Positions 1 through 64,000 of a DNA stretch of 64,000 nucleotides are shown here, in pieces. The notes beneath the pieces were generated by a model. That model searched no databases and had not been told where the DNA came from. It worked only from the letters and a program-made list of their open reading frames with translations. Each line of letters begins with the position of its first letter. Within the stretch, counting starts at the first letter, position 1. A program made the position numbers and the translations under genes. Source of the DNA: Treponema sp. (GTDB lineage: Bacteria > Spirochaetota > Spirochaetia > Treponematales > Treponemataceae); NCBI GenBank assembly GCA_017464425.1, contig JAFUDX010000021.1, positions 1 through 64,000 on the forward strand, in the 5' to 3' direction.

Positions 1-152
1 AGGATATCTTCTATCAGTTTTGGAAGAGGTAATTCTCTGTTTCTGATAAAGGCATTTTCTACTATGCTGTACTTTTCTTTTTCTTTACAGACTTCGTTTA
101 TCGCTTCAGTTAAAGCTTCTTTGATCATATTTACATTTTCTGCATTTCCCAT
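1..152 (-). CDS. Truncated transposase-like N-terminus
   Basis: An open frame runs leftward off the window edge from an ATG at 152, with a GGTGG-type ribosome site just upstream. The 50 visible residues are charged and helical and contain an FIRNRELPLPKLI-like segment. That resembles the N-terminus of IS4-type transposases, which often carry an FxRxRKLPF motif. Only the start is visible, so this is inferred from one motif. No terminal inverted repeat can be tied to it. Confidence 0.5.
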   Translation of the reverse strand, partial: MGNAENVNMIKEALTEAINEVCKEKEKYSIVENAFIRNRELPLPKLIEDI

Positions 153-230
153 ATTTTTTCCACCCTTATGGAATTCTACAGGAAAATAGAAAATTTAAAT
201 AGTGCTTAAGTTAATGGTATTGCCCTCAAA

Positions 231-264
231 ACTATCCCTTTGGATAGTGCAAACTTTACTATCC
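231..264. repeat. GGATAGT inverted/direct repeat upstream of signalling operon
   Basis: ACTATCC (231-237), GGATAGT (242-248) and ACTATCC (258-264) lie 40-70 bp before the first gene of the signalling operon. The first two form a perfect hairpin or dyad with a 4-bp gap. This could be an operator or the edge of the neighbouring insertion sequence; the sequence does not decide which. Confidence 0.4.
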
Positions 265-305
265 CAGTGTAAAATCGTCCTTTAGAAAAAAGTTTGGAGC
301 TGTTT

Positions 306-1361
306 ATGCTGGGCGTGTTTTTAAACCTCATTCTCTTTTCGCTCGCCGCTCTTGTGCTTGCTTCGGGCGTTTCGTTCTTTGTGCAGGAGCGCGATTCGGG
401 CTATTCCCGCCTGTATATGTTGTTGCTCGCTATCGTGGTCTTTCTCACTTGTGGCGGGTACTCGATTATGGGCTTTACGGCGAATCTTTCGCTTGCACCG
501 CTCCCGCGTTTTATCGGCTTGGCGGGAATCGACGTGTTTTTGATTGTTGAGCTTTCGTATCTGCTTATGGAGCTGAGGAAAAAGCGGAGCTATCAGCTGG
601 TGCTTTTCATCTTCTTTGCGCTCTATGTGTTCTTTGACCTTTTGATTTTCGGAAAACCGTCCGCGCTTACGTATATCCGCTATGAATTCCACACGGCGTA
701 CGAAAATGCGAATAAAAACGCGCATCTGTTTCATTATGCGTTTATCACGGTTATGCTGTTCGTTCTTTTGTATCACGGCATAAAATGGTACAAAAGCAAA
801 AACGTTAGGCGCGACCGGGCGTTTTCGCTCGAGCTGATTCTTTCAAACTTTGCCCTGCTATTCGCTGCCCTTCCCGATATGTTCAATCTTGATTTTGCGC
901 ATACCTACCCTACGTTCGGCTATTCTGCGGCGACGGCGTTCGTCTTTTTTTCATACCTCTTTGCGATTCGACAGCACATTTCCTACACGCCCACCGTCAA
1001 AAACGTAAGCCGCGAAGTGTTTTCTTCAATCGAAGTGCCTGTCATCATCTTTGACACGGAAGGAATGGTGAATCTTTCAAACCCGTGCGCAAAATCACGT
1101 CTCCAGATTGCAGACGGCACTACCCCTTCGCTTCGGAATCTGTTCGCGCTTTCTGACGTGGAGACGATGCGGCTTCTTACCCGCACAAAAAACGGCTGGA
1201 GCGGCGCGGTCAAGACAAGAATCAAGGCGAACGACGAAGCGTGCACTCTCACCTGCTCGATAAAATGCGACAACGTGGGCGAGACATTCTGTGTCATCGG
1301 CACGGTGCTTCCGGAAATTTCAGAGAAAGATAAGGACGAAAAAAATGCTCAGTCAGAATAA
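306..1361 (+). CDS. 7TM sensor protein with C-terminal PAS-like domain
   Basis: About 350 residues. The first ~235 form seven hydrophobic segments with short loops, like the 7TM input module of some histidine kinases. Residues ~240-340 look like a PAS domain (VPVIIFDTEGMVNLSNPCA, the usual start). No kinase, GGDEF or other output domain follows. I chose ATG 306 because GGAG sits 6 bases upstream; a TTG at 294 is in frame. The gene overlaps the next one by 17 bp, which implies co-translation. The likely role is to sense a ligand and pass the signal to the HD-GYP protein encoded next. That role is inferred from the operon only. Confidence 0.75.
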   Translation: MLGVFLNLILFSLAALVLASGVSFFVQERDSGYSRLYMLLLAIVVFLTCGGYSIMGFTANLSLAPLPRFIGLAGIDVFLIVELSYLLMELRKKRSYQLVLFIFFALYVFFDLLIFGKPSALTYIRYEFHTAYENANKNAHLFHYAFITVMLFVLLYHGIKWYKSKNVRRDRAFSLELILSNFALLFAALPDMFNLDFAHTYPTFGYSAATAFVFFSYLFAIRQHISYTPTVKNVSREVFSSIEVPVIIFDTEGMVNLSNPCAKSRLQIADGTTPSLRNLFALSDVETMRLLTRTKNGWSGAVKTRIKANDEACTLTCSIKCDNVGETFCVIGTVLPEISEKDKDEKNAQSE

Positions 1362-4300
1362 ATACAAACCGTATCAGATTGTACTCATTGTCGCGTTCAG
1401 CATGGCGACGAACCTTATGGGAAGGCTTTTTGCTGATGCCCATGCGCTCCCGATGTGGCTCGACTCGTTCGGCACGTTCCTCACCTGCTATCTGCTCGGT
1501 CCGTGGTGTGGCGTGATGGTCGGCATTTCGGGAAATTTCCTGCACGGGTTTTTGAATCCCGTTTCGTTTGCGTATTCAATGACGGCGTTTTGTATCGCGA
1601 TGATTGTCGGCTATCTCGCAAAGCGCGGTTGGATGAATTCGCTCTTAAAAACGATGTCGCTCAGTGTTTTGGTGACGCTCGTGTGCACGGCGATTTCATG
1701 CGTCATAAACTTTGCGTTCTGGGGCGGCAAAGTCGGAAACATTTGGGGGCAAGGCATTGCCGATGTGATGAGTGACTGGGGCATTCCCTCGGTTTTGAGC
1801 GTGATTATCGGGCAATTCTATGTCGATTTTTTGGATAAAGTCGTTACGCTCTGCGCCGTGTATTTTTTCATTCGGTTTTATCGGCTCGTGAAGCATTTTC
1901 TGCCAAATTTTTTGAAAATCAGCGCGAATCTCACTCCCCTTTTTCTTCTCGGATTCGTTCTCTTCGCTCCGCAAAAATCATTCGCAGAAGAACGGCTGTA
2001 CAACTCGTTTGCGCACACGGTCTACAACAAAGAAAACGGGCTTTCGGGCGGCAAGGCAAACGACATTGCGAGCACCAACGATGGCATTTTGTGGATTGGC
2101 ACGTACGAGGGCTTGTACCGCCACAACGGACACGAGTTCCGCCTGATGAACGAGTTTGAGTCGGTCAAGGCGGTGCGGAGCCTCTATGTCGATGACGAGG
2201 GACGGCTTTTTGTCGGCACGAACGACAACGGGCTTTCAATCATCATAAACGAAACGGTGATGAATGTGCTGGAAGAAAAGGACGGACTTCCTGCCGATGC
2301 GGTGCGGAGCATTACGCGCGGGTCTGACAGCTTTTACTACGTGGGCACGGCAGAATCTCTCGCGGTTGTTTCCATTGCGGACGGGCTTGGCGTAGCGGCG
2401 ACCGTTCCCCAGGTGCAGACCGCCATTGCACTGAGCGCGGACGAAAACGGACTGGTGGCAGCGGTCACGTCAAGCGGGAATCTGTTTGTGCTTGAGTACA
2501 CGGACATCGTTTTTTCTTCACAAGCGATGAGCGAGAAATTTACGGCGGCCGTTTTTGCGCCTGACGGAACTTTGTACGCCTCAACGGAATCAAACAAGCT
2601 GCTTGCATTTGCGGTCACCGACAAAACGCTTTCTCAAACTGATGTTATTGACTGTAGCCCTATCCGCCACATCAATTCGCTTGCATTTTTTGACGACACG
2701 CTTTTTGCCTGCGCGGATAACGGCGTGGGCTACCTTGAAAACGGCTCGTTCTCGCTCTTGGAAACAGGCTCTTTCAACAACTCCATCGACAACATGACGG
2801 AGGACTATCAGGGAAATCTGTGGTTCACGTCGTCGCGGCTCGGGCTTCTTAAAATGTGCGAGACTTCGTTTTCAGAAATTTACGCTTCCGACGACCTTCC
2901 TTCCTCGGTGGTGAATGCAACGGCGGTGTTTTCGGGAAGCCTTTACTTTGGCACGGATGACGGTCTTATGGCGGTCAGCACAGAAAGCGGGGCTTCGGTT
3001 TCAAACGCGCTCACAAAATATCTTTCGGGCGTGCGGACAAGGTGCCTGAATGTGGCAAGCGACGGCACACTTTGGATTGCGACAAAATCACGCGGTTTGG
3101 TTCATGCCACAAGCGAGTCGCAGTTTGTTACGATTGGGCAGGGGCACCAGGCGCGTGTGGTGATTGAGCTTTCTGACGGCACGGTGGCGGCTGGCATGAA
3201 TGACGGCGTTGCGTTTGTGCGTGGCGGAAAGATTGTGCAATGGCTTACCGAAAAAGACGGCTTTGAAAACGCAATCATTCTGTCTCTCAGCGAGACGGCA
3301 GACGGAAAAATTCTTGCGGGAACTGACGGCGGGGGCTTAGCGGTGATTGAAAGAGATTCGGTGTTTGGAACTGGCAGCGATAGCGTCCAGCCGCCTGCCG
3401 AAACCACCACCGCGCAGTACAAAATCACGCGGCTCATAAAACGAACGGACGGGCTTTCTTCAAACGTGATACTGCGCACTGTGAACGACTGTAACGGCTC
3501 TACGCCGACGGGCGCGGTCTTTGCCGTGACGAGCAACGGCTTGTGCTACATCGATTTTGCGGATTCTGACGGCGACCGATTCACTGGCTCAGAGAACGGC
3601 ATTTCCGTTCGCCCGCTTTCCAACTTCCCCTACTCAAACAATTACGACCTTATTGTGCGCGAGAACAAAAATGTATTCGTCACGAGCAGCGCGGGCATTT
3701 TCGTGGTGAACCGTGATGAGCTTGTTTCTGGCGCAAAATTGGACTACGAAATCCTTGACTTAAAGAAAGGCTTGCGCGGCTCGCTTACGGCAAATTCGTG
3801 GAACTATCTTGACGAGAACGGCGACTTGTACCTTTCATGCGACACTGGCGCGAGCAGAATCAATCTTAATAATTACGACAAGGCGGAGCATTCCTACCGC
3901 ATGTTGCTCAAAAATGTCATCGTGGACGGAAAGCGGCACATCGTGCAAAAGGACATTCCGTTTGTAATTCCTGCAACAGCAGGCTCGGTGGAAATCGTTC
4001 CAGAAATCATCAATTATTCTATCAATACGCCCTACATCAGCGTGTATCTTGAAGGAATCGACGAAAAACCGAATGTCTGTCTGCAAAACGACCTTACGAG
4101 CATGATTTACACAAATCTTCCCGCGAGCGATTATCGCTTTCACATTGCGGTTTTGGATTCAAAAGGGCGGGAAACGGTGGAAGAATCGGTGTATGTGCTT
4201 TCAAAAGCGTACAAAATCTCCGACAACTGGTGGTTCATGCTCTACACGGTGGGAGTCGCCATGCTCGCGATTGTCTGGCTCACCTGGTTCGGCACGACCT

Positions 4301-4968
4301 CTCTGCAAACACGAAGAATGGAAAAGCAGCGCGCCGAAATGGAGGCAATCCGCCAGCAAGTGCGCATGGGAAACGAAACGATTTTCTCAATCGCAAACGC
4401 AGTTGAGGCGCGCGACAAAAGCACGGGGCGGCACTCGTTCCGCGTCTCGGAATATGCGGTTCTGATTGCCCGCGAGCTTGGCTTTTCGGAAGAGGAGCAG
4501 ACGCAAATCCGCCGGACAGGTCTTCTGCACGACATCGGAAAAATCGGCGTTCCCGATTCGGTCTTGAACAAACCCGCCCGTCTCACCGATGAAGAATACG
4601 AGATTATGAAAACGCACACGCTCATCGGCGGCGAAATCCTCAAGGACTTCACGCTCATTCCGCATGTAGACGAGGGCGCAAAATTCCACCACGAACGCTA
4701 CGACGGCACGGGCTACCCGAACGGCTTGAAGGGCGAGGAAATCCCCCTGAACGCGCGGATTATCGGCATTGCGGACGCCTTTGACGCGATGACGGCGAAC
4801 CGCGTGTACCGCAAGGCTCTCGACATGGATTTTGTCGTCGCCGAACTCAAACGCTGCTCAGGCACGCAGTTCGACCCCGGCTTGGTGGAAATCATGCTGG
4901 AGCTGATTGAAAACGGCAGCCTGAATGTGGCAAAAACAGTTGAAAAAAGTGTGGGAGCAGAAAAATGA
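1345..4968 (+). CDS. Membrane ECF-S-like / beta-propeller / HD-GYP phosphodiesterase
   Basis: About 1207 residues. Residues 1-~205 form six or so membrane helices resembling an ECF transporter S component (DSFGTFLTCYLLGPWCG). Residues ~225-830 are repeated WIGTYEGLY / LWFTS / TDGTLWIAT-type blades of the two-component regulator propeller, followed by a Y_Y_Y-like domain and one membrane helix (~960-985). A C-terminal HD-GYP domain carries HDIGK (~1062) and GTGYPNG (~1123). HD-GYP domains hydrolyse cyclic di-GMP, and the metal-binding residues look intact. ATG 1345 is the first good start. The downstream BMP-type gene overlaps by ATGA. An external or membrane ligand probably controls c-di-GMP turnover. 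The fusion order is unusual. Confidence 0.85.
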   Translation: MLSQNKYKPYQIVLIVAFSMATNLMGRLFADAHALPMWLDSFGTFLTCYLLGPWCGVMVGISGNFLHGFLNPVSFAYSMTAFCIAMIVGYLAKRGWMNSLLKTMSLSVLVTLVCTAISCVINFAFWGGKVGNIWGQGIADVMSDWGIPSVLSVIIGQFYVDFLDKVVTLCAVYFFIRFYRLVKHFLPNFLKISANLTPLFLLGFVLFAPQKSFAEERLYNSFAHTVYNKENGLSGGKANDIASTNDGILWIGTYEGLYRHNGHEFRLMNEFESVKAVRSLYVDDEGRLFVGTNDNGLSIIINETVMNVLEEKDGLPADAVRSITRGSDSFYYVGTAESLAVVSIADGLGVAATVPQVQTAIALSADENGLVAAVTSSGNLFVLEYTDIVFSSQAMSEKFTAAVFAPDGTLYASTESNKLLAFAVTDKTLSQTDVIDCSPIRHINSLAFFDDTLFACADNGVGYLENGSFSLLETGSFNNSIDNMTEDYQGNLWFTSSRLGLLKMCETSFSEIYASDDLPSSVVNATAVFSGSLYFGTDDGLMAVSTESGASVSNALTKYLSGVRTRCLNVASDGTLWIATKSRGLVHATSESQFVTIGQGHQARVVIELSDGTVAAGMNDGVAFVRGGKIVQWLTEKDGFENAIILSLSETADGKILAGTDGGGLAVIERDSVFGTGSDSVQPPAETTTAQYKITRLIKRTDGLSSNVILRTVNDCNGSTPTGAVFAVTSNGLCYIDFADSDGDRFTGSENGISVRPLSNFPYSNNYDLIVRENKNVFVTSSAGIFVVNRDELVSGAKLDYEILDLKKGLRGSLTANSWNYLDENGDLYLSCDTGASRINLNNYDKAEHSYRMLLKNVIVDGKRHIVQKDIPFVIPATAGSVEIVPEIINYSINTPYISVYLEGIDEKPNVCLQNDLTSMIYTNLPASDYRFHIAVLDSKGRETVEESVYVLSKAYKISDNWWFMLYTVGVAMLAIVWLTWFGTTSLQTRRMEKQRAEMEAIRQQVRMGNETIFSIANAVEARDKSTGRHSFRVSEYAVLIARELGFSEEEQTQIRRTGLLHDIGKIGVPDSVLNKPARLTDEEYEIMKTHTLIGGEILKDFTLIPHVDEGAKFHHERYDGTGYPNGLKGEEIPLNARIIGIADAFDAMTANRVYRKALDMDFVVAELKRCSGTQFDPGLVEIMLELIENGSLNVAKTVEKSVGAEK

Positions 4969-6170
4969 AAAATAAATACAGTATCACGGCACTGACCGTC
5001 ATTTGCGGCGTTCTGTTGATGTTCGCGGGAACGAAGTTTTTTCAGAAAAATACTGCTGATTTCATAAAAGTGGGATTCGTGTATAACGCGGACACGGCGA
5101 CGGCATACACGCTCAATTTTTTCCGTGCCCAGACCGAGCTTGAAGACGCGTTCGGCGACAAGGTGCAGATTCTTGCGAAATACAACATCGGCGAAAGCGG
5201 CTCCGCCTGTGACGAGGCGATTGACGCGCTTGTGAAAAGTGGATGCTCGCTCATTTTTGCGGTGAGCTACGGCTACGGCGAGGCTGTCAAACGGAGCGCA
5301 CAAAAATATCCCGCCGTGCAGTTCTGCCATGCCACGGGCGACCTTGCGGGCGAGGAGCCGTTTTTACCGAATTATCATAATTTTATGGGAACGATTCACG
5401 AAGGGCGGTATGTGTGCGGAATCATCGCGGGAATGAAATTGCAGGAGCTGATTGCGAGCGGAAAAATCAAGCGAAGCCAGGCAAAGGTTGGCTATGTGGG
5501 CGCGTTCAGTTACGCCGAGGTGATTTCGGGCTACACGGCGTTTTTCTTAGGGGTGCGGAGCATCGTTCCCGAAGCGGAGATGATTGTGCGCTACACGAAC
5601 ACCTGGAGCAACCATGTCATCGAAAAGAAAACGGCGGCAAAGCTGATTGACGAAGGCTGCGTGATTATAAGCCAGCACTCCGACACGGCAGGTCCCGCCA
5701 TCGCGTGCGAGGAGGCGAGCGTAAAGCGCGGAAAAGTCGTGTTCAGCGTGGGCTACAACCAGAGCATGACCGATGTCGCGCCCACCACCTCGCTCGTTTC
5801 AAGCCGAATCAACTGGAGCCCGTACATTCTCGGCGCGACGGAAGCCGTTCTCAAAGGGAAGAAAATCGAAAGCGTGGTGAAAAGCCCCTACAAAACGACC
5901 GATTCCGCCGCAGGATTCGACCGTGGCTGGATTGAAATCGTCGGCTTGAACACGCACATCCTCGCCGACGGCACCACCACAGAGATGGAAAAGACGATAA
6001 AGCAGTTCAAAAACGGCTCGCTCACCGTGTTCAAGGGGAATTTTGTGGGCGTAAATCCGTTCGACGAAAGCGATGTGTGGGATTTGCGCACCCCGTTCAT
6101 CGAATGCGAGAAGCGGAGCGCGCCAAGTTTTTGCTACGTGCTGGGCGATGTTATTGAAGTGCGAAATTAG
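4965..6170 (+). CDS. BMP/PnrA-family substrate-binding protein
   Basis: 401 residues. After one N-terminal hydrophobic segment comes a periplasmic-binding fold of the basic membrane protein (BMP/PnrA, nucleoside-binding) family. Visible marks are KVGFVYN, VSYGYGEAV, HFMGTI-like (NFMGTIHEGRYVCG), KVGYVGAF and HSDTAGPA. Family members bind nucleosides or related ligands, usually for ABC import. I see no lipobox Cys after the hydrophobic segment, so it may stay anchored by an uncleaved helix. Its ATG overlaps the TGA of the HD-GYP gene. No permease or ATPase gene is adjacent, so it may deliver a ligand signal to its sensor partners rather than to a transporter. Confidence 0.85.
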   Translation: MKNKYSITALTVICGVLLMFAGTKFFQKNTADFIKVGFVYNADTATAYTLNFFRAQTELEDAFGDKVQILAKYNIGESGSACDEAIDALVKSGCSLIFAVSYGYGEAVKRSAQKYPAVQFCHATGDLAGEEPFLPNYHNFMGTIHEGRYVCGIIAGMKLQELIASGKIKRSQAKVGYVGAFSYAEVISGYTAFFLGVRSIVPEAEMIVRYTNTWSNHVIEKKTAAKLIDEGCVIISQHSDTAGPAIACEEASVKRGKVVFSVGYNQSMTDVAPTTSLVSSRINWSPYILGATEAVLKGKKIESVVKSPYKTTDSAAGFDRGWIEIVGLNTHILADGTTTEMEKTIKQFKNGSLTVFKGNFVGVNPFDESDVWDLRTPFIECEKRSAPSFCYVLGDVIEVRN

Positions 6171-6505
6171 CTCTCCGCTCTTTTCTTCTCCCCTCTTCGA
6201 TTGAACACATAATACACCGCCGGCATGATAAACAGCGTCATCACTGTGCCGAAGCCGAGTCCGCCCAAGACGGTGAGGTTTATCGGCTGAATCATCGCCG
6301 CGCCGTCGGCAGAAATCGTGTAGTTCGTTTCATCAGACTGAATAATTCCCGCCGAGCTTGAAAGATTCTGTGCTTTCAACGCCTGAATCACGCTCGCAAG
6401 CGAAAGTCCGTAGGCTTCAAGTCGGTCGGCAGAAACGGACACGCGCACGCATTTTTCCTGCCCGCCCGAAATCTCCGCGCTCGCCACACCGTCAATCTGC
6501 TCCAA
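6167..6505 (-). pseudogene. RND efflux pump remnant (internal deletion)
   Basis: The 112 residues join a piece of the periplasmic pore domain of an AcrB/MexB-type RND pump (DGVASAEISGG...SADRLEAYGLSLASVIQAL) directly to the last transmembrane stretch (PINLTVLGGLGFGTVMTLFIMPAVYY). In an intact pump of about 1000 residues these are several hundred residues apart. The fragment starts without a ribosome site; an in-frame TGA lies just upstream. It overlaps the end of the BMP gene by 4 bp on the opposite strand. I read it as decayed coding sequence. Confidence 0.8.
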
Positions 6506-6591
6506 AGGTTTCCCCTGTTTTCATGGAGATTCTAGAAAATCATTTTTTGCGATTTGTTTCGGAATTGTTGCGGGAATATTAAAAAATACGC

Positions 6592-7989
6592 CTACTCTGG
6601 CACTTTCAGTTTCATCACATCGACCATTTCCACAATGAGCGGCTCTCGTTTTGCTTGCATAAAACCGAGCGCATAGAGCGGGAAAGTCTCGTAGCCGCTT
6701 CCCTGCCCTATATTTGAATCAGCGATTTTTACGGCTTTATGCTCCCCGAACCGTTTGGGATTCGCAAGCACGAATTTCATGCTCGTCGCACGGTTGTTGC
6801 TCGCCTTGCACTCGATAATCACGACTTCGCCGCTCTTCTCAAACAAAAAGTCCAGTTCTGGCGAGCCACTTGGCGCATGAAAATAGAAAAGCGGCTTTCC
6901 GATTTTAGAAAAACTTGCCGCGACCATATTTTCTGCCACCGCCCCCTTGTACGCGCCCAAATCACCCGAAAGAATCTTCGCAGGCACTTCATCGCCCAAC
7001 TGAGAGACGAGCAAGCCCGTATCAGCAAAAAAGACTTTGAATTCCGTTGAGATTTTTGCCGCCTCTAGCGGATAGGAAAGTTCGCGCGTGTTGTAGGATT
7101 TTACGACAAGCCCCACATCTTCAAGATACTGCAAGCCGTCCGCCTTTTCGGGTGAATGCCCCTTGACATCGACAAGGCTGTACTGGAATTTTTTGTATTC
7201 TTTGGAAAGTTGCGCGGGCAAGGAAGCAAGGCACGCCTCGGCACGAAGCTTCAAAACCTCGTTTATTTTGTCCTTTCCTTCCGAATCCTTGTAGCGACCG
7301 AAATCATCTTTGATTGAATTAAGAATCTGAAGTTGCACTTCGCGTACCTGGTTCAAATCGTGTGTCTCAAAGAATTTGTTCACCGCCTCTGGCATTCCGC
7401 CCACAATCAGATATTGCAGATAGAGCGAGCGCATACTTTGATGAACCGTCTGCTCGACCATTGTTTTTTCTTCAATTGATTTTTGCACATAGTCGTAGAC
7501 TTTTTTGTCCAGCCCCGTGTTCAGAAGAAATTCCCGAAAAGTGAGCGGGTACATAGTCATTTGCTCTTCGTAGCCCACAGGAACGCCCCGAATATACGGA
7601 CTTCTGAACCCTTTTACGCCAAGAAAACTTCCCGTACAAATCACATCAAAACGACCGTCAATCGCCCAATATTTGAGAGAACTTCTTGCATTCGCACAAT
7701 CCTGAATTTCATCAAGAATAAGAAGTGTTTTTTGCGGAATAAACCGCGCCGTTTTTTCGACAGAAGTGATTGCAAGAATCATCTTTTCAACATCGAAATC
7801 ACCCTCAAATGCCTTGTGAACGGCAAGATTTGAGCGGAAATCCAGATAAATCACGCTTTCATAAAATTCTTCGCCGAATTTCTTAGCAAGATAGGTCTTC
7901 CCGATTTGCCGCAATCCCATGATTACAAGCGGTTTGTGAGGTCGATTTTTCCAAGCAACAAGTTCATGTATAGAATCGCGAACAAGCAT
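6592..7989 (-). CDS. AAA ATPase with DUF4143 domain
   Basis: 465 residues of the AAA_14/DUF4143 family. Walker A is GLRQIGKT (25-32) and Walker B is LLILDEIQD (D93, E94). The C-terminal DUF4143 region carries AVAENMVAASF and ELDFLFEKSGEVVIIECKA, a pattern like restriction-endonuclease-type folds. Such genes are common, often in many copies, in gut bacteria, and their role is unsettled (defence or mobile-element functions are suspected). It stands alone, with a 33-bp repeat tract just upstream of its start. Confidence 0.9.
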   Translation of the reverse strand: MLVRDSIHELVAWKNRPHKPLVIMGLRQIGKTYLAKKFGEEFYESVIYLDFRSNLAVHKAFEGDFDVEKMILAITSVEKTARFIPQKTLLILDEIQDCANARSSLKYWAIDGRFDVICTGSFLGVKGFRSPYIRGVPVGYEEQMTMYPLTFREFLLNTGLDKKVYDYVQKSIEEKTMVEQTVHQSMRSLYLQYLIVGGMPEAVNKFFETHDLNQVREVQLQILNSIKDDFGRYKDSEGKDKINEVLKLRAEACLASLPAQLSKEYKKFQYSLVDVKGHSPEKADGLQYLEDVGLVVKSYNTRELSYPLEAAKISTEFKVFFADTGLLVSQLGDEVPAKILSGDLGAYKGAVAENMVAASFSKIGKPLFYFHAPSGSPELDFLFEKSGEVVIIECKASNNRATSMKFVLANPKRFGEHKAVKIADSNIGQGSGYETFPLYALGFMQAKREPLIVEMVDVMKLKVPE

Positions 7990-8021
7990 TTTTCACCCTT
8001 TGAACAGATTATATAACAAAA

Positions 8022-8170
8022 TTGTCATTTTTCAAAGGTCTTTCGAGTGAATTTTTGTCAAATTTCAAAGGTATTTTGAGCAAATTTTTGTCATTTTTAA
8101 GAAGTATTTTAGACAAAATATTGTCATTTTTAAGAGGTATTTCGAGCAATTTTTTGTCATTTTTAAGAAA
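8022..8170. repeat. 33-bp tandem repeat, five units
   Basis: TTGTCA recurs at 8022, 8055, 8088, 8121 and 8154, exactly every 33 bp. The units are A/T-rich and imperfect (TTGTCATTTTTAAGAGGTAT-like). Because 33 is a multiple of 3, frames stay open on both strands and encode 11-residue repeats: LKNDKNLLKIP-like leftward, FLRGISSNFLS-like rightward. The tract lies between the DUF4143 gene and ribBA. Confidence 0.9.
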
Positions 8171-8185
8171 CAAAGAAAATAAGGT

Positions 8186-8262
8186 TAGCCCCTTAGGCGA
8201 GGGGGAAACTTCCCCACACATTACCTGCTCACTTCTCACTGCTAACTTCTAACTGCTCACTA
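8186..8262. repeat. Composite dispersed repeat at the ribBA 3' end
   Basis: A GC-rich palindrome-like block (GGCGAGGGGGAAACTTCCCC) is followed by a heptamer/octamer run (CTGCTCACTTCTCACTGCTA...). Relatives of the same pair of blocks occur in cbiA (19.34-19.43 kb), of the GC block at 49.05 kb, and of the run in cobU (20.69 kb). The run supplies the last ten codons of ribBA. Confidence 0.75.
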
Positions 8263-9455
8263 AAAATATGCCCCATCCTGTCGCGTTTTGTGCGCAGATA
8301 GAATGCGTCGTACTGCTGTGCGGGGATTTCAATCGGTACGCGCTCGCTCACTTTGAGACCGAAGCCGTCAAGCCCGTAGATTTTTTCGGGATTGTTCGTG
8401 AGAAGCCTGAGCGATTTACAACCCAAGTCACGCAAAATCTGTGCGCCAATCCAATATTCTCGCAAATCGGGTTTGAAGCCGAGCTTTACATTCGCCTCAA
8501 CGGTGTCCAAGCCCTCTTCCTGCAATTTGTACGCTTTGAGTTTGTTGATTAAGCCGATTCCGCGCCCTTCCTGCCGCATGTAGAGAATCACGCCCCGCCC
8601 CTCGTCATTCACGCGCTTCATCGCGGCTTGGAGCTGAGGACCGCAATCACAGCGGCGGCTTCCGAATACATCGCCCGTGAGACATTCTGAGTGAACGCGG
8701 CACAAGACATTCTCGCCGTCAGTCAAATCGCCTTTTACGAGAGCTACATGATGCTCGCCCGTGATGTCGTTTACATAGCCGTAGATGTCAAAATCGCCAT
8801 ACTCGGTGGGGAGTTTTGCTTTTGCTTCGCGGACGACATGCTTTTCGTTCACGCGGCAATAATCCTGCAAGGCTTTGATTGTGATGAACTTAAAGCCGAA
8901 TTTTTTCGCCATTTCCTGCAATTTTGCGCCGCGCATCATCGTGCCGTCATCGTCCATGATTTCACAGCACAAGCCGCATTCTTTTAAGCCCGCAAGACGG
9001 CACAAATCGACCGTTGCCTCAGTGTGACCGTTTCGCACCAAAACGCCGCCCTTTTTCGCAATGAGCGGGAACATGTGCCCCGGTCGGCGGAAGTCTGTCG
9101 CCACAGAAGACGGCTCAATGCATTTTTGCGCCGTGATTGAACGCTCTTTTGCAGAAATTCCCGTGGTGGTAGAAATGTGGTCGATTGAGACCGTAAAAGC
9201 CGTTTCGTGATTGTCGGTGTTTTCGGCGACCATCGGGTACAGCCCGAGCTTTAGGGCAAGCGACTGGCTCATCGGCATACAGATTAAGCCCTTTGCGTGG
9301 CTCGCCATCATGTTGACATTTTCTTGCGTGGCAAATTCCGCCGCACAAATCATGTCGCCCTCGTTTTCGCGGTCTTCGTCGTCTGAAACTAAAATGATTT
9401 TACCCGCTTTTAAATCAGCGAGTGCTTCTTCTATTGTGTTATATTGAAAAGACAT
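8229..9455 (-). CDS. ribBA: Bifunctional DHBP synthase / GTP cyclohydrolase II
   Basis: 408 residues. The N-terminal half is 3,4-dihydroxy-2-butanone-4-phosphate synthase ([19 protein letters not shown]). The C-terminal half is GTP cyclohydrolase II, with a Cys zinc site ([20 protein letters not shown]) and [10 protein letters not shown]. Together they make the two precursors of riboflavin. It sits alone behind an FMN riboswitch that covers its ribosome site, so flavin should repress it. The last ten residues ([10 protein letters not shown]) come from a dispersed repeat found elsewhere in the window. Confidence 0.97.
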
Positions 9456-9462
9456 AATTCTT

Positions 9463-9612
9463 CTCCTATCCGGACTTTAATCGAGAGAGTTAAAAACTCA
9501 ACTCAAACCGTCGGCTACGGAATTGCACCGTATCATGCAGAAACTCTGCTCGCTGGCTTACGCAGAACGCGCTCACAGCCGGTGGGGAATCTCACCCCGC
9601 CCCGAAGTTGTT
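9463..9612 (-). promoter_or_regulatory. FMN riboswitch (RFN element) upstream of ribBA
   Basis: Read leftward, the block begins CTTCGGGGCGGGGTGAGATT and continues through CCCCACCGG, a variable stem, GTAGCCGACGG and a closing AAAGTCCGGATAGGAG. These are the conserved parts of the RFN aptamer. The final AGGAG is the ribBA ribosome site, which suggests translational control. A Fic-like remnant on the other strand starts inside its 5' edge. Confidence 0.93.
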
Positions 9613-9979
9613 TTATGGTAACACAAAGGGTAAAGAGATTCAAGAACCCTCAAACAATACATTCTCAAAGGCTATGCGGCAAACGACCGCAGGCTTGAAG
9701 AACTCAAACAAACGCTCCGAATCATCCACCGTGCAAGAAAAGGCGGCGAATCTGCTTTACTTCATCACAAAAAATCATTCGTTCAGCGACGGAAACAAGC
9801 GAATCGCGGCAACGCTTTTCCTTCATTTTCTCAACAAAAACGGCTGTCTTTTTAAGGATGGGCGCAAGCAAATCGAGGACAACACGTTTGTCGCGCTCAC
9901 GATTATGATTGCCGAATCAAAGTCCGAAGAAAAAGAACTCATGGTGAATCTCGTGATGCAATTTTTGACAAATTCTTAA
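9608..9979 (+). pseudogene. Fic/Doc-domain remnant (RhuM-like C-terminus)
   Basis: The frame carries VQEKAANLLYFITKNHSFSDGNKRIAA, which contains the Fic motif HxFxDGNKR, and ends like the C-terminal part of RhuM/death-on-curing proteins (ALTIMIAES). Fic domains transfer AMP or other groups to proteins. The N-terminal two thirds of such a protein are missing, the first ~40 residues match nothing, and no ribosome site is visible. I call it a truncated remnant abutting the riboswitch. Confidence 0.7.
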
Positions 9980-9984
9980 AAATC

Positions 9985-11445
9985 TCACTTATGAAACTCT
10001 TCCGAATCAGTCTGAACTGTTGCACATTTTGCGACAAGTGCCCGTAATTTTTTCAGCAATAGCACATTTTCTTCATGCGTACGAACTGCCGTTCGGTAGA
10101 ATTTTTCTGACAAGCCTGTGAAATTTCCGCAATTGCGAAGGAAAATTCCATTTTCGAGTAGCAATTTGTCGAAATTTTCAGACATGTTAAGATTCTTTTT
10201 AAATTTGTTATTCGTTTCTGAGCCAGATTTGTCGTTATCACTTTGAGAGTTTTCTTCACACTTCTGAAAATTCACTTCAAACAAAATAAAATTCGCGTCA
10301 CTCGGAAAGACACGGAAACCTAAGGCTTTGAGTTCTTTTGAAAGATATTCCCGTTCCTGTTTGATGAGTGTGCGCGTTTCTTCTATATAACTTCGTTCGT
10401 CGAGGGCGGCTTCACCTGCAATCTGCGCGAGGGTCGAAACATTCCATTCTGGACGGAGAGCATTGATTTTGTGCAGAAGCGCGGGATTTGAGGTCGCAAG
10501 GTAGCCGAGGCGGATTCCCGCCATCGCGTAGATTTTCGTGAACGCATTCAGAACGACAAGGTGCGGATTTTCTTCAACAAATCGGAACATGGTTTCGTTT
10601 GCATGTTCGGTAAAATCAAGGAAGCACTCGTCCACCACAAGAAAGATGCCAGATTCATCGCACTGTGCGGCAATTTTTTCGAGAAGCGGTTTTTCAATCA
10701 GCCTGCCCGTCGGATTGTTCGGCGAGCAAAGGGAAATCATGTCGGGCTTGTTTTTTTGAATCGAGTCGAAAACTGTTTCGTCGAGCGCAAAGTCAGATTC
10801 CGCTTTTAAAAAATGATACTGGACTTTCGCGCGGGCGGATTTGAGGGCTTTTTCATAGCCAGAAAATGTGGGCGTGAGAAGAAGCGCGTTCTTCGGCGAA
10901 ATCGCGTTCGTCACGAGCGAAATGAGTTCCGAAGCCCCGTTCCCGCAGATGATATGTTCGGGGAGTATTGTCATTCCGAACGAAATGCGTAATTTTTCTG
11001 CAAGTTTTTCCCTCAACCGCGTGCAATTTTGGTCGGGATAGCGTTCCAAATCGGGAATCGCGTTTTGAATCGCAGATTTTACGCCTTCGGGAAGCCCCAA
11101 CGGATTGGTGTTCACGGAAAAGTCTGTCATTTTGGCTTCGCCCGCTCTGGCAACTTGCTCGCCCCCGTGGTGATATTCCGCTATGTCGATTTCGTTTTTT
11201 GTCACGCGCAAGAGATTCATGATTCGCTCGTAGTTTTCGGGTTTGTGCGGGAAAGTGCAGTCAGTACAGCGTTTTATCTTCGTGCCGTCGTCTTTCGTGA
11301 TAAAAGTCGGATTTCCTGGACAGACTTCGCGCGGATAGAGGGGACAATAGCAGAAAAGGCAGTTGAATTCGCTCGAATCCAGCCCTTTGTGGCAGGGAAA
11401 ATATGAGCAGGCGGTATTTTTGAAAAAGCACGATGAGTTTTCCAT
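9985..11445 (-). CDS. cobD: Cys-rich domain fused to threonine-phosphate decarboxylase CobD
   Basis: 486 residues from ATG 11445. Residues 1-~70 form a cysteine-rich small domain (PF04071 type: CSYFPCHK..CLFCYCPLYP..C..CTFPH). The rest is a PLP-dependent class I/II aminotransferase-fold enzyme of the CobD/HisC type (YHHGG, SVNTNPLG, NGASELI, SPNNPTG, FTKIYAMAGIRLGY with the PLP lysine). CobD makes (R)-1-amino-2-propanol phosphate for the lower loop of cobalamin. A ~30-residue polar, A/T-rich insert (QKCEENSQSDND...) interrupts the C-terminal part. Other cobalamin genes lie at 18.7-27.4 kb. Confidence 0.9.
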   Translation of the reverse strand: MENSSCFFKNTACSYFPCHKGLDSSEFNCLFCYCPLYPREVCPGNPTFITKDDGTKIKRCTDCTFPHKPENYERIMNLLRVTKNEIDIAEYHHGGEQVARAGEAKMTDFSVNTNPLGLPEGVKSAIQNAIPDLERYPDQNCTRLREKLAEKLRISFGMTILPEHIICGNGASELISLVTNAISPKNALLLTPTFSGYEKALKSARAKVQYHFLKAESDFALDETVFDSIQKNKPDMISLCSPNNPTGRLIEKPLLEKIAAQCDESGIFLVVDECFLDFTEHANETMFRFVEENPHLVVLNAFTKIYAMAGIRLGYLATSNPALLHKINALRPEWNVSTLAQIAGEAALDERSYIEETRTLIKQEREYLSKELKALGFRVFPSDANFILFEVNFQKCEENSQSDNDKSGSETNNKFKKNLNMSENFDKLLLENGIFLRNCGNFTGLSEKFYRTAVRTHEENVLLLKKLRALVAKCATVQTDSEEFHK

Positions 11446-11495
11446 GAGAACGAGCAAATTCTACCCTTTTCGGCGAGCGAGGGCAAGGGGGATTG

Positions 11496-11990
11496 CTACT
11501 TGCGCTTGTAGATTATCGGAACTTCCCCCAGTTTAACACTTCTAATATAATAATCTTCCCAAACTTCCCATGTAATCGTTAGGTTTTTCTCAGTGCGTGT
11601 ACCCGTATAAGGCAATTGTCCTTTCAATCCCAAATTCTCAAGTTGTTTTGTATTAAAATTATATTGTTTTTTTGGCGAAAACGTGATGGTTCGGGAAGTT
11701 TCATCCTCAGCCTCTGTGTATGTACCCGTCTCAAAGAGCGTTCCAAAATAGATACCAGGCAGGGTCTCGCCATAGTATGTGCCTGCAATATACCGCTTAT
11801 ACTCGCCAGCTTCCTCATACAAAAGATACCGCTCTACACATGAGTCACCATTGATATACGCGACATCTTCATTCACATACTCAATTGCATCGTCATCACT
11901 TTCACCACAAGACACGGTTAGCAGAGGAAAGAGAAACGCAAAAAATGCAAACAACAGGACAGAAACAAGACCATAATTTTTTTTCTGCAT
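11496..11990 (-). CDS. Small lipoprotein, unknown function
   Basis: 164 residues. A lipoprotein signal peptide ends in LTVSC (Cys ~28). The mature part is polar, acidic at the start, and rich in Tyr and Thr, consistent with a small beta-structured envelope protein. AGGAGGTGG lies upstream of ATG 11990. It follows the CsgG-like gene on the same strand. I do not recognise the family. Confidence 0.75.
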   Translation of the reverse strand: MQKKNYGLVSVLLFAFFAFLFPLLTVSCGESDDDAIEYVNEDVAYINGDSCVERYLLYEEAGEYKRYIAGTYYGETLPGIYFGTLFETGTYTEAEDETSRTITFSPKKQYNFNTKQLENLGLKGQLPYTGTRTEKNLTITWEVWEDYYIRSVKLGEVPIIYKRK

Positions 11991-12069
11991 GGAATCGCCA
12001 CCTCCTTGAAGAGAAGTGTAACACAGATATTCGAGCGTTACTAGCCGTTAAACTCAAAAGGGTGTAATT

Positions 12070-14427
12070 CTACCCTCTCATAAAAGTATAAGAGAATCCA
12101 ATAGAAGGGCATATTCGCCAACTATTAAGAAAAAGAGGATCATAAGGTGCGATTTCTTCATCTCCTTCATAAGTTGCCTTACCTCTGTGCGTTGCGTCTA
12201 CATTCATGAATATCCCAAAACGATTCGAAAAATTAAATAACATATTTACACTTCCGCCATAGGAGGGATATGAATAATTCTCAATTTTTTCAAATCCAAA
12301 AGTTCCATAAAGCCCTATAAACCAATAAGAATTATGTACTGGAGTTATTCCCAAAGAAACTGTTCCGCCAATAACCGCAGAAGTTTTTTCCGAATACTTT
12401 ATGAAATCACAATTTACATTTCCTTTGCCTGATATATACATATAACTGCTTACAAGATGTGCTGACATTCCTAATGGGAAAGATGTGTCATTCAATGTCG
12501 TGTTTGGCTCATAACTGATGTTAAACGGTGCATTTACTCCAAGAGAAATAAAGGTGATATGGTTTTTAGATTGAAGTTTTTCAATTCTCTCTAGAGCTTT
12601 TTGTTGTTTTTCTTCTTCTTTCAGTTTTTCTCGCTCTCGTTTTTCCTCTTCTTTGATTTTTTCTCTTTCTTGCTTTTCTTCATTTTTTATTCGTTCTTGT
12701 TCTTGTTGTTCTAGCTTCGTCTGCTGTTTTTGAGCAATTTTTCGCTTTATTCCTTCATCGCGTATATCATAAATCGGTGTCATCTGGCGCGAAATATCGG
12801 CATTTACTTTAATATCCTGTATTTTTTTGCCATTTTCTGTATGAGTCAGTTTGATTGTATCGACATGAAGAATATAAACAGATGGTTTATTATCAGGAGC
12901 AGGAATAAAGTAATATGTTATTTCTACAGAAACTGGATTAACTCCTTTAGAGAAAAGACTGTTGTAAAGGTCAACTTCGTCAGCGTATTCGTCAGAAAGA
13001 ACATCGGGGTCTTTTCCCGTGAGTGCCTTATAACTTATATCAATTGGCTCTGAATAAAGGAATTCTCCGTCTGAAAAAAAAGTTACAAATGCACTCCATC
13101 CTTCCTTTTCTCCGAGAAATCTGTTTACATCTAGTTTAACATTTCTTTTTACAATATTGTCCGCCTTTTTTAGTTTTTGAAGGTCAGTATTATGCTCATT
13201 TATCTGGCTCATAAGAGCATTTTCCGCTTCAATAGAAAGCTTATTTATTGCATCAAGATTATTTTTGTGTTCAATCCGTATTCGATTTTCTTCTTCTTGT
13301 GCCAGTCGCTCCCGCTCCGTCTTTACTTTTGGAAGCATTTCGCCAGAACTATTTTTTTGTGTTTCACGCAACGGAGCGGCCATTATTTCTTTTCTTTTGT
13401 TTTCTACCTCAAGTTCACAGTCAGTATTTATTTTTTCTTCTTCTGCACCTCTTTTTTCCCTCAGTTCCAGAATAGCTTTTTTCTTTGCCTCTATGACACC
13501 AATTTGGGCAAGTGCACTTGATGTGTCATATTTTTTATTTCTCAGAGATTCAATTTTTTTATTAAGTGTTTTTTCAGTATCCATAATTCTTTTCTTTTGT
13601 TCTTCAGAACGAATCTTTTGGTCTTCGAGTTCAGCAGCCTTATTTGCTGCTTCTTGTGCAAGCCGTTTTTGCCTTTGTTGTGCTTGCTTAAGTTTTTCTT
13701 CCTCTTGCGTTTTTTTAAGTTGAAGCTGGATTTTTTTTGTTTCGGCATCTATTTCAGCAGAAAGATTTGCAGAATTAATTTCCTTATCAAGATTTTTAAT
13801 TAACTCATTCAATCGTCTTACTTCATCATCAAGGTATTTTTTTTCATCTTCTGCAGAAAGGTCGTTTGCACCGTATCGCAAAATCCGCTCATTATAGGAA
13901 GAAAGCTGTGTTCCAAAACCCTTGTCATCGAGCAATTTACAAAGATCTATTGTTGCTTCATTCACAGCACAACCAGGGTTCATATACAGGGCATCAGTAT
14001 GTTTGGAGTTTTTATTTGTTTCTGCAAAGTGCTTACCACCTTCAAGGTCTTGAAAAAGGACATTCAATGTGTAAGAAGTTCCTGTTTTTGTTATTGTTGA
14101 ACGAATCACATAATTTGCACCTATTTGTTTTCCCATGCGAATACGATCATCTGTGCTTATGTTCTCGTTATAACTTTTATCTTGTATTTCCGCGAGGACA
14201 TTGGCATTTTCTTCGGCAACCGTAAGCCCTGAATAATTAGTAATATTTGCGCGTAAAATCTTATGGACTTCATCTGGTAACCAGTGCGCCTCTGCATTTT
14301 CAAGGTTTTTCCCCTCTGTGGGCATAACCCAAACACTTACATCTTTTGTTGTTTGCGAATACCCAAGTCCGCAAAGCAAGAGCATTCCAAGCAAGACTAT
14401 AAGATTCTTCTTTTTTATACTATTCAT
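12070..14427 (-). CDS. Exported CsgG/FlgO-like protein with long coiled coil
   Basis: 785 residues. A signal peptide (LLGMLLLCGLGYSQ) is followed by a domain at ~25-180 resembling CsgG/LpoB/FlgO-type proteins (EVHKILRANI, GKQIGANYVIRSTI). A charged coiled coil follows at ~200-420, rich in K/E/Q with many QKK and EEK runs, and a second charged stretch lies at ~590-640. The last ~150 residues look like outer-membrane beta strands ending in an aromatic-rich segment (SIGFSYTFMRG). AAGGAG precedes ATG 14427. The gene before it encodes an LPP20-like lipoprotein 20 bp upstream, so the two probably act together in the envelope. Function inferred. Confidence 0.75.
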   Translation of the reverse strand: MNSIKKKNLIVLLGMLLLCGLGYSQTTKDVSVWVMPTEGKNLENAEAHWLPDEVHKILRANITNYSGLTVAEENANVLAEIQDKSYNENISTDDRIRMGKQIGANYVIRSTITKTGTSYTLNVLFQDLEGGKHFAETNKNSKHTDALYMNPGCAVNEATIDLCKLLDDKGFGTQLSSYNERILRYGANDLSAEDEKKYLDDEVRRLNELIKNLDKEINSANLSAEIDAETKKIQLQLKKTQEEEKLKQAQQRQKRLAQEAANKAAELEDQKIRSEEQKKRIMDTEKTLNKKIESLRNKKYDTSSALAQIGVIEAKKKAILELREKRGAEEEKINTDCELEVENKRKEIMAAPLRETQKNSSGEMLPKVKTERERLAQEEENRIRIEHKNNLDAINKLSIEAENALMSQINEHNTDLQKLKKADNIVKRNVKLDVNRFLGEKEGWSAFVTFFSDGEFLYSEPIDISYKALTGKDPDVLSDEYADEVDLYNSLFSKGVNPVSVEITYYFIPAPDNKPSVYILHVDTIKLTHTENGKKIQDIKVNADISRQMTPIYDIRDEGIKRKIAQKQQTKLEQQEQERIKNEEKQEREKIKEEEKREREKLKEEEKQQKALERIEKLQSKNHITFISLGVNAPFNISYEPNTTLNDTSFPLGMSAHLVSSYMYISGKGNVNCDFIKYSEKTSAVIGGTVSLGITPVHNSYWFIGLYGTFGFEKIENYSYPSYGGSVNMLFNFSNRFGIFMNVDATHRGKATYEGDEEIAPYDPLFLNSWRICPSIGFSYTFMRG

Positions 14428-14447
14428 TATTTCGCTCCTTATATATT

Positions 14448-15482
14448 CTATAAACCGAGAGTGTTTTTAATGTCAGCTTCAAGTTTTTGCTGTATTATCT
14501 CAGTAATATCTTGTGCCGCAATTTCTTTTGCTGTCTGCTCATTCGGAGCGACCACTTTTTCGCTTTCTGCACTAAAAGCATAGACGCTCCCATTTTTTCC
14601 TTTCAAAGAAAGCGTTATATAGGGATTCAAGACAATCCTAGTAGTTCCGCTTGCCTTATTGTAATTCACCTCAGCCTTTGCGGTATAAGAAGCATTTGTG
14701 GCACTTCCCGACACAACAAATCCAAGATTTGAAAAAATTTTTCTGATTGCGCTTTCAATTGCTCCAGCGTTATCATCATCTACACTTATATAAACAGGAT
14801 TTGAAACCTGTTCTTTTTTTATCATGCTTGGAATCGAAGATAACAATTGTTCGTCTTTCCCATAAGTTTTTTGTGTTAAATCTTTTGAAAGTATATTTGC
14901 AAAAACAAGTTTTTCTCTGAAATCTTCACCTGTTTTCTGGGCATCTCCTAAAAGCTTGATTTTGTTGATTGGTTCAACCTCATGTACAGCATTTTCATAA
15001 TAGGAAATAAAAATATCACGTGCGTTTTTTATTTCGCTTTCGTATCTTGCCCAAGCATCTTTTCTGTCAATATAGGCTACACAATAGTATTTTTTTTCCT
15101 TCTTTAAATAAAAGGCTTCCGTGAACTTTACGCCGAAAAGTTTCATGTTTGAGGTTACAGAAATGGTCTGCTCGGACGAAGAAGAAAAAGAAGAATTCAC
15201 TGTAACTCGCTTTGCTACGCCTTCTGAACGAACAGTTGTCTCAAAGTACATTGAAAGTTTATTTAGGGCATCGTTCCTTGCTAAATCTGTTGAATACCCT
15301 TCGCCTACAGCGGCAATGTGTTCGTTTTCATTGTAGACAGAATTGACATCAGAAGTAAGCCAGTCAGGTGCTTTTTGCGTAGAAGATTCCTTCACGGAAG
15401 TTGAAGCACAACTTACAACTAGCAGAGGAAATATTATAAAAATGAAAAAAGGGGGAAAGATTAATTTCTTTGCAAAAAACAT
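14448..15482 (-). CDS. LPP20-family lipoprotein
   Basis: 344 residues. The lipobox is VVSC (Cys ~25). PDWLTSD followed by AAVGEGYSTDLARNDALNKL is the usual opening of LPP20/FlgP-type lipoproteins, and the remainder carries a second alpha/beta region (YCVAYIDRKDAWARYE). Members are envelope lipoproteins, some linked to flagella or peptidoglycan. It sits just upstream of the CsgG-like gene in the same direction. Confidence 0.8.
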   Translation of the reverse strand: MFFAKKLIFPPFFIFIIFPLLVVSCASTSVKESSTQKAPDWLTSDVNSVYNENEHIAAVGEGYSTDLARNDALNKLSMYFETTVRSEGVAKRVTVNSSFSSSSEQTISVTSNMKLFGVKFTEAFYLKKEKKYYCVAYIDRKDAWARYESEIKNARDIFISYYENAVHEVEPINKIKLLGDAQKTGEDFREKLVFANILSKDLTQKTYGKDEQLLSSIPSMIKKEQVSNPVYISVDDDNAGAIESAIRKIFSNLGFVVSGSATNASYTAKAEVNYNKASGTTRIVLNPYITLSLKGKNGSVYAFSAESEKVVAPNEQTAKEIAAQDITEIIQQKLEADIKNTLGL

Positions 15483-15501
15483 GTACCGTACCTAAAGGGA
15501 A

Positions 15502-15540
15502 AACAACTCCTATTTTCTAAATAAAAATAGAAGTTGTTTA
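15502..15540 (-). terminator. Hairpin between two lipoprotein genes
   Basis: AACAACT..TATTTT pairs with AAAATA..AGTTGTT around a short loop, with a T-run on the leftward strand. It could end the transcript of the gene at 15551 or lower expression of the next gene. Confidence 0.6.
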
Positions 15541-15550
15541 TATTCTGTTC

Positions 15551-16270
15551 TTATTCGGAATACATTGATACTGCACCTTGAACCTTGCGATTTGTAATAA
15601 CCGCACTTGCAAGTTTTCTCAGATATTCACTTTCAGAAGTGTTTTCATCGATTTTCTTCATAGCAGCATCGAGCTGAGCATTAAAGCGCTCTCCTTCCAT
15701 GCCCATAACAACAATATAATGATACTTTTCTTTTCCGTTTTCCCCTGCAACAGGATTCCCTTTCTTATCTGCCATGTAATATTTTGTCCAGTAGCCTGTT
15801 ACCCGCTCAAGTCCATTTAATGTCAAGTTTGTTGTGACCATTTGGGCAACTCCCGCTGCCTGTTTTTTTATTTCTGCTTTGTTTGTTGCGCCCTCTAATT
15901 CTTGAATCCGTTCTGCATCTTGCGCTACATTCTGTGAAATAGAGCTTGCCACCCGTGCTTGAATATCAAAGTTGTCCGTCAAGGTTTTCACAGCATCAAG
16001 ATTTTCCCCTTGATTATCAATAGCCCAAATGCGATACCCTTCTGGTTTCTTCAGTAAAGTCCGAACAGTATCTTCAGAATCAGCATTCAAAACTGCTTCA
16101 ACCCATTCGGGTACACTGCCGCCTGTTGAGGCAGATTGCCAGTCAGTAAGTTCTGCATGGAATCCTTTTACAGCTGCTTTCGGTGCACCAGCCTTTGGCG
16201 TGGATGCACAAGAACAAAACACAACCGCCGTTACAAATCCTGCAAGTATGACAGTACTCAATTTTTTCAT
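15551..16270 (-). CDS. Lipoprotein of LPP20-like type, unknown function
   Basis: 239 residues from ATG 16270, where GGAGG sits 6 bases upstream. An earlier in-frame start lacks a ribosome site. The lipobox is CSC, with a following ASTPKAG linker. SVPEWVEAVLN and the later Q/A/E-rich helical part resemble LPP20-like domains. It is the second of four consecutive leftward envelope genes. Confidence 0.75.
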   Translation of the reverse strand: MKKLSTVILAGFVTAVVFCSCASTPKAGAPKAAVKGFHAELTDWQSASTGGSVPEWVEAVLNADSEDTVRTLLKKPEGYRIWAIDNQGENLDAVKTLTDNFDIQARVASSISQNVAQDAERIQELEGATNKAEIKKQAAGVAQMVTTNLTLNGLERVTGYWTKYYMADKKGNPVAGENGKEKYHYIVVMGMEGERFNAQLDAAMKKIDENTSESEYLRKLASAVITNRKVQGAVSMYSE

Positions 16271-16337
16271 TTTTTTCCTCCAAATGAAATGTATAGATTT
16301 ACTAACAGCCGTAAAAGCCGCTAGTTTTTTCACATCA

Positions 16338-17555
16338 TTATTGCGGCTCTGTGCCTGTGGAATTGAAGGTTATCCAATATGTGCCAGTGTAGGAGCTGCG
16401 ACCATCATAATGATAATTGCCCTCAGTCACCTTTATGTAGTATGTTTTTCCGCTGGTTACTGTCTTTTCTACATAGGTAGTCTTGTTTGCGTCTCCGCTT
16501 GCATCTAGGGCGCTTCCGACTATGTTGTAGCTATCGTCGTATAATGTAGCCGCTATGCAATTCATTGTGTTGAATTTGACATAAATACGTTGTGCGGATG
16601 CCGTAGCGACGAATTTAAACCACTGCTCGCCAGTTCCCCCATTGCTTTCAGTCTCTATCTTCCCGTTTACCCAGTTATTCTCAGTCAAATCAGTAATAAC
16701 AGTTTCGGGCTGTGCAGGAAAATCGGTAAACCCAATCCAGTAGGTTCCCGTGTAATCCCTGCGACCATCGTAACGATATTCTCCCGAAGTCACTTTTATG
16801 TAATAAGTTAATCCACTGGTTACAGTTTTTTCTACATAGGCAGTCGTACTTGCATCTCCGCTGGTATTTAGGTTGTTTCCTACAGGATTGAGACTACTGT
16901 CATATAAAGTAGCCGATATGCAGTTCATAGTATTGAATTTCACATAAACACGCTGTGCGGCTGCCGTAGCGATAAATTTGAACCACTGCTCACCAGTTCC
17001 ACCGTTACTTTCGCTCTCTATTTTTCCATCTGTCCACTTGTCGTTAGATAAATCAGTTATCACTGTTTCTGGCTGTGCGGGAAAATCAGTAACCCCAATC
17101 CAATATTTTCCAGTGTAATCCCTGCGACCATCGTAACGATATTCTCCCGAAGTCACTTTTATGTAATAAGTTAGTCCAGTGGTCACGTTTTTTTCTACAT
17201 AGGCAGTTGTACTTGCATCTCCACTGGTATTTAGATTGTTTCCTACAGGATTGAAGCTAGTGTCATATAAAGTAGCCGATATGCAATTCATAGTGCTAAA
17301 TTTGACATAGATGCGTTGCATAGATGCCGTGGCAACAAATTTGAACCACTGTTCATCTACTTTGTCATTTTTTAGCTTGACAATTTCGCCACTAGTCCAT
17401 TTGTCAACAGTCAAAACTGTATATTTTGAGTTTGAGTCTCCTGATTCTGAGTTTCCTTTAGAAGAAGAGCCTTCTGAACCGTTAAACTCACATCCAGCAA
17501 CAGTAATTACTAAAAAACAAAATACTGCAAAAATTTTTAGAATCTTTTGAATCAT
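16338..17555 (-). CDS. Lipoprotein with three tandem PPC-like repeats
   Basis: 405 residues. The lipobox is VAGC (Cys ~22), followed by a Ser/Gly-rich linker. Three ~115-residue repeats then follow, each with EQWFKFVATA, YVKFNTMNC, ATLYD and GLTYYIKV. This is the pattern of bacterial pre-peptidase C-terminal (PPC) domains, which are beta-sandwich, often carbohydrate- or protein-binding modules. Repeats 1 and 2 are almost identical at the DNA level, so the array is recent and could change copy number by recombination. Confidence 0.85.
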   Translation of the reverse strand: MIQKILKIFAVFCFLVITVAGCEFNGSEGSSSKGNSESGDSNSKYTVLTVDKWTSGEIVKLKNDKVDEQWFKFVATASMQRIYVKFSTMNCISATLYDTSFNPVGNNLNTSGDASTTAYVEKNVTTGLTYYIKVTSGEYRYDGRRDYTGKYWIGVTDFPAQPETVITDLSNDKWTDGKIESESNGGTGEQWFKFIATAAAQRVYVKFNTMNCISATLYDSSLNPVGNNLNTSGDASTTAYVEKTVTSGLTYYIKVTSGEYRYDGRRDYTGTYWIGFTDFPAQPETVITDLTENNWVNGKIETESNGGTGEQWFKFVATASAQRIYVKFNTMNCIAATLYDDSYNIVGSALDASGDANKTTYVEKTVTSGKTYYIKVTEGNYHYDGRSSYTGTYWITFNSTGTEPQ

Positions 17556-17586
17556 ATCTGCTCCCGTCTAATCAAGCGTCATTCTT

Positions 17587-17634
17587 AAAAAAATTGCAGA
17601 ATTGTATCCGAAGCAATCCTGCAATTTTTTATTT
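17587..17634 (-). terminator. Intrinsic terminator after the TM-protein gene
   Basis: AAAAAATTGCAG pairs with CTGCAATTTTTT across a 19-nt loop, directly after the stop of the leftward gene at 17640-18143. The T-run is on both strands, so it may work in both directions. Confidence 0.75.
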
Positions 17635-17639
17635 CCTTA

Positions 17640-18143
17640 TTACACAAGAGCCTGTGCTTTATCTAGAATTTCTTTTTGCCGAGTGTTGAAGGATGTCATC
17701 TCAGTTTGATATCTTTCGTAACTTGAATTCCAAAGTTTAGTATCTTTAACATACTTAACAATATGAATTACAAGAAGAATGATACCAGGAAGCACATATA
17801 GTAATAATCCAACGCCAATCAAAATCAGCCATAGTTTTGTTATCAACTGTGGTTTTTCCCATAAGCTTGGTTCTTTTAGAGCAAAATATTCCTCTTCAAG
17901 TTTTTTTAATTCTTCATAATTTTGTCGAGACCTATCTCGCTCAAAGAACAATCTGATGTAATGTTGACCAGGTATGATTTTATAATGTTCATACTCTTCA
18001 TCACGACCAGTGAGAATTTGACTGTCATTCGTTGCTACTTCAGTTGCATTTTTATACTCCCACCCAAATGACGAAAACAATGTTATTGTTTCATCTTGCT
18101 CACCTGGTGTTACAGGGATACTTTTAGTATCTTTCATCGCCAT
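17640..18143 (-). CDS. Small membrane protein divergent from an XRE regulator
   Basis: 167 residues. AGGAGG stands 10 bases before ATG 18143; an earlier ATG at 18179 has no ribosome site. A polar N-terminal domain (~1-105) precedes a hydrophobic stretch (LWLILIGVGLLLYVLPGIILLVI) and a charged C-terminal helix. I do not recognise it. The divergent XRE gene and the paired repeats between them suggest that the regulator controls it. Confidence 0.65.
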   Translation of the reverse strand: MAMKDTKSIPVTPGEQDETITLFSSFGWEYKNATEVATNDSQILTGRDEEYEHYKIIPGQHYIRLFFERDRSRQNYEELKKLEEEYFALKEPSLWEKPQLITKLWLILIGVGLLLYVLPGIILLVIHIVKYVKDTKLWNSSYERYQTEMTSFNTRQKEILDKAQALV

Positions 18144-18201
18144 ATTTTCTAATCCTCCTGTTTTGTTAGTAATTGGCATTTAAAAAGTTTTTACACTTTT
18201 C

Positions 18202-18262
18202 TATCATTTTAACATAATTATATCACTTACGCAAACAATTTAAAACATAATTGTATCATTTC
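18202..18262. promoter_or_regulatory. Paired operator candidates between TM gene and XRE gene
   Basis: AACATAATTATATCACTT (18211-18228) and AACATAATTGTATCATTT (18244-18261) are direct repeats offset by exactly 33 bp, about three helical turns. A third partial TATCATTT lies at 18202. They fill the gap between the two divergent starts, where an autoregulating XRE protein would bind. Confidence 0.6.
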
Positions 18263-18265
18263 ATT

Positions 18266-18658
18266 ATGAACGATAATTTCTGGAACAGAGTGCTTGACTT
18301 GCTTGACCGACAGGGAGTTTCCCGGAAAGAATTCGCAATGCGCGTGGGTGTTTCTTATTCAAGCATACATAACGGTGCCATGCTGAACAGCGTTCCGAGC
18401 GCGGATATTGCCCTGCGTATTGCCTATGAATTACATACTTCAATTGAATATCTTGTGTATGGAAGTGAACATTTTTATGATACCGATGTCGCCATGCTCA
18501 CGGATCAGTCTAGAAATCTTGTGCGCTATTCATACGAAAAAAACAAACATCTTTTGACTGCGCTTTCCAACATGCAGCCAGAAGTTCGTGAATCCGTAGA
18601 AGACTTGATTTTTACGCTGGAAAAGGTGAATGGTTCGCCGCAAACTGCGCAAAAATAA
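18266..18658 (+). CDS. XRE-family DNA-binding regulator
   Basis: 130 residues from ATG 18266. A helix-turn-helix lies at ~10-65 (SRKEFAMRVGVSYSSIHNGAML..PSADIALRIAYEL). The C-terminal helical tail probably dimerises. It is a clear paralogue of the regulator at 45663, sharing the N-terminal FWN/FWK, the spacing and the ALRIA motif. Each is divergent from a gene for a membrane protein. It has no strong ribosome site and a very A/T-rich leader. Confidence 0.9.
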   Translation: MNDNFWNRVLDLLDRQGVSRKEFAMRVGVSYSSIHNGAMLNSVPSADIALRIAYELHTSIEYLVYGSEHFYDTDVAMLTDQSRNLVRYSYEKNKHLLTALSNMQPEVRESVEDLIFTLEKVNGSPQTAQK

Positions 18659-18721
18659 GTATTTTAAAACATATTTTTAACGGGTTCATTATAAATATTT
18701 GACTGTTTTGGAAGGCAGATT

Positions 18722-20311
18722 CTAAGTCCGCTCTCCCCCGCACGCGCCCACAAACCAGCGCACAATCTCGGGGCAACTTCGGTAATACAAATGCGGAAAA
18801 CCCGCGAGCATTTTTTCCGTGTGAATCATGCAATCCCATGAGCGGGAAGAAAGTGGCTTTTTCGCACTGAACGCGCTCCCATTGTTCGTGCTGTCAAAAT
18901 AGTGAAATTCATGCCCCCGTATTGTGGTTTCGACTCCGCTCAACCACCGTTCTTTCGGCGCAAATTCCGCGTAGCCGAATCTGACCAATTTTCCCGTATA
19001 TCGGCACTCGCCTTCTATTGCGCCGCACATTTCGTACGCCTCGCCTGATTCCGTCACAAGTTTTTCTTGCAAGTACATGAACCCGCCACACTCCGCCATG
19101 ACCGCCACCCCGTTTTTGACCGCCGCCTTAATCGACTTCCGCATTGAATCGTTCGCCTCAAGTTCCGCCGCATGAAGTTCGGGATAGCCCCCGCCGAGCA
19201 AAATCCCCCGCGCCTCAGACGGAACGCACGCATCATGCAAGGGCGAAAAAAACACAAGGCGCGCCCCCGCCTCTTCAAGCGCACGAAGATTCTCTTGATA
19301 ATAGAAGCAAAACGCTTCGTCACGGGCAACAGCGATTGTTAGTGAGGAGTGAGGAGTTAGCAGTGTGTAGTTAGCAGTGTGCAGTGTGGAATTTGCATGG
19401 GGGAAAGCCTTCCCCTCGCAAAAAGCAGTATAATCTTTTATTTTTGATTGTTGCCCACAAGGAGGTGGGCAAGAGCCAGTTGACCCGCAAGAATTTTGCG
19501 TGAGCAAAATTCTTGTCCGCGACAGGATGTCGGTGTTTTTCGTTTTCAATTTTCCGTTTTCAATTTCCATAATCGCTTCCAGTTCGGCAAAATCGAGCGT
19601 TTCGGTGAGGATTCGGGCGGTTTTTTGGATTTGTTTGTTTAGGTCGGCGATTTCTTGGGGCAAGAAAAGCCCTAAGTGGCGGCTCTTCCACACGGATTCG
19701 GAATCGTTCGGCAAAAAGCCGACTACTTTCACGCATTTTTCACCGTTTTCATCAGCTACGACACATTCTTCTTCAATCAGCGGCTTTAGAATCGAAAACT
19801 GAGCCTTCGAGCATTTGTTAAGGAAGATTCCCCTGATAAGATTTTTTCCGTCGCGCGAATTTTTTTTGTCGTAATCCAAAAATCCCTGCACGAGTGGCAC
19901 AATCGAACGGCTTGCCCCACTCGCATCCAGTACGAGCAGAATCGGCGTTTTGGTGATTCGGGCGATGTCATAGCTCGAAGCCTGAATCGACTTCCCTGCC
20001 AAGCCGTCAAACAGCCCCATCACCCCCTCAATAACAGCACAATCGGCACGGGAACGCGCATAATTCTCAGTAAAAATCTTTCGCACTTCGTCTTCGCCAA
20101 CAAAATAGCTGTCAAGATTCGTGCTCGGCACTCCCAAAACGCGCTCATGGAACATCGGGTCGATAAAATCAGGTCCGCACTTAAACGCGACCGGCGAGTG
20201 CCCTCGATTTTTGAGCAAGGCGAGCAAAGCACAAGTGAGCGTAGTCTTTCCGCTCGAACTTGAAGGCGCGGCAATCATAATGCGAGGAATGGGAGAACTA
20301 TCTAGCTTCAT
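18722..20311 (-). CDS. cbiA: Cobyrinic acid a,c-diamide synthase with repeat inserts
   Basis: 529 residues, longer than the usual ~450-460. P-loop APSSSSGKTT (15-24), FKCGPDFIDP and EGVMGLFDG mark the ATPase half. LGGGYPELHA, AECGGFMYL and GHEFHYF mark the glutamine amidotransferase half. It amidates cobyrinic acid using glutamine and ATP. About 75 extra residues, from ~247, are encoded by dispersed repeats (19338-19568). A second ~10-residue insert (RWLSGVETTI) precedes GHEFHY and comes from another repeat family. The reading frame is intact. The ATG overlaps the cobU stop by 4 bp. Confidence 0.93.
   Translation of the reverse strand: MKLDSSPIPRIMIAAPSSSSGKTTLTCALLALLKNRGHSPVAFKCGPDFIDPMFHERVLGVPSTNLDSYFVGEDEVRKIFTENYARSRADCAVIEGVMGLFDGLAGKSIQASSYDIARITKTPILLVLDASGASRSIVPLVQGFLDYDKKNSRDGKNLIRGIFLNKCSKAQFSILKPLIEEECVVADENGEKCVKVVGFLPNDSESVWKSRHLGLFLPQEIADLNKQIQKTARILTETLDFAELEAIMEIENGKLKTKNTDILSRTRILLTQNSCGSTGSCPPPCGQQSKIKDYTAFCEGKAFPHANSTLHTANYTLLTPHSSLTIAVARDEAFCFYYQENLRALEEAGARLVFFSPLHDACVPSEARGILLGGGYPELHAAELEANDSMRKSIKAAVKNGVAVMAECGGFMYLQEKLVTESGEAYEMCGAIEGECRYTGKLVRFGYAEFAPKERWLSGVETTIRGHEFHYFDSTNNGSAFSAKKPLSSRSWDCMIHTEKMLAGFPHLYYRSCPEIVRWFVGACGGERT
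19338..19568. repeat. In-frame block of dispersed repeats inside cbiA
   Basis: The block contains, in order, the AGTGAGGAGTTAGCAGTGTG run, the GGGGGAAAGCCTTCCCCTCG palindrome-like block, a CCCAC..GTGGG hairpin, an ATTCTTGTCCGCGACAGGATG block and a GAAAACGGAAAATTGAAA block (leftward). Relatives of these units occur at 8.2, 20.7, 33.36 and 51.77 kb. All are translated without a stop. Confidence 0.8.
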
Positions 20312-21252
20312 TTTTGTTTTTCATGCTCATTAGTATTGGGTGAAATTTTCTGTGGAATTCCACAAAAAATCCTCGTGAGTTCTGCATTTTTTGCAATTTT
20401 TTGCAATGCGAGGCCCGTTTGTTCGCGCAGTTGCCGCTGAAAATAATCAATCGGTACAACTCCGCAAAAAATATCGTCACAAATAATCACTTCTACCGAT
20501 GTGCGAGAAAAATCTGTTTTGGGAGAATGACTATGCTTGAGGCAGTATGCGACATAGTTTTCATAGTGGGAAATGCATCGTTTTGAAAAATCAGGCAGAG
20601 AATCACCGCTGCATACACACACATCATCATCTGAAAGAGAAAATTCCTTCTTTGCCCATGCTGTTTTTCCTTGATATGCGCCACCCACAACCAACTGCAC
20701 ACTGCTAACTGCTAACTGCTCACTTCTACTTCCTGCAACCATTTCTACCACAGTGTCACACTTGTCTGCGAGAAAGTTTTCAGTTTTTGCAAGGATTCTT
20801 CTATACAATTCTGTGAATTTGTCATAGTTTTTGCCATCGAAAAAGATTGTATCGCTTACGAAAACGACTGATTGTGCATGATTCATGAGAAATTCCAAAT
20901 CCGATTGTATTTTTTGGGTAATTTTTTCTTCATCTTGCTGTGCGTGTACCATACTGTCGGAAGAATCAAACAATTCGTTGGCAATAAGTGCCGTAAGACT
21001 GTCAAACAGAACCACGCTGTTCGGTTTTAGTTTTTTTACTGCTTCACAGATGTTTTTCCCACATTCAATTGTCTCAAATCCGAGATTTTTGCGGTCTTCA
21101 CGGTGTTTTTTGATTCGCTCTTCGTCTTCAGAATCATGCGGAATCATGGTGGCAAAGTACACGAGCGGAGCATTTTTTGCCAGTGTGCACGCACGCTCCT
21201 GCGCATAAGAGGATTTTCCATTTTTACAGCCACCAGAAACAAGGACAGTCAT
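20308..21252 (-). CDS. cobU: Doubled CobU: adenosylcobinamide kinase plus CobU-like second domain
   Basis: 314 residues against ~180 for a normal CobU. Residues 1-~165 are a full CobU domain, with P-loop SGGCKNGKSSYAQE, a VVLFDSLT motif and a VVEMVAG end. A ~12-residue linker (SRSEQLAVSSVQ) follows. A second domain at ~182-310 opens VVGGAYQGKTAWAK and closes with ICDDIFCGVVPIDYFQRQLRE and IFCGIPQKI, the typical CobU C-terminus. CobU phosphorylates adenosylcobinamide and attaches GMP. The second domain has a shortened P-loop (GGAYQGKT). The linker is a dispersed repeat also found in ribBA. Confidence 0.88.
   Translation of the reverse strand: MTVLVSGGCKNGKSSYAQERACTLAKNAPLVYFATMIPHDSEDEERIKKHREDRKNLGFETIECGKNICEAVKKLKPNSVVLFDSLTALIANELFDSSDSMVHAQQDEEKITQKIQSDLEFLMNHAQSVVFVSDTIFFDGKNYDKFTELYRRILAKTENFLADKCDTVVEMVAGSRSEQLAVSSVQLVVGGAYQGKTAWAKKEFSLSDDDVCVCSGDSLPDFSKRCISHYENYVAYCLKHSHSPKTDFSRTSVEVIICDDIFCGVVPIDYFQRQLREQTGLALQKIAKNAELTRIFCGIPQKISPNTNEHEKQK
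20691..20728. repeat. Dispersed heptamer-type repeat forming the CobU linker
   Basis: Leftward, the DNA reads AGTGAGCAGTTAGCAGTTAG, then CAGTGTGCAG, nearly the same as the end of ribBA. It encodes SEQLAVSSVQ exactly between the two CobU domains. Confidence 0.8.
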
Positions 21253-21339
21253 TTCTTTAAGTATATCATTTTTTTTAAATTTTTCGTGCTTTTTTCTAAA
21301 AATCGGTTTATAATATCTCGTTATAGGGACTTATTCTAC

Positions 21340-23031
21340 ATGATCAGACGAGATACAGACTTTAAACGCACCGTTTTGGTTGTTGACGATGAAGATGTAA
21401 ACCGCATGTTGCTCGGCACAATCCTAGAACAAAAATATTCCGTTATCTATGCAAAAAACGGTCAGGAAGCACTAGAACAGTTTCGTTCTCATGCCGCAAA
21501 TCTTTCACTGGTACTTCTGGACTTGCTTATGCCTGTTCTTGACGGCTATCAAGTTCTTTCCGAAATAAACAAGGATGCAACGCTTAAAAAAATTCCGGTC
21601 ATTGTGCTCACTTCCGAAAAATCAGCCGAAATCAAGAGCCTTGAGCTGGGAGCCGCTGACTTCCTTTCAAAGCCGTACGATTTGCCCGAAGTCATTCTGG
21701 CTCGCGTGCAGCACTCTATCCAGCTTTTTGAAGACAATACAATCATTCAAGCTGCTGAAAACGATGTGCTTACGGGTCTGTACACTCCAGAATTCTTTAC
21801 GCAATACGGTCATCTGTATGATCAGCGTCACCCCAATTACGAAATGGATGCGGTTGTTGTCGATTTCAGTCGCTTTCATCTCCTTAACGAACTTCACGGG
21901 CGCGAGGCAGGAAATCAGGTTCTTAAAGAAATCGCGAACGAAATCAAAAAATTCCTTGATGAAAACAAGGGCATTGCCTGCCGTCATGATGCAGACACAT
22001 TCTATGTTTATACCAAGCATCACTCTGAATACACTTCTTTCCTCGAAAAATGTACCACACGGCTTTCATCGCTCTTAAAAAGCCAGGAAATTCGGCTTCG
22101 CGTTGGAATTTATTTTGACCGCACAAAAGAAATTCCGTTTGAATCGCGGTTTGACCGGGCATTGCAGGCATGTAACGGACTTCGCAGTAAACACGGCACC
22201 ACATATGCCTTTTATGACGAAGAAATGCATCAGCAAGAAATGTTCGGAGCCCGTCTGCTCGAAGATTTTGACAGCGCAATCCGCGAAAAGCAATTTAAGG
22301 TGTATTATCAGCCCAAATACAACATTACTGGCGACACGCCGCTTCTTTCGAGTTCTGAAGCATTGATTCGCTGGATTCATCCTGATTTGGGCTTTATCCG
22401 CCCCGATTTGTTTATCCCGCTCTTTGAAGAAAACGGCTTGGTTCAAAAACTTGACCGCTATGTGTGGCGCGAAGCCGCCGAGCAAATGCACAAGTGGAAG
22501 GAACTGTACAATGTCACCGTTCCTGTTTCAGTAAATGTCTCGCGTGTTGACATCTCAGACCCCGAAATGACCGACTACATCTGCAAAATCGTCAGCGACA
22601 ACGGAATTTCGCCTCATGATTATCTTCTTGAAATAACGGAATCCGCCTACACTGACAATTCACAGCAGATTATCGATGTCGTCAACGACTTGCGCGATAA
22701 AGGATTCCGAATCGAAATGGACGATTTTGGTTCAGGATACTCTTCGCTCAATATGCTTACCACGCTTCCCATCGATGCGCTCAAACTCGATCGTGGGTTT
22801 ATCAACAACATCGCGTTCGGAAACAAGGAAATGCGCATGGTTGAGTTGATTCTTGAAATCGCTGACTTTTTAAAGGTCCCTGTCATTGCAGAAGGCGTTG
22901 AAACAAAAGAGCAGCTTGAGCTTTTAAAAGTCGCAAACTGCGATGTCATTCAGGGCTACTACTTTTCCAAGCCGCTTCCCCCAGAAGATTTTAACTCACT
23001 CATCGAAAAAGATATTGAAGTTCGTTCGTAA
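21340..23031 (+). CDS. Response regulator with degenerate GGDEF and intact EAL domain
   Basis: 563 residues from ATG 21340. A receiver domain (DDED and phospho-acceptor D61 in LVLLDLLMP, later K in SKPYD) is followed by a GGDEF-fold domain whose signature is CRHDADTFYV, so diguanylate cyclase activity is not expected. A C-terminal EAL domain has EALIRW (~340), VNVS, EITESA, DDFGSGYSSLN, LKLDRGF, AEGVET and QGYYFSKPL. All expected catalytic positions are present, so it should hydrolyse c-di-GMP when phosphorylated. The Hpt gene 35 bp downstream is a likely phosphate donor. A TATAAT lies at 21308-21315. Confidence 0.95.
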   Translation: MIRRDTDFKRTVLVVDDEDVNRMLLGTILEQKYSVIYAKNGQEALEQFRSHAANLSLVLLDLLMPVLDGYQVLSEINKDATLKKIPVIVLTSEKSAEIKSLELGAADFLSKPYDLPEVILARVQHSIQLFEDNTIIQAAENDVLTGLYTPEFFTQYGHLYDQRHPNYEMDAVVVDFSRFHLLNELHGREAGNQVLKEIANEIKKFLDENKGIACRHDADTFYVYTKHHSEYTSFLEKCTTRLSSLLKSQEIRLRVGIYFDRTKEIPFESRFDRALQACNGLRSKHGTTYAFYDEEMHQQEMFGARLLEDFDSAIREKQFKVYYQPKYNITGDTPLLSSSEALIRWIHPDLGFIRPDLFIPLFEENGLVQKLDRYVWREAAEQMHKWKELYNVTVPVSVNVSRVDISDPEMTDYICKIVSDNGISPHDYLLEITESAYTDNSQQIIDVVNDLRDKGFRIEMDDFGSGYSSLNMLTTLPIDALKLDRGFINNIAFGNKEMRMVELILEIADFLKVPVIAEGVETKEQLELLKVANCDVIQGYYFSKPLPPEDFNSLIEKDIEVRS

Positions 23032-23065
23032 CTTTCAGAAAACTCAAAAAAAGAAGGAGCAAAAA

Positions 23066-23401
23066 ATGATAACAATTGATTCGCTCAGAGCATACGGCGC
23101 AAATGTCGAAGAAGGACTGGCGCGCTGCCTCAATAAAGAAGATTTTTATCTTAAAATGGTCAATTTGGGGCTTAAAGACGAGCGATTTGAAAAACTCGAA
23201 GGCATTTTTGCCTCTAAGGATTATGATGCCGCGTTTGAAGCAGTTCATGCGCTCAAAGGTGTTGTCGCAAACCTTGCCCTCACCCCGCTTTCTGAGCCAA
23301 TCGAAAAAATGACCGAACTGTTGCGAAGCAGAACAGACACCGATTATTCAGATTTGTGCAATCAGGTCAAAGCAGAACGGGCAAAACTGCTTGCGCTGTA
23401 A
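23066..23401 (+). CDS. Hpt phosphotransfer protein
   Basis: 111 residues, a four-helix Hpt domain with the phospho-acceptor H61 in HALKGVVANL. AAGGAG precedes the ATG. It follows the receiver/EAL gene and is the natural phosphorelay partner for it. A hybrid histidine kinase is not in the window. Confidence 0.9.
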   Translation: MITIDSLRAYGANVEEGLARCLNKEDFYLKMVNLGLKDERFEKLEGIFASKDYDAAFEAVHALKGVVANLALTPLSEPIEKMTELLRSRTDTDYSDLCNQVKAERAKLLAL

Positions 23402-23428
23402 ACAAATTCAAAAGGTTTTTCAAAATAC

Positions 23429-24847
23429 ATGGAAGCTGAATCACCAATCCCTATCTCAAAAAGAACGAAATCGCTTATCAGCCACATAACGCAAGGTCTC
23501 AAAGAACGGAATGAAGTCATGAGCCTTGCGTTCCTCTCATGCATTGCAGGCGAGAATTTCTGCCTGTACGGACCGAGCGGAACGGGCAAAGCCACCATGC
23601 TTAAAAAGCTCAAGTCGGCATTTGCAGGCAGGTTTCAGTCCAAATCAAAGATTTTTGAGACACCCGCTGATTCCGAAGCAATCTCGTCATCATGGGAAGA
23701 TTTTTTGCTTCACTTGCATGTTGAGCCAATCCAAAACGATCAAGTGTTTCTCAAACTGATTACTTCAAAAAAGTCGGATTCGCAAATCGTAAAGGCAGAA
23801 AATTCGATTGCCGCTGATGAATTAAAAGAATTTGATTCTCAAATCGAAGACATTACCGTACCTGTGGAAGTGCAAGAAGTTATCGCCCGTATCCGAACGG
23901 AACTCAATGCGCGCAATCTTGCATCCGATGAGTCAGAAAAGTCCGAACAGTTCTACATTTCTGACGACCGATGGATAAAAATCATGCGGCTCCTTAAAAC
24001 ATCCGCTTTTTTAAATGGGCGGAAGGCTGTTGATTTTATAGACTGCGAGCTTATCAGCCTGTGCATCTGGAAAATCAAAAAAACACGCGCAAAAACGGCA
24101 AGCACCAGCAAAGAAGTCGCCAAAATCGTTACGGATTGCATCACACAAAGCAAAAATCCGTTCGATGAGCACATCTCACAACTTGAATCGCTTGTGGCGG
24201 ACTATAATGCCTTTGTCGATTCTGCCTTCTACATTGAGCAAGACGGGCAAAAAGTCAAAAATCCAGAGCTTTTTGGCTATACCAAGCCGTCCGAACCGAA
24301 CGTATTCAAAATGAATGACGGCACTTCCGCGTTCAGAATCCTGCATCCAGAAGAAATCCGCTCCTACGATTACATTACGCCCTCGTATATCGCGCAGGAA
24401 TTTTCTCTCTATGGCAACGGAAAAGGTGCGTATTTTGATCAAAACCGAGAGAGAATCGCAAAAAATGACCGCTATCGAGACAAATATTTCGTAAAGAATC
24501 TTACAATTGTTGATGGAACTGCCGTATGGACAGACGGCGACTGCAACAAAGAGTATTCTCTTCGCGTTCAGATGATTCCTGAGAATTTCGTAAAAGGTGA
24601 TGAAGAAAAACTCTCTGCCATCAAAGCGCAGGCGGACGAAAAATACAATCTTATCGCACGGGCAATCGAAAAAGAAGGCGAAAAAATCCAAAAATATATT
24701 CGGAGCAAAGAACGCCAGTACAAGGCAAACTTGTTTTCGCCAAAGTCCACCTGTGAGCGGTTGCTTTCAAAAGCGGCTCATTCTGGAGAACGAATCTTTG
24801 AATTATCCAAGCTTTTTCGGAATTCTGTCGTAAAACTCGGATCATAG
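23429..24847 (+). CDS. RavA-like MoxR AAA+ protein lacking the Walker B region
   Basis: 472 residues. The opening resembles RavA (ISHITQGLKERNEVMSLAFLSCIAGENFCLYGPSG), with a P-loop GPSGTGKA (48-55) that has Ala where Ser/Thr normally binds magnesium. Directly afterwards, SWEDFLLHLHVEPI matches the segment that in RavA follows sensor 1 (LYDRFLIRLxVxP). The Walker B and sensor 1 part, roughly 80-100 residues, is missing. The lid and a helical C-terminal region remain. The frame is open and the gene follows the Hpt gene, so it may work as a non-hydrolysing adaptor. Its 3' end overlaps cobM by 70 bp, convergently. Confidence 0.7.
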   Translation: MEAESPIPISKRTKSLISHITQGLKERNEVMSLAFLSCIAGENFCLYGPSGTGKATMLKKLKSAFAGRFQSKSKIFETPADSEAISSSWEDFLLHLHVEPIQNDQVFLKLITSKKSDSQIVKAENSIAADELKEFDSQIEDITVPVEVQEVIARIRTELNARNLASDESEKSEQFYISDDRWIKIMRLLKTSAFLNGRKAVDFIDCELISLCIWKIKKTRAKTASTSKEVAKIVTDCITQSKNPFDEHISQLESLVADYNAFVDSAFYIEQDGQKVKNPELFGYTKPSEPNVFKMNDGTSAFRILHPEEIRSYDYITPSYIAQEFSLYGNGKGAYFDQNRERIAKNDRYRDKYFVKNLTIVDGTAVWTDGDCNKEYSLRVQMIPENFVKGDEEKLSAIKAQADEKYNLIARAIEKEGEKIQKYIRSKERQYKANLFSPKSTCERLLSKAAHSGERIFELSKLFRNSVVKLGS

Positions 24848-25560
24848 AGCTTTGAGCGCGAATAATCCGAATGAGAAACCACATTTCCCACAATAATAAG
24901 GGCTGTTTTTGAAATTTCGTGCACTTGTGCTGATTCAGCAAGGGTTCCGACCGTGCAAATCACCCGTTTTTCGTCTTTCCAAGTGGCTTTGTAAACGATT
25001 GCAACGGGCGTGTGCGGGGAAAGCCCTGCAGAAAGCAGCTCTTCCTGTACTTTTCCCATCATTCCTGCACTCAAAAAAAGCACGAGCGTTGTATTGTGGG
25101 CTGCAAGAGATGCAAGCCGTTCCTTTTCGGGAACGAGGGTACGCCCTTCAAGCCTGGTAATAATGACGGTCTGAGAAACATCGGGTAATGTATACTCAAG
25201 GTTTAAGGATGCCGCTGCCCCACAGAATGAGCTTACACCGGGAACTGACTCATACGGTATGCCGAGTTTGTCCAATTCATCCATCTGCTCACGAATCGCA
25301 CCGTACAAACTGGGGTCTCCTGTGTGCAAACGAACGGTCGTCTTGCCCGATTTTTCGGATTTTTTGATGATGGCAAGCACTTCTTCAAGCGTCATTGTGG
25401 CACTGTTATAAATTTCTGCACATCTTGAGCAATTTTCAAGCAACTCTGGGTTTACCAGTGAGCCTGCGTAAATCACGACATCAGCGTTTTTTAGCAGATT
25501 TTGCCCTTTTACGGTAATTAACTCTGGGTCTCCAGGTCCTGCCCCTACAAAATAGACCAT
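24778..25560 (-). CDS. cobM: Precorrin-4 / cobalt-precorrin-4 C11-methyltransferase
   Basis: 260 residues, a SAM-dependent tetrapyrrole methylase (VYFVGAGPGDPELITVKG, VIYAGSLVNPELL, HTGDPSLYGAIREQMDEL, PGVSSFCGAAASL). It methylates C11 in corrin ring synthesis. With CbiD next to it, the anaerobic name CbiF also fits. It ends the leftward ribD-cbiC-cbiD-cobM run and overlaps the 3' end of the convergent RavA-like gene by 70 bp. Confidence 0.95.
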   Translation of the reverse strand: MVYFVGAGPGDPELITVKGQNLLKNADVVIYAGSLVNPELLENCSRCAEIYNSATMTLEEVLAIIKKSEKSGKTTVRLHTGDPSLYGAIREQMDELDKLGIPYESVPGVSSFCGAAASLNLEYTLPDVSQTVIITRLEGRTLVPEKERLASLAAHNTTLVLFLSAGMMGKVQEELLSAGLSPHTPVAIVYKATWKDEKRVICTVGTLAESAQVHEISKTALIIVGNVVSHSDYSRSKLYDPSFTTEFRKSLDNSKIRSPE

Positions 25561-25563
25561 AGC

Positions 25564-26754
25564 TTACAGCTCCTTGCTTTGAGTGATATACTTTTTTGCC
25601 TCTGGCGTTTCACCAAGAAGCCCGTTTTCTTTCGTAAAAACAATGACTTCGCACTGCATCGCGCCACCTGTCCAATCCGTCAGCACTTTCTGAATCATTC
25701 GGGTGATTTCGGTGCAGATTTTGAGCCGTGTTTCTGCATGCTCGCCATACAAATCTAGCTCATGTATCGCCTGCTCCGTCGAAATACACGCCATGAGTTT
25801 TTCTTGCAGAAGCGGAAATTCGTTTTCTGCTACGAATTTTTTTGCAACGGAACAGAGCGTTTCCATTCGGTGGTCGCCGTACTTTGAGTGCGTGTTTTTA
25901 ATTCCTGCGGCGACTTTTACCAGTTTTCCCATATGTCCGCACAAAAGCAGCTTTTTAAATCCTGCTTTTTGCGCCATCAGAACGGCATCGTAGATGAAAT
26001 TTGAACAATGAACGGCAGCTTCAAGAGAAAAGCCAAATTCACTTTGAAGGAATTCGCTTCCGTAGTTGCCAGGCGTCATGAGCAATACGCGCTTCCCCTG
26101 CGATTTTCGGATATTTATTTCTATTTTAATCGTGTCCAAAATGGCCTGTTCGCTCATCGGCTCCACGATTCCGCTCGTTCCCAAAATTGAAATTCCGCCG
26201 ATAATCCCCAGCTTGGGATTGAATGTTTTTGTGGCAAGAAATGCTCCCTCTGGAGCGGAAATCTCAACGGAAAGGCTGCATGTCTCTTCTATGCGCTCAC
26301 GCTCACGGTTTATACCGTCACAAATCATTTTTCTGGGAACTGAATTTATCGCCCATTCGCCCGGTTTTTGATCCAAACCAGGTAAGGTAACCCGCCCTAT
26401 CCCCATTCCGCCGGAAATAGTGATTCGTTGTGCGTCATCACATTCTTTTGTGACTTTTGAGCAGATTTTCGTTCCGTTCGTTACATCGCTGTCTTTTCCG
26501 CTGTATTTTCTGACGGAGCATGAGGCAACATCTTTAGAAATCACCTGATCTTCGATTTCGATGCAGACTTTTATTCCTTTTGGCGTGGTCAGAATTACAT
26601 ACGGCACGATTTTTTGCGTCAGTACCATTCTTGCCGCCGCCACGCTTCCTGCAGCCGCGCATGTTCCAGTCGTAAACCCGATGTCTGGCTCTGAAACGGA
26701 TTTTTTAAGGAAAAAAGATTTCGTTGGATTCTGAACAGATTCTTTTTGCTCCAT
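25564..26754 (-). CDS. cbiD: Cobalt-precorrin-5B C1-methyltransferase
   Basis: 396 residues. FTTGTCAAA, GIGRVTLPGL, NPKLGIIGGISILGTSGIVEPMS and LLCGHMGKLVKVAAGI are strong CbiD signatures. CbiD methylates C1 and belongs to the anaerobic, early-cobalt route. It lies 3 bp from cobM and 6 bp from cbiC, consistent with one transcript. Confidence 0.97.
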   Translation of the reverse strand: MEQKESVQNPTKSFFLKKSVSEPDIGFTTGTCAAAGSVAAARMVLTQKIVPYVILTTPKGIKVCIEIEDQVISKDVASCSVRKYSGKDSDVTNGTKICSKVTKECDDAQRITISGGMGIGRVTLPGLDQKPGEWAINSVPRKMICDGINRERERIEETCSLSVEISAPEGAFLATKTFNPKLGIIGGISILGTSGIVEPMSEQAILDTIKIEINIRKSQGKRVLLMTPGNYGSEFLQSEFGFSLEAAVHCSNFIYDAVLMAQKAGFKKLLLCGHMGKLVKVAAGIKNTHSKYGDHRMETLCSVAKKFVAENEFPLLQEKLMACISTEQAIHELDLYGEHAETRLKICTEITRMIQKVLTDWTGGAMQCEVIVFTKENGLLGETPEAKKYITQSKEL

Positions 26755-26760
26755 TGCGCA

Positions 26761-27399
26761 TTATTCCCGTTTTGCCAAATCATACAGAATCGCATTGCAG
26801 ATTGCCGCCGCCACCGTACTTCCGCCTTTTCTGCCTTCATTTACGATATACGGCACGGCTGTTTCCATAATCATTTCCTTTGCGGCAACTACATTTACAA
26901 AACCAACCGGCACGCCGATGATTGCGACTGGTGCAAATCCCGCTTTTATGAGCGAGCAAAGCTCAATCAGAGCCGTAGGAGCATTTCCGATTGCAAAAAT
27001 AACGGGCTTTTGAATTTCTGCAGCTTTTCTCATGCTTACTGCGGCACGGGTCTGATCCTGTTCTTTCGCGCGTTTTGCGACTTCTTCATCCGCCATAAAG
27101 CAATGAACCGTTCCGCCGAACGATGCAAGCGTTTTTTTATTAATCCCGGCAAGTGCCATGTTCGTGTCCGTCACGATGTCCGCGCCATTTTGAATCGCAT
27201 TTTTTATGACAGAAAGGACATTTTTTGAGAATCTGAGCGTTTTGGCGAATTCAAAATCAGCCGTTGTGTGAATAACGCGCAGTATGACGGGAGCTTTTTC
27301 TTCATCAAGGAGAATTTTTTTATCTTCAAGCTCTTTTTTTATGATTGCAAAACTCGTTTTTTCAATATCAGCGGGTAAGACATGTTCGATTGTGTTCAT
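26761..27399 (-). CDS. cbiC: Precorrin-8X methylmutase
   Basis: 212 residues of the CobH/CbiC family (VIHTTADFEFA, TDTNMALAGI, IGNAPTALIEL, GVPVGFVNVVAAKE). It moves the methyl group from C11 to C12 to give cobyrinic acid, and His in VIHTTAD is the expected catalytic residue. It sits between ribD (3 bp) and cbiD. Confidence 0.96.
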   Translation of the reverse strand: MNTIEHVLPADIEKTSFAIIKKELEDKKILLDEEKAPVILRVIHTTADFEFAKTLRFSKNVLSVIKNAIQNGADIVTDTNMALAGINKKTLASFGGTVHCFMADEEVAKRAKEQDQTRAAVSMRKAAEIQKPVIFAIGNAPTALIELCSLIKAGFAPVAIIGVPVGFVNVVAAKEMIMETAVPYIVNEGRKGGSTVAAAICNAILYDLAKRE

Positions 27400-27402
27400 A
27401 TG

Positions 27403-28542
27403 TTACGCCTTTTTTTGATATTCAAGGAGAAGGTCATCATTGAACTGACTTGTTTTTTCAAGGCTGAACGAAAACGCATCAGCGATATGCGCTCTGCCTT
27501 CTCCACCGACGGGAGATTTTGCCATTCCGCCGAAGATTTTTGGAGAAACAAACGCATAGATTTTATTCACGATTCCCGAAGCAAGCGCACTGTAATGGAT
27601 TTCTCCACCGCCTTCAATAAGCACGCTGTCAATGTTTCGCTCACCAAGAATCTTCATAAGCGCGAGTAAATCAACATGAGGTGTGACAGTTTGCAGATTT
27701 TCTGCGTGACTAGCAGGGATTTGAATCACTTCAACGCCCGCCAGTTCGAGCTTGTGCATTTTTTCTGATGAGGAATGAGCCGTACAAGCCACGATGGTTT
27801 TTATTTTATCTGCCGTCTGAACAATCTGACTTTCAATCGGAATCCTAAGATTTGAGTCGCAGACAATCCGAAGGGGATTCCGCCCAATGCTCATGCCGTT
27901 TTTATCATGCAACCGACAATTGAGAAGCGGATTATCAGCAAGAACAGTGCCAATTCCTGCAAGAATCGCAGCATGCCTGTTCCGAAGCGTATGCACGAAA
28001 GCACGGGATTTTTCGTTTGAAATCCATTGAGACTCGCCTGTTTTTGTCGCGATTTTTCCATCGAGGGTCATCGCATATTTTAAACTAACGAACGGAAGTT
28101 TTGTCTGAATGAAATGAAAGAAAATCGGATTCAAATCGTCACATTCTTGCCGGAGAAAATCTTCTGTAACGGTAATTCCATGCTCACGAAGATAGGAATT
28201 GCCCTTTCCATGCACCAACGGATTGGGGTCTCGGCTTCCGACAAACACATGGCTGATTCCCGCTTCGACAAGGGCATGCGTACACGGCGGCTGTTTTCCA
28301 AAGTGACAGCACGGCTCCAAAGTAACGAAAATTGTTGCACCGCTCGGATTTTCGCCCCGTTCAGCGCAATCTTTTAGGGCATCACGCTCAGCGTGCAAGT
28401 CTCCATAGGCATGATGGTAGCCTTCACCAATTATCCTGCCGTTTTTAACGAGTACTGCTCCTACAAGCGGATTCGGATTCGTTTTGCCCTCGCCTTTTTT
28501 CGCAAGTTCAATCGCCCGATGCATGAAATCTTCGTTTGTCAT
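27403..28542 (-). CDS. ribD: Bifunctional riboflavin deaminase/reductase
   Basis: About 379 residues from ATG 28542; an in-frame ATG at 28554 is also possible and the ribosome site is weak. The N-terminal deaminase has HAERDAL and the zinc ligands in PCCHFGKQPPC. The C-terminal reductase has SLKYAMTLDGKIAT, SQWISNEKSRAFVHTLR and SVLIEGGGEIH. It catalyses the second and third steps of riboflavin synthesis. Unusually, it heads the cobalamin run and has no RFN element of its own, while ribBA does. Flavin and corrin synthesis are thereby linked through one transcript (inferred). Confidence 0.94.
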   Translation of the reverse strand: MTNEDFMHRAIELAKKGEGKTNPNPLVGAVLVKNGRIIGEGYHHAYGDLHAERDALKDCAERGENPSGATIFVTLEPCCHFGKQPPCTHALVEAGISHVFVGSRDPNPLVHGKGNSYLREHGITVTEDFLRQECDDLNPIFFHFIQTKLPFVSLKYAMTLDGKIATKTGESQWISNEKSRAFVHTLRNRHAAILAGIGTVLADNPLLNCRLHDKNGMSIGRNPLRIVCDSNLRIPIESQIVQTADKIKTIVACTAHSSSEKMHKLELAGVEVIQIPASHAENLQTVTPHVDLLALMKILGERNIDSVLIEGGGEIHYSALASGIVNKIYAFVSPKIFGGMAKSPVGGEGRAHIADAFSFSLEKTSQFNDDLLLEYQKKA

Positions 28543-28624
28543 AGGGTAAATCATATCATTTTCTTGTGAATTTTTAAATATCGTACTAAAATAAAGAATT
28601 GAAAAAAGGAGCGAAACTAAAAGA

Positions 28625-29656
28625 ATGAGCAACAAAATTATTCTGAAAGCAGAAGACTTGGACGGCTATCTCACCGAGGAAGATTCCGCCGACCTCGCCA
28701 AACTCGACGCACTGTTCAAAGAGACGATGAAGTCATTCGACCCCGTTGACGAGCAAAAAATCATCGAAGGCTACGACAAAATGGGTCACGAAATGCACGC
28801 AATCTGCAAAAAACACCCTAGAATCAAAGTGTATTCCTTTGAAACCGATGTGCAGGCACAGGCTGAGGCGAGCCGCGTCATCTCAAAACTGCGCGACATC
28901 AACACTGACCATCAGGAATTCATGTATTACAGCCAGCGGGCGTACGAAATGCTCTTCCGTATGGCGTACATCAACCAAGAGACCGACAAAAAAGGTCACA
29001 TCATCGTAAAAACGCCGGTCAACTTCCCTGTTCAGAACTACGCGGTTCACAAAATCCCCGCAATCGACCACAAAATCAACAACACCGTCATGTGCGTTAT
29101 GCTCCGTGGCGCGCTCCTTCCGAGCATGATTGTCTCAAAGGAAATCGAAGAATATTCCTCAAACGGCTACCTCACTCCTTTCGCGCTCTTTAAAATCAGC
29201 CGAAACGACACCAAAAACGAAAGCAACATGGAATACATCATGGACTTGGACAAGTCTTTCTTCAATTTGGAGCAACTGAACGGCAAAGATTTGATTTTCG
29301 CTGACCCGATGAACGCAACGGGCGGCTCACTCGTCACAGTCGTAAAATATTTGCAGGATCAGGGCGTAAAGCCAGCCTCAATCGCGTTCTTCAACACGAT
29401 TTCAACGCTCAAAGGCTCAATCCGCGTCACGCGTGCATTGCCGAATCTCACCTGCTACACGCTTTGGATGGATCCCGTAATGAACGAAAAAGCCTACATC
29501 ATGCCAGGCTTAGGCGACGCGGGCGACAGGCTCAACGGTTGTGACACAAAAGAAAGAGCGCGAAACATCATTCAGCTTTTGGCAGACTACGGGCACAATA
29601 TTTCAAGCCTGTATCGAAGCCAGATGTTTGAGATTGAGAGAACGGTTTTAGGATAA
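28625..29656 (+). CDS. upp: Uracil phosphoribosyltransferase with long N-terminal extension
   Basis: 343 residues against ~208 for usual Upp. The C-terminal ~210 residues show the enzyme: [17 protein letters not shown], the PRPP loop [17 protein letters not shown] and the uracil-binding [12 protein letters not shown]. The first ~130 residues are helical and charged and match no domain I know. Ribosome site GGAG lies 14 bases before ATG 28625, rather far. It salvages uracil to UMP. The uracil permease gene follows 18 bp downstream. Confidence 0.9.
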
Positions 29657-29674
29657 AAAGTAAGGAGAATAAAA

Positions 29675-31024
29675 ATGGAATTGGTTTACGGAATTAAAGA
29701 CCGCCCTTCTTTGGGCAAGGTTTTCTTGTTCGCAGTGCAGCAGCTGCTTGCGATTATGGCGGCGACGATTGCGGTTCCTGCGATTGTAGGGAACGGGCTT
29801 TCAGCTTCGGCGGCATTGTTCGGCGCGGGCGTGGGCACATTCATTTATTTGATTTTCACGAAGAGCGCAAGCCCGGTCTTTTTGGGAAGTTCCTTCGCGT
29901 TCATCGGCTCAATGTTCAGCGCATTCGGCGGAGCAGCGAGCGTCACGGTCGGATATTGGGGCTTAATCATCGGCTCGCTCATGGCGGGAATCGTGTACAT
30001 CATCATCGCGCTCGCGGTCAAATTCTGCGGAGTCGCTTGGATTGACAAACTTATGCCGCCTGTGATTATCGGGCCTACGGTTGCAATTATCGGTCTTTCG
30101 CTTTCGGGGAACGCAATCGGCGATTTAATGAAAAGCAACATTGAAGGCGGAAGCTCGTATGTCGCGCTCATCTGCGGACTTTTTACGCTCTTTGTCACCA
30201 TGCTCTGCTCAACCTACGGAAGCAAAATCGGAAAACTCATTCCGTTCATTCAGGGAATTTTAGCGGGCTACATTCTCGCTTCAATCTTTGCGATTATCGG
30301 GCATGCAACAAACAATCCCGCGCTTATCGTGATTGACTACTCTGCCCTCACCTCGCTTGATTTCTCAAAATTCTCTGCGTATTTCTCTCTTCCGAAATTC
30401 ACATTCGCGCTTGGCGGTGCGGAAGGCTTAAAAGGAGTGACGGGCACTTACCTTCTCACGATTTTTGCCGCCTATGTTCCCGTGGCATTCGTCGTCTTTG
30501 CAGAGCATTTGGCTGACCACAAAAATCTTTCGGCTATCGTGGGCGTGAATCTGCTTGAAGAGCCAGGTCTTACCCGCACGCTCCTCGGTGACGGCGTGGG
30601 AACTTTCGTTTCTACCCTCTTCGGCGGCTGTCCAAACACCACTTACGGCGAGTCAATCGGCTGTGTGGCAATCACTCGGAACGCTTCAACGGTTTCAATC
30701 TGGGGCTGCGCGGTTTTGTGCATCGTGTTCAGCTTGATTACCCCGCTCGTCGCGTTCCTTGAAACAATTCCGTCTTGCGTTATGGGCGGCGTGTGCGTGG
30801 CATTGTACGGCTTCATCGCGGTTTCAGGCTTAAAGATGTTCCAGCAGGTTGATTTGAACAAAAATGCGAACCTCTTCGTGGCAAGCGTGATTTTGATTAC
30901 GGGCGTTGGTGGCATGGTCGTCAAATTCGGCAAAGTCGAAATCCGCACGGTCGCGTGTGCGCTCATTCTCGGAATTGTCACGAATATTTTGCTTCATCGG
31001 GAAGAGAAAACGAGCGAAAAATAA
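29675..31024 (+). CDS. uraA: Uracil/xanthine permease (NCS2 family)
   Basis: 449 residues with ~14 hydrophobic segments, of the nucleobase:cation symporter-2 family (MPPVIIGPTVAIIGLSL, VFAEHLADHKNLSAIVG, GDGVGTFVSTLFGGCPNTTYGESIG). Glu in FAEH and GESIG are positions that bind substrate in UraA. A clear AAGGAG precedes the ATG. It forms a salvage operon with upp. Confidence 0.94.
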   Translation: MELVYGIKDRPSLGKVFLFAVQQLLAIMAATIAVPAIVGNGLSASAALFGAGVGTFIYLIFTKSASPVFLGSSFAFIGSMFSAFGGAASVTVGYWGLIIGSLMAGIVYIIIALAVKFCGVAWIDKLMPPVIIGPTVAIIGLSLSGNAIGDLMKSNIEGGSSYVALICGLFTLFVTMLCSTYGSKIGKLIPFIQGILAGYILASIFAIIGHATNNPALIVIDYSALTSLDFSKFSAYFSLPKFTFALGGAEGLKGVTGTYLLTIFAAYVPVAFVVFAEHLADHKNLSAIVGVNLLEEPGLTRTLLGDGVGTFVSTLFGGCPNTTYGESIGCVAITRNASTVSIWGCAVLCIVFSLITPLVAFLETIPSCVMGGVCVALYGFIAVSGLKMFQQVDLNKNANLFVASVILITGVGGMVVKFGKVEIRTVACALILGIVTNILLHREEKTSEK

Positions 31025-31026
31025 GC

Positions 31027-31146
31027 CGAACAGGCGGTATCGGTAAAATCGGCGGCGCGGTCATCGGTGTTATCATCTTCATAAGCCTTACCTACTGTCT
31101 CAAAAGTAAACCAAAGTCGACTTTACAGTTTTTTTACAAATCGTAA
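31027..31146 (+). pseudogene. Fragment of a sugar ABC permease C-terminus
   Basis: Immediately after the uraA stop, an in-frame stretch reads RTGGIGKIGGAVIGVIIF, then ISLTYCL. This resembles the C-terminal end of MglC/RbsC-type sugar permeases (TGGxGKxxGxVxGVxIFxxxxYGL). Only ~25 matching residues are left, with no start or ribosome site, so this is a decayed scrap. Confidence 0.5.
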
Positions 31147-31159
31147 TAATAACGCACAA

Positions 31160-31206
31160 CAAAGGCGTTCCTTTTCGTTTCTAGAGCGAAAGAGAACGCC
31201 TTTTTT
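31160..31206 (+). terminator. Intrinsic terminator after upp-uraA
   Basis: AAAGGCGTTC pairs with GAACGCCTTTTTT, with an inner TTTCG..CGAAA stem. It lies 25 bp before the next start, so it may also act as a leader hairpin for that gene. Confidence 0.85.
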
Positions 31207-31230
31207 ATTTCATTAAAAACGAGGTATCGT

Positions 31231-31896
31231 ATGAAAAAAATTGCAGCTTTGTGTATACTGTTGCTTATGGTTGGTTCTATGGCATTCACCGCTCCAAAGA
31301 AATCTTCTTCTTCAAATCCGCCCAAATCTGATGTCGCAATCTTGGTCATCGATATGCAGAATGATTTTGTTCTGCCAGGCGCAGTTCTCTGTGTTGCTGG
31401 TGCGCAACCCACAATTCCGACGATTCAGGATTTGATAAAATATGGTCGGTCTCAAAATTGGTCAATTATCTACATCATTCGTGAGCATCGTCCGACAGGC
31501 GTTGATGTGGATGCACCACGAATTCCGCTCTTTACTGACGGAAAGCCAGGCTATTGTGTGCCAGGAACAAAGGGCTGTGAAATCGTAAAAGGTCTTGAAC
31601 CAGAGGAAGGAGACATCATCGTAAGCAAACGCCGAAACAGCGGATTCTTTCAGACTGAACTTGATATGATTCTTCGCCGAATGGGAGTAAAAACCGTTAT
31701 TCTTTCGGGAACTCAATACCCCAACTGCGTGCGCGGAACGGCGGCCGATGCCATGAGTTATGACTACAATACCGTCATTTGTACGGATGCGTGCTCTGCA
31801 AAAACAAAGGAAGTTGCAGATGCAAACATCTTTGACATGAAGAATATGGGAATTACCTGTATCCCGCTCGCAGAAGTCAAAAAGACGAAGTTCTAA
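31231..31896 (+). CDS. Exported isochorismatase-like cysteine hydrolase
   Basis: 221 residues. A signal peptide (1-~20, cut near FTA) precedes an isochorismatase-fold hydrolase. The catalytic triad is visible: D41 (VIDMQNDF), K133 (VSKRRNSGFF) and C166 (QYPNCVRGTAADA). Family members hydrolyse amides or ester-like bonds, for example nicotinamide. Export of this fold is uncommon. The substrate cannot be told. Confidence 0.9.
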   Translation: MKKIAALCILLLMVGSMAFTAPKKSSSSNPPKSDVAILVIDMQNDFVLPGAVLCVAGAQPTIPTIQDLIKYGRSQNWSIIYIIREHRPTGVDVDAPRIPLFTDGKPGYCVPGTKGCEIVKGLEPEEGDIIVSKRRNSGFFQTELDMILRRMGVKTVILSGTQYPNCVRGTAADAMSYDYNTVICTDACSAKTKEVADANIFDMKNMGITCIPLAEVKKTKF

Positions 31897-31919
31897 GATT
31901 TTACATGCAAAAACTTAGA

Positions 31920-32009
31920 ACTTTCGTTCAATAGACCAAATCCGCGTGATATGGCATTATTTTTACGAGCAAAGGTGTTTCATCAATTTCGGTGGAACGC
32001 CTTTTTTCT
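31920..32009 (+). promoter_or_regulatory. 90-nt leader with terminator-type hairpin before ATP-grasp gene
   Basis: The block opens ACTTTCGTTC.ATAGAC and ends with AAAGGTGTTTC..GGAACGCCTTTTTTC, a hairpin followed by T6. A second copy of equal length lies at 37658-37747, before the alpha-E gene of the same pathway. Start and hairpin regions are well conserved and the middle is not. GGAGG and ATG 32022 follow at once, so transcripts must pass the hairpin. It could be an attenuator. Confidence 0.6.
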
Positions 32010-32021
32010 TTGGAGGTGCGT

Positions 32022-33362
32022 ATGGAATCATCGGAATTCAGAAAACTTTGCGAACAAGCGTGCGGCAACACCGATTCGGTGAACGAATTGCTTGCGCGGT
32101 ACGGCGTGAAATTCGGCATCTACAAAAACGGCACTTTCAAAGAACAGCTTTTCCCCTTCGACATGATTCCGCGCGTGATTGAAAAGGACGAATTCGCTTT
32201 TTTGGAGCGCGGGCTAAAACAGCGCGTTGTGGCGTTGAACTGCTTTATCAAGGACATCTACGCCGAAAAGAATATCGTAAAGGACGGCGTTGTTCCCGAA
32301 GAATTCATCTACGCGGGGAGCGGCTACCTTGCCCAGTGCGAGGGCGTGACACCGCCAAAAGGCATTTACGCGCACATCTCTGGAATTGACTTGGTGCAAG
32401 GAAAAGACGGCTCCTGGTTCATTCTTGAAGACAACCTGCGGATTCCGTCGGGGGCGAGTTACCCGATGATTGCCCGCGACTTGTGCCGAAAAAGCGCGCC
32501 GAGTCTCTTCGAGCAGATTCATATAGAAGACAACCGAAACTACGCGAGCCTCTTGCGAAAAACGATGGACACGGTGAACACGGGCGGACATACGGTGATT
32601 CTCTCGCCCGGTCGCTACAATGCCGCGTACTTTGAGCATTCCTATCTCGCCGAGCAGACGGGGGCGCACCTTGCCACGGGGAGCGAACTGACCGTTGAAA
32701 ACGACCACCTCTATTTCATCGACTATTCGGGCAAAAAAGAGAAAGTCGGGGCAGTTTACCGCAGGATTTCAGACGACTTCCTTGACCCGATGAACTTCCG
32801 CGCTGACTCGGTAATCGGAATTCCGCACATCTACGACATCTACCGCAAAGGCAATGTCGCGCTCTTGAACGCGCCGGGAAACGGAGTCGCTGACGACAAG
32901 GGAATCTACTATTTCGTTCCGAAGATGGTCAAATACTACCTCGGCGAAGAGCCGATTCTCCAAAACGCGCCGACCTACCTTCCCTACTACGAGAGCGACA
33001 TGAAGTATGTACTGGAGAAATTTGACACGCTCGTTTTAAAAGATGTCGCCGAGGCGGGCGGTTACGGCGTGGTGTTCGGAAGCAAAATGACAAAGGCAGA
33101 AAAAGCGGACTTCATCGCGCTCCTAAAAGCAAACCCGCGCCGATTCATCGCACAGGAAGTGATTGACTTCAAGGACATCGACATCTTTGAGGGCGGAAAG
33201 TGCGTGCCGAGAAAGGCAGACCTGCGGGCATTCGTACTCATGGCAGACGAACCGATGGTCTGGAAGAGCGGACTCACCCGTTTTTCGCGCAATCCCGACT
33301 CATTCATCGTGAACTCATCGCAAGGCGGCGGATTTAAGGACACTTGGGTGGTGGGAAACTGA
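32022..33362 (+). CDS. Circularly permuted ATP-grasp protein
   Basis: 446 residues from ATG 32022 (GGAGG upstream), of the CP_ATPgrasp (DUF404/DUF407) family. ERGLKQRVVALNCFIKDIY, GIDLVQGKDGSWFILEDNLRIPSG and VLKDVAEAGGYGVVFGSKM are typical. It is predicted to join amino acids or peptides with ATP. Relatives are regularly encoded beside alpha-E and transglutaminase-like proteins, as here (37.8-39.4 kb), and the set is thought to make or attach a peptide tag. The three genes are split by a restriction-modification gene and a toxin-antitoxin pair. Confidence 0.93.
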   Translation: MESSEFRKLCEQACGNTDSVNELLARYGVKFGIYKNGTFKEQLFPFDMIPRVIEKDEFAFLERGLKQRVVALNCFIKDIYAEKNIVKDGVVPEEFIYAGSGYLAQCEGVTPPKGIYAHISGIDLVQGKDGSWFILEDNLRIPSGASYPMIARDLCRKSAPSLFEQIHIEDNRNYASLLRKTMDTVNTGGHTVILSPGRYNAAYFEHSYLAEQTGAHLATGSELTVENDHLYFIDYSGKKEKVGAVYRRISDDFLDPMNFRADSVIGIPHIYDIYRKGNVALLNAPGNGVADDKGIYYFVPKMVKYYLGEEPILQNAPTYLPYYESDMKYVLEKFDTLVLKDVAEAGGYGVVFGSKMTKAEKADFIALLKANPRRFIAQEVIDFKDIDIFEGGKCVPRKADLRAFVLMADEPMVWKSGLTRFSRNPDSFIVNSSQGGGFKDTWVVGN

Positions 33363-33515
33363 AAACGGAAAATTGAAAGAGGAAAATTGGGCGCATCCTC
33401 CGCTACTTCGCTTCGCTCCGTAACGCGGCGGTCGGGTTTTTCGGGGTTACGCGCTAACCGCGCTCCATTGCTCCGCAACGCTTCGCGCCCCTACAATCCC
33501 TTGCGCTTGGCTGAA
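33361..33515. repeat. Dispersed intergenic repeat block
   Basis: Starts GAAAACGGAAAATTGAAA (also in cbiA), then GGTCGGGTTTTTCGGGGTTA and CGCGCTAACCGCGCTCCATT, ending CCCCTACAATCCCTTGCGC. The same order recurs at 59.26-59.36 kb. It fills the gap between the ATP-grasp gene and the MmeI-like gene. Confidence 0.8.
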
Positions 33516-33578
33516 ACTGCATTTTCGCAAAAGTACAAGCATTCTTCTCGCAGACTATAAATTTTCCTAAAAATCCGC

Positions 33579-33584
33579 TATAAT
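33579..33584 (+). promoter_or_regulatory. -10 box giving a probable leaderless mRNA
   Basis: TATAAT ends 6 bases before ATG 33591, so transcription would begin at or next to the start codon. No ribosome site exists. The same AAATCCGCTATAMT arrangement precedes the gene at 47141. Confidence 0.6.
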
Positions 33585-33590
33585 CTTTCT

Positions 33591-36554
33591 ATGACACAGA
33601 CGGAACAGCAGAAAGCGTCGGTTGCAAGCAACCTTAGCGAGTTTTCAAAGAAAACTCGGGCAAAAGAATTCGCGGAATTTTGGGCAGACAAGGGCGAAGA
33701 AAAACAGGAAGCACAGAGATTTTGGATTGGGCTTCTTCACAATGTTTTAGGCGTGGCGGTCGCAGAAAACTACATCGAGTTTGAGAAGCGCGTACAGCTT
33801 TCACACACGAGCTACATCGATGCGTACATCGCGGACACAAAAGTCCTTATCGAGCAGAAGGGCGCGAAAATCGACCTGCACAAGGCTTACGAGCAATCGG
33901 ACGGCAGTGTGCTCACGCCGTTCGAGCAGGCGAAGCGATATGTGGGCGAGATGAAGGCGAGCGAGAAGCCGCGATGGATTGTCGTGTGCAACTTCCGTGA
34001 GTTTCTTGTGTATGATTTGGAAGTGCCGAACGGCGAGCCAGAGCAGATTCTTCTCAAAGATTTGGAAAAAGACTATTACCGCTTGCAATTTTTAGTTGAC
34101 CAAAAGAACGAAAACATCCGCCGTGAGGAAGAAATCTCGATTCAGGCAGGAAAACTCGTTGGCAAGTTGTACGATGCAATCTCCCCCGAATATAAAAATC
34201 CCGATGAAAAATCGTTCCGCTCGCTGAACATTCTTTGTGTGCGCATCGTGTTCTGTCTGTACGCAGAGGATGCAGGGCTTTTTGAGACACGGACGAGTTT
34301 TGAGGATTACATAAAAAGCTTCAATCTGCCGAACTTGCGGACGGGAATCATCAACCTGTTCAAGGCGTTGGACACGAAAATCGAAGACCGCGACAAATAT
34401 GATGAAACCCTAAAGCCTTTCCCCTATGTGAACGGTGGCTTGTTCAAGGACGAGCAGATTGAAATCCCCAACTTCACTCAGAAAATCGTGGATGTAATCG
34501 TAAACGAGTGCGCCCCGTTCAACTGGAGCGAAATCAGCCCCACGATTTTCGGCGCGGTCTTTGAAAGCACCTTGAACCCCGAAACGCGGCGCAAGGGCGG
34601 AATGCACTACACGAGCATTCAGAACATCCACAAGGTTATCGACCCGCTGTTTATGGACGACCTCAACGCCGAGTTTGAGGAGATTTGCGCGACCAAAGCC
34701 GCCAAGCAGAAGACCGAAAAGCTCCACGCATTCCAAAAGAAACTCGGCTCGCTCACCTTCCTCGACCCCGCCTGCGGTTCGGGCAACTTTCTCACCGAGA
34801 CCTATCTTTCGCTCCGCCGCCTTGAAAACAAGGTGATTTCCATTCTGAACAAGGGCGAGCGGGCGTTCGGCTTCGACGAGTTCATAAAAGTACACATCAA
34901 CCAGTTCTACGGCATCGAGATAAACGACTTCGCCGTCACGGTCGCAAAGACCGCGCTGTGGATTGCAGAAAGCCAGATGGTCGCCGAGACCGAGGCGATT
35001 CTTTCGCAGACGATTGATTTTCTTCCACTCACGACCAATGCGTTCATCGTTGAGGGGAACGCACTCCGAATGGAGTGGGAGACGCTCAAACCGATTGACG
35101 AAAGTGCTCTCCCCCAAGACGGACTTTTCGCGGGCTTCACCACGCAGACCGACGGCACAGCGCACGAGTACAACTACATCATGGGAAACCCGCCGTTCGT
35201 GGGGGCGCGGATGATGGAGCAAGGCGGCGACCAGAAGAAGCAGATTCAGGATTTGTTCGGCGACATAAAGGATGTGCAGGATTTGGACTATGTTTGCGGC
35301 TGGTACAAGAAAGCCGCGGAACTGATTCAGGGAACAAAGACAGAAGTCGCGTTCGTTTCCACAAATTCAATTTGTCAGGGTTCTCAAGTTCCGATTCTGT
35401 GGAATGTGCTTCTGAATGACCTCAAAGTAAAAATCAACTTTGCATACCAGACTTTCAAATGGGATTCTGAAAGCACGGAAAAAGCCGCCGTTCACTGCGT
35501 GATTGTCGGGTTCGCCAGTTTCGAGAGAAAAGAAAAAGTCCTGTTTTTCTCTGACAGCGACAACAGAAAATCTGTCGCAAATATAAGCCCGTATCTGATT
35601 GAAGGCTCAGATACATTCGTCACGGCACAGAAAGAAACGCTCTGTGATGTCCCGAAGATGAACTTCGGAAACCAGCCGCGCGACGGCGGAAACTTTGTGC
35701 TTACTACAGAGGAAAAAGAGGAGCTTTTAAAGAAAGACCCTTCCGTCGAAAAGTTCATAAGACCGTACATCGGGGCTGAGGAATTCATAAACGGCAAGGA
35801 GCGGTGGTGTTTGTGGCTCAAAAACGCAAGCCCCGCGGAGCTTAAAAAGAGCAAAGTTCTTTACGAGCGTGTGGAGGCGGTGCGGAATTTCCGCCTTGCC
35901 TCAAAAGCAAAGACCACGAACGGCTACGCGAAAGTTCCCAATCAGTTCGCGCAGATTACGCAGAGCGATGGCGTGGACTACCTGATTGTTCCCCGTGTTT
36001 CTTCAGAACGCAGACAATATGTTCCAATAGGTTTTGCGACAAGCGACACGATTTCAAGCGATGCCGTGCAGATTGTGCCGAATGCGACGCTCTACCATTT
36101 CGGCGTGCTCACAAGCTCCGTCCACATGGCGTGGATGCGTGCCGTGGCTGGACGATTGAAGAGCGATTATCGTTATTCAAAGGAAATCGTCTACAACACC
36201 TTCCCCTTCGTGCTTCCGAAAGAAAAACAAACGGATTTGTTCGTGCCTAACGGCACTCACTCCGAAGAGCGAACATCGTTAGATGTGAGCAAATCCGTTT
36301 GTTCTTTAGTCTGCACTCAAGAGCAAGCCGCAAAAATCGAGCGGACGGCACAGGCGATTCTCGACGCCCGCGCAAAATACCCCGACTGCTCTCTTGCGGA
36401 ATTGTATGACGAGGTTTCAATGCCCGCAGATTTGCGCCGCACCCACCACGAGAACGACAAGGCGGTGATGAGCGCATACGGCTTCAAGCAAGGGATGGAA
36501 GAAAGCGAGATTGTGGCGGAGTTGTTCAAACTGTATGAAGCGTTGACAAAATAA
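33591..36554 (+). CDS. MmeI-like type II restriction-modification enzyme
   Basis: 987 residues, a single-chain nuclease and adenine methyltransferase of the MmeI/type IIL kind. The N-terminal nuclease shows D77 and E88-x-K90 (YIDAYIADTKVLIEQKG). The methyltransferase has motif I LDPACGSGNF (391-400), YGIEINDFA and motif IV GNPPF (532-536). A target-recognition region and helical C-terminus follow. It would cleave and modify the same DNA site. About 28 residues near 878-909 look inserted and are encoded by a palindromic element. It appears leaderless and stands inside the ATP-grasp/alpha-E cluster. Confidence 0.92.
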   Translation: MTQTEQQKASVASNLSEFSKKTRAKEFAEFWADKGEEKQEAQRFWIGLLHNVLGVAVAENYIEFEKRVQLSHTSYIDAYIADTKVLIEQKGAKIDLHKAYEQSDGSVLTPFEQAKRYVGEMKASEKPRWIVVCNFREFLVYDLEVPNGEPEQILLKDLEKDYYRLQFLVDQKNENIRREEEISIQAGKLVGKLYDAISPEYKNPDEKSFRSLNILCVRIVFCLYAEDAGLFETRTSFEDYIKSFNLPNLRTGIINLFKALDTKIEDRDKYDETLKPFPYVNGGLFKDEQIEIPNFTQKIVDVIVNECAPFNWSEISPTIFGAVFESTLNPETRRKGGMHYTSIQNIHKVIDPLFMDDLNAEFEEICATKAAKQKTEKLHAFQKKLGSLTFLDPACGSGNFLTETYLSLRRLENKVISILNKGERAFGFDEFIKVHINQFYGIEINDFAVTVAKTALWIAESQMVAETEAILSQTIDFLPLTTNAFIVEGNALRMEWETLKPIDESALPQDGLFAGFTTQTDGTAHEYNYIMGNPPFVGARMMEQGGDQKKQIQDLFGDIKDVQDLDYVCGWYKKAAELIQGTKTEVAFVSTNSICQGSQVPILWNVLLNDLKVKINFAYQTFKWDSESTEKAAVHCVIVGFASFERKEKVLFFSDSDNRKSVANISPYLIEGSDTFVTAQKETLCDVPKMNFGNQPRDGGNFVLTTEEKEELLKKDPSVEKFIRPYIGAEEFINGKERWCLWLKNASPAELKKSKVLYERVEAVRNFRLASKAKTTNGYAKVPNQFAQITQSDGVDYLIVPRVSSERRQYVPIGFATSDTISSDAVQIVPNATLYHFGVLTSSVHMAWMRAVAGRLKSDYRYSKEIVYNTFPFVLPKEKQTDLFVPNGTHSEERTSLDVSKSVCSLVCTQEQAAKIERTAQAILDARAKYPDCSLAELYDEVSMPADLRRTHHENDKAVMSAYGFKQGMEESEIVAELFKLYEALTK
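36226..36303. repeat. Palindromic element inside the MmeI-like gene
   Basis: Arms AACAAACGGATTTG (36226-36239) and CAAATCCGTTTGTT (36290-36303) pair perfectly. Inside lie GTGCC/GGCAC and CTCAC/GTGAG stems. It is translated in frame (TDLFVPNGTHSEERTSLDV...) between FPFVLPKEKQ and AAKIERTAQAILDAR. Confidence 0.8.
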
Positions 36555-36664
36555 AATTTTGATAAGGGGATAGCGAAGTTTTTATTCCTGTGAAAAAATA
36601 TTTCATGCTCCCAATAGCGAAATTATTAAAAATATGAAATACTATTTTTAAAGGAGATTTTAAT

Positions 36665-36895
36665 ATGACTTTTATTTTTGACAACGCTCTTATTGTAGAG
36701 TCAAAATCTTGGACATTGGTACATACAGATTATGAAGACCGACCATTTGCACTATATGCAGATGGAATTGAAATTACCAAAATAAATGATGCAAATGCAA
36801 AATTAGTGAACATATCGATGAAGTTTATACTTGCCAGTGTTTATTTCATGGTTTTATTCACAGTTCTTATTTTTGAAATATGGGTTTTAAGATAG
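36665..36895 (+). CDS. Small one-TM protein, unknown
   Basis: 76 residues. AAGGAG precedes the ATG. A polar N-terminal half (DNALIVESKSWTLVHTDYED) is followed by a C-terminal membrane helix (FILASVYFMVLFTVLIFEIWVL). It follows the restriction-modification gene by 110 bp and could be accessory to it. I do not recognise it. Confidence 0.55.
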   Translation: MTFIFDNALIVESKSWTLVHTDYEDRPFALYADGIEITKINDANAKLVNISMKFILASVYFMVLFTVLIFEIWVLR

Positions 36896-36937
36896 TTTTA
36901 TGAAAACAGATTCTAACAAAAAGCAAAGCGTTAGGGT

Positions 36938-37045
36938 ATGTAGCACCGCCGTAGGCGTTCCGAAGCGAACAAAGTGAGCGTAGGAATGAGCGTTAGCGAA
37001 GTGCGAAACACCCGACCCGCCACAGGCGGGGAACGCCCAAATGTG
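36938..37045. repeat. Dispersed intergenic repeat block
   Basis: GTAGCACCGCCGTAGGCGTT, GCGAACAAAGTGAGCGTAGG and a CCCGCCACAGGCGGG hairpin make up most of the gap before the DUF4258 gene. The words are shared with the blocks at 51.6, 52.7 and 59.3 kb. A TATAAT (37077-37084 region) then drives the next pair. Confidence 0.65.
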
Positions 37046-37103
37046 CAAAAAATTAGCACGCAAACTGTAAAAATATGCTATAATACACCTAACGGAGGAA
37101 TGC

Positions 37104-37424
37104 GTGTACACAATCGAGGATTTTCGGAAAATCAACAAAAGCGAAAATATCGTCATTTCCTTGCACGGGCAATTGCGGTTGAACGAGCGGAATATTTCCG
37201 TCGATGATGTCATGAATGCCATCGACAACGGCGAAATCATCGAGCAATACCCGAAAGATTTTCCGTTTCCGAGTTGCCTTATATTGGGGCTTGCGGTTGC
37301 GAACACTTATATTCATGTCGTTGTCAGCATGAATGGGGGCAAAATTTATCTTATCACGGCTTACATTCCAAGTCTTGATAAATGGGAAGCGGATTTGAAA
37401 ACGAGAAAGGAGCGTTCAAAATGA
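37104..37424 (+). CDS. DUF4258 protein, probable RelE-like toxin
   Basis: 106 residues from GTG 37104, with GGAGG 5 bases upstream. SLHGQLRLNERNISVDDVMNAIDNGEIIEQYP and the later VVVSMNGGKIYLITAY are typical of DUF4258, a RelE/BrnT-like fold. It overlaps the YgiT-type zinc protein by ATGA. The pair is a common toxin-antitoxin-like arrangement in bacteria and archaea. Activity as an RNase is inferred. Confidence 0.85.
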   Translation: MYTIEDFRKINKSENIVISLHGQLRLNERNISVDDVMNAIDNGEIIEQYPKDFPFPSCLILGLAVANTYIHVVVSMNGGKIYLITAYIPSLDKWEADLKTRKERSK

Positions 37425-37648
37425 AGTGTATCAGATGCGGGAACGAGACTTACAAAAGCACAACGACAGAAGCGGTGGAACTTGACGGCGGTGTTTTGAT
37501 CATTCGGAACATTCCCTGCTACAAATGCGAGACTTGCGACGAAATCCATTTTACGGGCGATGTCGTGAAGCAACTTGAAAAGATTATCGCGCTTGCAAAA
37601 CAGCACATTCAGGAACTTTCCGTTGTGAATTTTGCGACTGCGGCGTAG
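37421..37648 (+). CDS. YgiT-type zinc-finger antitoxin (MqsA-like N-domain)
   Basis: 75 residues from ATG 37421. CIRCG and CYKCETCDE form a two-pair zinc site, followed by a short helical C-terminus. It has no HTH domain, unlike full MqsA. It overlaps the DUF4258 gene by 4 bp and probably neutralises it. Confidence 0.85.
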   Translation: MKCIRCGNETYKSTTTEAVELDGGVLIIRNIPCYKCETCDEIHFTGDVVKQLEKIIALAKQHIQELSVVNFATAA

Positions 37649-37657
37649 CCCCCTACC

Positions 37658-37747
37658 ACTTTCGTTCCATAGACAATTCTTGCGTTCTCTGTCACAATCT
37701 TTGCAAGCAAAGGCGTTTTACCGATTTTGGTGGAGCGCCTTTTTTCT
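37658..37747 (+). promoter_or_regulatory. Second copy of the 90-nt hairpin leader, before alpha-E
   Basis: Same length and layout as 31920-32009: ACTTTCGTTCCATAGAC, a variable middle, then AAAGGCGTTTTACCGATTTT and GGTGGAGCGCCTTTTTTC. A second hairpin (AAAAGTCAA..GAAAAC/GTTTTC..TTGACTTTTT, ~37753-37793) follows before GGAGG and ATG 37806. Two stacked terminator-like hairpins in one leader suggest regulated read-through. Confidence 0.6.
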
Positions 37748-37805
37748 GTTTTAAAAGTCAATCGAAAACTGAAGTTTTCTTCTTGACTTTTTATGGAGGC
37801 AACAC

Positions 37806-38507
37806 ATGAAAGTTCTTTCTTGGGAAAACAGCGACAGGCTTTTTTGGCTTGGGCGGTATAGCGAGCGGGTGTATTCGACTATCAAGTTTTTCTCGAACAA
37901 ATTCGACTCGATGATTGACTTGAAAAACTACGAGTACGCCGAATTCTGCAAAAATCAGGACATTCCGAACATCTACGCTTCAAAAGAGGACTTCACCGAG
38001 CGGTACTGCTTTTCAAGCGATGACCCGAATTCAATCTACTCGAACCTGATTCGCGCCTACGACAACGCAATCGTGCTTCGTGAGGAAATCGGAAGCGACA
38101 CGCTCTGCTACATTCAGCTTGCCGTCTACGCGATGAACAAGGCGCGCACAAGTGACGCTCCCCTGCTCGCCCTGCAAAGCGTGACCGACAACATCGTGGC
38201 GTTCTGGGGCATGGTCGATGACAGCGTGGACGAATCGAATGTGAGGAGCATCGTCAAGCTCGGAAAGCGGATTGAGCGAATCGACAACTACGCCCGCATG
38301 AAGATGCACGCCGAGGAAATCAAGCGGGAACTGAAACGGCTGAACATCAGAATCGCCCGCACGGGGCTGAACTACGACACACGGAAGCTCACGCACTTGA
38401 ACTGGCTTGCCGAAGTCGAGCCGCTTGACTACACGGGCATTATCGAAGAGATTGAATCACTCGTGCTGAACGAAAAGCCGAATCTTGCGCTTGCGGCAGG
38501 GCTGTAA
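37806..38507 (+). CDS. Alpha-E domain protein (DUF403)
   Basis: 233 residues, shorter than the usual ~310. LSWENSDRLFWLGRYSERVYSTIKFF is the standard alpha-E opening. The protein is all-helical with many conserved R/E pairs (LGKRIERIDNYARMKMHAE). The biochemical role is unproven. It is predicted to act with circularly permuted ATP-grasp and transglutaminase partners. The transglutaminase gene begins right at its stop codon. Confidence 0.9.
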   Translation: MKVLSWENSDRLFWLGRYSERVYSTIKFFSNKFDSMIDLKNYEYAEFCKNQDIPNIYASKEDFTERYCFSSDDPNSIYSNLIRAYDNAIVLREEIGSDTLCYIQLAVYAMNKARTSDAPLLALQSVTDNIVAFWGMVDDSVDESNVRSIVKLGKRIERIDNYARMKMHAEEIKRELKRLNIRIARTGLNYDTRKLTHLNWLAEVEPLDYTGIIEEIESLVLNEKPNLALAAGL

Positions 38508-39374
38508 TTGAGACGACTCCGATTTCGCTACAAAATGCAGATGACTTTTGAACGCTTTGTGACCGAGCATCACTTCACGCTGCGGTGTTTCCCGACCGAC
38601 GATGCGCGGCAGAAAATCATCGAGGAGAAGTCGGAGATTTTCCCGAAGCAGTTTTTGAGCGAAGAGCGGGACGCGTTCGGAAACAAATGCGTGTACGGAA
38701 AAGCCGAAATCCCGCACAATTATTTTTCGGTCGAAGTGAACGGAATCGCCGAAGTCGGGGGCGAAAATCCGATTCATGCAAGCGACGGAAAAGAATCGCT
38801 CTTCAAGTACGCGACAAAACTCACCGCCTGCGGAAGACGGCTGACGGAATTTTACGATGCAATTACGAGGATGAACGACAAGGCGTCTGTGTCATTGTCG
38901 GGCGTGACACTTCGACACGGCTCAGTGACCGCCCGACAATCTTTTTTCGATTTTTCACCGTTTGAGAAAGCGGAATTCTTTATGGATTCGATTTCGCGCG
39001 TTTTTTGCTATGAAACGGGCGTGACGGGCGTTTTTACCACGGCGGAAGAAGCGTTCGTGCTCACAAAGGGCGTGTGCCAGGACTACGCGCACATTCTGCT
39101 CGCCCTGTGCCGAAAAGCAAAAATCCCGTGCCGCTATGTCGCGGGCATGATGATTGGCGAGGGCGCAAGCCACGCATGGGTCGAAGTCTTTGAAAACGGC
39201 GCGTGGCTTTCGCTCGACCCCACCCACAACCGCCGCACCGACGACACATACATCGTCATTTCCCGCGGTCGCGACGCACAGGACTGCTCGATAAACCAGG
39301 GTGTGTTCCGCTGGTCAGAAAACGGGGGTGCACAGCGGCAGGAAATTTTGGTGGAAGTGCGGAAGATGAGGTAA
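38508..39374 (+). CDS. Transglutaminase-like cysteine protease
   Basis: 288 residues. I take TTG 38508 because LRFRYKMQMTFERFVTEHHFTLRC matches the family opening; ATG 38535 is the alternative. The core has TKGVCQDYAHILLALCRKAKIPCRYVAGMM (catalytic Cys), SHAWVEVFENGAWLSLDPT (His and Asp). It is probably a peptidase or amide-exchange enzyme working with the alpha-E and ATP-grasp proteins. Confidence 0.9.
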   Translation: MRRLRFRYKMQMTFERFVTEHHFTLRCFPTDDARQKIIEEKSEIFPKQFLSEERDAFGNKCVYGKAEIPHNYFSVEVNGIAEVGGENPIHASDGKESLFKYATKLTACGRRLTEFYDAITRMNDKASVSLSGVTLRHGSVTARQSFFDFSPFEKAEFFMDSISRVFCYETGVTGVFTTAEEAFVLTKGVCQDYAHILLALCRKAKIPCRYVAGMMIGEGASHAWVEVFENGAWLSLDPTHNRRTDDTYIVISRGRDAQDCSINQGVFRWSENGGAQRQEILVEVRKMR

Positions 39375-39382
39375 ATTTTTTT

Positions 39383-39949
39383 TCAATCTGAGTGTTGCAC
39401 CCGCTTCATATAAACACCGCCGTTTTCTTTGAGCCAGTTGTCACATCGTTTGTAATCGGGGAAAACCTTGTCGATTTCCGCGTAGAATTCTTTTGAATGG
39501 TTCATGTGCTTTCGGTGGCAGAGTTCGTGGACTACAACACTGTCAAGAATCTCGCCCGGCATCAAGACCAACAGACAGTTGAAATTGAGGTTTCCGTTCG
39601 CAGCGCAGCTTCCCCATCTTGAAGATTGCAGCCTGATTGAAATCCGCCCGTAAGTCACACCGATGCACTTCGCGTAGTACCCTACCCGCTCTGGGATTAT
39701 TTTTTTCGCCTTCTTCTTGATTTGTTTTATCTCATCTGCGGAAAGGAATCCCATTTCGCTCGCCCTTTGAATCTGCGAGTTTTGCTTTTCTATCTGTTTC
39801 GTTATCCACGACTTTTTGCTGACAAGAAATTCCTGAATGCGTTGCTCTGTTGTCCCATAAGGGGCTTTCACAAGAACGCGATTGTCAGACAAAACACTGA
39901 CGGAAATTGATCTGCGGCGGGATTTTTGAATTATGTAGGTTATTTGCAT
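39383..39949 (-). CDS. YgjP/M48-type zinc metallopeptidase
   Basis: 188 residues from ATG 39949; the frame extends upstream into the neighbouring gene but without homology. SSRWGSCAANGNLNFNCLLVLMP and the zinc site HELCH (141-145) with H151 mark the YgjP-like (DUF45) family. It is convergent with the transglutaminase gene, the two ends 8 bp apart. Confidence 0.9.
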   Translation of the reverse strand: MQITYIIQKSRRRSISVSVLSDNRVLVKAPYGTTEQRIQEFLVSKKSWITKQIEKQNSQIQRASEMGFLSADEIKQIKKKAKKIIPERVGYYAKCIGVTYGRISIRLQSSRWGSCAANGNLNFNCLLVLMPGEILDSVVVHELCHRKHMNHSKEFYAEIDKVFPDYKRCDNWLKENGGVYMKRVQHSD

Positions 39950-39965
39950 AAGCGATTTCCAAAAT

Positions 39966-40646
39966 TTAGTGCTCCAAAATCCATTTAATTCCGCGAGCCA
40001 TGCGGATTTCGCTATCCACAAAATGATTTCCCTTGTTCAGCTCAAAGGTTGCGTGAATGCCCTTTGACTTCCAAAATGCACAAAGCCGCTCCGTATTTTC
40101 CTGCACCGAGCGTAAAACTTCATTTCGCGCCTTTGTCTCAGTGTCGCCCAGCGAGAGATATATGCAATCGGGCTTCCGTACAAACTCATTTGATTCTGCG
40201 TATTTCACAAAATCAGGAAACCAAAGAGAGCCTGACGCGCTTGCAATCCGAGAAAAGACATTCGTCTTGTGAGCCGTATACAGCGCAAAAAGTCCTGCGA
40301 GCGAATAGCCCGCAAGCGCGATGAAAGAAGGCTTTGTTTCGGTAGAAATTGTGTTGCTAACAGCGGGAACAATTTTTCCAGTAAGCAAATCGATGTAAGC
40401 ATTCGCACCGCCTGAAAACGCTTCGCCATTCTTGTAAATCGGCGGATTTTCCCACGGCGACATATCCGCGTTCCAGTCCAAATTGCTCACAGCCGCCAGA
40501 GTAAATGGCGGACAGCCCAAAGCCTGACATTCGTTCCAGACAGACTCACCTTCCCCGCCATAAGTGTTCAGCACCACAAGCGGCGAGTCTTTGCTTTCCG
40601 AGCCGAAAACTGTGATTTTCTTTGATTCGATTTCAAGGGTATGCAT
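39966..40646 (-). CDS. Alpha/beta-hydrolase, putative esterase
   Basis: 226 residues. The nucleophile elbow is GYSLAG (113-118, S115); a late GNHF supplies the His. Overall it resembles the enterochelin/ferri-siderophore esterase (IroE/BesA) type, SASGSLWFPDF and YLSLGDTETKARN included. No signal peptide is visible. No siderophore genes are nearby, so the substrate is open. Confidence 0.85.
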   Translation of the reverse strand: MHTLEIESKKITVFGSESKDSPLVVLNTYGGEGESVWNECQALGCPPFTLAAVSNLDWNADMSPWENPPIYKNGEAFSGGANAYIDLLTGKIVPAVSNTISTETKPSFIALAGYSLAGLFALYTAHKTNVFSRIASASGSLWFPDFVKYAESNEFVRKPDCIYLSLGDTETKARNEVLRSVQENTERLCAFWKSKGIHATFELNKGNHFVDSEIRMARGIKWILEH

Positions 40647-40678
40647 AATCTTGTTCTATTATATCACATATTATGCAT
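40641..40678. promoter_or_regulatory. Inverted repeat around esterase promoter
   Basis: ATGCATAAT (40641-40649) and ATTATGCAT (40670-40678) are perfect 9-bp arms. Leftward, a TATAAT lies between them and the first arm contains the start codon of the esterase gene. This suits a repressor site. Confidence 0.5.
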
Positions 40679-40705
40679 GATAAAGCGAACATTACACGGC
40701 TGCAC

Positions 40706-41092
40706 TTAAAAATACAGTGATAAAAAATCTTGCACGCTCATGATAAAGTTTTCTTCTGGAAAATGTTTCAGATTGCCCGTTATTAACTTTGCGTTGCAGA
40801 ATTTTGCGACTTCATAAAACTTTTTGTCGGCTTCATCGGTAAAATCGATTTTTATTTCCGGGACTATGACCGATTTTCCGATAGCCTTGAACCAATCAAG
40901 CAGAGAATTTATTTCATCTGGACGAAACTTGAATTTTGGTCTTTGAAGCACAGCCCTATATTCATCCATGATTCGCCAGTCATAGCAAGGGATAAGTTCG
41001 CCTTGCAAAACTTTTGCGACAATTTGGGCGGGCGCACCATTTTTAGACCACAAGGCTGAAACAAGAATATTCGTGTCTACAACGACCAGCAT
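40706..41092 (-). CDS. PIN-domain toxin (VapC-like)
   Basis: 128 residues of the PIN-domain RNase type (COG1569 group): D6 in VVVDTN, E in IMDEYRAVL, D in DEADKKFYEVA, and TGNLKHFPE. It directly follows its antitoxin gene. It should cleave RNA when free of antitoxin. Confidence 0.93.
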   Translation of the reverse strand: MLVVVDTNILVSALWSKNGAPAQIVAKVLQGELIPCYDWRIMDEYRAVLQRPKFKFRPDEINSLLDWFKAIGKSVIVPEIKIDFTDEADKKFYEVAKFCNAKLITGNLKHFPEENFIMSVQDFLSLYF

Positions 41093-41368
41093 TTACTCAC
41101 CTTTGCGAGCCGCTGCGATTTCGGCTTCAATTTCATCATCGGTCATAAACCCGTTTTCAGAGGCTCGGCTTCTCATTGAATTGAATGCAATCATTGCTTT
41201 TGCCTGTCGCACCGCTTTTACGGTTGTCTCAAAATCATAGTCTTCAAGGTTCACCAATAAAGCAGTCGGCTTCCCGTTGTTTGTGATAACGACTTCACCG
41301 TCAAGCGCAAGATTTCCCCAGATTGCTTTTGGTGTCGTCCTTAAATCGCGTACCGAATAAAAGTTCAT
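41093..41368 (-). CDS. Phd/YefM-type antitoxin
   Basis: 91 residues from ATG 41368 with AGGAG upstream. MNFYSVRDLRTTPKAIW and DGEVVITNNGKPTALLVN are typical of Phd/YefM DNA-binding antitoxins. The C-terminal acidic tail would wrap the PIN toxin encoded immediately downstream. It probably represses its own promoter. Confidence 0.92.
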   Translation of the reverse strand: MNFYSVRDLRTTPKAIWGNLALDGEVVITNNGKPTALLVNLEDYDFETTVKAVRQAKAMIAFNSMRSRASENGFMTDDEIEAEIAAARKGE

Positions 41369-41446
41369 AGGCAACTCCTCTGAAAAATTATACACAGTGC
41401 GTAACACAATTGTCAACGAAAAATGCTACGAATTGTTGCCAGTAAT

Positions 41447-41674
41447 TTACTGCAAACAATGCATTCCCGTGTGTGAGTTTTTACACGGACCTCCCAACTT
41501 TGTAATCAGTTTGCCGTTCTGGGACTTTGTTTCGTCTCCGCAATACACGCAACTGTGCCCGTCGCTCAATCCCACATGCTTTCCCGCAGGATTTCCCAAG
41601 CATTTTTCGCCTAGCGATGAGAACAGTTTTTGATTCAGTGGGCGGAGATTGTCTCCGCAAAAACGGCAACGCAT
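41447..41674 (-). CDS. Small double zinc-ribbon-like protein
   Basis: 75 residues from ATG 41674. Two similar Cys-rich halves: MRCRFCGDNL..GEKCLGN and CVYCGDETK..GGPCKNSHTGMHC. The repeat NQKLFSSLGxKC / NGKLITKLGGPC suggests an internal duplication. I do not recognise a named family. It ends the operon-like group that starts at 45545. Confidence 0.55.
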   Translation of the reverse strand: MRCRFCGDNLRPLNQKLFSSLGEKCLGNPAGKHVGLSDGHSCVYCGDETKSQNGKLITKLGGPCKNSHTGMHCLQ

Positions 41675-41788
41675 GGATTTATTCCGCAGTTGTTTGATTC
41701 GTCTGGATTTCCGTTTCTTTGTCCGCAAGTTCCTTTTCAAAATATTCGAGAATCGGAACGCTCCCTTCGGAATCATTTTCGTTGAAAG

Positions 41789-42139
41789 TTAATTCCATGT
41801 TGAGCGTTGGAATTCAGTCTCGTACTTTTTCGCAAATTCGCTTGCCCGCTGAATGTCTTCTTTTGAATTTGAAATGGTCGATTCTACTTTCGTTCCGTTC
41901 GTGAACTTGTTGCGGCGGATTTCGCTTACAATCGTGTTTGAGATGTTTTTATCCGAGCCGATGTATTTTGACGGCCTGTGTCTGAACAAGGTGATTGAAC
42001 GAGCCGACCATCGGGATTGAAAGAATTTGAAAAGCGAGAACAAAACGAGCATGACCACCGCACACACGCACGCAATCAGCAACACCGTATACACAGCTTA
42101 GCTCACGCCGTCTGTAAAACTGAACAAAAGATTTTTCAT
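41789..42139 (-). pseudogene. Small membrane protein interrupted by a TAA codon
   Basis: From ATG 42139, preceded by GGAG, the frame reads MKNLLFSFTDGVS, meets TAA at 42100-42098, and continues in the same frame as AVYTVLLIACVCAVVMLVLF, a membrane helix, then a polar tail of ~70 residues. The downstream part has only a GTG with no ribosome site. Either it is a recent nonsense mutation or the stop is read through. Confidence 0.6.
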
Positions 42140-42197
42140 TTTTATTGTCTCCATTTTTGATTTATTTTTTTGAGGAAGATAATCGCAAAACCTAAAG

Positions 42198-43265
42198 CTA
42201 TGCAGCAATAAGTTGTTTCACTGCCAATTCAGATTTTTCTATTTGCTGATTTGCGACATCTTCATTAATCGTGTTAAGCTCACTTTCATTTTCGCTCTTT
42301 TCAACGAGTTGCACTTTGCACATGTCATAGAGCAAGCCAACAAGAAGAGCCGTATTTTCTGTGGTTCTTTTTTGTTCATCAGAAAACTTATTGAAATCAA
42401 CTTTTTTAGAGAAAAGCCGAGCCAAAAGGGATTTCTTCTTTCGTTGTTCTTCAATCGTATTCTCCAATGCCGAAAGATAGTTCAAATAGACATCATTTAC
42501 CTTACATAACGCCGAATCAAATTTTTCCGCAATACTTTTAAGTCGTTCAAGATAGTCACAAATTGAATTTATTTTTGTTTCATTTTCAAGCATTTGATTC
42601 CATGCCTTATCCGCCTTACTCGAAACACTTGAACCTGCAACGCTGAAAATTATCCCGCCAATCAGAAGTCCTACGCCTAAAGTTGCTCCGCCCAAAACGG
42701 CTGTTCCTAACGCAACTCCACCACCGCCAGCCGCCAACGAGCCACCACCTAAAGCCGCGAGTGTTGCATTTGTTGCGGCAGCACCGCTCAGTGCAGAAAT
42801 CGCAGTTCCTGTTGAAGCAGTTCCCAAAGCCATAACAGCCGCCGTTGTTCCACCCGCCGCCGCAAATCCGCCAGCAGTTCCCAGTGCAGCACCGCCAAGT
42901 CCGCCAAGCAAAACACTTGCCCCAACAGCGGCATCCTTTACCTCTTTCGGCGTAAAGACAGACAATGTTACATTATCTTTATTGATTTCCGCGAAACTCG
43001 GAGCGTTTTTTATCTGTTCAAACGCGACAGAAAATCTTTGGAAGGAAGAAATGATTTCCATTTCATGTTTTCCCAATGTATCCATCGCTTCCATTGTTTC
43101 AGAATTTGAAGTTTCAAGATGAGCGACATTCTGTTCATTTCTGCGTTGTGCGGCTTTTACGGTGTCACTCGCTTCTTTCATTTTGATTCCGCCGTGAATT
43201 CCTGCGCCAATTCCGCCCGCCCCAGCAACAGCGGCAATCGCTCCAATTATAAAAGGCAATGGCAT
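42198..43265 (-). CDS. Gly/Ala-rich membrane protein of the HNH/TerB operon
   Basis: 355 residues. It opens with a glycine-zipper helix (PFIIGAIAAVAGAGGIGAGI), then a polar helix with heptads (~30-105). A long hydrophobic Gly/Ala/Thr run (~115-215) follows with many GG and small-residue repeats, and a helical C-terminus. Such runs occur in pore-forming or membrane-inserting proteins. It starts right after the TerB-like gene stops. Function unknown. Confidence 0.75.
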   Translation of the reverse strand: MPLPFIIGAIAAVAGAGGIGAGIHGGIKMKEASDTVKAAQRRNEQNVAHLETSNSETMEAMDTLGKHEMEIISSFQRFSVAFEQIKNAPSFAEINKDNVTLSVFTPKEVKDAAVGASVLLGGLGGAALGTAGGFAAAGGTTAAVMALGTASTGTAISALSGAAATNATLAALGGGSLAAGGGGVALGTAVLGGATLGVGLLIGGIIFSVAGSSVSSKADKAWNQMLENETKINSICDYLERLKSIAEKFDSALCKVNDVYLNYLSALENTIEEQRKKKSLLARLFSKKVDFNKFSDEQKRTTENTALLVGLLYDMCKVQLVEKSENESELNTINEDVANQQIEKSELAVKQLIAA

Positions 43266-43676
43266 TTACTTTTCCCCCTGAACGAATTTCATAAGTTTTG
43301 CAGAAATCGTTGTGTACTCTTTCAGCAAATCAAGACAAGACTGAGAATCGGATTCTGAAAGTCCGAATGCTTTTACAAACGACTGTATCAAAGCCTTCTC
43401 AGATTCCGCGAAATCTCCGTCAGCATTCGCACACGCAAGCAATTCAAGCAAAAAAATGCGTTTTACGGAATCAACTGAGCCTTTTCCAATCTCTTCTGCT
43501 AATGGAATCGGGTCAGTTTTTTTATCTAGGGCATAGTTTTCAATTCCCATTTCGCGCGAATAGTCAGCAATAAACGATTTTTCGTTTTCTTCTAATTTTC
43601 CGTCAACCTGAATGACAGAAATCGCAAGTTTTAGGAAAATTGATTTTTCCACATCATTCAACAAATTCAAGAACAT
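43266..43676 (-). CDS. TerB-like protein
   Basis: 136 residues, all-helical, with two ADGxxxExE-type metal-binding motifs: VIQVDGKLEENEKSFI and CANADGDFAESEKALIQ. This matches the TerB/DjlA tellurite-resistance fold, which appears in stress and phage-defence gene sets. It overlaps the YkgJ-type gene upstream by 23 bp. Confidence 0.8.
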   Translation of the reverse strand: MFLNLLNDVEKSIFLKLAISVIQVDGKLEENEKSFIADYSREMGIENYALDKKTDPIPLAEEIGKGSVDSVKRIFLLELLACANADGDFAESEKALIQSFVKAFGLSESDSQSCLDLLKEYTTISAKLMKFVQGEK

Positions 43677-43938
43677 CTTGTTCCCCCTTTTTATATTTTT
43701 CTTTCAAGGTTTTGCAGCCCTGATAATTTAATTCATAGAACTGCTCCAAAGTCATTTTAGAAGAAAATATGTTTTTCCAACTTTCATCGACACGACACAA
43801 TAACGGTCGCTCTTCATATATTGAACACAAGTTTTCTTTCAGGAATTTACAAACTCCGTCACCTCTGTCCAAATCTTTATACAAGACATTTCCGCCAATG
43901 TGCGAACAACACAGTCCGCATTTATCGCAGTCAAACAT
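43654..43938 (-). CDS. YkgJ-type cysteine cluster protein
   Basis: 94 residues from ATG 43938. CDKCGLCC, then CKFLKENLCSIYEERPLLCR is the YkgJ/UPF0153 pattern of a metal or Fe-S cluster protein. The start overlaps the stop of the HNH-like gene (TGATG), so translation is coupled. In this setting it may modify or sense rather than serve general metabolism. Confidence 0.85.
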   Translation of the reverse strand: MFDCDKCGLCCSHIGGNVLYKDLDRGDGVCKFLKENLCSIYEERPLLCRVDESWKNIFSSKMTLEQFYELNYQGCKTLKEKYKKGEQDVLEFVE

Positions 43939-45545
43939 CACGCAAACGACAGGCGGCTATTTTTATCATTCATAAACGAATCGAAATTTGCGTAGTCACC
44001 CCACGGCAAATTCAGCCCCAGTTTTTTGTATATTGAGTGCAAGCATGCATTCGTTTCTTCAGAATTCGAGCAAAGTGATAACTGTTTTGAAGCAAGGGAA
44101 AAATTTTCTTCCTGTTTTTCAAGCACATCAAAATCAATATTCATCAGTTCCGAAAGATAACGGTCAAGCAATTCGCCCTGTTTTTTGAGAGAAACGGCAA
44201 AGTTGTCTACATCAGGGAGACTGTTCAGTTTTTCGACCGCTTTCTTTATGAATTTATTGTGGTCAAGTAAATAGAGAAATGAACAACTCATAATTCCCGA
44301 AACCAACACGCTGCAAAAAGTCGGAACAATGTCCCCAACGACAGGAATTCCAGCAAGTGGTGTTTTTCGCAAAAGTTCATTAACCATTGAAGCCGCCACA
44401 ACACTTGCTCCCGTAGCGATAACTTTCGCCGCGGCGACAAATCTATCTCCAAGTGCATAGCAATCAGGGTTTATGAAAAGAATTTTTGAAGCCTGCACCA
44501 ACGATGCAAATGTCTCTCGTATAATTTTTATGATATTTTTTGCGGTCGTAAAGAAAATGTTTGCAAGTGTTGTTACAAGAGATGATAGAACGCCCGCAAC
44601 AGCACCTTCAATAAAAGTATCCCAAACTTCACGGAATTTTTTCTTTGCGTTCTTTAAGCCTTGTTTCACGGCTTTTGCGATTTCTTCAAAAAGCGATTTT
44701 CCGTCTTTTTTACAAGTGATGATGGCATCTTTTACCGTGAACCATATTTCCGTAAAAACAAGACCGAGTGCTTGTCGCAAGCCCATAGAAAGCCCCAATT
44801 TTGCGGCGGCTTTTCCTGTATCTTTCCAAAATTTTTTGCTTGTGTAATACACTCGATTTATTTTCGCATCGTAGGCTTTCTTTGCTTTTTTATAATGAGC
44901 AAGCATGTTTTTCTTTGTTGTTTCATCGAGTTCAGGGTGAGCCGCAATATAGTCAGGAATTTCATCTGCACCCATAGATTTATTCAACTTTTCATTTGTC
45001 CATGCGAAATTATCAGGAGAATTTGCAAGGTCTTTTCCATCAATTCCCGCAAGAACTCTACCAGCATCATCATGAATTGATTTTGCAGAAATTATATGGT
45101 CGAGATTTGCATTTTTCTCGCTCGGAGCATTTTTGCTTTTACCTAAAAATCCGAGATTTGTTTTCCCTGTATATTCATCTGTAAAATCTTTATTTCCATT
45201 CTCAAAATATTCTTTGCGTTTATCACGCTTTATTTGAGAAAATCGAGAATCCTTGTGATAATCAGCTGAATCATATTTTCCCCGATTTGCATAATCGTCT
45301 GCATTCTGCTGATTCTTATACGTCATTTCGGGGTCTTTTCCAATCTGCCGAACATTATGAACCGTATCGACATCGCCACCATGTCTGTCTTGCACAAGGA
45401 AATCAAGTCCAAAAGAACTTGCTAATGCACGCACGACAACTTTTTCATACTGTGAAAAAATACTTTCATACGAATCCTCAATCGGCTCATCTTCCAAATC
45501 AATCCGATTTACAAATGTACAAAATGAAGTGGTGTTTGCAGACAT
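43938..45545 (-). CDS. HNH-like domain fused to multi-helix membrane region
   Basis: 535 residues from ATG 45545. The N-terminal part has FLVQDRHGGDVDTVHNVRQ (~50-67) and an HNH-like core LDHIISAKSIHDD..NSPDNFAWT (~148-183). After a charged linker come hydrophobic stretches at ~313-333, ~373-390 and ~398-427 (VAGVLSSLVTTLANIFFTT), then a helical tail. This suggests a nuclease-like head and a membrane-active tail. Relatives are usually annotated only as hypothetical proteins. It leads a four- to six-gene operon divergent from an XRE repressor. Confidence 0.75.
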   Translation of the reverse strand: MSANTTSFCTFVNRIDLEDEPIEDSYESIFSQYEKVVVRALASSFGLDFLVQDRHGGDVDTVHNVRQIGKDPEMTYKNQQNADDYANRGKYDSADYHKDSRFSQIKRDKRKEYFENGNKDFTDEYTGKTNLGFLGKSKNAPSEKNANLDHIISAKSIHDDAGRVLAGIDGKDLANSPDNFAWTNEKLNKSMGADEIPDYIAAHPELDETTKKNMLAHYKKAKKAYDAKINRVYYTSKKFWKDTGKAAAKLGLSMGLRQALGLVFTEIWFTVKDAIITCKKDGKSLFEEIAKAVKQGLKNAKKKFREVWDTFIEGAVAGVLSSLVTTLANIFFTTAKNIIKIIRETFASLVQASKILFINPDCYALGDRFVAAAKVIATGASVVAASMVNELLRKTPLAGIPVVGDIVPTFCSVLVSGIMSCSFLYLLDHNKFIKKAVEKLNSLPDVDNFAVSLKKQGELLDRYLSELMNIDFDVLEKQEENFSLASKQLSLCSNSEETNACLHSIYKKLGLNLPWGDYANFDSFMNDKNSRLSFA

Positions 45546-45587
45546 AATTATTTCTCTCGCATGTAAAAAGTTACAATCAGTATCGAA

Positions 45588-45649
45588 TATACTAATTACT
45601 ATATAATATACCAATAATCACCAATTTGCAACAAAATGTACTAATTGTT
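45588..45649. promoter_or_regulatory. Three operator-like repeats between HNH gene and XRE gene
   Basis: TATACTAATTACT (45588-45600), TATACCAATAATC (45607-45619) and TGTACTAATTGTT (45637-45649) share TRTACYAATWRTY. A TATAAT (45602-45607) lies between the first two. Binding here would control both divergent genes. Confidence 0.6.
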
Positions 45650-45662
45650 GTATGAATTCAGC

Positions 45663-46073
45663 ATGGGATTTTGGAAGAATGTTGAAGAGAGGAGAATCTA
45701 CCTCGGACTTACGCGCAAGGATTTAGCTCAGCGGGCAGGCATAAAATACGCCGTCATCGGGGCTGGCTTGGAGCGTGATTCCGTTCCCGCCGCGAACACA
45801 GCTCTTCGCATTGCGAACGCCCTGCATATTCCGCTTGAAAACTTGCTCGGTGATGATTTCAACCAGTCGCTTTACGAATCTGGCAATTCTGATGTCGCAA
45901 AAAATCTCGCCGAACTGCAAAAATATCGGAATGTGTACGAAGATTTAGAAAAACTCACCAACGAAACAAAAAAATCGCTCACCGAAATGATTCACAAACT
46001 GGCAAATGAGGCGGAAGAGCTGCAAAAAAAGCTTACCGCGCCGCCGTTGCTCCCAGAGCCGCCAGAGTGGTGA
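45663..46073 (+). CDS. XRE-family regulator divergent from HNH operon
   Basis: 136 residues from ATG 45663. Helix-turn-helix at ~8-60 (TRKDLAQRAGIKYAVIGAG..PAANTALRIANAL), then a coiled C-terminal helix. It is a paralogue of the regulator at 18266. It probably represses the HNH operon and itself through the repeats between them. Confidence 0.9.
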   Translation: MGFWKNVEERRIYLGLTRKDLAQRAGIKYAVIGAGLERDSVPAANTALRIANALHIPLENLLGDDFNQSLYESGNSDVAKNLAELQKYRNVYEDLEKLTNETKKSLTEMIHKLANEAEELQKKLTAPPLLPEPPEW

Positions 46074-46092
46074 GGGGGTAACGAGAGATAAA

Positions 46093-46320
46093 TTAATCTC
46101 CAAACAGCTCGGGCTCAGTTTCCGCAAGCATTTGCGCGAGCACTTTGTAATCCAAATACTGAATTCCGTATTCGCCCGAAGCAATTTTATCGGCAAGGCG
46201 GCTGTGGTAATACTTGTCCATCGCCTGATTCAAATCGCAATGATGCATTTCCGCAAGGTGAGCAATCAGCCGTTCTTCAAGACGCTCTTTGTAGATTTTT
46301 TCAAGAACTTCGCCGTCCAT
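46093..46320 (-). CDS. Third gene of DUF3990 triad
   Basis: 75 residues, all-helical (ERLIAHLAEMHHCDLNQAMDKYYHSRLADKIASG). It begins 2 bp after the DUF3990 stop. Small helical genes are often found beside DUF3990/DUF3791 pairs, and I infer an accessory or antitoxin role. No named family is recognised. Confidence 0.65.
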   Translation of the reverse strand: MDGEVLEKIYKERLEERLIAHLAEMHHCDLNQAMDKYYHSRLADKIASGEYGIQYLDYKVLAQMLAETEPELFGD

Positions 46321-46322
46321 AC

Positions 46323-46799
46323 TCAGACCTCTTCAAACGAATCAAACACAAGCAGGGAATCTATCGCCTTTTGTGTGATAAAAGCGATTTGGTCATAATT
46401 CGGATATGCACGGATTTCTTGAATCGCACGCTCTTTATCCCACACGCCTGAATGATACATATCAACGACACGGAACACCTTATCGTTTGCGACCATGCCC
46501 TTTATAATGTCGTATTTTTCATAATCAGTGCTACCGTCACGACAATGGCAGACAAAATCTATCCATTCCGACAAATCTTTTCCGAAGTCCTTTAGAATCA
46601 AGTCGCCACTATCCGTTTTCATTTGATACACATTGACGATTGCTTTCTTACCAACAATTGATGCTTTTCGTTTTGCCCAAATTTCAGCTTGCTCTTTAAT
46701 CGTTGTCACATAAAATCCTTTTCCAAAGTCCAACGGTCGATATGAATGAAGAACATCGGGATTTTTCACTATTTCAACTGAACCATGATACACCGTCAT
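46323..46799 (-). CDS. DUF3990 protein, ADP-ribosyltransferase-like toxin candidate
   Basis: 158 residues. VYHGSVEIVKNPDVLHSYRPLDFGKGFYVTT is the DUF3990 opening and resembles the ART-fold NAD-binding strand (HGS...FGxGFY). It overlaps the DUF3791 stop by 4 bp. The pair is widespread in gut bacteria and is thought to be a toxin-antitoxin module. Activity is not shown by the sequence. Confidence 0.85.
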   Translation of the reverse strand: MTVYHGSVEIVKNPDVLHSYRPLDFGKGFYVTTIKEQAEIWAKRKASIVGKKAIVNVYQMKTDSGDLILKDFGKDLSEWIDFVCHCRDGSTDYEKYDIIKGMVANDKVFRVVDMYHSGVWDKERAIQEIRAYPNYDQIAFITQKAIDSLLVFDSFEEV

Positions 46800-47011
46800 A
46801 TCGCTACGCCCCGTGCTGAAAGGAAATCTTCTATATCGCCCACGATATACGCCGTGCCCTGCGTGTGAAGCACATCATAATAGGGCACAAGAAGCTGTTT
46901 TATACAACCAGAGTCACACAGCTTTTTATACACCGCAGAAGGCAGTTTTTCCCATTTATTCGCGCACGCATGGAGCATATAAATGATGAACTCGAAAGTT
47001 TCTTTGCTCAT
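46796..47011 (-). CDS. DUF3791 protein, probable antitoxin
   Basis: 71 residues. FIIYMLHACANKWEKLPSAVYKKLCDSGCIKQLLVPYYDVLHTQGTAYIVGDIEDFL has the DUF3791 plan (YxxLHTxGxxYIVxDI). First gene of the triad, translationally coupled to DUF3990 by ATGA. Confidence 0.85.
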   Translation of the reverse strand: MSKETFEFIIYMLHACANKWEKLPSAVYKKLCDSGCIKQLLVPYYDVLHTQGTAYIVGDIEDFLSARGVAI

Positions 47012-47128
47012 AATTCAAATATACCATGAAAAAACTGAATTGACAAATGGATAAAAATTGGGGGGGTAATATCTTTCTTCATCACCTTTCTCATACTTTC
47101 GTACAAGGAAGCATCTCCTCAAATCCGC

Positions 47129-47134
47129 TATACT
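47129..47134 (+). promoter_or_regulatory. -10 box giving a second probable leaderless mRNA
   Basis: TATACT ends 6 bases before ATG 47141, within AAATCCGCTATACT, the same arrangement as at 33571-33584. No ribosome site precedes the ATG. Confidence 0.55.
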
Positions 47135-47140
47135 TTCCCC

Positions 47141-48121
47141 ATGACCGAAAAAATCATCACCGTTGCGCAGGTCTCGCTGCCTGTGGACGAAAAACTCAAA
47201 ATCCAAAAGCACCGAATCATGCCTGACGGGGCAAGCGAATCGGACGAACGCGAATATGAAAAAAGCGGAAAGCGGATTTCTGTCGTCACGGGAATTCACG
47301 GCGACGAGCTTGAAGGACAGTTCGTGTGCTACGAGCTTGCACGAAGAATCAGGGAAAATCCCGCCTGCTTGCACGGCATCGTTGACATCTACCCCGCGAT
47401 GAACCCGTTCGGAATCGACAGTCTCACGCGCGGAATCCCCGCCTTCGACCTCGACATGAACCGCATCTTTCCCGGCAACGACTCAGGCGACATGAACGAA
47501 TTCCTCGCCTCACGCATCATGCGCGACCTTGAAGGCTCCTCGCTCTGCCTCGACATCCACGCAAGCAACATCTTCCTCACCGAAGTCCCGCAAATCAGAA
47601 TCAACACGCTCCACAAAGACACGCTCCTTCCCTATGCCCTCTGCGCGAATGTGGATTTCGTGTGGGTGCACGGCGCGAGCACGGTCTTGGAATCCACGCT
47701 CGCCTACTCGCTCAACTCCCGCTCGGTCAAAACGCTCGTCGTGGAAATGGGCGTGGGCATGAGAATCACGCGCGAATACGGAACGCAGCTCACGGATGGC
47801 ATTTTCTCGCTCATGAAAAAACTCGGCATCTGGTCAGGCGAAGTCGCCCCCGTCAAAACGCCCGTCGTCTCAAACGATGAGAGCGGAAACGATGTCTGCT
47901 ACCTGAACGCCCCCTGCTCCGGCGTCTTCATCAAAGAAAAAACGCACGGCTCCCCCGTCAAAAAAGGCGAAAAAATCGGCATAATCGTAAACCCGCTCAC
48001 CGGCGAAACCCTGTCCGAAATCACCGCAGAAGAATCCGGCTGGCTCTTCACGATACGCGAGTACCCGATTGTAGACGAAGGCTCGCTCTTGGGGCGGGTG
48101 TGGAAAGGAGCGCAAAAATGA
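47141..48121 (+). CDS. M14-type deacylase (AstE/aspartoacylase family)
   Basis: 326 residues. Zinc site residues H53 and E56 in VVTGIHGDE, His in LDIHASN (~139) and Glu in VVEMGVG are all present, so it should hydrolyse an N-acyl amino acid or amide. The C-terminal lipoyl-like part (GVFIKEKTHGSPVKKGEKIG) is usual. The next gene, a divergent paralogue, overlaps by ATGA. Confidence 0.9.
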   Translation: MTEKIITVAQVSLPVDEKLKIQKHRIMPDGASESDEREYEKSGKRISVVTGIHGDELEGQFVCYELARRIRENPACLHGIVDIYPAMNPFGIDSLTRGIPAFDLDMNRIFPGNDSGDMNEFLASRIMRDLEGSSLCLDIHASNIFLTEVPQIRINTLHKDTLLPYALCANVDFVWVHGASTVLESTLAYSLNSRSVKTLVVEMGVGMRITREYGTQLTDGIFSLMKKLGIWSGEVAPVKTPVVSNDESGNDVCYLNAPCSGVFIKEKTHGSPVKKGEKIGIIVNPLTGETLSEITAEESGWLFTIREYPIVDEGSLLGRVWKGAQK

Positions 48122-49050
48122 CAGAATCCATCCTCTATGAAATAAATTCCCTCTACCGCGACAATTTCCGCGTGACAGGCTTTTCGTTCGGAGCGGGCGA
48201 AAAATCGGTGTGCGTGGTCGGGTCGATGCGCGGGAACGAATACCAGCAAATCTACGCGTGCTCACGGCTCATTGAAAAACTCAAATCGCTCGAAGAAAAA
48301 GGCAAAATCGCGAGCGGAAAGCAGATTCTCGTGATTCCCTGCGCAAACCCCTACTCGGTGAATGTGAAAAAACGCTTTTGGACAATCGACAACACCGACA
48401 TCAACCGCATGTTCCCCGGCTACAACTTGGGCGAGACCACCCAGCGAATCGCGGACGGCATTTTCTCCACAATCAAGGATTTTTCGTACGGAATTCAGTT
48501 CGCCTCGTTCTACATGAGCGGAAATTTCGTTCCCCAGGTCAGAATGATGAAAACGGGTCACGAAAATGTGGAGCTTGCAAAGCAATTCGGGCTTCCCTAT
48601 GTCGTCCTGCACAATCCGCGCCCCTTCGACACGACCACGCTCAACTACAACTGGCAGATTTGGGAAACCGACGCATTTTCGCTCTACACCACGAGCACGA
48701 GCGACATCGACAAAAAAAGCGCGGTTCAGGCGGTGGATTCGATTCTCAATTTCCTCTCAAAGCAGGGCATCATCGACTACAAAGGCTACGAGGGCTACAT
48801 TTCGCGCGTGGTTGAGAGCAAGGATTTCGTGAACATCAGGAGCGAGCACGCGGGATTTTTCGAAAGTTTCGTCCAGGCGGGCGAATCGGTGGAACGCGGC
48901 CAGCTCCTCGCAAAAATCACCGACCCCTACACCGCCGCGCTCAAACAGGAAATCCGAGCGACCGAAAACGGAATCATCGCCTTCGCCCACAACGAAATTC
49001 TGATGTACCAAAATACCGCCGCTTTCAAACTGATTCGGGAAGAAGAATAA
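48118..49050 (+). CDS. M14-type paralogue with altered zinc site
   Basis: 310 residues from ATG 48118. It aligns throughout with the preceding gene product, but GIHGDE becomes GSMRGNE (Arg38 for His) and DIHASN becomes IQFASFY. Two of three zinc ligands are thus lost while E41 remains. NWQIWETDAFSLYTT replaces the catalytic Glu strand. Such paired genes are known in other bacteria. It probably acts as a partner or binds a different ligand. Confidence 0.85.
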   Translation: MTESILYEINSLYRDNFRVTGFSFGAGEKSVCVVGSMRGNEYQQIYACSRLIEKLKSLEEKGKIASGKQILVIPCANPYSVNVKKRFWTIDNTDINRMFPGYNLGETTQRIADGIFSTIKDFSYGIQFASFYMSGNFVPQVRMMKTGHENVELAKQFGLPYVVLHNPRPFDTTTLNYNWQIWETDAFSLYTTSTSDIDKKSAVQAVDSILNFLSKQGIIDYKGYEGYISRVVESKDFVNIRSEHAGFFESFVQAGESVERGQLLAKITDPYTAALKQEIRATENGIIAFAHNEILMYQNTAAFKLIREEE

Positions 49051-49125
49051 GGGGGAAGTCTCCCCCTCGCTCCAACCGCTTCGCGTTTTCCGCTACCCCT
49101 TCTCCTAAGGGGCAAGCCCCTTAAA
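49051..49125. repeat. GC-rich dispersed repeat after M14 pair
   Basis: GGGGGAAGTCTCCCCCTCGC and AAGGGGCAAGCCCCTT hairpins, sharing words with the blocks at 8.19 and 19.40 kb. The second hairpin overlaps the end of the ACT-domain gene. Confidence 0.7.
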
Positions 49126-49494
49126 ATCCCCGATACTGTACCCTGCCTCTTTTAGCGCAAAGAGTGCCTCTTCAAATTGCCCTTCTTTCACCAAAATATA
49201 GTCCGTGTTGAAAGTAGAGACAGCGAAAATGCCGATTTTGTGCGCCGCAAGGATGGCAGAGATGCGCGAGAGAATGCCGATGAGAGAGAAGTCGAGCGTT
49301 CCGCAGATTCTGAACGCTTTCCAGCCATCATCGCGTGCGGTCGTGCGCTCTGGAACGGCAGAAGTCTCACAGACAAGGGAATATTCCTCATCTGTCTTTC
49401 CGCTGAAGTATATACGGCTGTCCGTCGCAAGATCTTTTTCTTCCGCCGCCTTGCAGACGGTCAAGTCATAGGGAAGTTTTTCTAATTTCAGCAT
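49105..49494 (-). CDS. ACT-domain protein
   Basis: 129 residues from ATG 49494 (AAGGAG upstream). EYSLVCETSAVPE, then GTLDFSLIGILSRISAILAAHKIGIFAVSTFNTDYILV is the ACT_7/CASTOR-like pattern of small amino-acid-sensing proteins. The last residues are encoded by a dispersed repeat. Confidence 0.88.
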   Translation of the reverse strand: MLKLEKLPYDLTVCKAAEEKDLATDSRIYFSGKTDEEYSLVCETSAVPERTTARDDGWKAFRICGTLDFSLIGILSRISAILAAHKIGIFAVSTFNTDYILVKEGQFEEALFALKEAGYSIGDFKGLAP

Positions 49495-49704
49495 TGGTAG
49501 ACTCCTTTGAAGGTGATTATATATAGAAAGATAATCAAAATTTCCGCTGACGACCAGAAAAACCGCGCTTCCGACTTGCACCGAACGGCGTTCTTCGCGG
49601 AATTCCGTTTGGGGAAGCAAAACGGCTCGCGTTTTCGGGGAAATTTCGCCTGGACGGACAAAACGCCGTGCGGTGTTGTCTGCTTTCGCATTGGGGAGCA
49701 AAAC

Positions 49705-50664
49705 CTACGCCCTGTTGAACTTCTCCTTCCCCTGCTTGCATCTCGGGCAGTGCCAGTCGTCGGGCAAATCCTCAAATCTCGTGCCTGCGGGAATGCCCTG
49801 CTTCTCGTCGCCAACGGCGGGGTCGTAGACATAGCCGCACACCGAGCAGACATATTTCCCGCTCGCCGTCTTGAACACGATTTCGCCAGCGGGAATCGTC
49901 TGGGGCGGGTTCGCCAAATCGATGACGCGCTTTGCCTCAAGGTTCTCGTAGCCCTGCGGCGTGTGCGTTCCCATGTACACCGTCGGGTTCTTCGCCACGA
50001 ACTCGCGCACGCGGTCAAGCGTTTCCCGCGCCGCCGCCTTGTCGTCGTACACAATCGAAAGTTTGTTCTGGTACAACGCCTCGTCCACATAGGTGATGTC
50101 GCCGTGAATCATGTAAAAAAGCCCGTCATTCTCCACCACCACGATGCTGTTTCCGTTTGTGTGTCCCTTCGCCTTGATAAAATAAATGCCGTCGCAGATT
50201 TTTTGGCTTTCGGGGAAGTTGTGGTACGCGCCGTCGGTGAATTTGACGGGAACGAGGTTCGCCAGCCCTTTGAGTTCCTCTGCGCCCATTTCGTCCGCGC
50301 TCACATAAATCTTCGCGTTCGGGAAGGACTTGAGCTCGCCCGAATGGTCGGAGTGCCTGTGCGTGAGAAGGATTTTCGTCACCTGTTCCGCCTTGTAGCC
50401 CAACGCGGAAAGCGCGTCCATGTAGGAGCAAATGTCCTTCCCCGTGAACGCAAGGCTCGTTTCGTCGGGGGCTTCTTCGGGTGTGCCTGCGGGAAGCCCC
50501 GTATCGACCAGAATCACCTCGCTTCCCGTGTCAATCAGATAGTTCTGCAAACTGCCCCTATAGCGCACGCCCTTGTCGAACGCCTCCATGCCCTCTTCGC
50601 CGCCGAACGCAAACGGCTGGCTGTAAAATCCGTCTTTTCGGAATTTGACTGCTTTGATTTCCAT
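49705..50664 (-). CDS. Metallo-beta-lactamase fold protein fused to rubredoxin
   Basis: 319 residues. Residues 1-~255 are an MBL-fold hydrolase with THRHSDHSG (H102, H104, D106, H107), HTNGNS and HGDITYVDE. Residues ~268-319 are a complete rubredoxin ([14 protein letters not shown]). Rubredoxin fusions usually serve electron transfer in oxygen or NO detoxification, but this MBL part is hydrolase-like rather than a flavodiiron protein. A fusion function is therefore inferred only. Confidence 0.9.
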
Positions 50665-50689
50665 TGTGTACCTCGTCTTTCAATTTTAC

Positions 50690-50736
50690 AACGGAATCCC
50701 GCGGAAAGCAATTTACACTTTGAGCGGAATGTAAAG
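50690..50736. promoter_or_regulatory. Conserved block with TTTACACTT dyad before MBL-rubredoxin gene
   Basis: An ACGGAATCCCGCGGAAAGCA stretch is followed by TTTACACTT..GGAATGTAAA (50712-50735), an imperfect dyad. A matching block lies at 51580-51624 before the next gene upstream. A shared regulator or a dispersed repeat would both explain it. Confidence 0.55.
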
Positions 50737-50866
50737 TTTTTGCATTTACCGTTTCAAAAACACCCCCACACCGTACAGCGGCAATTCTGTTTTTACATTT
50801 TTCTTGACGACTTTTCAAGAGAAAGTTAACGGCGATTGAGCCTGTCGAAACCACCGTTTGCCGCTC

Positions 50867-51526
50867 CTACAAGTTTGATTTTTCGTAGCTGACCGCAACC
50901 AAATCCATGATTTCCTTGTCCGAAAGCGTGTCGTCCATAATCACGACAATCCAATGTTTGTTCCGCTTTTTGTAGGGGTGATAGATTCCTTTCTGATTGT
51001 AGCGTTCCGCATCCTGCTTGAAATTGAGGTTCAGATACTCAACCTTTTCGTCCGAATCGCCCGTTACATTGAGCCGTTTTTTATACATCACAAGACCGAC
51101 CCATTTTCTTGTCACCGGATTTCGGAATACGCCGTTCGTACCGAAGCCGTCCTTGTTCCGTTCCGGCTCGATTCCGTATGTTTCCCTAATCAAATCTGCG
51201 ATTCGGTTGGTCTGGGCAAAAACAAAATATTCTTCCTTAAAGCATTTTTCGCGAATGTCAAGAAGCACCGCCTCACATTCTTTTTTGAGTTCAGAAACAA
51301 AACTGCCTACAACTGGTCTGTTGATTGCCGCATACTCCTCATCAAATGCCACCTCTATCAGCCGCGCGCCAAGTTTCTGCACATTTACAGTAACTTGAAG
51401 ATTAAATTCGCCGTTATGAATGAGCTGAGAAAAGAAATAGGCGTCTCCGTCCTTTTTAAATCCGTATGGCACGAGCGCGTCTTTTCTCACGGTATGTTTC
51501 TTAAAAACTTCATCTGCCAATTTCAT
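50867..51526 (-). CDS. MmcQ/YjbR-like protein
   Basis: 219 residues. The C-terminal ~110 residues (GIEPERNKDGFGTNGVFRNPVTRKWVGLVMY..HWIVVIMDDTLSD) have the MmcQ/YjbR double-wing fold. The N-terminal half is a less familiar ~100-residue domain. Members are thought to bind DNA. A dispersed GAGCCTGTCGAAACCAC-type repeat lies at its 3' side (50834-50856). Confidence 0.8.
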   Translation of the reverse strand: MKLADEVFKKHTVRKDALVPYGFKKDGDAYFFSQLIHNGEFNLQVTVNVQKLGARLIEVAFDEEYAAINRPVVGSFVSELKKECEAVLLDIREKCFKEEYFVFAQTNRIADLIRETYGIEPERNKDGFGTNGVFRNPVTRKWVGLVMYKKRLNVTGDSDEKVEYLNLNFKQDAERYNQKGIYHPYKKRNKHWIVVIMDDTLSDKEIMDLVAVSYEKSNL

Positions 51527-51579
51527 TTTTGCCTCAAAGTTTGAATGAGGATTCTAAAAACTGATTTACTTAATTTTAT

Positions 51580-51624
51580 CACGGCAATCCGCAAAGTCAA
51601 TTTACACTTTGGGGGAAGTGTAAA
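51580..51624. promoter_or_regulatory. Second TTTACACTT dyad block, before YjbR-like gene
   Basis: TTTACACTT (51601-51609) and AAGTGTAAA (51616-51624) form a perfect 9-bp dyad. The preceding CACGGCAATCCGCAAAGTCA matches the copy at 50.69 kb. Each copy lies 50-75 bp upstream of a leftward gene. Confidence 0.6.
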
Positions 51625-51639
51625 GAGAGAGTGATTTTT

Positions 51640-51840
51640 AGGGCGTTCCCCTACGCTTCGCTTCGGGTCGGGGCTTTCGCCGTTCCGCTGTCGCTCCATT
51701 CCCCGCCAACCGTGTTTGTATTTTGTCGGTGCGACAGGAGGTCGCGTTGCTTTAAAAGTAAATAAGTTGCGCGAGAACGAAGTTCTTGTCCACGCCACGG
51801 ATGTCGGTGAACGCCTACGGCGCGGCTACAGCCCCTAACG
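51640..51840. repeat. Cluster of dispersed repeats
   Basis: CTTCGGGTCGGGGCTTTCGC, GCGACAGGAGGTCGCGTTGC, GAAGTTCTTGTCCACGCCAC and CTACGGCGCGGCTACAGCCC follow one another. The second recurs near 59.21 kb and the third in cbiA. No gene is visible here on either strand. Confidence 0.75.
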
Positions 51841-51841
51841 C

Positions 51842-51953
51842 AAAAAAAATCCTCCTGCAAAAAGGAGGACTTGAAGTATCAATCGCTTGGGAGTGACGCC
51901 CTTACATGACGCTTACCTAGACCACGGCACTAACCCCAAGACTTACTGTTGAT
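51842..51953 (-). ncRNA. Orphan structured small RNA
   Basis: Leftward, a consensus promoter TTGACA-N17-TATACT (51988-51960) is followed by ~110 nt with a CTTGGG/CCCAAG closing stem and a terminator TCCTCC..GGAGGA with T8 (51842-51869). It contains no open frame. Its layout matches the antisense RNA at 53.0 kb, but no toxin frame faces it; dispersed repeats lie where one would be. Confidence 0.7.
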
Positions 51954-51991
51954 AGTTAAAGTATATAGTTGTTTAAGATTTCTGTCAAATC

Positions 51992-52626
51992 TTATTTCTT
52001 TTTCTTTCTTTTTCTTGGCGGAAACTCAAACACGGCTTTTAATATGTCTTTTTCCTTTAATTCCTTGAACAAATCAGAATAAGCCCCAGTGTTGATTTCT
52101 GAATAATACAGGTTTGCAAATACATCTGCGATTTGGATAAACGGATTATCAGCTGAATCAAGATATTTTACAGAGTAATGTTTTTCAGTTACATCATTCA
52201 GACAGAACTCGGTATTCAGATAGTTTTCCAGAAAGAATTTTGCTTCTGTTCTTTCGTTTTTTTCGTCAAGTTGCAAGAGACAGTCCTCATCGGTAAGAAG
52301 CTTGTGCTCCAGAAAGAATGACAAAGCCAATTTGATAGAATAATTAAAAGCCCTTGCTGTATTTTCGCATATCTTATCTGTCAAAAGGTCATTGTTGATT
52401 TTTATGTAATAAAGCTCAAAATATTTTTTCTTTATCAGGTACTTTACAAAATCAGTTTTCATTTTCTGATTAAGCTGTGAGCCTTTTATTTCATGGAACT
52501 TTCCAGCGTGAAACATAAGGTTGCCTTTCTTTGTCAATACGCCATTCGCATTGTAAAAATCTTTGTCGAATTCTTTGAGCCTAGTTTGTTATTGATAGAG
52601 CCTGATTCGTCCGCATAGAGATTCAT
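51992..52626 (-). pseudogene. DUF3800 protein broken by deletion/frameshift
   Basis: From ATG 52626 the frame gives MNLYADESGSINNK, the standard DUF3800 start, then goes out of frame. Shifted at the junction near 52580, the DNA reads RLKEFDKDFYNANGVLTKKG, and continues as MFHAGKFHEIKGSQ..QLDEKNERTEAKFFLENYL..SADNPFIQIADVFANLYY, the rest of the family. Roughly 30 residues are missing at the join. A 181-residue frame remains open from 52537. Confidence 0.8.
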
Positions 52627-52689
52627 GGGCACATTTTACACAAAAATTGCGTTTATTACCATAAAAAAATGAAAGCCGACTTTCTGCTT

Positions 52690-52795
52690 GGTCGTGCCCG
52701 CCGCTTGCGCGGGGTCGGGCTATCCGCCGTTCCGCCTATCGGCTTCATTGCTTCGCAACGCCTACGGCGCGGCTCCTATCCCTCACGCGAACCCC
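52690..52795. repeat. Dispersed repeat block before type I toxin locus
   Basis: TTGCGCGGGGTCGGGCTATC, CGCTTCGCAACGC-like words and GCCTACGGCGCGGCTCCTAT match the blocks at 33.4, 51.7 and 59.3 kb. No gene is seen here. Confidence 0.75.
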
Positions 52796-52796
52796 C

Positions 52797-52825
52797 TTGT
52801 AATAACTACAAATATATAGTATATT
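52797..52825 (+). promoter_or_regulatory. Promoter and structured leader of small toxin gene
   Basis: TTGTAA-N17-TATATT. The ~80-nt leader has hairpins CCATGC/GCATGG and CCAGTC/GACTGG before GGAGG and ATG 52908, as is common in type I toxin mRNAs. Confidence 0.65.
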
Positions 52826-52907
52826 AACCATGCACCCGTGGCATGGGCGGATTGCCCCCGAACTCGACCAGTCGCAAGACTGGATTACCGATTTTGGAGG
52901 CTCAGCT

Positions 52908-53009
52908 ATGAGTTTGTACGAAAAGATTATGGTGACGATTGCCATCATCACGCTTGTCTACGACATACTTAGCGACCTTCTCCGTAGACGGAAAAAGGAA
53001 GATGAGTAA
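52908..53009 (+). CDS. 33-residue membrane peptide, type I toxin candidate
   Basis: ATG 52908 with GGAGG 7 bases upstream encodes MSLYEKIMVTIAIITLVYD, a membrane helix, then a very basic RRRKKEDE tail. Size, helix position and charged tail match the small holin-like or TxpA-type toxins of type I systems. A convergent RNA with its own strong promoter and terminator starts beyond the stop codon. Toxicity is inferred from layout, not from a known homologue. Confidence 0.7.
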   Translation: MSLYEKIMVTIAIITLVYDILSDLLRRRKKEDE

Positions 53010-53111
53010 AAAATAGCCCACCCTGTCTGATCCACAGAGTGGGCGAAGTCTGAGTAAAATCGGACTCTAAACCTATTTGTGGGGCAAGACGCTTGTCGCG
53101 GGTGCTCCTTG
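53010..53111 (-). ncRNA. Convergent antisense RNA (RatA-like antitoxin candidate)
   Basis: Leftward promoter TTGACG-N17-TATATT (53146-53118). The RNA would run to the GCCCAC../GTGGGC hairpin with TATTTTTT (53011-53044), ending at the toxin stop codon. The toxin mRNA has no T-run there and should read through, giving ~100 nt of base-pairing at its 3' end. This is the txpA/RatA plan. Confidence 0.65.
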
Positions 53112-53177
53112 TCTTTAAATATATACCAGAATCCCCCTGCCGTCAAGCGACTTTCTCGCCGCAAACACGAAGCAAAG

Positions 53178-53216
53178 CAAGGCTTTGAGCGGTTTTGCGT
53201 ACCACCCAAAGCCTTG
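53178..53216. repeat. Perfect inverted repeat after toxin locus
   Basis: CAAGGCTTTG (53178-53187) and CAAAGCCTTG (53207-53216) pair perfectly. It may end the toxin mRNA, although it lacks a T-run. Confidence 0.5.
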
Positions 53217-53300
53217 CGCATTCAGTCACGACCTTTCTATATTTTGCCCCACCGAGCCGCATACAGCAACCCGGCAGGAGAAAAACTCATCAGTAACAGA

Positions 53301-55361
53301 TTACTGTATTTCGTAGGTCTTGTTTGGATCAATCTCGTCGGTAGGTGAAACCTTATTCCCTGTAGCCTTATCACAGATTTGTCCGTAGCTCTGGAATTCT
53401 ACATAACTGCTATCTATTTTTATATAATCCGGATATTTGGTTGCCATATCGTTCCATTTGTCACCCTCTTGATACTCCATTACAAAAGTAAAGTCAGAGT
53501 ACTGGTATGTTAATGTGATGGAGTAAGTTGTTGCTTGCTGTTCAGTTGCATCAGGAATCGTAATGCTTGCGTTGCCTGTTGGCGTACCTGAAACGGTGAC
53601 GGTGGTGTCGCTCGTGCGCGTTGCGGTAATGCCGTTATTGGTGATGTCCGTAAAATCCTCAAAATAGTAGCCATCGTTTGCCGTGAAGGTTACGGTTTCC
53701 ATTGCATCAGAAAGTCCTTCTTGAGTGGTGTTCCCGCCGCTTGTAGTTGCGTTCGCTCCGCCTGTTAGGGTGACGGTATGAGTGTTGCCAGCAGACGCGG
53801 CGTAGCCATACACCTCAATCTTGGTCACGCCATACATGCCGAGGTTGGTGCTGCCGACGACAACTGACCTTGACCCCAAGGTTGCCTGGAAGGGGGCTGC
53901 CTCGTCGAAGGCCGTGTTGTTGCCGTTGAAGAACTTGACGCGGGTGATGGTGTAGCCATCGCTGGCGGCGGTGACGGTAATGGTTGCACTACTGGCCGTA
54001 TACCATCCCCAATTAGCGGCGTATGATGAGCTACCTGCGAACGAAACGGTAGCCACGCCCTCTGTGCTGTAGCTGGCCTGCTCTGTGGCTGTTGCCGTAA
54101 TGGTAGTGAGCAGTACTTCCTCCAACTCCGTAAATGTCGCGCTCACCGTTACATTGCTTGCGGGCATGGTAAAGGTGTTGTTTGTGACTGTGACGGCATT
54201 ATTGCTTGCGTCTGTTACGCTGAACGCAGTGAACTGGTAGCCGCTGTCGGGCGTTGCCGAAAGCGTGATTGTCGTACCCGCCGTTGCAGTGGTCGGGCTT
54301 GCGGTTACACTGCCGTTTGTAATGCCGCTTGCAATTGAGACAGTGTAAATCGCAGTTTCCGTCCATTTCGCTTTCAAGGTGATGTCATCCGTTATTGGTG
54401 TGGCAAAGTCAAATTCGGTGTCGCCGTTGTACCAGCCCGCGAAGGTGTAGCGTGTCGTGGCGGTTGCTTCTTTTGTCGGGTCGTTTTCGGGCTTGGTTGC
54501 GGTCGCTCCGTAGCGCACGGTCTGTGTCGTGACTGTGCTTCCATCGTCCGCATTAAAGGTGACGGTGTAGGTATTGCGGTCATATTTGATTTCTACCGTC
54601 GTGCCGCTCGCCGCGATTGTCGCCTGTGTGATGCTTTGCGCGGTGAAGCCCGTGACGGTCTTTGCTTCGGCTTGTGTCTCTGCGCCAATCGTGCCCGATT
54701 TTGTTTCGTCGGGGTAGCTTGCGTTCTGCTCGTAGCCGCTCGCATCGGTTTTCTGGAACAGGTGGCGCACGGTGTAGGTTGCCATGTCGGGCGGAAGCGC
54801 GGTGAATGTTGCCGTTACCGTTACATTTCCTGCGGGCATGGTAAAGGTGTTGTTTGTGACGGTGACATCAGTCGTGCCGTTCTGTACCGTGAGCGTTGCA
54901 AGCTGATAGCCTGTGCTTGGCGTTGCGGTGAGCGTGATTGTCTCGCCAGCTGCCGCGCTCGTCGGATTTGCGGTGACAGTGCCGTTTTCGATTCCGCTTG
55001 CGATTGTCACGGTGTACTTTGTCGGGTCATCACCGCCCGAAGTTGTCTGCTTGAATGTCGCGCTTACGGTGACATTGCTTGCGGGCATGGTGAACGCGCC
55101 GTTCGTCACGGTGATGGCGTTTGTGTTCGCGTCAGTCACGCTGAATGAATCGAGCGTGTAGCCGTCTGCGGGCGTGGCGGTGAGTTTTACGGTGTCGCCT
55201 GCGACTGCGCTCGTCTTGTTCGCACTGACACTGCCGTTCGTGATTGTGCTTGCAATCGTGACGGTGTAATAGGTCGGGTCGTCGTCGGTCTTGCACGAGG
55301 CGAAACCGAACACAAAGGAGAGTGCCGCAATCATGGCACACAGTTTCAATAAGTTTCTCAT
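53301..55361 (-). CDS. Large surface lipoprotein with bacterial repeat domains
   Basis: 686 residues. The lipobox is FASC (Cys ~23). Three or more InlB-B/divergent repeat domains follow (YTVTIASxITNGSVxA..AGxTxxLTATPxxGYxL..FTMPASNVTVSATF). A MucBP-like and Listeria-Bacteroides repeat stretch lies in the middle (YTVRHLFQKTDASGYEQ, TYTVTFNADDGS..FAGWYNGDTEFDFATPITDDITLKAKW). These are surface, often adhesion-related, modules. Regulation is probably from the promoter at 56.1 kb or a nearer one past five stacked hairpins. Confidence 0.88.
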   Translation of the reverse strand: MRNLLKLCAMIAALSFVFGFASCKTDDDPTYYTVTIASTITNGSVSANKTSAVAGDTVKLTATPADGYTLDSFSVTDANTNAITVTNGAFTMPASNVTVSATFKQTTSGGDDPTKYTVTIASGIENGTVTANPTSAAAGETITLTATPSTGYQLATLTVQNGTTDVTVTNNTFTMPAGNVTVTATFTALPPDMATYTVRHLFQKTDASGYEQNASYPDETKSGTIGAETQAEAKTVTGFTAQSITQATIAASGTTVEIKYDRNTYTVTFNADDGSTVTTQTVRYGATATKPENDPTKEATATTRYTFAGWYNGDTEFDFATPITDDITLKAKWTETAIYTVSIASGITNGSVTASPTTATAGTTITLSATPDSGYQFTAFSVTDASNNAVTVTNNTFTMPASNVTVSATFTELEEVLLTTITATATEQASYSTEGVATVSFAGSSSYAANWGWYTASSATITVTAASDGYTITRVKFFNGNNTAFDEAAPFQATLGSRSVVVGSTNLGMYGVTKIEVYGYAASAGNTHTVTLTGGANATTSGGNTTQEGLSDAMETVTFTANDGYYFEDFTDITNNGITATRTSDTTVTVSGTPTGNASITIPDATEQQATTYSITLTYQYSDFTFVMEYQEGDKWNDMATKYPDYIKIDSSYVEFQSYGQICDKATGNKVSPTDEIDPNKTYEIQ

Positions 55362-55389
55362 AGGTTGTCCTCCTAAAAATCTATCTATA

Positions 55390-55545
55390 TGCAGTCCGCC
55401 GCTTTGGGCGGACGATGCACCATTGGAATGGCGGGTAGCCCGCCGTTATGCGGTAGAAGCGTTCTACCTTATAGGGTAGAGCCTCGCTACCGTATGCTGT
55501 CGGGCAGTCCTACCTTGCAGGGGAGAGCCGACCGACAGCGCGGGG
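55390..55545. repeat. Run of five hairpins upstream of lipoprotein gene
   Basis: Leftward in order: GCTGTCGG..CCCGACAGC, GGTAGCGAGGCTCTACC, GGTAGAACGCTTCTACC, GGCGGGCTACCCGCC and GTCCGCC..GGCGGAC. They fill the space before the ribosome site GGAGG of the lipoprotein gene and would make a heavily folded 5' leader. No known riboswitch is recognised. Confidence 0.7.
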
Positions 55546-55550
55546 CGGTT

Positions 55551-55830
55551 TTACGCCTTGACCGCTGCAAGCACTTTGTTGTAAGTGCCTTTTTTCATCG
55601 TTTTGAGAGCCTTGCCCGATGAGCCGATGATTTTTGTGCGCACTTCCACGCTGAACTCTCCTGCCGTGATGTCGGCAGGAAGCAGGACGAGCAATCGCGC
55701 GGGCTTGTTCTCGATGACGGTGGAACAGCGCACCTCGCCGCTGCTGTGAGCGCGAACACGCCCTGTTCCTCATCGCTTGCATCGAACTTCAGCCGTGCGC
55801 CTGTCAGCTCCATGACGCTTCCCGCCTTAA
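55551..55830 (-). pseudogene. Remnant of DUF4469-type C-terminal domain
   Basis: MELTGARLKFDASDEEQGVF, then after a frameshift near 55735 RCSTVIENKPARLLVLLPADITAG..SVEVRTKIIGSSGKALKTMKKGTYN. Together these are the Ig-like C-terminal domain of HU-like DNA-binding proteins with DUF4469. The N-terminal DNA-binding part is absent; a dispersed GTGGTTTCGACTGCGCTCAA repeat (55829-55859) marks the break. Confidence 0.65.
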
Positions 55831-55994
55831 TTGTGGTTTCGACTGCGCTCAACCACCGCGCGTATAAACAAAAAGCCCTTACCGTACCGTGCGAGCAGAA
55901 TGCCACACGAGCCGACAAGAGCTTGTGTTTGAGAAAGTGGGGTGTATTGTGTGGGATTAGATTTTGTACTAAGCGATTTTGGGCAGAGTTCGGG

Positions 55995-56122
55995 CGAATC
56001 TGCGAATCTGCGAATCTGCGAATCTGCGAATCTGCGAATCTGCGAATCTGCGAATCTGCGAATCTGCGAATCTGCGAATCTGCGAATCTGCGAATCTGCG
56101 AATCTGCGAATCTGCGAATCTG
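55995..56122. repeat. Perfect 8-bp tandem repeat, 16 copies
   Basis: CGAATCTG is repeated 16 times without error. It begins 4 bp downstream of the -10 box of a consensus leftward promoter, so it would form the first ~125 nt of the transcript. All frames stay open because 24 bp encode 8 residues (SQIRRFAD leftward), but no protein match flanks it. Confidence 0.95.
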
Positions 56123-56126
56123 CGAA

Positions 56127-56154
56127 ATTATATGGGCGGCACTGTCCGTGTCAA
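56127..56154 (-). promoter_or_regulatory. Consensus promoter, leftward
   Basis: TTGACA-N16-TATAAT with perfect boxes (-35 at 56154-56149, -10 at 56132-56127). Sequence around it matches the promoter at 63785-63812. Confidence 0.8.
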
Positions 56155-56352
56155 GAGGTTTTGAGAAAAAATATGCACTTTTTTCGCTGATTGTACTCCG
56201 CATACAAAGAGTATAGCACAGTTTGCGGGTTTTGTGGGGGAAATTTTAGGAATATTTTTGGGATTTTGTGCGGGAAAACGGTAACACTTTGTTTTATAAT
56301 TTAACTATAATTTAACTATTGACAAAAACCGCTTTTCTGTTATATTTAAATC

Positions 56353-56439
56353 AAAGAGTGGTCCTGCTTAGTGGACGATTCAAAACAAGGCTGGAGACAG
56401 TCTTTCACAAGGCTTTCTTTTTTGAGAAAGCCTTTTTTT
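56353..56439 (+). ncRNA. Putative type III antitoxin RNA (ToxI-like) with terminator
   Basis: A promoter TTGACA-N16-TATATT (56319-56346) precedes ~85 nt that contain GTCC/GGAC, ACAAGGCTGG and ACAAGGCTTT words 22 nt apart, and a terminator AAGGCTTTC..GAAAGCCTTTTTTT (56409-56439). The toxin ATG follows 9 bp later. Partial termination between RNA and toxin is the hallmark of type III systems. The usual multi-copy ~35-nt repeats are not obvious. Confidence 0.65.
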
Positions 56440-56448
56440 ATGGGGTCT

Positions 56449-56976
56449 ATGAAAGTTTTTGATGCAGATATAAGCAAAACTTCTCCAAAAATCGTAATGG
56501 TGGATAAAAACTATCTGGCATATTTGCACGGTTTTGACAGCCGAGTAAGCCTTAAAAAAGATCGTCCGTATGTCGGGCTTTCGGTTCAAATTAACGGCAA
56601 GATTTTTGTTATTCCGCTTACTTCCCAGACAACACAGGAGCGCAAGAAAAGAGGTTTGAAAAAACGAAATTCTCTCACGACGACCCTTATAAAGGCTTCT
56701 GGAATCGAAATTTCGGATTTGCTTCATAACAATATGATTCCTGTTCCAAAGAAACTTGCACAACGCGTAGAAATCGACCCTATAAAAGACACTTACCTTA
56801 TGAACGAATATCGCTATATCCGTAAACATTGGGTGGGAATCACGAACAAATCCTTGATGATTTATCTTGAACGGTACAACGAACAATCAAGAAACAATGC
56901 TTTTTTGCAATCAATTTGCTGTGATTTTAAAATGCTTGAAGAAAAATGTGATGACTGGATAAAAAATCATCCATGA
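56449..56976 (+). CDS. ToxN/AbiQ-family type III toxin
   Basis: 175 residues from ATG 56449 (GGGG upstream). VDKNYLAYLHGFDSRVSLKKDRPYVGLSVQINGKIFVIPLTS is the ToxN/AbiQ endoribonuclease opening (family: YLxxFDxKVPxxxxxRPYIGIVLxINGxxYFAPLSS). These cleave RNA and are held by the RNA from the upstream gene, giving phage abortive infection. ATGs further upstream lie inside the terminator and are not used. Confidence 0.85.
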   Translation: MKVFDADISKTSPKIVMVDKNYLAYLHGFDSRVSLKKDRPYVGLSVQINGKIFVIPLTSQTTQERKKRGLKKRNSLTTTLIKASGIEISDLLHNNMIPVPKKLAQRVEIDPIKDTYLMNEYRYIRKHWVGITNKSLMIYLERYNEQSRNNAFLQSICCDFKMLEEKCDDWIKNHP

Positions 56977-57019
56977 AATCCGTGCTCAAACAGTACCGAT
57001 AGTTTTCTATAGACACCCC

Positions 57020-57379
57020 TCACAGCGTTTCAATCGCGTCTTTGAGCAGGTCGATTTCCGCGTCCGTACCTGTGCCGTCAAGCCGCGCGAGGACGGGAAC
57101 ATTGTACTGCGTTCCGATGGTGTCCGCTGCGAAGTTGAAAGTATCCGCGTGGCTTTTGGCACGGCTTCCGCTCCCCACCACCGCCTGAATGCCCGCGTTG
57201 TGCGAAAGGAACGCCTCCACCTGCTTGGGAACTTTTCCCTTGCCTGTGGTGTAGGTGAAGATGACGAACTCGCCGTCTATCGTTTCCGTGCCGTCGGTGA
57301 TTTTGAGCGCGTCCGATAAGCCCAGCTTCCGCACGATTTTTTCAACATGCCCTGTCTTTGATGCATAGGCGTATTTCAT
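57020..57379 (-). CDS. nrdI: NrdI-like flavodoxin
   Basis: 119 residues. YASKTGHVEKIVRKL binds FMN phosphate; FVIFTYTTGKGKVPKQVEAFL and VVGSGSRAKSHADTFNFAADTI are the NrdI pattern. NrdI delivers oxidant to activate the manganese cofactor of class Ib ribonucleotide reductase (NrdEF). No nrdE or nrdF gene is in the window. AAGGAG precedes the ATG. Confidence 0.85.
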   Translation of the reverse strand: MKYAYASKTGHVEKIVRKLGLSDALKITDGTETIDGEFVIFTYTTGKGKVPKQVEAFLSHNAGIQAVVGSGSRAKSHADTFNFAADTIGTQYNVPVLARLDGTGTDAEIDLLKDAIETL

Positions 57380-57426
57380 GCCGTGTTTCTCCTTATGTTT
57401 TTTGGGTGAATTTTCTTGAGCTTCTG

Positions 57427-58068
57427 TTACATCAACCGCTTTTTTAACTCCGTCCTTACATTCTCCAAATCCCCGCTTGTCAGAATCGGAATGAGCGCGT
57501 TGATTTCTTCTATCGGCTTATCCCACCACGCGAACTTTTCCAGTAGGGAAATCATCTCTTCGTCAAAACGCTTGCGAATCGCGCGGGCAGGATTCCCGAC
57601 CGCGACCGTGTACGGCGGAATGTCGCTTCCCACAACCGCGTTCGCCCCGATAATCGCGCCGTCGCCGATGTGAACGCCCGGCAGAATCACCGCGCTCTGA
57701 CCAATCCACACATCGTTTCCGATAACCGTGTCGCCTTTTAACGGCAGGTCGCTTTTAGCAGGCGGTGGAGCATTCCAGCCCTCCAACGTGTAGAAGGGGA
57801 AAGTCGTTACCGCATTCATCTGGTGGTTCGCTCCGTTCATCACGAACTCAACGCCCGCGGCAATCTGACAGAACTTCCCGATGACAAGGCGGTCGCCGTT
57901 CCAGTCGTATAGGTGCGTCACATGGCTTTCAAAGTCGCTGTCTGCAATGTAAGTAAAATCGCCCACAATGATATTGGGATTTTTCAGCGTGGGCTTCACA
58001 TAGATTTCATTTTCGTAGCCCGCAATCGGGTGGATTGTATTCGGGTCGGGATTCTTTCCGTCTTTCAT
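57427..58068 (-). CDS. Xenobiotic-type O-acetyltransferase (Vat/CatB-related)
   Basis: 213 residues of left-handed beta-helix hexapeptide repeats. The catalytic His is in [50 protein letters not shown] is the repeat run. Relatives acetylate streptogramin A or chloramphenicol, but many homologues have unknown substrates, so resistance cannot be claimed. Confidence 0.92.
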
Positions 58069-58132
58069 TTTTCACCTCGTTGTGCGAACAGTATAACATA
58101 AAAATAGTATTCTAACTATGTCGCAAACAAAA

Positions 58133-58184
58133 AAAGCGCAAGTCCACCGTGAAATTCGCTTCACGCTATCTGGACTTACGCTTT
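58133..58184 (-). terminator. Terminator of the leftward gene at 58.4-59.0 kb
   Basis: Leftward, AAAGCGTAAGTCCA pairs with TGGACTTGCGCTTTTTTT, with an inner GTGAA/TTCAC stem. The T7 run is on the leftward strand. Confidence 0.85.
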
Positions 58185-58285
58185 CGCCGCTCGATTGGAG
58201 AAAGTATAAAAGGAATTTTGCAAAAGCACAAGAAAGCGGGGCAGAGAATCACCGCTGGATAACAGAAAGTTCTCGCAGCGCGCGT

Positions 58286-58385
58286 TTATTTCTGTGCCGT
58301 AGCCGCTTTGAACACGCATGAGGCGAGAACGGTCTTCGTGTTGAGCGCGGTAAAGGCACGGAATTCAGCGGCGTGGAGAAACCGC
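58286..58385 (-). pseudogene. Possible C-terminal coding scrap
   Basis: A frame of ~32 residues (RFLHAAEFRAFTALNTKTVL..VFKAATAQK) ends at 58286. It looks protein-like but lacks a start and belongs to no family I recognise. It lies between the frameshifted gene and its terminator. Confidence 0.3.
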
Positions 58386-58395
58386 TGTGGGGTAG

Positions 58396-59038
58396 CTACT
58401 CGTTTGTGGTTGTGTCGCTTGTCGTTGTTTCAGATGCAGATTTCTTTTTCCCCCACGCTTGCGTTCGCCTTGTTTATCTCGATGTCGGCTTTGGCGGAAA
58501 AATCGGCGTAGTCGCTTTGAATGGCGCTCATGGCACTTACATAGGGCACGAGCTTTTCGTTGATTGCGGCAAGCAGCGGCTTTTTCAGGGCATAGGCACT
58601 TTCGCCTTTTGCGGTGAGGGCGGCGGTCGCGCTGTCACTGGCGGCGTTGAAGTCGTCCTGGGCGGTACGGAGAGAAGCGAGCAAATCAGCAACTCCGTCC
58701 AAGGCCTTGACCGCTTCGGCGAGAGCCGTGTTCGAGAAGTCTTCCAGCATGGACTCAATCAGCGAGGATTCCCGGGCATAAGGTTCGTTTGCGATTGCCT
58801 TGCCGTATTTGTCGTAGACGGCGGAAAGTTTCTTGGCGGCTTCCTGCCTGGAGGGAATGGGGATTGCTCCGTAGCCTGTGAGCAGCGTTCCCAGCTGGCG
58901 GACAAGCTCATCGCGTTTTGAGTCGGCATCTTCCAGAGAGGTGGAAACCTTGTCGGCTTTGATGGCGGTGGTGATTTTGGCGGAAAGCTTTTCGACTTCG
59001 GCAACTATCGCGGCAAGGTTTGAGTCCTTGGCAATCAC
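58396..59038 (-). pseudogene. DUF6261-like helical protein with C-terminal frameshift
   Basis: About 200 residues, all-helical (IVAEVEKLSAKITTAIKADK..KRDELVRQLGTLLTGYGAIPIPSRQEAAKKL). The frame ends early at 58430, right after a G5-A5 run (58454-58445). With a one-base shift there it continues KKSASETTTSDTTTNE and stops at 58396, a natural low-complexity tail. Upstream of GTG 59038 the frame carries on through KFLFGRSPLPKAKTDSV to 59099 without a start codon, where dispersed repeats begin, so the true start may be lost. The family name is tentative. Confidence 0.55.
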
Positions 59039-59103
59039 GCTGTCAGTCTTTGCTTTTGGTAGTGGGGAACGGCCAAACAGGAATTTGACCGCTCCTTTCT
59101 GCC

Positions 59104-59363
59104 CGGCGGGGCAGAAAATTTTTGTTTGGTGTGTGTTTTTGGGCGCAACCCGCGACCTCCGTGTCGTAACGACAACTCTTCGAGTTGTCGCGGGTATTAT
59201 TTGCTTTTAGCAAACGCGACCTCCTGTCGCGCTTACAACAAGCGATTTTTTTCTTTTGCGGGTCGGGCTTTTCGGGGTTACGCGCTAGCCGCGCTCCATT
59301 CCTACGCTCATTTCATTCGCTTCGGAACAAGCCTTGCGGCTTGCCCCTACAATCCCTTGCGCA
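59104..59363. repeat. Cluster of hairpins and dispersed repeats
   Basis: TCTGCCC/GGGGCAGA, CGACAACTCTTCGAGTTGTC, TTTGCTTTTAGCAAA and GCGACCTCCTGTCGC hairpins, then the GGGTCGGGCTTTTCGGGGTT block also seen at 33.43 kb, ending CCCCTACAATCCCTTGCGC. No gene is seen in these ~260 bp. Confidence 0.8.
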
Positions 59364-59368
59364 GTCTG

Positions 59369-61273
59369 CTACTGTGCCAAATACGCTTTGTTCGCTCCAA
59401 TTTCGCCTGAATACTTGTAGAATCTTACTCCGTCTGTACCATAACTCAGCACGAGAGCGTTTGTTACCGTGGTGGCGGTATCGCTTCCTGTGAGCAGGCT
59501 TGTGTATGTCTTTGAAGTGATTGTTGAAGAAAGAGAAATTTTTTCTTTAGCTGCTTTTAAAATTACGCCTTCGCCTGCTTTTATTATGTTGTCATCTGCC
59601 TTTAGAAGCGTAAATCTTCCATCCGTACTTGCACTCACATAGTAGACCTCGCAGTCGGCGACATAACTTGCGGTGCTGTCATAGAAAGTGGCGTAGTATG
59701 TGCCTGGGGTGTATGGGTCGGCTTGGGCAGACACGGTAGTGCCAGGTAAAATTGTGAAGGTCTTCTCCACACTTCCCAGCGATGCGTAATTGCCCTTGAA
59801 TGTAACGGTCACCGTCGCCGTGCCGACATTGGTGTTATCCGTGTAGGAATACTCATAGTCCGTGCCTTTTGTAAGGCTTAATGAACCCGCTGTGACCAGC
59901 GGTTCGGGTGTGATCTCGCTGCCAGTGTAGGTCTGGTCGGGAATATTGTCTATAACACCAACAGTTTTCAGAATAGAAACACTCCACTTATCGTTGCCTA
60001 CATCGGTCATTGTGATATCATAGAAGCCCGATTCGCCATTGTAATCCACTCTAAAATGCGTGCCGTTTCCAGACTCAGGGAATGTCCCTGCGCCGCCGGA
60101 ATAGGGAATAGTTGCCTCGTATATACTGTTGTCCAAAAGAAAGCTTCTGTAGCTATATTCATTATCATATTCCAAAATCTGATACGATTGCCCCTGCCGA
60201 AGATTTACCGTATTCACTCCGTCATAGATGGTTTCGTAAACCTGATCCTCTGGGCTTGGTCCTGTTGAATACCACAACTTAAACTCTGTCGTACCATGTG
60301 TTCCTTGCTCAAACACTGCGCTCACCGTTACATTGCCCTTGGGCATGAAGAAACTGTTGCCTGTTGTCGCAACATCGTTGTTATCAGCGTCTTTCACGAC
60401 AAGACTGGTAAGCCTGTATCCCGAATCAGGTGTGGCAGTAATCGTCACTTTCTCTCCGTACTTCGCTGTCGTTGTGCTTGTCAGCGTACCGTGCTCAATG
60501 CCGCCAAGAATGGTGATGGTATAGTCGGTATCGTCCTTCGGAGCAATAATTCTACGGTCTCCGTCTTCGGTGATGGTGAAGTAGTTATTCTTGTCTGCCG
60601 TCACATTGGTCTCATTGTGCATATAAACGATACTTTCGCTGTTCTTGATGCTCGATGCATCCACTTTGTCGATGCCGTCGTAAATTGTAACCGTACCAAT
60701 GGCGTTCGTACATTGAGAATAAGTATAGCCCGTGCCGATGCCGTCGGCTGATGTGCCGCCCGTTGCCTTCACAGTTCCGCCCTTGATGGTGATATTGCCG
60801 ATTCTTACGGTCTTTGCGCTACCGTTTCCATAGATAACGCCCGTGCCGATGCCTGCGCCCCACTGACTGCCGCCGTTGGCTGTGATATTTCCGCCCTCGA
60901 TGACAATATCGCCGCCGATAACATCATTGGCAGGGTCCCACGCACGGCTCAGACCGATGCCGGCGGACTGATTACCGCCTGTTGCCGACAACGAGCCTTC
61001 TCCACGGATGGTGAGAGTTGTACCGCTGCCGCCAATCTGGATGCCAGCCTTTTGAATTGCACCCGTCACGCTGTTTATACCAACAAGGGTAATTGTCGCA
61101 GAACCCTCGCAGACAATGCCGCCCGTGATGGTGGCGTTATTGAGGGTGATGGATGCACCGTCGGACAGAGTGACTGTTTCGGAAATTGTGCCGGTGTATT
61201 CTGTTTGCGCCGTTGCCGTGGCTGCAAATAAAACCAGCGCGGCAAAAAATGTAAGTATTTTATTGAATTTCAT
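59369..61273 (-). CDS. Large secreted surface protein
   Basis: 634 residues. A signal peptide (FFAALVLFAATATAQ, cut after Ala) has no lipobox. Residues ~25-240 are a parallel-beta, Cthe_2159-like carbohydrate-binding region (TLSDGASITLNNATITGG, GGDIVIEGGNITANGGSQWGAGIGTG). A divergent InlB-B repeat follows (~255-325) and a C-terminal beta region with an MBG-like domain (YTGSEITPEPLVTAGSLSL). It probably binds host or plant polysaccharide at the surface. Confidence 0.85.
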   Translation of the reverse strand: MKFNKILTFFAALVLFAATATAQTEYTGTISETVTLSDGASITLNNATITGGIVCEGSATITLVGINSVTGAIQKAGIQIGGSGTTLTIRGEGSLSATGGNQSAGIGLSRAWDPANDVIGGDIVIEGGNITANGGSQWGAGIGTGVIYGNGSAKTVRIGNITIKGGTVKATGGTSADGIGTGYTYSQCTNAIGTVTIYDGIDKVDASSIKNSESIVYMHNETNVTADKNNYFTITEDGDRRIIAPKDDTDYTITILGGIEHGTLTSTTTAKYGEKVTITATPDSGYRLTSLVVKDADNNDVATTGNSFFMPKGNVTVSAVFEQGTHGTTEFKLWYSTGPSPEDQVYETIYDGVNTVNLRQGQSYQILEYDNEYSYRSFLLDNSIYEATIPYSGGAGTFPESGNGTHFRVDYNGESGFYDITMTDVGNDKWSVSILKTVGVIDNIPDQTYTGSEITPEPLVTAGSLSLTKGTDYEYSYTDNTNVGTATVTVTFKGNYASLGSVEKTFTILPGTTVSAQADPYTPGTYYATFYDSTASYVADCEVYYVSASTDGRFTLLKADDNIIKAGEGVILKAAKEKISLSSTITSKTYTSLLTGSDTATTVTNALVLSYGTDGVRFYKYSGEIGANKAYLAQ

Positions 61274-61288
61274 TTGTCTCCCTCCTTA

Positions 61289-62356
61289 TTACCATGCACC
61301 GTTACCGCTGGCAGGCTGTGCTCCTGCATCCACATTGATATAGAACGTTTCGCCTGCAGTGTAGATTCCGCTTTCTGTCCACTGGGCGGCTATGGTCTTA
61401 TCGCCAACGCTTCCACTGCTTATGCTCGTGATTGTTTCTCCGGCAGCATTTCCGCTTGAGTCAGTTTCTTTCCATCCTTTGAATACATTCGCATTCTTTG
61501 TGATGTTTGTTGAAGTCGGCAACGTGATTGTGTCGCTGAATCTTGTGTAAGAGCCAGCCGTAGTTCCCGTGAGCGTGCCGCCGTTCGTGTTGAGCGTAAT
61601 CTGATAGATGCTTTCAAGCTCGTCCGTGCCTGCGATTGCGGGTGCAGAAGTGCTTGTCAGTCCGTCCGTAATTCCCGCATATTCCTTCCATTCGCCCAGT
61701 TTGAGTGTTTTGGCTTCGTCGCCCCAGAGCGTGAATGTGAGCGCGTAGTTTCCGCTCGCGATGTCGCTTGCCGTGTAAGAGGCCTTGCCGTCCGCAAAAG
61801 TGAGGCTCGCGTTCTCCGGGCTAAGCGTGGTCATGCCGTCAATTGAGGTGAGGGCGGCAGAGGCGGCCTTTACACTTCCCGGCACGGTGAGCGTAACGCT
61901 GATTGCACCCTCGCCGTCTGTCGAAAGACTTGTAAGCGAAAGCGTGAAGCTCAGGCTGTTCGTGCCTTGTGCAATCTGCTTTTCTGCACTTCCCTGATAT
62001 GTCACGCCGCCTTTTTTCGCCGTGAGGGTAAAGCTGTAGGTCGCCCCCGCCGTTACCGCGATGCTTGATGCTGTCATCTTTGCGTAGGCCGTGCCTGTGG
62101 CATCGCTCGCCCAGGTCTCGCTGACGGAGACCGCGTTTCCTGTGGTGGCAGTGCCGGTGAGTGAGAAGGTGTCAAAGTCTTGTGCAGCCCCCACTGTCGG
62201 GAGTGCCGTTCGTGCCCCCTGCTCCACGCCGATTGTGATGCAGGCTGATTCCTGAATGTTGTTTTCTTCGTTAGAGTCGATTGTATTGAACATCGAGCAC
62301 GAAGCAAAAAGCAGCGTTGTGATTGCCGCAAATGCTGAAAGTATTTTTCTTTTCAT
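61289..62356 (-). CDS. Surface lipoprotein, beta-rich
   Basis: 355 residues. The lipobox is FASC (Cys ~20). Beta-rich Ig-like stretches (YSFTLTAKKGGVTYQGSAEK, GNYALTFTLWGDEAKTLKLGEW) precede a Listeria-Bacteroides repeat (ITLNTNGGTLTG..NVFKGWKETDSSG). It lies between two other surface-protein genes in the same direction, 12-15 bp apart, and so is in one operon. Confidence 0.82.
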   Translation of the reverse strand: MKRKILSAFAAITTLLFASCSMFNTIDSNEENNIQESACITIGVEQGARTALPTVGAAQDFDTFSLTGTATTGNAVSVSETWASDATGTAYAKMTASSIAVTAGATYSFTLTAKKGGVTYQGSAEKQIAQGTNSLSFTLSLTSLSTDGEGAISVTLTVPGSVKAASAALTSIDGMTTLSPENASLTFADGKASYTASDIASGNYALTFTLWGDEAKTLKLGEWKEYAGITDGLTSTSAPAIAGTDELESIYQITLNTNGGTLTGTTAGSYTRFSDTITLPTSTNITKNANVFKGWKETDSSGNAAGETITSISSGSVGDKTIAAQWTESGIYTAGETFYINVDAGAQPASGNGAW

Positions 62357-62368
62357 TTTCTATTCCTC

Positions 62369-63613
62369 CTAGTTCCGTGCCGGTTCTTTTTTGACCGAAA
62401 TCTGTGCGCCGTAAGGAATGCCGTCTTTTGTCGCACTAAGCGAAACCTGATAGACCGCATTCTCCGTAAGATTTGCCTTTGCGAGCGTGAGCGTTTTTCC
62501 GTCCTCGCTGACTGTCGCACCTGTCACGCTTGATGCCGCCGTGCCGTCAATCAGCCATGCGTAGCCGGTGAAGCCCGAATCCGCCGTGAGCGTGATTGTG
62601 CTGCAGTCGTCAGAAACGGTCTTTGCCACGCCGATTGTTGAGACAGGGGCGATGGTGACTGTGAAGCCACCCACTGTAGGTGTTGTTACCGTCGGATTGT
62701 CTTCTGGATTCTGCGGGTCATTTCCGCCCGTGCCGCTCGCCGTCCACTTTGCCGTGAGCGTGATGTTTGCGGTGATTGCCGTTCCAAAGTCAAATGCGCT
62801 TTCACCGTTGTACCACCCGCTAAAGGTGTAGCCCGCTTTTGTGGGGTCGGCGGGCTTTGTGGCTTTTTCGCCCTCTGCTACGGTCTGCTTGGTTTCGGCT
62901 CCGTCCACCGTGAATGTTACGGTGTAGGTAGGCTTGCTTGCTTCAATCCACTTTGCGTACAGAGTGATGTCTGCCGTTATCGCAGTGCTGAAAGTGAACG
63001 CCTTAGTGAAGTTGCTGTCGGTAAACCAGCCGCCGAAAATGTAGCCGTCCTTTGTAGGAGCAGTTGGTTCTGTGGCAGTCTTTCCGCTTTCTATTTTCTG
63101 CGATGCGATTTCCGTTCCTCCGTTTGTGGTGAAGGTGACGGTGTAGGTGGTGGTTTTGCCAGTGTCGCCGCTGTCATCTGGAGCTGTCGGCGTGTCGGGA
63201 TTCTGCGGGTCGCTTCCGCCCGTGCCGACAGCCGTCCAGTTTGCCGTGAGCGTGACATCTTTGGTCACTTTGTAGCCGGCTTCGGCTTTTGTCTCGCCGT
63301 CGTACCAGCCGCCGAAAGTGTAGCCTTCCGCAGTGAGTGCGGGCAGCTGCTCTGCCGTAAGGGCTGTGCCGTCAGTTACCGTGAGTTTTTCTGGTGCGGT
63401 GGCGTGCTCCGTGCTGTAGGTGACGGTGCGGTAAACGGTTTCTTCCTCCGACTCTGTTTTGCACGAAGTTACGGCAAATACAAGGGCGAGCGCCATAAGA
63501 AAGGCAGCAAGTCCTTTTGTAATGCGCTGGAATGACGAGCGGCCTGTCATTGCCGAGCGTGTCCCATTTGTCATTGCCCGGCTTGACCGGGCAATCTCTC
63601 TCTTACTTTTCAT
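62369..63613 (-). CDS. Surface lipoprotein with Listeria-Bacteroides repeats
   Basis: 414 residues from ATG 63613 (GGAGG 5 bases upstream). An unusually long N-terminal region precedes the hydrophobic core and lipobox VTSC. Residues ~5-26 (REIARSSRAMTNG...) come from a dispersed repeat. Three InlB-type repeats follow (GYTFGGWYDGETKAEAGYKVTKDVTLTANW and two more), then an Ig-like C-terminus. First gene of the three-gene surface operon. Confidence 0.87.
   Translation of the reverse strand: MKSKREIARSSRAMTNGTRSAMTGRSSFQRITKGLAAFLMALALVFAVTSCKTESEEETVYRTVTYSTEHATAPEKLTVTDGTALTAEQLPALTAEGYTFGGWYDGETKAEAGYKVTKDVTLTANWTAVGTGGSDPQNPDTPTAPDDSGDTGKTTTYTVTFTTNGGTEIASQKIESGKTATEPTAPTKDGYIFGGWFTDSNFTKAFTFSTAITADITLYAKWIEASKPTYTVTFTVDGAETKQTVAEGEKATKPADPTKAGYTFSGWYNGESAFDFGTAITANITLTAKWTASGTGGNDPQNPEDNPTVTTPTVGGFTVTIAPVSTIGVAKTVSDDCSTITLTADSGFTGYAWLIDGTAASSVTGATVSEDGKTLTLAKANLTENAVYQVSLSATKDGIPYGAQISVKKEPARN
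63541..63604. repeat. Dispersed palindromic repeat inside a signal peptide
   Basis: Leftward, GATTGCCCGGTCAAGCCGGG and CAATGACAAATGGGACACGC, with the stem TTGCCCGG/CCGGGCAA. It adds ~22 residues to the n-region of the lipoprotein signal peptide without breaking the frame. Confidence 0.75.
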
Positions 63614-63644
63614 TTTTTCCTCCAAATGAAATGATTTAAAAATA

Positions 63645-63700
63645 AAAAGACCGCCCCTGTTGCCGAAGTTAAAGTTACGGCAATAGAAGACGGTCTCTTT
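63645..63700 (-). promoter_or_regulatory. Terminator-like hairpin in lipoprotein operon leader
   Basis: Leftward, GAGACCGTC..TTGCCG..CGGCAA..GGCGGTC is followed by TTTTTATTTTT, 30 bases before the start codon. Transcripts from the promoter at 63.8 kb must pass it, so it may act as an attenuator. Confidence 0.65.
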
Positions 63701-63762
63701 GTTACAAGAAAACGGTGTGTATGTGTGTGATTTTGCGTTTAGGGCAGACTTTGCCCCTACAG

Positions 63763-63812
63763 CCCGAAGCCCGAAGCCCGAAGCATTATATGGCGGGGAG
63801 CGAGCGTGTCAA
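63763..63812 (-). promoter_or_regulatory. Consensus promoter followed by 7-bp repeats
   Basis: TTGACA-N16-TATAAT (-35 at 63812-63807, -10 at 63790-63785), then three copies of CTTCGGG (63783-63763) at the expected transcript start. It drives the surface lipoprotein operon leftward. Layout and flanks match the promoter at 56127-56154. Confidence 0.8.
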
Positions 63813-63899
63813 GAGCTTTTGTGAATATTTTGAAAAAATGTGACTTTTGAAGTTTGACTTTCTCCATAATCATAAGATAGCATATTTGTGGAAAAATGT

Positions 63900-63925
63900 A
63901 ACTACCCGAATCGGGTAGTTTGTGG
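63900..63925 (-). terminator. Terminator of the gene at the right edge
   Basis: ACTACCCGAATCGGGTAGT is a perfect palindrome. Leftward it is followed by TACATTTTTCC. It lies ~60 bp after the stop codon at the window edge. Confidence 0.6.
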
Positions 63926-63981
63926 GGGAAATTTATTATGTTTTCCTCGTGAATTGCAACAATAAAGTATTTTGGTAGACT

Positions 63982-64000
63982 CTATTCATCGTCTGCATCT
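63982..64000 (-). CDS. C-terminal end of a leftward gene (partial)
   Basis: Leftward GAT GCA GAC GAT GAA TAG gives DADDE and a stop. An acidic tail followed by a terminator is plausible, but only five codons are visible. Confidence 0.3.

Follow-up and report, generated by a model that had tools for sequence, protein, structure and literature searches.

In Rickettsia, in Wolbachia and in one archaeon, selfish repeats that are read in frame within core enzymes have already been described. Cyanobacteria harbor the heptanucleotide short tandemly repeated repetitive sequences (STRR), which are dispersed arrays of 7-nt units. The palindromic elements of Rickettsia (RPE) are described as being 105-146 bp long, as forming long stem-loops and as having terminal inverted repeats (Ogata, 2000, 2002; PMC2229807, PMC10969869), and their first survey is reported to have found them in frame in 19 genes (PMC2229807). 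Coding palindromes that lie in frame in housekeeping genes of Wolbachia and of Methanocaldococcus jannaschii are known through a secondary mention (cited in PMC2996958). The PARCEL repeats are palindromic and protein-coding, and form tandem 25-residue amphipathic units in membrane proteins of mostly unknown function (PMC2996958). A literature search, with most subscription journals outside its coverage, found no published report on in-frame repeats in Treponema.

The DNA analyzed here, from now on called the window, is a stretch of 64,000 nucleotides (C4:1-64000) from a Treponema genome of 3.22 Mb in 50 contigs (G000). It contains a cbiA gene for which in-frame dispersed repeats resembling those of Rickettsia had been predicted. 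We conclude that this is very probably an apparently working gene, in which short dispersed repeats from several unrelated families occupy the inter-domain linker and one surface loop.

The cbiA gene and its two repeat sites

The gene (18722-20311, minus strand), identified by its open reading frame and by Pfam, encodes a protein of 529 amino acids of the cobyrinate a,c-diamide synthase type and adjoins cobU. The frame is unbroken, and Pfam finds GATase_3 (8e-33) and the CbiA ATPase domain (3e-8). The AlphaFold model has a mean pLDDT of 82.6 and shows two confident domains, and residues 255-321, which belong to insert 1, are below 50. Foldseek with this model gave GatD-type glutamine amidotransferases as best matches; the search of the sequence against solved structures returned RecA fusion constructs only. 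Compared with the sister species G020, the CbiA of which is 90% identical in aligned residues, the core has a dN/dS of 0.135 and is under purifying selection; for the linker the ratio is 0.84, calculated from the alignable columns only. The original prediction that cbiA carries dispersed repeats in frame at two sites, with neither stop nor frameshift, holds.

Insert 1 (19338-19570, minus strand) is a composite repeat linker of residues ~249-325 at the boundary of the ATPase and GATase_3 domains. In CbiA homologues from other genera the alignment is limited to residues 8-260 and 313/323-524, leaving residues ~249-322 without counterpart, and in Lachnospiraceae and more distant Treponema species the linker at this site is far shorter. 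A segment of ~75 residues (19338-19568) had been proposed to consist of dispersed-repeat DNA, and it had been laid down beforehand that a segment shared by distant homologues would not be a repeat insert. The distant homologues lack it, and the proposal is confirmed with best edges at 19338 and about 19570. Insert-1 DNA matches 48 further places in the 3.2-Mb genome, the best with E values of 1e-17 (over 81 nt), 3e-11 and 1e-8. Of the partner sites named in the prediction, those at 8.2, 20.7 and 33.36 kb are good BLAST matches; that at 51.77 kb (51727-51806, between genes, no strand assigned) is a divergent relative of the hairpin cluster described below, recognized by eye only and not listed by BLAST.

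The modules of insert 1 follow each other in the order AGTTAGC array, GGGGAAGGC module, spacer, hairpin cluster and TTTTCAA array. Heptanucleotide array A (19341-19392, plus strand; AGTTAGC/AGTGTGC units), delimited by genomic pattern matches and alignments, has a pattern that matches 207 times in the genome versus 0 for the reversed-pattern control. Between it and the hairpin cluster lie the 20-bp GGGGAAGGC module and the spacer. At 19400-19420 (minus strand) an end remnant of a ~85-nt multi-hairpin element (...GCGAGGGGAAGGCTTTCCCCC) is read EGKAFP; it is common to the sister cbiA and corresponds to positions 64-83 of the element's HMM, to which it is a weak match when taken alone (E 0.13). 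The hairpin cluster (19452-19535, plus strand; GCCCACAAGGAGGTGGGC, CAAGAATTTTGC..GCAAAATTCTTG, CGACAGGATGTCG) has genomic matches of 86% at C20:99735-99815 and of 81% at C11:13345-13414. Array B (19536-19568, plus strand; TTTTCAA/TTTTCCG units), read ENGKLKTKN on the minus strand, has many, for example C17:197-220 with 24/24 nt. A composite of similar order stands at C11:13345-13576, judged by eye seemingly with another repeat family within.

Could this be an ordinary fast-evolving linker of low complexity, resembling other DNA by composition or chance? Linkers between the two domains vary in length in all CbiA homologues, and the signal from the window alone is modest (three exact matches of at least 14 nt in 270 bp, where the baseline has a mean of 0.55 and a 95th percentile of 2). 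Such a linker does not account for the 207 matches of array A against none in the control, nor for matches with E values of 1e-17 that fall in non-coding or unrelated places, nor for the occurrence of the ~85-nt element in both orientations at one site in CarA, nor for the abrupt replacement of blocks within near-identical flanks (see below). The controls have largely refuted this explanation, and we regard it as highly improbable.

The hairpin cluster raises the question whether the repeats are selected as functional RNA or DNA elements, such as CsrA-binding hairpins or terminators, their presence in proteins being a side effect. ANGGA loops are typical of CsrA sites, nearly every loop of the cluster carries this motif (AAGGAG, ACAGGATGT, ACGGAT), including those of the hairpins L139-L148, and the genome contains csrA (C19:50525). 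However, such loops are only slightly enriched genome-wide (35 versus about 26 in simulations), the GGA hairpins in cbiA lie on the antisense strand, and the other repeat families are without such loops; functional selection of this kind is unlikely to be the explanation. For the same slight enrichment and antisense copy the idea of a CsrA sponge was dropped, although the loops fit.

Insert 2 (18921-18949, minus strand) is an imperfect palindrome read RWLSGVETTI, which adds ~10 residues to a GATase loop that is variable among homologues. It was recognized by its genomic copies and by the different repeat in the sister. The 24-mer at 18924-18947, read WLSGVETT, equals GTGGTTTCGACTNCGCTCAACCAC without mismatch and recurs identically at 55833-55856, as predicted for 55.83 kb, and in two more places; with up to 3 mismatches the genome has seven copies and the control 0. 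The second copy in the window (55830-55858, plus strand, from sequence matches and gene calling) lies outside predicted genes. Close to it, at 55970-56161, there is a tandem array of the 8-mer GCGAATCT with well over ten copies.

In its look this palindrome is REP-like, and the genome has a Y1_Tnp gene (C9:24698, a 134-aa frame), as would be expected if a Y1 transposase moved the repeats in the manner of REP/RAYT-type palindromes. There is just one such gene, seven relatives without a Y1_Tnp match (G002-G005, G008, G009 and G011) still carry the ~85-nt element, and heptamer arrays are not REPs; we give this explanation very little credence. Y1_Tnp was also rejected as the mover for want of any association with the repeats, and the search for Y1_Tnp in this genome and its relatives identified no mobilizing enzyme.

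Copies of the repeats in the window, the genome and the genus

Two further genes named in the prediction, ribBA and cobU, do contain dispersed repeats. In ribBA (8229-9455) a heptanucleotide array (8225-8267, minus strand), identified by genomic matches, provides a new C-terminal tail and the stop codon; an FMN riboswitch (9454-9613, minus strand) lies directly upstream of the gene. In cobU an array at 20693-20724 (minus strand), found by genomic matches, pattern search and comparison with the sister, is read SEQLAVSSVQL in a linker. A copy of array B (33354-33386, minus strand; genomic matches and gene calling) covers the 3' end of the gene 32079-33362 (plus strand) and extends beyond it. The ~85-nt element is present at 49046-49133 (minus strand; HMM E 3.5e-19), mostly between genes. 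The window also has a lipoprotein-like gene (16338-17555) with three internal repeats of 363 nt that are 70-77% identical.

Repeat counts were obtained from searches and from a 461-kb sample of the genome, in which a simple hexamer model served for gene calling and de novo repeat finding had low sensitivity. The sample contains 13 good copies of the ~85-nt element, 4 of them inside predicted genes, and a peptide search finds the element in 32 places genome-wide. It is read in frame in forward orientation in RecG, a cyclase, a DUF554 protein and CarB, and in reversed orientation in AsnB, an ABC exporter, CarA, a pseudouridine synthase, an MMPL transporter, an HsdS-like and a TonB-like protein. 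In the ABC exporter, CarA and RecG the inserts are at domain boundaries: that of the exporter is between the membrane and ATPase domains, and that of RecG just before the Walker-A segment, with both sides aligning to Thermotoga RecG. The element folds into a series of three short hairpins, modestly below simple mononucleotide shuffles, and its openness in six frames gave no simple pattern indicative of a constraint on stop-free frames.

Of 20 distinct heptamer-array loci checked, 7 have the array within an open frame. One heptamer array seemingly forms the signal peptide (MKKLHTTHCTLLTSVFSLLTSLICLLALASC) of a predicted lipoprotein (L154, G000:C9:153965-156217). Genes are avoided by the repeats but not spared, since ~45% of the repeat bases lie in predicted genes, which make up ~85% of the whole 461-kb sample. 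Some repeat copies apparently break genes. Hairpin-cluster copies that contain stop codons occur at L139 (G000:C20:99735-99815), L147/L148 (C31:503-548, C8:38085-38130) and L141 (C8:36819-36891), inside an apparent B12-binding methionine-synthase-like domain and inside Rpn/PD-(D/E)XK-like genes, the latter assigned by eye; these copies seemingly replace conserved residues and look gene-breaking unless bypassed or removed in RNA.

In the genus the peptide of the ~85-nt element was found in 104 of 196 genomes (E <= 0.01), and in the rest of the order in only 3 genomes of other genera. In related species the element is in frame in CarA, CarB, RecG, ABC-F, NFACT and DUF554 proteins, often in the same linker. 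The dN/dS of recG is 0.06-0.12; like the value of the cbiA core, this indicates purifying selection and speaks for a probably functional host protein. Between G000 (L312) and G083 (L293) the recG DNA around the insert is ~98% identical, recG having an overall dS of 0.47, which suggests a recent recombination tract. Special conservation of the near-identical inserts in these two genomes was considered and rejected, because the flanking recG DNA is as similar as the inserts, as a shared tract would explain.

An assembly or binning artefact, by which repeats were misjoined into genes, comes to mind with a genome in 50 contigs and with relatives most of which are likewise drafts. The frames run open over the full length of genes, many assemblies have related inserts at identical sites, and the CarA insert is also present in genomes of 1-2 contigs (G156 and G076). 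An artefact is by now mostly refuted and scarcely credible.

Different repeats at the same sites in related species

The sister G020 shows that the repeats turn over between species. The DNA flanking both cbiA insert sites is near-identical in the two genomes, and the repeats inside differ. In G020 a complete ~85-nt element, read GDFKGLCPLGEGVAKNAAGGWSEGKAFP, makes up the 5' part of the linker, and the GATase loop has a CHAERSETS repeat in place of insert 2. The end of the element and the following heptamer array are common to both linkers; it therefore seems that the linker in the window exchanged the front of the ~85-nt element for the hairpin cluster, or the reverse. Going by this alignment, the cbiA inserts are replaced blocks relative to the sister rather than simple insertions, so that the event of insertion itself is not seen at cbiA. 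The linker of cobU has been swapped in the same manner, with SEQLAVSSVQL here versus KMENGKLKTRN (array B type) at the same site in the sister.

The sister genome also has a 72-nt repeat in frame in two genes, 98.6% identical, which the orthologues here lack. At indel sites of at least 10 aa between orthologues of the two genomes, dispersed repeats were found in 11 of 24, compared with 46 of 480 controls (p 1e-5); in this count matches were confined to the segment, an earlier version having been unconvincing with paralogous genes inflating the controls. The alignments of filled and empty sites at the two genes and at cbiA showed no clear target-site duplication.

CarA was followed through 27 species. 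Labelled by eye from the alignment, the linker holds the ~85-nt element forward in 7, reversed in 7 and in both orientations in 1, the rest having none or another sequence. A tree of CarA from which the linker was excluded requires at least 10 changes among the three states, and in two sister pairs with good support the element points in opposite directions. Gain, loss, gene conversion and transfer would all be compatible with these changes and are not separable from these data. In E. coli the corresponding place of CarA is taken by a linker that is similar in length but unrelated; part of the effect may therefore be the replacement of an existing linker.

These findings are best explained as follows. 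The repeats of the genus (the ~85-nt element, heptanucleotide arrays, small palindromes and the hairpin cluster) are mostly intergenic, and they also occur in frame, read in one orientation or the other, where proteins tolerate extra disordered residues. Copies that break frame or fold would presumably be purged, and the survivors translated as near-neutral linkers. At tolerated sites one repeat family replaces another, with the flanks staying near-identical; the cause may be that dispersed copies with common modules recombine or allow template switching. As our best guess, exchange between copies with shared palindromic modules fits the swaps in cbiA and cobU. A bolder version, that active exchange throughout the genus swaps unrelated repeat cassettes at fixed permissive protein sites via recombination at shared palindromes, and that insertion and purging alone are not what is at work, is conceivable but doubtful.

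If cassette exchange is true, the linkers of core enzymes keep a continuous record of the repeats that pass through them and supply new protein sequence. The host genus consists of gut spirochaetes; their genomes are ~3 Mb in size and hundreds of species have been sequenced. This allows gains, losses, orientations and replacements to be counted site by site, and the old proposal that insertion of repeats feeds new protein sequence becomes directly testable in Treponema. Annotators should not take such linkers for domains, since they consist of repeat DNA. In apparently working enzymes such as CbiA, tolerated repeat DNA is reshaping bacterial proteins.

Comparison with known repeat systems

With REP sequences and MITEs the Treponema repeats have in common that they are short, non-autonomous, hairpin-forming and dispersed (PMC3733652, PMC10969869); for the Treponema repeats, no transposase link was found and the site alignments showed no clear target-site duplication. 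From PARCEL repeats they differ in being single inserts in core enzymes. The palindromes of Wolbachia and M. jannaschii, known by citation rather than by comparison of sequences, are similar in being in-frame repeats in housekeeping genes. The cyanobacterial STRR, compared by description rather than by sequence, share the dispersed tandem 7-nt arrays (207 versus 0 matches for array A); in Treponema, unlike there, the arrays are partly read in frame inside genes.

The resemblance to RPE that had been predicted stands in part. As in Rickettsia, short dispersed repeats lie between genes and in frame within unrelated conserved genes; roughly a third to half of the copies are genic and tolerated at unstructured positions, as the RPE literature has it; and the positions here are predicted to be disordered or at the surface (cbiA residues 255-321; domain boundaries of the ABC exporter, CarA and RecG). 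What did not carry over is the structure and the mode of change. In place of a single palindromic family of 105-146 bp with a long stem-loop and terminal inverted repeats there is a ~85-nt element of three small hairpins, the heptamer arrays are tandem repeats and not palindromes, several unrelated families are read in both orientations with sites swapping families, and exchange is seen rather than plain insertion. The host, too, is different, a gut spirochaete with a ~3-Mb genome. We do not claim membership among the RPE, from which the Treponema repeats are set apart in structure, by the description of RPE and not by their sequences; in behavior they are like RPE, and of the same kind.
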